Positions 1-5,414 of a DNA stretch of 5,414 bases are shown here, one piece after another. The stretch is from NCBI GenBank assembly GCA_900299205.1, contig OMIW01000178.1:1-5414 (forward strand). The letters run 5' to 3'. Made by a program: the position numbers and the translations under genes. The number at the start of each line of letters is the position of its first letter. Position 1 is the first letter of the stretch. The stretch is from Pseudomonadota bacterium (lineage in GTDB: Bacteria > Bdellovibrionota_C > UBA2361 > OMIW01). Under the pieces are notes generated by a model. That model did not search any database. It was not told the DNA's origin and was given only the letters and a program-made list of their open reading frames with translations.

Positions 1-19
1 GGTACTGCGACGACCTGAT

Positions 20-30
20 CCCCCCCCCCC
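20..30. repeat. Homopolymeric C tract (11 C) upstream of hemB
   Basis: Eleven consecutive C residues lie about 75 bases before the hemB start, followed by GTT and five more C. Tracts of this length are prone to slippage in replication and to length errors in sequencing. The tract lies outside any recognisable gene and just upstream of the possible hemB promoter, so a length change could alter promoter context but not a reading frame that I can see. Confidence 0.9.
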
Positions 31-43
31 GTTCCCCCTGTGC

Positions 44-72
44 TGGACCATCCTCGCAAAAAAACCTATGCT
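44..72 (+). promoter_or_regulatory. Possible sigma70-type promoter for hemB
   Basis: TGGACC (44-49) matches the TTGACA -35 consensus at four of six positions. TATGCT (67-72) matches TATAAT at four of six, and the spacer is 17 bases, including a run of seven A. Transcription would start near 79, giving a leader of under 30 bases before hemB. The match is moderate and was found by eye, so transcription could equally come from upstream of the window. Confidence 0.3.
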
Positions 73-94
73 CACGCAGCTCAATATCCATTAT

Positions 95-100
95 GAGAGG
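95..100 (+). promoter_or_regulatory. Ribosome binding site of hemB
   Basis: GAGAGG ends five bases before the ATG at 106. It supports that start over the upstream out-of-frame ATG at 68. Confidence 0.7.
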
Positions 101-105
101 TCCAT

Positions 106-1104
106 ATGTCGTTTCCCTCTACCCGCATGCGACGGCTTCGCCGAACACCGGCGCTCCGATCACTGGTTCGTGAGACTATTGTGCACCCTTCACATCTGGT
201 GCGTCCTCTTTTCGTCGTCCCTGGCGATACAACCCGCCGCGAGATCTCCTCTCTTCCTGGGCAGTATCAGCTTGGGGTGAGCCAAGTTGTACCGTCCGTA
301 GCAGCGAGTGTAGAGCTGGGCATCTCCTCGTTCCTCTTTTTCGCGATCCCTGAGTATAAAGATGACGTAGGAAGTGCCGCATGGGCACGAAATGGTCTTG
401 TGCAGCAGGCGATGCGTGCCGTTCGAGCTGAGCTGCCCCACCTTACCCTGATCGCCGATCTCTGCTTTTGTGAATATACCTCCCATGGCCACTGTGGCGT
501 GATGGTTGATGGCTGTCTCGATAACGATGCGACGCTCACAAATTTGGGGAAGCAGGCCGTCTCGTTGGCAGAAGCGGGGGCCGATGTTATCGCGCCAAGT
601 GGGATGATAGACGGGATGGTGAGCTCTATTCGCCGTGACCTCGATGACGCAGGGTTCACCGACACCGTTATCATGAGCTACGCGGCTAAGTATGCCTCGG
701 CTTTTTACGGTCCTTTTCGAGATGCTGTTGAGTCGGCTCCCCAATATGGTGACCGCTGCTCATATCAGATGGACCCGGGAAATGCCCGTGAGGCCTTGCG
801 CGAGGTGGAGCTTGATCTCGAAGAGGGCGCTGATATCGTGATGGTGAAACCGGCTCTCCCGTACCTCGATATTATTTCCCAGGTGGCACAGATAAGCTCC
901 GTGCCGGTTGCGGCATACAACGTGAGTGGTGAGTATGCGATGGTAAAGTCTGCAGCGGCAAAGGGTTGGATTGATGGTGAGCGCACGATGATTGAAACGC
1001 TCACTTCAATCCGAAGAGCGGGGGCGGACATTATTATTACCTATTTTGCGGACGAATTTTGTGCTCGATACCGGCAGGGTTTGACGTTGGCTGCAAATGG
1101 ATGA
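106..1104 (+). CDS. hemB: Porphobilinogen synthase (delta-aminolevulinic acid dehydratase)
   Basis: This cytoplasmic TIM-barrel enzyme condenses two 5-aminolevulinate molecules into porphobilinogen, the common step to heme, siroheme and cobalamin. The 332 residues match the usual family length (about 325) and align end to end. The two Schiff-base lysines are visible: K195 in SYAAKYAS and K248 in [11 protein letters not shown]120, C122 and C130 in [13 protein letters not shown] form the zinc site, so this is the zinc-dependent type and not the Asp-rich magnesium type. The motif [11 protein letters not shown] (214-224) is also characteristic. The N-terminal arm (R9-R13, then [10 protein letters not shown]) is typical of the octamer-forming family. 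The ATG is preceded by GAGAGG at good spacing. The stop overlaps an ATG in the bioB frame (1101), and bioB follows closely, which suggests one transcript. I see nothing unusual in the catalytic residues. Confidence 0.97.
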
Positions 1105-1124
1105 ATCGGCTCAGTAGGGCCGAT
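1105..1124 (+). other. Small hairpin at the hemB-bioB junction
   Basis: ATCGGC (1105-1110) pairs perfectly with GCCGAT (1119-1124) around an eight-base loop, starting right after the hemB stop codon. No U run follows, so it is not an intrinsic terminator. It could stabilise the hemB 3' end or affect coupling to bioB, or it may be chance. Confidence 0.35.
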
Positions 1125-1144
1125 ATGATGAAGATGTTTGGATC

Positions 1145-1155
1145 AAGGGGTGATC
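1145..1155 (+). promoter_or_regulatory. Strong ribosome binding site deciding the bioB start
   Basis: AAGGGGTGATC is the extended anti-16S complement AAGGAGGTGATC lacking one base, and its AAGGGG core ends seven bases before the ATG at 1158. None of the other in-frame ATGs (1101, 1125, 1128, 1134, 1218) has a comparable site at good spacing. The flanking GATCA (1141-1145) and TGATC (1151-1155) could pair, leaving AGGGG in a five-base loop. Confidence 0.6.
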
Positions 1156-1157
1156 AG

Positions 1158-2267
1158 ATGGAACATAATGTGGTGGGTGGCTGCGAGTTACAGAACCGAG
1201 AAGGCGTTGGCAATGGAATGGGCTCGGGTTGCAGGGGGAGTAGCGCGGAAGGTCGTGGAGAGAGGATCGGTTCCGGAGCTCCAATTCGTTACAGCTGGAC
1301 AAGGGAGGATTTGAGAGCAATTTACGATCTTCCGCTCCCCGAGCTTTTATTTCGCGCTCAAACGGTCCATCGTCAGTACCACGATCCGCTCAAGGTTCAG
1401 CGGTCTACCCTCCTCTCCGTGAAGACCGGGGGATGTCCTGAAAACTGTGGTTATTGCCCGCAAAGTGCTCACCACAAGACGGGGGTCGACCGTCACCCAG
1501 TGCTGCCTCTCGAGTTTGTTCTCGAGAAAGCCAACGAGGCGAAAGAGGCCGGCTCGACCCGATTCTGCATGGGAGCCGCATGGAGAGAGGTCAAGGATGG
1601 GCCCGATTTTGACAAAATTCTGGAGCTAGTGCGCGGCGTTCACGGGATGGGGCTCGAGGTCTGTTGTACCCTTGGGATGCTCTCAGAGAGCCAAGCACAT
1701 CGGCTCAAAGAGGCGGGATGTCACGCTTATAACCACAATCTTGACACCTCACCTGAATACTATGGCGAGGTCATATCGACCCGTACCTATGATGATCGTC
1801 TGCGGACACTTCAGCGAGTGCGAGATGCCGGGATCACGGTGTGTTGTGGGGGTATTGTCGGCATGGGAGAGACTATCGACGATCGAATCGGGCTGCTCCT
1901 TGAATTAGCGAAACAGAATCCGCATCCTGAGAGCGTGCCTCTCAATGTGCTCGTCAAGGTCGAGGGTACCCCTCTTGCTGGCAGTGATACGGTTGATCCG
2001 ATAGAATTTGTGCGTCTCGTGGCGACAGCTCGGATCGCGATGCCGCGGTCGATGGTGAGGCTTTCAGCAGGTCGCTTGTCGATGTCCGATGAGCTCCATG
2101 CCCTCTGTTTTTTCGCGGGGGCAAATTCTCTCTTTGCGGGTGATAAGTTGCTAACCACGGCGAACCCGGGAGAGGACCACGATGTAACCTTGATGCAGCG
2201 GTTGGGGCTCAGCTTTTTTGAAGCATCTCCCCGCGAAGAGTGGTCGATGGCCGCTGCTGTTGGTTAG
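1158..2267 (+). CDS. bioB: Biotin synthase (radical SAM)
   Basis: BioB inserts sulfur into dethiobiotin to make biotin, using S-adenosylmethionine, a [4Fe-4S] cluster and a sacrificial [2Fe-2S] cluster. From this start the protein is 369 residues. The radical SAM motif CPENCGYC supplies C93, C97 and C100. The [2Fe-2S] ligands are present: C137 (RFCMGAAW), C169 (EVCCTLG), C229 ([12 protein letters not shown]) and R301 (VRLSAGR). [12 protein letters not shown] and [10 protein letters not shown] are further family signatures. The conserved domain starts only near residue 44 (RYSWTRED), so about 43 Gly-, Ser- and Cys-containing residues precede it, where E. coli has about five. The start was chosen for its strong ribosome binding site. 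The ATG at 1101, overlapping the hemB stop, would give 388 residues, and the ATG at 1218 would give 349. The C-terminus is short, ending about 20 residues after the conserved QRLGL. No bioA, bioD or bioF lies in the window. Confidence 0.95.
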
Positions 2268-2295
2268 GGGTTGAGCGAAGTTTTTGTACTTTGAG

Positions 2296-2304
2296 AGAGG
2301 GGAG
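2296..2304 (+). promoter_or_regulatory. Ribosome binding site of greB
   Basis: AGAGGGGAG lies ten bases before the GTG at 2315. It is the only strong purine-rich site near the start of the conserved GreB sequence, and it supports the GTG start over the ATG at 2240, which lies inside bioB. Confidence 0.55.
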
Positions 2305-2314
2305 TAGATCCGCG

Positions 2315-2878
2315 GTGACTGATAGACGGGACATCGAAGGCTCGAGCGCTGATGAAGAGGAATTTGAGGACGATGAGGTCGCTGAGACATCGTCGGTTCG
2401 GGGACCCGTATTGATCACATCAGCCGGGGCGAAAAGATTGCGAGATGAGCTTCGTGATCTGAGAACGAGGCAGCGACCTGAGGTGACGGCGGTCGTATCG
2501 TGGGCGGCTGGTAACGGTGACAGGTCAGAGAATGGCGACTATCTCTACGGGAAGAAGAAACTACGAGAGATCGACCGTCGGATTCGCTTCCTCAGCAAGC
2601 GGCTTGAATCGGTACAGGTTATCAATCCTGCTGAGGTGAGCTCCGAGCAGATTCTTTTTGGTGCCACGGTGACAGTTCTCGATGGAGATGACCGCGAGCG
2701 AATTTTTGTTATCGTTGGAATTGACGAGGTTGATATAGACAAAGGGCATATCAGTTATGCTTCCCCCATCGGTGCGGCGCTTCTCAAGGCTCGGGTTGGA
2801 GACGTCGTTCAATATCGAACTCCGAGGGGTATCCAGGAGATAGAGGTAATCAATATTTCATATGTGGCGGTCGGATAG
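2315..2878 (+). CDS. greB: Transcription elongation factor GreB (transcript cleavage factor)
   Basis: Gre factors enter the secondary channel of RNA polymerase and stimulate cleavage of the backtracked RNA 3' end, so that elongation can resume. From the GTG start the protein is 187 residues; E. coli GreB is 158. The order is: an acidic N-terminal extension (about residues 8-24, rich in D and E), then the antiparallel coiled coil (about 33-107), then the FKBP-like C-terminal domain (about 110-187). The coiled-coil tip reads GDRSENGDY, keeping the essential acidic pair D69 and E72. RPEVT before the tip and KKLREIDRRIRFL after it are GreB-type, not GreA-type. The gene lies 47 bases after bioB with no terminator between, so co-transcription is likely. 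The extra acidic segment is the only unusual part. An internal start is possible, but I see no better one. Confidence 0.93.
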   Translation: MTDRRDIEGSSADEEEFEDDEVAETSSVRGPVLITSAGAKRLRDELRDLRTRQRPEVTAVVSWAAGNGDRSENGDYLYGKKKLREIDRRIRFLSKRLESVQVINPAEVSSEQILFGATVTVLDGDDRERIFVIVGIDEVDIDKGHISYASPIGAALLKARVGDVVQYRTPRGIQEIEVINISYVAVG

Positions 2879-2883
2879 AGCAT

Positions 2884-2902
2884 TCGGCCTTCGCTGAGCC
2901 GA
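2884..2902. terminator. Weak hairpin between convergent greB and receiver gene
   Basis: TCGGC (2884-2888) pairs with GCCGA (2898-2902) around a nine-base loop in the 28-base convergent junction. A T-rich stretch follows on the + strand, but it is broken and not a true U run. It could help end both transcripts, but the stem is only five pairs. Confidence 0.25.
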
Positions 2903-2906
2903 TGAT

Positions 2907-3305
2907 TTATTCATGCCAATCGTTTAGCCGCCTCTCAAGTTCCTCCCGAGAGAATGGCTTTCGAAGTGGCTCAAGGATCACTGTCCGATACGATCCGGCT
3001 TTGACGGTTTCAGACGACCCCGATGTGGTAAGAATTATTATAAGAGGCTTCTCTCTTTCCAGAGTCTCAAGTCGCTTAACTAGGTCGTATCCTGACTCTC
3101 CGGGCATCACCACATCCGATAATAGGACCTGAATTCGTCGGTGGTTGGTTATTGTCCGAAATGCCTGCTCAGTCGAGTTGCATTGATATACTTTCGAGAA
3201 CCCCATTCGGGTCAGAAAACGAGCCATTATCTTCATCGCACTCGGCACATCGTCGACCACGACCGCCTCGGCCCCCGATGTTACTAAATCCCGGGTAATT
3301 GTCAT
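2907..3305 (-). CDS. Single-domain response regulator (CheY-like receiver)
   Basis: The protein is a stand-alone phospho-receiver domain of 132 residues with no DNA-binding or enzymatic output domain, the class that signals by protein-protein contact. The acidic pair D18-D19 follows the first beta strand (AVVVDD). The phospho-acceptor is D64 in LLSDVVMPG, the switch Thr/Ser lies in ILTTSGSS (T93/T94), and the conserved lysine is K116 in LRKPF. All residues needed for phosphorylation are therefore present. The helix 4-beta 5 region (VKAGSYRTVILEPLRKPF) lacks the usual GA-x-x-Y/F pattern. The ATG is well fixed: an in-frame TGA lies 21 bases upstream, and a run of five G sits eight bases before the start. 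No histidine kinase or chemotaxis gene lies in the window, so the partner is unknown. It lies downstream of lpxD on the same strand, but a hairpin between them suggests separate control. Confidence 0.88.
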   Translation of the reverse strand: MTITRDLVTSGAEAVVVDDVPSAMKIMARFLTRMGFSKVYQCNSTEQAFRTITNHRRIQVLLSDVVMPGESGYDLVKRLETLEREKPLIIILTTSGSSETVKAGSYRTVILEPLRKPFSREELERRLNDWHE

Positions 3306-3375
3306 GATCTTTGCCCCCAGGACATCTCAAAGGGATTGGAGCTTCTTCTTTCTGCCGTATGGTCGACATCAATCC

Positions 3376-3396
3376 GAGAATTCTGAAGATATTCTC
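3376..3396. promoter_or_regulatory. Inverted repeat upstream of the receiver gene
   Basis: GAGAAT (3376-3381) and ATTCTC (3391-3396) are perfect inverted arms around nine bases. The repeat is centred about 80 bases before the receiver start at 3305. It is AT-rich compared with its surroundings and could be an operator or an RNA hairpin. I see no clear promoter around it, and six-base arms can arise by chance. Confidence 0.25.
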
Positions 3397-3416
3397 CGAT
3401 GAGCTGCCGTTTAAAG

Positions 3417-3439
3417 GCGAGACGAGTGTGTCGTCTCGC
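3417..3439 (-). terminator. Probable terminator hairpin after lpxD
   Basis: On the - strand GCGAGACGA pairs perfectly over nine bases with TCGTCTCGC around a five-base loop (CACAC), 31 bases after the lpxD stop codon. The following bases are CTTTAAAC, a weak U run. It may therefore be an inefficient terminator, an mRNA 3'-end stabiliser or a partial read-through point into the receiver gene. Confidence 0.5.
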
Positions 3440-3470
3440 AGAAAGGCTCCTAGGGGCGCCCATGTGTCCA

Positions 3471-4532
3471 TCAACTGGAGCAAGGGCTCGAAGTATCATT
3501 TTGGCTCTTCCGTCTCCGCAGCAAACGCTTCATAGCCCGAATTTGAGAAAACCATTCGCGAGCGGGCACCGCTGGGGTTCCGACGTAATCGCCAGGCGTT
3601 GAGATGTTATTCATCACCGCCGCGCCTCCACCGACCCGCACCCCCGAACCGATTGTTATATGGTCAACGACCCCCACCCCTCCACCGAGGACGACCCGAT
3701 CCCCGATAAGACAGCTTCCCGCAATTCCTGCCTGACCACACACGAGTGACTGAGACCCGATGGTCGTGTTGTGGCCAACCTGCACGAGATTATCGAGTTT
3801 TGTGACGTTCCCGATTCGAGTTGTCCCGAGCGTACCCCGATCGATGCAGCTATTCGCGCCGATATCAACATTAGCTCCAACGGTGACGGTGCCAATCTGA
3901 GGAACTGGCACGAGTCCTTTGTCGGGGATCACCACGTAACCAAATCCATCTGAACCGATAACCGCTCCATTCTGAATCACCACACCTGGTCCGATGATAC
4001 AATCCTCTCGGATGATTGCTCCCGCATGGATCACAGCTCCCCGTCCAATCCGAACCCCGGGATATATGGTGACGTTTGGATGAATGGTGACCCCGTCCTC
4101 GATAACACAAGCGGCACCGATTGAGCTAAAAGGTCCGACGGTAACTCCCTCCCCAATTGAAGCTGTCTCATGTATGGCGACCTGATTCCCGAAGGAGGTC
4201 GTCATCGGCTCCCACGGTTGAAAAAAACGGGGAATGATTGCGATGATCGCCGCGAGGGGATCCTCTACTCCGATAATCGGCATCGGGGGAAGAAAGTCGC
4301 CAAAAGAGGGGAGGGGAGACGATACAATAAGAGCGCCGACGGATTCCCGCTGCATGATCGCCATCAGTCGCGAGGGGGAGCGTTCCTTTGAAAATGCGAT
4401 CGAAGTTGATTGTGGCTCATCGAGGGAGCAGATGCCAAAGATGGCAATGTGTGGATCGCCGAGTATGGTGCCTTTTGTCATCGAGGCGATATCGGCGACC
4501 GTAACGCCGTGAGGGAGGGTTAATCGTGGCAT
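3471..4532 (-). CDS. lpxD: UDP-3-O-acylglucosamine N-acyltransferase
   Basis: LpxD transfers a hydroxyacyl chain from acyl carrier protein to UDP-3-O-acyl-glucosamine, the third step of lipid A synthesis in the cytoplasm. The 353 residues are close to the usual length (about 340). The N-terminal uridine-binding domain spans about 1-105. The left-handed beta helix of hexapeptide repeats follows (about 118-320: IGEGVTVGP, IGRGAVIHA, IGPGVVIQN and so on), then a basic helical tail (KRLLRRRK). GSDGFGY (193-199), PQIGTV (211-216), CIDRGTLGTT (229-238) and LDNLVQVGHN (246-255) are LpxD signatures. H254 aligns with catalytic His239 of E. coli. No strong ribosome binding site precedes the ATG; the upstream bases read GCGAGACGACC. 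The genes that often surround lpxD (bamA, skp, fabZ, lpxA) are absent here, and its neighbours are tatC and a receiver gene. The GlmU and LpxA families share the repeat but not these motifs. Confidence 0.95.
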   Translation of the reverse strand: MPRLTLPHGVTVADIASMTKGTILGDPHIAIFGICSLDEPQSTSIAFSKERSPSRLMAIMQRESVGALIVSSPLPSFGDFLPPMPIIGVEDPLAAIIAIIPRFFQPWEPMTTSFGNQVAIHETASIGEGVTVGPFSSIGAACVIEDGVTIHPNVTIYPGVRIGRGAVIHAGAIIREDCIIGPGVVIQNGAVIGSDGFGYVVIPDKGLVPVPQIGTVTVGANVDIGANSCIDRGTLGTTRIGNVTKLDNLVQVGHNTTIGSQSLVCGQAGIAGSCLIGDRVVLGGGVGVVDHITIGSGVRVGGGAAVMNNISTPGDYVGTPAVPAREWFSQIRAMKRLLRRRKSQNDTSSPCSS

Positions 4533-4552
4533 GGTCGTCTCGCAAAGAAATA

Positions 4553-4581
4553 AATGTGTTGGCGGCTCTCCATGCCGTCAA
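4553..4581 (-). promoter_or_regulatory. Possible promoter just upstream of lpxD
   Basis: On the - strand TTGACG (4581-4576) is a five-of-six match to the -35 consensus. Seventeen bases further on, CACATT (4558-4553) is a poor -10; CATTTA at 19 bases is an alternative. Transcription would start only about 15 bases before the ATG. The placement after an intrinsic terminator fits lpxD having its own promoter, but the -10 is weak. Confidence 0.25.
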
Positions 4582-4621
4582 GGGACGCGCGAAGCATACC
4601 TCAATAGGTCATATAAGATAA

Positions 4622-4731
4622 GGGGTTGGGAAATCTCGAGGGGTCGAGCGGTGCGGGGGGGGCTAGGGGTGTGGCAACAAAAAAGGTCCCCACAGCGAAC
4701 CCCGGGAAGCTGATACCTGGGGAGGGAGGGG
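4622..4731 (+). other. G-tract-rich non-coding stretch in the tatC-lpxD gap
   Basis: The + strand carries runs of three to eight G at 4622-4625, 4628-4630, 4640-4643, 4655-4662, 4666-4669, 4704-4706, 4719-4722, 4724-4726 and 4728-4731. The cluster around 4704-4731 satisfies a loose four-tract G-quadruplex pattern on the strand that is the template for tatC and lpxD. The matching RNA would be C-rich. I see no protein gene in the whole 4533-4803 gap. Confidence 0.5.
4679..4723 (-). terminator. Intrinsic terminator between tatC and lpxD
   Basis: On the - strand TCCCCA (4723-4718) pairs with TGGGGA (4692-4687). An inner CAGC (4712-4709) pairs with GCTG (4696-4693), with a five-base bulge on the 5' side. 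CC and then six T (4684-4679) follow directly. Stem plus U run is the classical Rho-independent form. It lies about 80-125 bases after the tatC stop and before the lpxD leader, so it would end the tatC transcript or a short RNA made from the gap. Confidence 0.65.
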
Positions 4732-4747
4732 CTGCACCAGAGGACCT
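4679..4747 (-). ncRNA. Candidate small RNA with a C-rich anti-Shine-Dalgarno-like loop
   Basis: A possible promoter (- strand TTGATT 4782-4777, 17-base spacer, CAATAT 4759-4754) predicts a start near 4747. The resulting RNA of about 69 nt begins AGGUCC, which pairs perfectly with GGACCU (4689-4684), immediately followed by the U run. Inside this stem CUGG (4740-4737) can pair with CCAG (4720-4717), holding a 16-base loop that contains CCCCUCCCUCC. CAGC/GCUG forms a second hairpin. The C-rich loop is complementary to Shine-Dalgarno sequences, as in known anti-SD small RNAs of Staphylococcus and alphaproteobacteria. It does not match tRNA, 4.5S, 6S or tmRNA signatures that I know. The -10 matches only three of six bases, so this remains a hypothesis. 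Confidence 0.3.
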
Positions 4748-4753
4748 CCCTCC
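4721..4753. other. Perfect 9-bp hairpin GGAGGGAGG / CCTCCCTCC
   Basis: GGAGGGAGG (4721-4729) and CCTCCCTCC (4745-4753) are exact inverted arms around a 15-base loop. No U run follows on either strand, so it is not a terminator alone. In a - strand transcript reading through from tatC it would form first and sequester the C-rich segment. It shares bases 4721-4723 with the downstream terminator stem, so the two structures compete at their border. Confidence 0.6.
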
Positions 4754-4803
4754 ATATTGCCGAAAATAACGATGTTAATCAAACGCCCCCAATAAAAAGC
4801 GCT

Positions 4804-5414
4804 TTACTCAGCGATCTTTTTTGTGCCCGGGTAAACAAGCCAAACAATTCCGACACTTATCCCGTATAGTCCTAAGAGCGGAAGCGCAAACACACACTGA
4901 GTCACGATATCGGGGGTTGGGGTAACTATCGCTGCAATAATAAAGATAATCACCGTAGCATGACGGAATTTACTGAGTAGAAATGAGGCTGATACCAAAC
5001 CGAGCCGCCCTGCAAAGTACGCGATCACCGGAAGTTGTGCCACAAATCCACATCCAAGCAATAAACGCATCATCAAGCTCACATGTTCGCGCAGCGTGAT
5101 TGCGGGAGTTACCCCGATGGAATCGTACTGCGTGCGAAAGAACGAAATGCTCACGGGCACCAGGGTTGTGTATGCGGAGCCCGCGCCGAGAAGAAATAGT
5201 ATCGATGTCACCAATACGAACGGCACCACGAGCCGTTTTTCTCGATCGAGGAGTCCTGGCGCGATGAAGAGCCAAAGCTGATAAAACAAAATCGGTGAGG
5301 TTAAAAAAAACGACGCAAAGATTGCCACCTTTATCTTGAGGACAAAGGCCTCCGCTGGTCCCGTTCCGATGAGGGAATTGGGAGGAAACGAGGCGTAATG
5401 AGGCGCAGTGAGAA
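4804..5414 (-). CDS. tatC: Sec-independent protein translocase TatC (3' part, N-terminus beyond window)
   Basis: TatC is the inner-membrane receptor of the twin-arginine translocation system and binds the RR signal peptide of folded exported proteins. About 202 codons are visible. The frame stays open to the right edge, so the first transmembrane helix and the actual start are missing; an internal GTG at 5328 is not the start. The upstream residues include LIGTGPAEAF, a TatC hallmark of the first periplasmic loop. FYQLWLFIAPGL and DREKR follow, with the Phe and Glu nine residues apart that match E. coli F94 and E103. Five hydrophobic segments are visible, as expected for helices 2-6. VTPTPDIVTQ carries the conserved Asp of the last periplasmic loop. 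The mid-helix-4 residue equivalent to E. coli Glu170 is Gln (codon 5037-5035, VAQLPV). The protein ends GTKKIAE. tatA or tatB may lie upstream outside the window. Confidence 0.95.
   Translation of the reverse strand, partial: LTAPHYASFPPNSLIGTGPAEAFVLKIKVAIFASFFLTSPILFYQLWLFIAPGLLDREKRLVVPFVLVTSILFLLGAGSAYTTLVPVSISFFRTQYDSIGVTPAITLREHVSLMMRLLLGCGFVAQLPVIAYFAGRLGLVSASFLLSKFRHATVIIFIIAAIVTPTPDIVTQCVFALPLLGLYGISVGIVWLVYPGTKKIAE

Follow-up and report, generated by a model that had tools for sequence, protein, structure and literature searches.

The 271-base gap between tatC and lpxD in the DNA analyzed here, a stretch of 5,414 nucleotides (the window) from contig OMIW01000178.1 of a Pseudomonadota bacterium, contains what comparison with related genomes identifies as a shortened member of a previously unlisted family of small RNAs (sRNAs), which spans nearly the whole order to which this genome belongs. 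The element is predicted to be an independent, single-copy, trans-acting sRNA gene, the loop of which would pair with G-rich mRNA segments without Hfq, a reading to which we assign a probability of roughly 0.7. A new sRNA with a C-rich loop had been proposed at this place from the letters of the window, and the existence of such an RNA is now strongly supported: it is conserved, covarying, complete from promoter to terminator, and absent from Rfam. The function that was proposed along with it is plausible. According to Pfam searches, the plus strand of the window carries hemB, bioB, and greB, and the minus strand carries lpxD, the 3' part of tatC, and the gene of a response regulator; the lpxD product is represented in Pfam by hexapeptide repeats, and its gene name is that of the original prediction. 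The gap and the two stem segments within it occur once each in the genome, and this single occurrence rules out a repeat or mobile element.

All parts of the window copy lie on the minus strand. A -35-like hexamer, TTGATT (4777-4782), is separated by a 17-base spacer from a -10-like hexamer, CAATAT (4754-4759), the position of which matches that of the promoter in relatives. With seven of 12 consensus matches this promoter is as weak as it had been called, and a pattern scan did not report it. The predicted transcript of ~70-75 nt (4679-4753), delimited by a covariance model and by its position as in relatives, would start near 4747-4753. In the predicted fold, the 5' arm of a long stem (4728-4749), the counterpart of which covaries in relatives, leads into an open, C-rich apical loop of 24 bases, UCCCUCCCCAGGUAUCAGCUUCCC (4704-4727), which is the conserved part of the family. 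An alignment of 23 copies, together with pattern matches, defines two conserved motifs here, motif 1, CUCCCUCCCC (4719-4728), and motif 2, AGCUUCCC (4704-4711). The 3' arm of the stem (4682-4703) doubles as the stem of a Rho-independent terminator, which a terminator scan finds, with its U-run at 4679-4684. The segments AGGTCC (4747-4742) and GGACCT (4689-4684) pair in the fold as AGGUCC:GGACCU around the C-rich loop and close the RNA end to end. The hexamers, the spacer, these two segments, the T-run, and the closing pairing are thus all where the original prediction had placed them; what it had missed is loop motif 2, AGCUUCCC, and the CUGGGGC linker conserved in most relatives. The window copy is shortened: it has no separate terminator hairpin, and its main stem runs directly into the U-run. 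The same fused stem-terminator is found in one other genome (G012), and the remaining relatives have a separate terminator hairpin.

It is comparison with relatives, not the fold or the promoter of the window copy itself, that lifts this predicted sRNA above chance. Folded alone, the window copy has a z-score of -0.33, with 62 of 200 shuffles folding equally well, and a longer piece of it scores -0.22. A covariance model built from relatives only, with the window excluded, finds its best match in the window at 4677-4754 (minus strand) with 20.2 bits and an E-value of 7e-5, the second best reaching 7.3 bits. The loop pattern arose in six of 20,000 composition-shuffled copies of the gap, and the corresponding regular expression, applied to 1.35 Mb of sequence from relatives (both strands counted), matched at the element only.

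Searching 57 genomes at the DNA level recovered no relatives of the gap, because conservation is confined to the loop. The family was found instead by synteny, using protein searches for LpxD and TatC in the 28 genomes of the order. The two genes are usually near neighbors, in many cases separated by a single gene of ~310-350 residues, and nearly all of the gaps before lpxD hold a TTGAC promoter, the sequence CUCCCC-N4-8-AGCUUCCC, CUGGGGC, a hairpin, and a T-run. The family architecture consists of the TTGAC promoter, a long hairpin with the apical loop UCCCUCCCC-N4-8-(UU)AGCUUCCC, the CUGGGGC linker, and a terminator hairpin. After extension by one pattern and two covariance models, a clear single copy was identified in 24 of the 28 genomes (G000, G001, G003-G008, G010, G012-G021, and G023-G027), nearly always just before lpxD. 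Among the other four, tatC and lpxD both lie at contig ends in G022, and neither the pattern nor the covariance models found the element in G009 or G011. G002 has a divergent copy 3' of tatC (L083 1179-1256, minus strand) with CUCCCUCCCC, CUGGGGCG, and a terminator, lacking GCUUCCC and with it the second loop motif, possibly a decaying or altered member.

No credible copies were found outside the order. In 17 further genomes belonging to the class, every match was either a plain terminator or a hairpin that lacked the loop, and across 382 genomes the loop pattern matched in this order only. Matches in viral contigs comprised the loop letters only, with a model match that was weak or confined to the loop, and were taken as chance. 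The order is presumably uncultured, since its assemblies are fragmented. In many relatives, a protein of ~320 residues without a Pfam match is encoded between tatC and the sRNA (e.g., L090 850-1815 and L089 722-1675); its gene is absent from the window. The gene in this interval in G008 (L101 716-2581) encodes a TMEM260-like O-mannosyltransferase.

The stem is maintained as a shape while its sequence drifts, and on this comparative evidence the family is a conserved structured RNA. Fold z-scores of the relatives range from -2.3 to -5.9, and when the loop is held open during folding, every one of 23 copies closes it with 17-33 pairs. Over the same copies, mean identity is 31% in the 5' arm vs. 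75% in the loop. Across 19 aligned copies, 96.6% of the inner stem and 99.1% of the terminator stem are paired; two-sided compensatory changes occur at all eight pairs of the former and at nine of the 12 pairs of the latter. The covariation score of this alignment is 0.729, compared with 0.264 after shuffling and at most 0.18 with slid partners; the alignment was fitted to a model and is therefore biased towards the structure of that model, while the folds of individual sequences are independent of it. Compensatory change in the stem, on which the original prediction had staked its proposal, is accordingly present in the family, and the particular letters AGGUCC/GGACCU are specific to the window genome. 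In unconstrained folds of the 23 aligned copies the loop stays open nearly throughout; only in G015, G012, and G017 does it form a few short internal pairs.

Searches for known RNAs returned nothing that could account for the element. Rfam models gave no match in the window at gathering score and no credible match in the window gap at E-values up to 10, and in 18 relatives, at E-values up to 1, the only matches were to plant microRNA models inside tatC of one genome. The 6C RNA model (RF01066) matched neither the window, nor its gap, nor the 18 relatives. SRP RNA was ruled out, as it is encoded elsewhere in the genome, on contig C86; tRNA and tmRNA were ruled out as well, none being detected and no Rfam match being present. 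The literature search found no report connecting an sRNA with the tatC-lpxD gap or with the letters of the loop.

The position of the element bears on whether it is an RNA gene of its own or part of a neighboring transcript. Most copies are intergenic and have both their own promoter and their own intrinsic terminator, the window promoter being the weaker; in most relatives TTGAC[A/G/T] occupies -35, and 36-48 nt separate the end of the -10 hexamer from the loop. Wherever one contig holds both, the element precedes lpxD in the same orientation; this arrangement persists in G004, where tatC is inverted, and in G014, where tatC lies more than 6 kb away. This near-constant place makes a cis role worth considering, in which the element, ending as it does in a terminator, would be a riboswitch- or attenuator-like leader that controls read-through into lpxD and tunes lipid A synthesis. 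Such a leader is nevertheless unlikely. Attachment to lpxD is not constant: in G005 the copy (L119 1070-1196, minus strand) is flanked by two unrelated genes and adjoins neither lpxD nor tatC; it retains its promoter, loop, and terminator, and the gene that follows it has a lipoprotein-like start. The distance from the loop to the lpxD start also varies from 117 to 415 nt, with the terminator in between, and no conserved anti-terminator pairing was seen, the almost fully paired terminator stem being separate from the loop stem. The displaced copy in G005, with its own promoter and terminator, therefore favors an independent trans-acting RNA, and the strong, constant terminator, for which no alternative pairing was seen, makes that the better reading. 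The element also follows tatC in the same orientation and is genuinely shaped like a terminator, and the window fold alone is not significant, so that it could be taken as the transcription terminator of tatC, with the loop and promoter incidental. This is hardly credible, and the family already contradicts it: most relatives have another gene between tatC and the element, the element is kept in G004 where tatC is reversed, and the conserved loop, the promoter, the two hairpins, and the CUGGGGC linker would go unexplained.

For the independent trans-acting sRNA, expression is predicted. A vegetative-type promoter would produce an RNA of ~75 nt in the window genome and ~100-150 nt in relatives, in which a long rigid stem would present an unpaired loop of 24-35 nt with two C-rich motifs, and the transcript would end at the intrinsic terminator. 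The loop would then base-pair with G-rich mRNA segments, often near the ribosome binding site and without Hfq, and this pairing would mostly reduce translation. A conserved open loop on a drifting stem is the pattern that would be expected of a base-pairing seed for mRNAs. Hfq (PF17209) was not detected in any of the 28 genomes of the order by a search that was positive in five of 14 control genomes, including Escherichia coli and Bacillus subtilis, and the C-rich loop probably grips G-rich mRNA stretches without this chaperone.

Comparisons of the loop with candidate targets were less favorable to the original prediction, which had described it as an anti-Shine-Dalgarno loop and had singled out the ribosome binding site of greB. 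The loop is indeed conserved and unpaired. Against the start regions of three relatives, delimited by crude start calls, its mean pairing was no greater than that of shuffled loops, so that these relatives give no sign of excess pairing at start regions overall, which leaves room for individual targets. The greB start region is not supported as a target, since 200 of 500 shuffled loops paired with it equally strongly. A 12-base complement of motif 2, GGGAAGCTAAGT, had five non-self matches, scattered over unrelated places and fewer in number than those of a control pattern, and revealed no recurring target. Because none of these three comparisons is supportive, a repressive, mRNA-pairing function is something that we infer. 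The same lack of general pairing with start regions, together with the absence of detected Hfq and a loop that barely changes between families despite the drift of the stem, would suit a protein-binding or housekeeping RNA, 6S-like or a Csr-type sponge, with the loop as a protein docking site rather than an antisense seed. That role appears quite unlikely, as the 18 relatives gave no 6S or other plausible Rfam match at E-values up to 1, the loop lacks GGA, the core motif recognized by CsrA, and 6S RNA is built around a central bubble, whereas the loop here is large and apical.

The CCCCA of loop motif 1 could form a pseudoknot with the nearly invariant CUGGGG linker that precedes the terminator. 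Of the three testable CCCCA/UGGGG pairs, 96.3% are standard and one two-sided change was found. The pseudoknot is unproven, because its pairs are nearly invariant and the formation of two of the five would come at the expense of the terminator. A more speculative proposal, which we consider distinctly improbable, is that of an order-wide, Hfq-free regulator in which the CUGGGG-CCCCA pseudoknot masks the seed until it is opened by a target or a protein; if true, such a switchable loop would tie the lipid A and envelope genes around lpxD into a broader network.

C-rich motifs are used for target recognition by several sRNA families. LhrC of Listeria and UCCC-type sRNAs of Staphylococcus employ UCCC or C-rich motifs against Shine-Dalgarno regions; these are Gram-positive families, LhrC is multicopy, and the element described here has no Rfam sequence or structure match to them. 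The actinobacterial 6C/B11 sRNA uses C-rich loops to pair with a G-tract in the 5' UTR and represses expression, in hosts with no identified Hfq or ProQ (PMC10470900). It resembles the lpxD-side sRNA in combining a C-rich loop with the lack of an identified chaperone, and differs in that B11 has two C-rich loops, compared with one large loop containing two C-rich motifs here. PmaR of Agrobacterium tumefaciens has a spoon-like shape supported by probing, with a long stem and one single-stranded loop containing several C-rich stretches, in which the bases CCCA are needed for target binding; it has a narrow phylogenetic range and activates most of its targets, pairing mainly away from the ribosome binding site (PMC6234868). 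The likeness, drawn from a comparison of described architectures only, extends to the long stem, the single C-rich loop, and the narrow range, whereas the host lineage is unrelated and PmaR mostly activates, in contrast to the repression suggested for the lpxD-side sRNA. Pxr of Myxococcus xanthus, a lineage-restricted sRNA from a former deltaproteobacterial group, has an essential first loop but differs in its three stem-loops and in its genomic neighbors, pxrR/Mxan_1079 (PMC5684412). The occurrence of C-rich-loop sRNAs, some of them in bacteria without identified chaperones, provides a precedent for Hfq-free loop action. The new sRNA is most likely a chaperone-independent regulator that acts like mycobacterial 6C/B11 or PmaR.

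In an order where no Hfq was detected, the family adds an uncatalogued RNA whose seed loop is defined and whose structure is supported by covariation. The way in which base-pairing sRNAs operate in Gram-negative lineages that have no Hfq thereby becomes testable, as does the question of whether 6C in actinobacteria, PmaR, and the lpxD-side sRNA represent one recurrent solution, a rigid stem that carries a large, open C-rich loop. For annotators, it supplies a gene that is currently invisible in genomes of the order.

Two features of the surrounding DNA may be mentioned. Runs of G (C on the minus strand) lie at 4650-4668, between the sRNA terminator and lpxD, where a simple scan found no promoter-like site. 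Directly 3' of the tatC stop codon, a palindrome, AAAGCGCTTT (4789-4803, minus strand), is followed by T-rich DNA and is possibly a weak, separate terminator of tatC.
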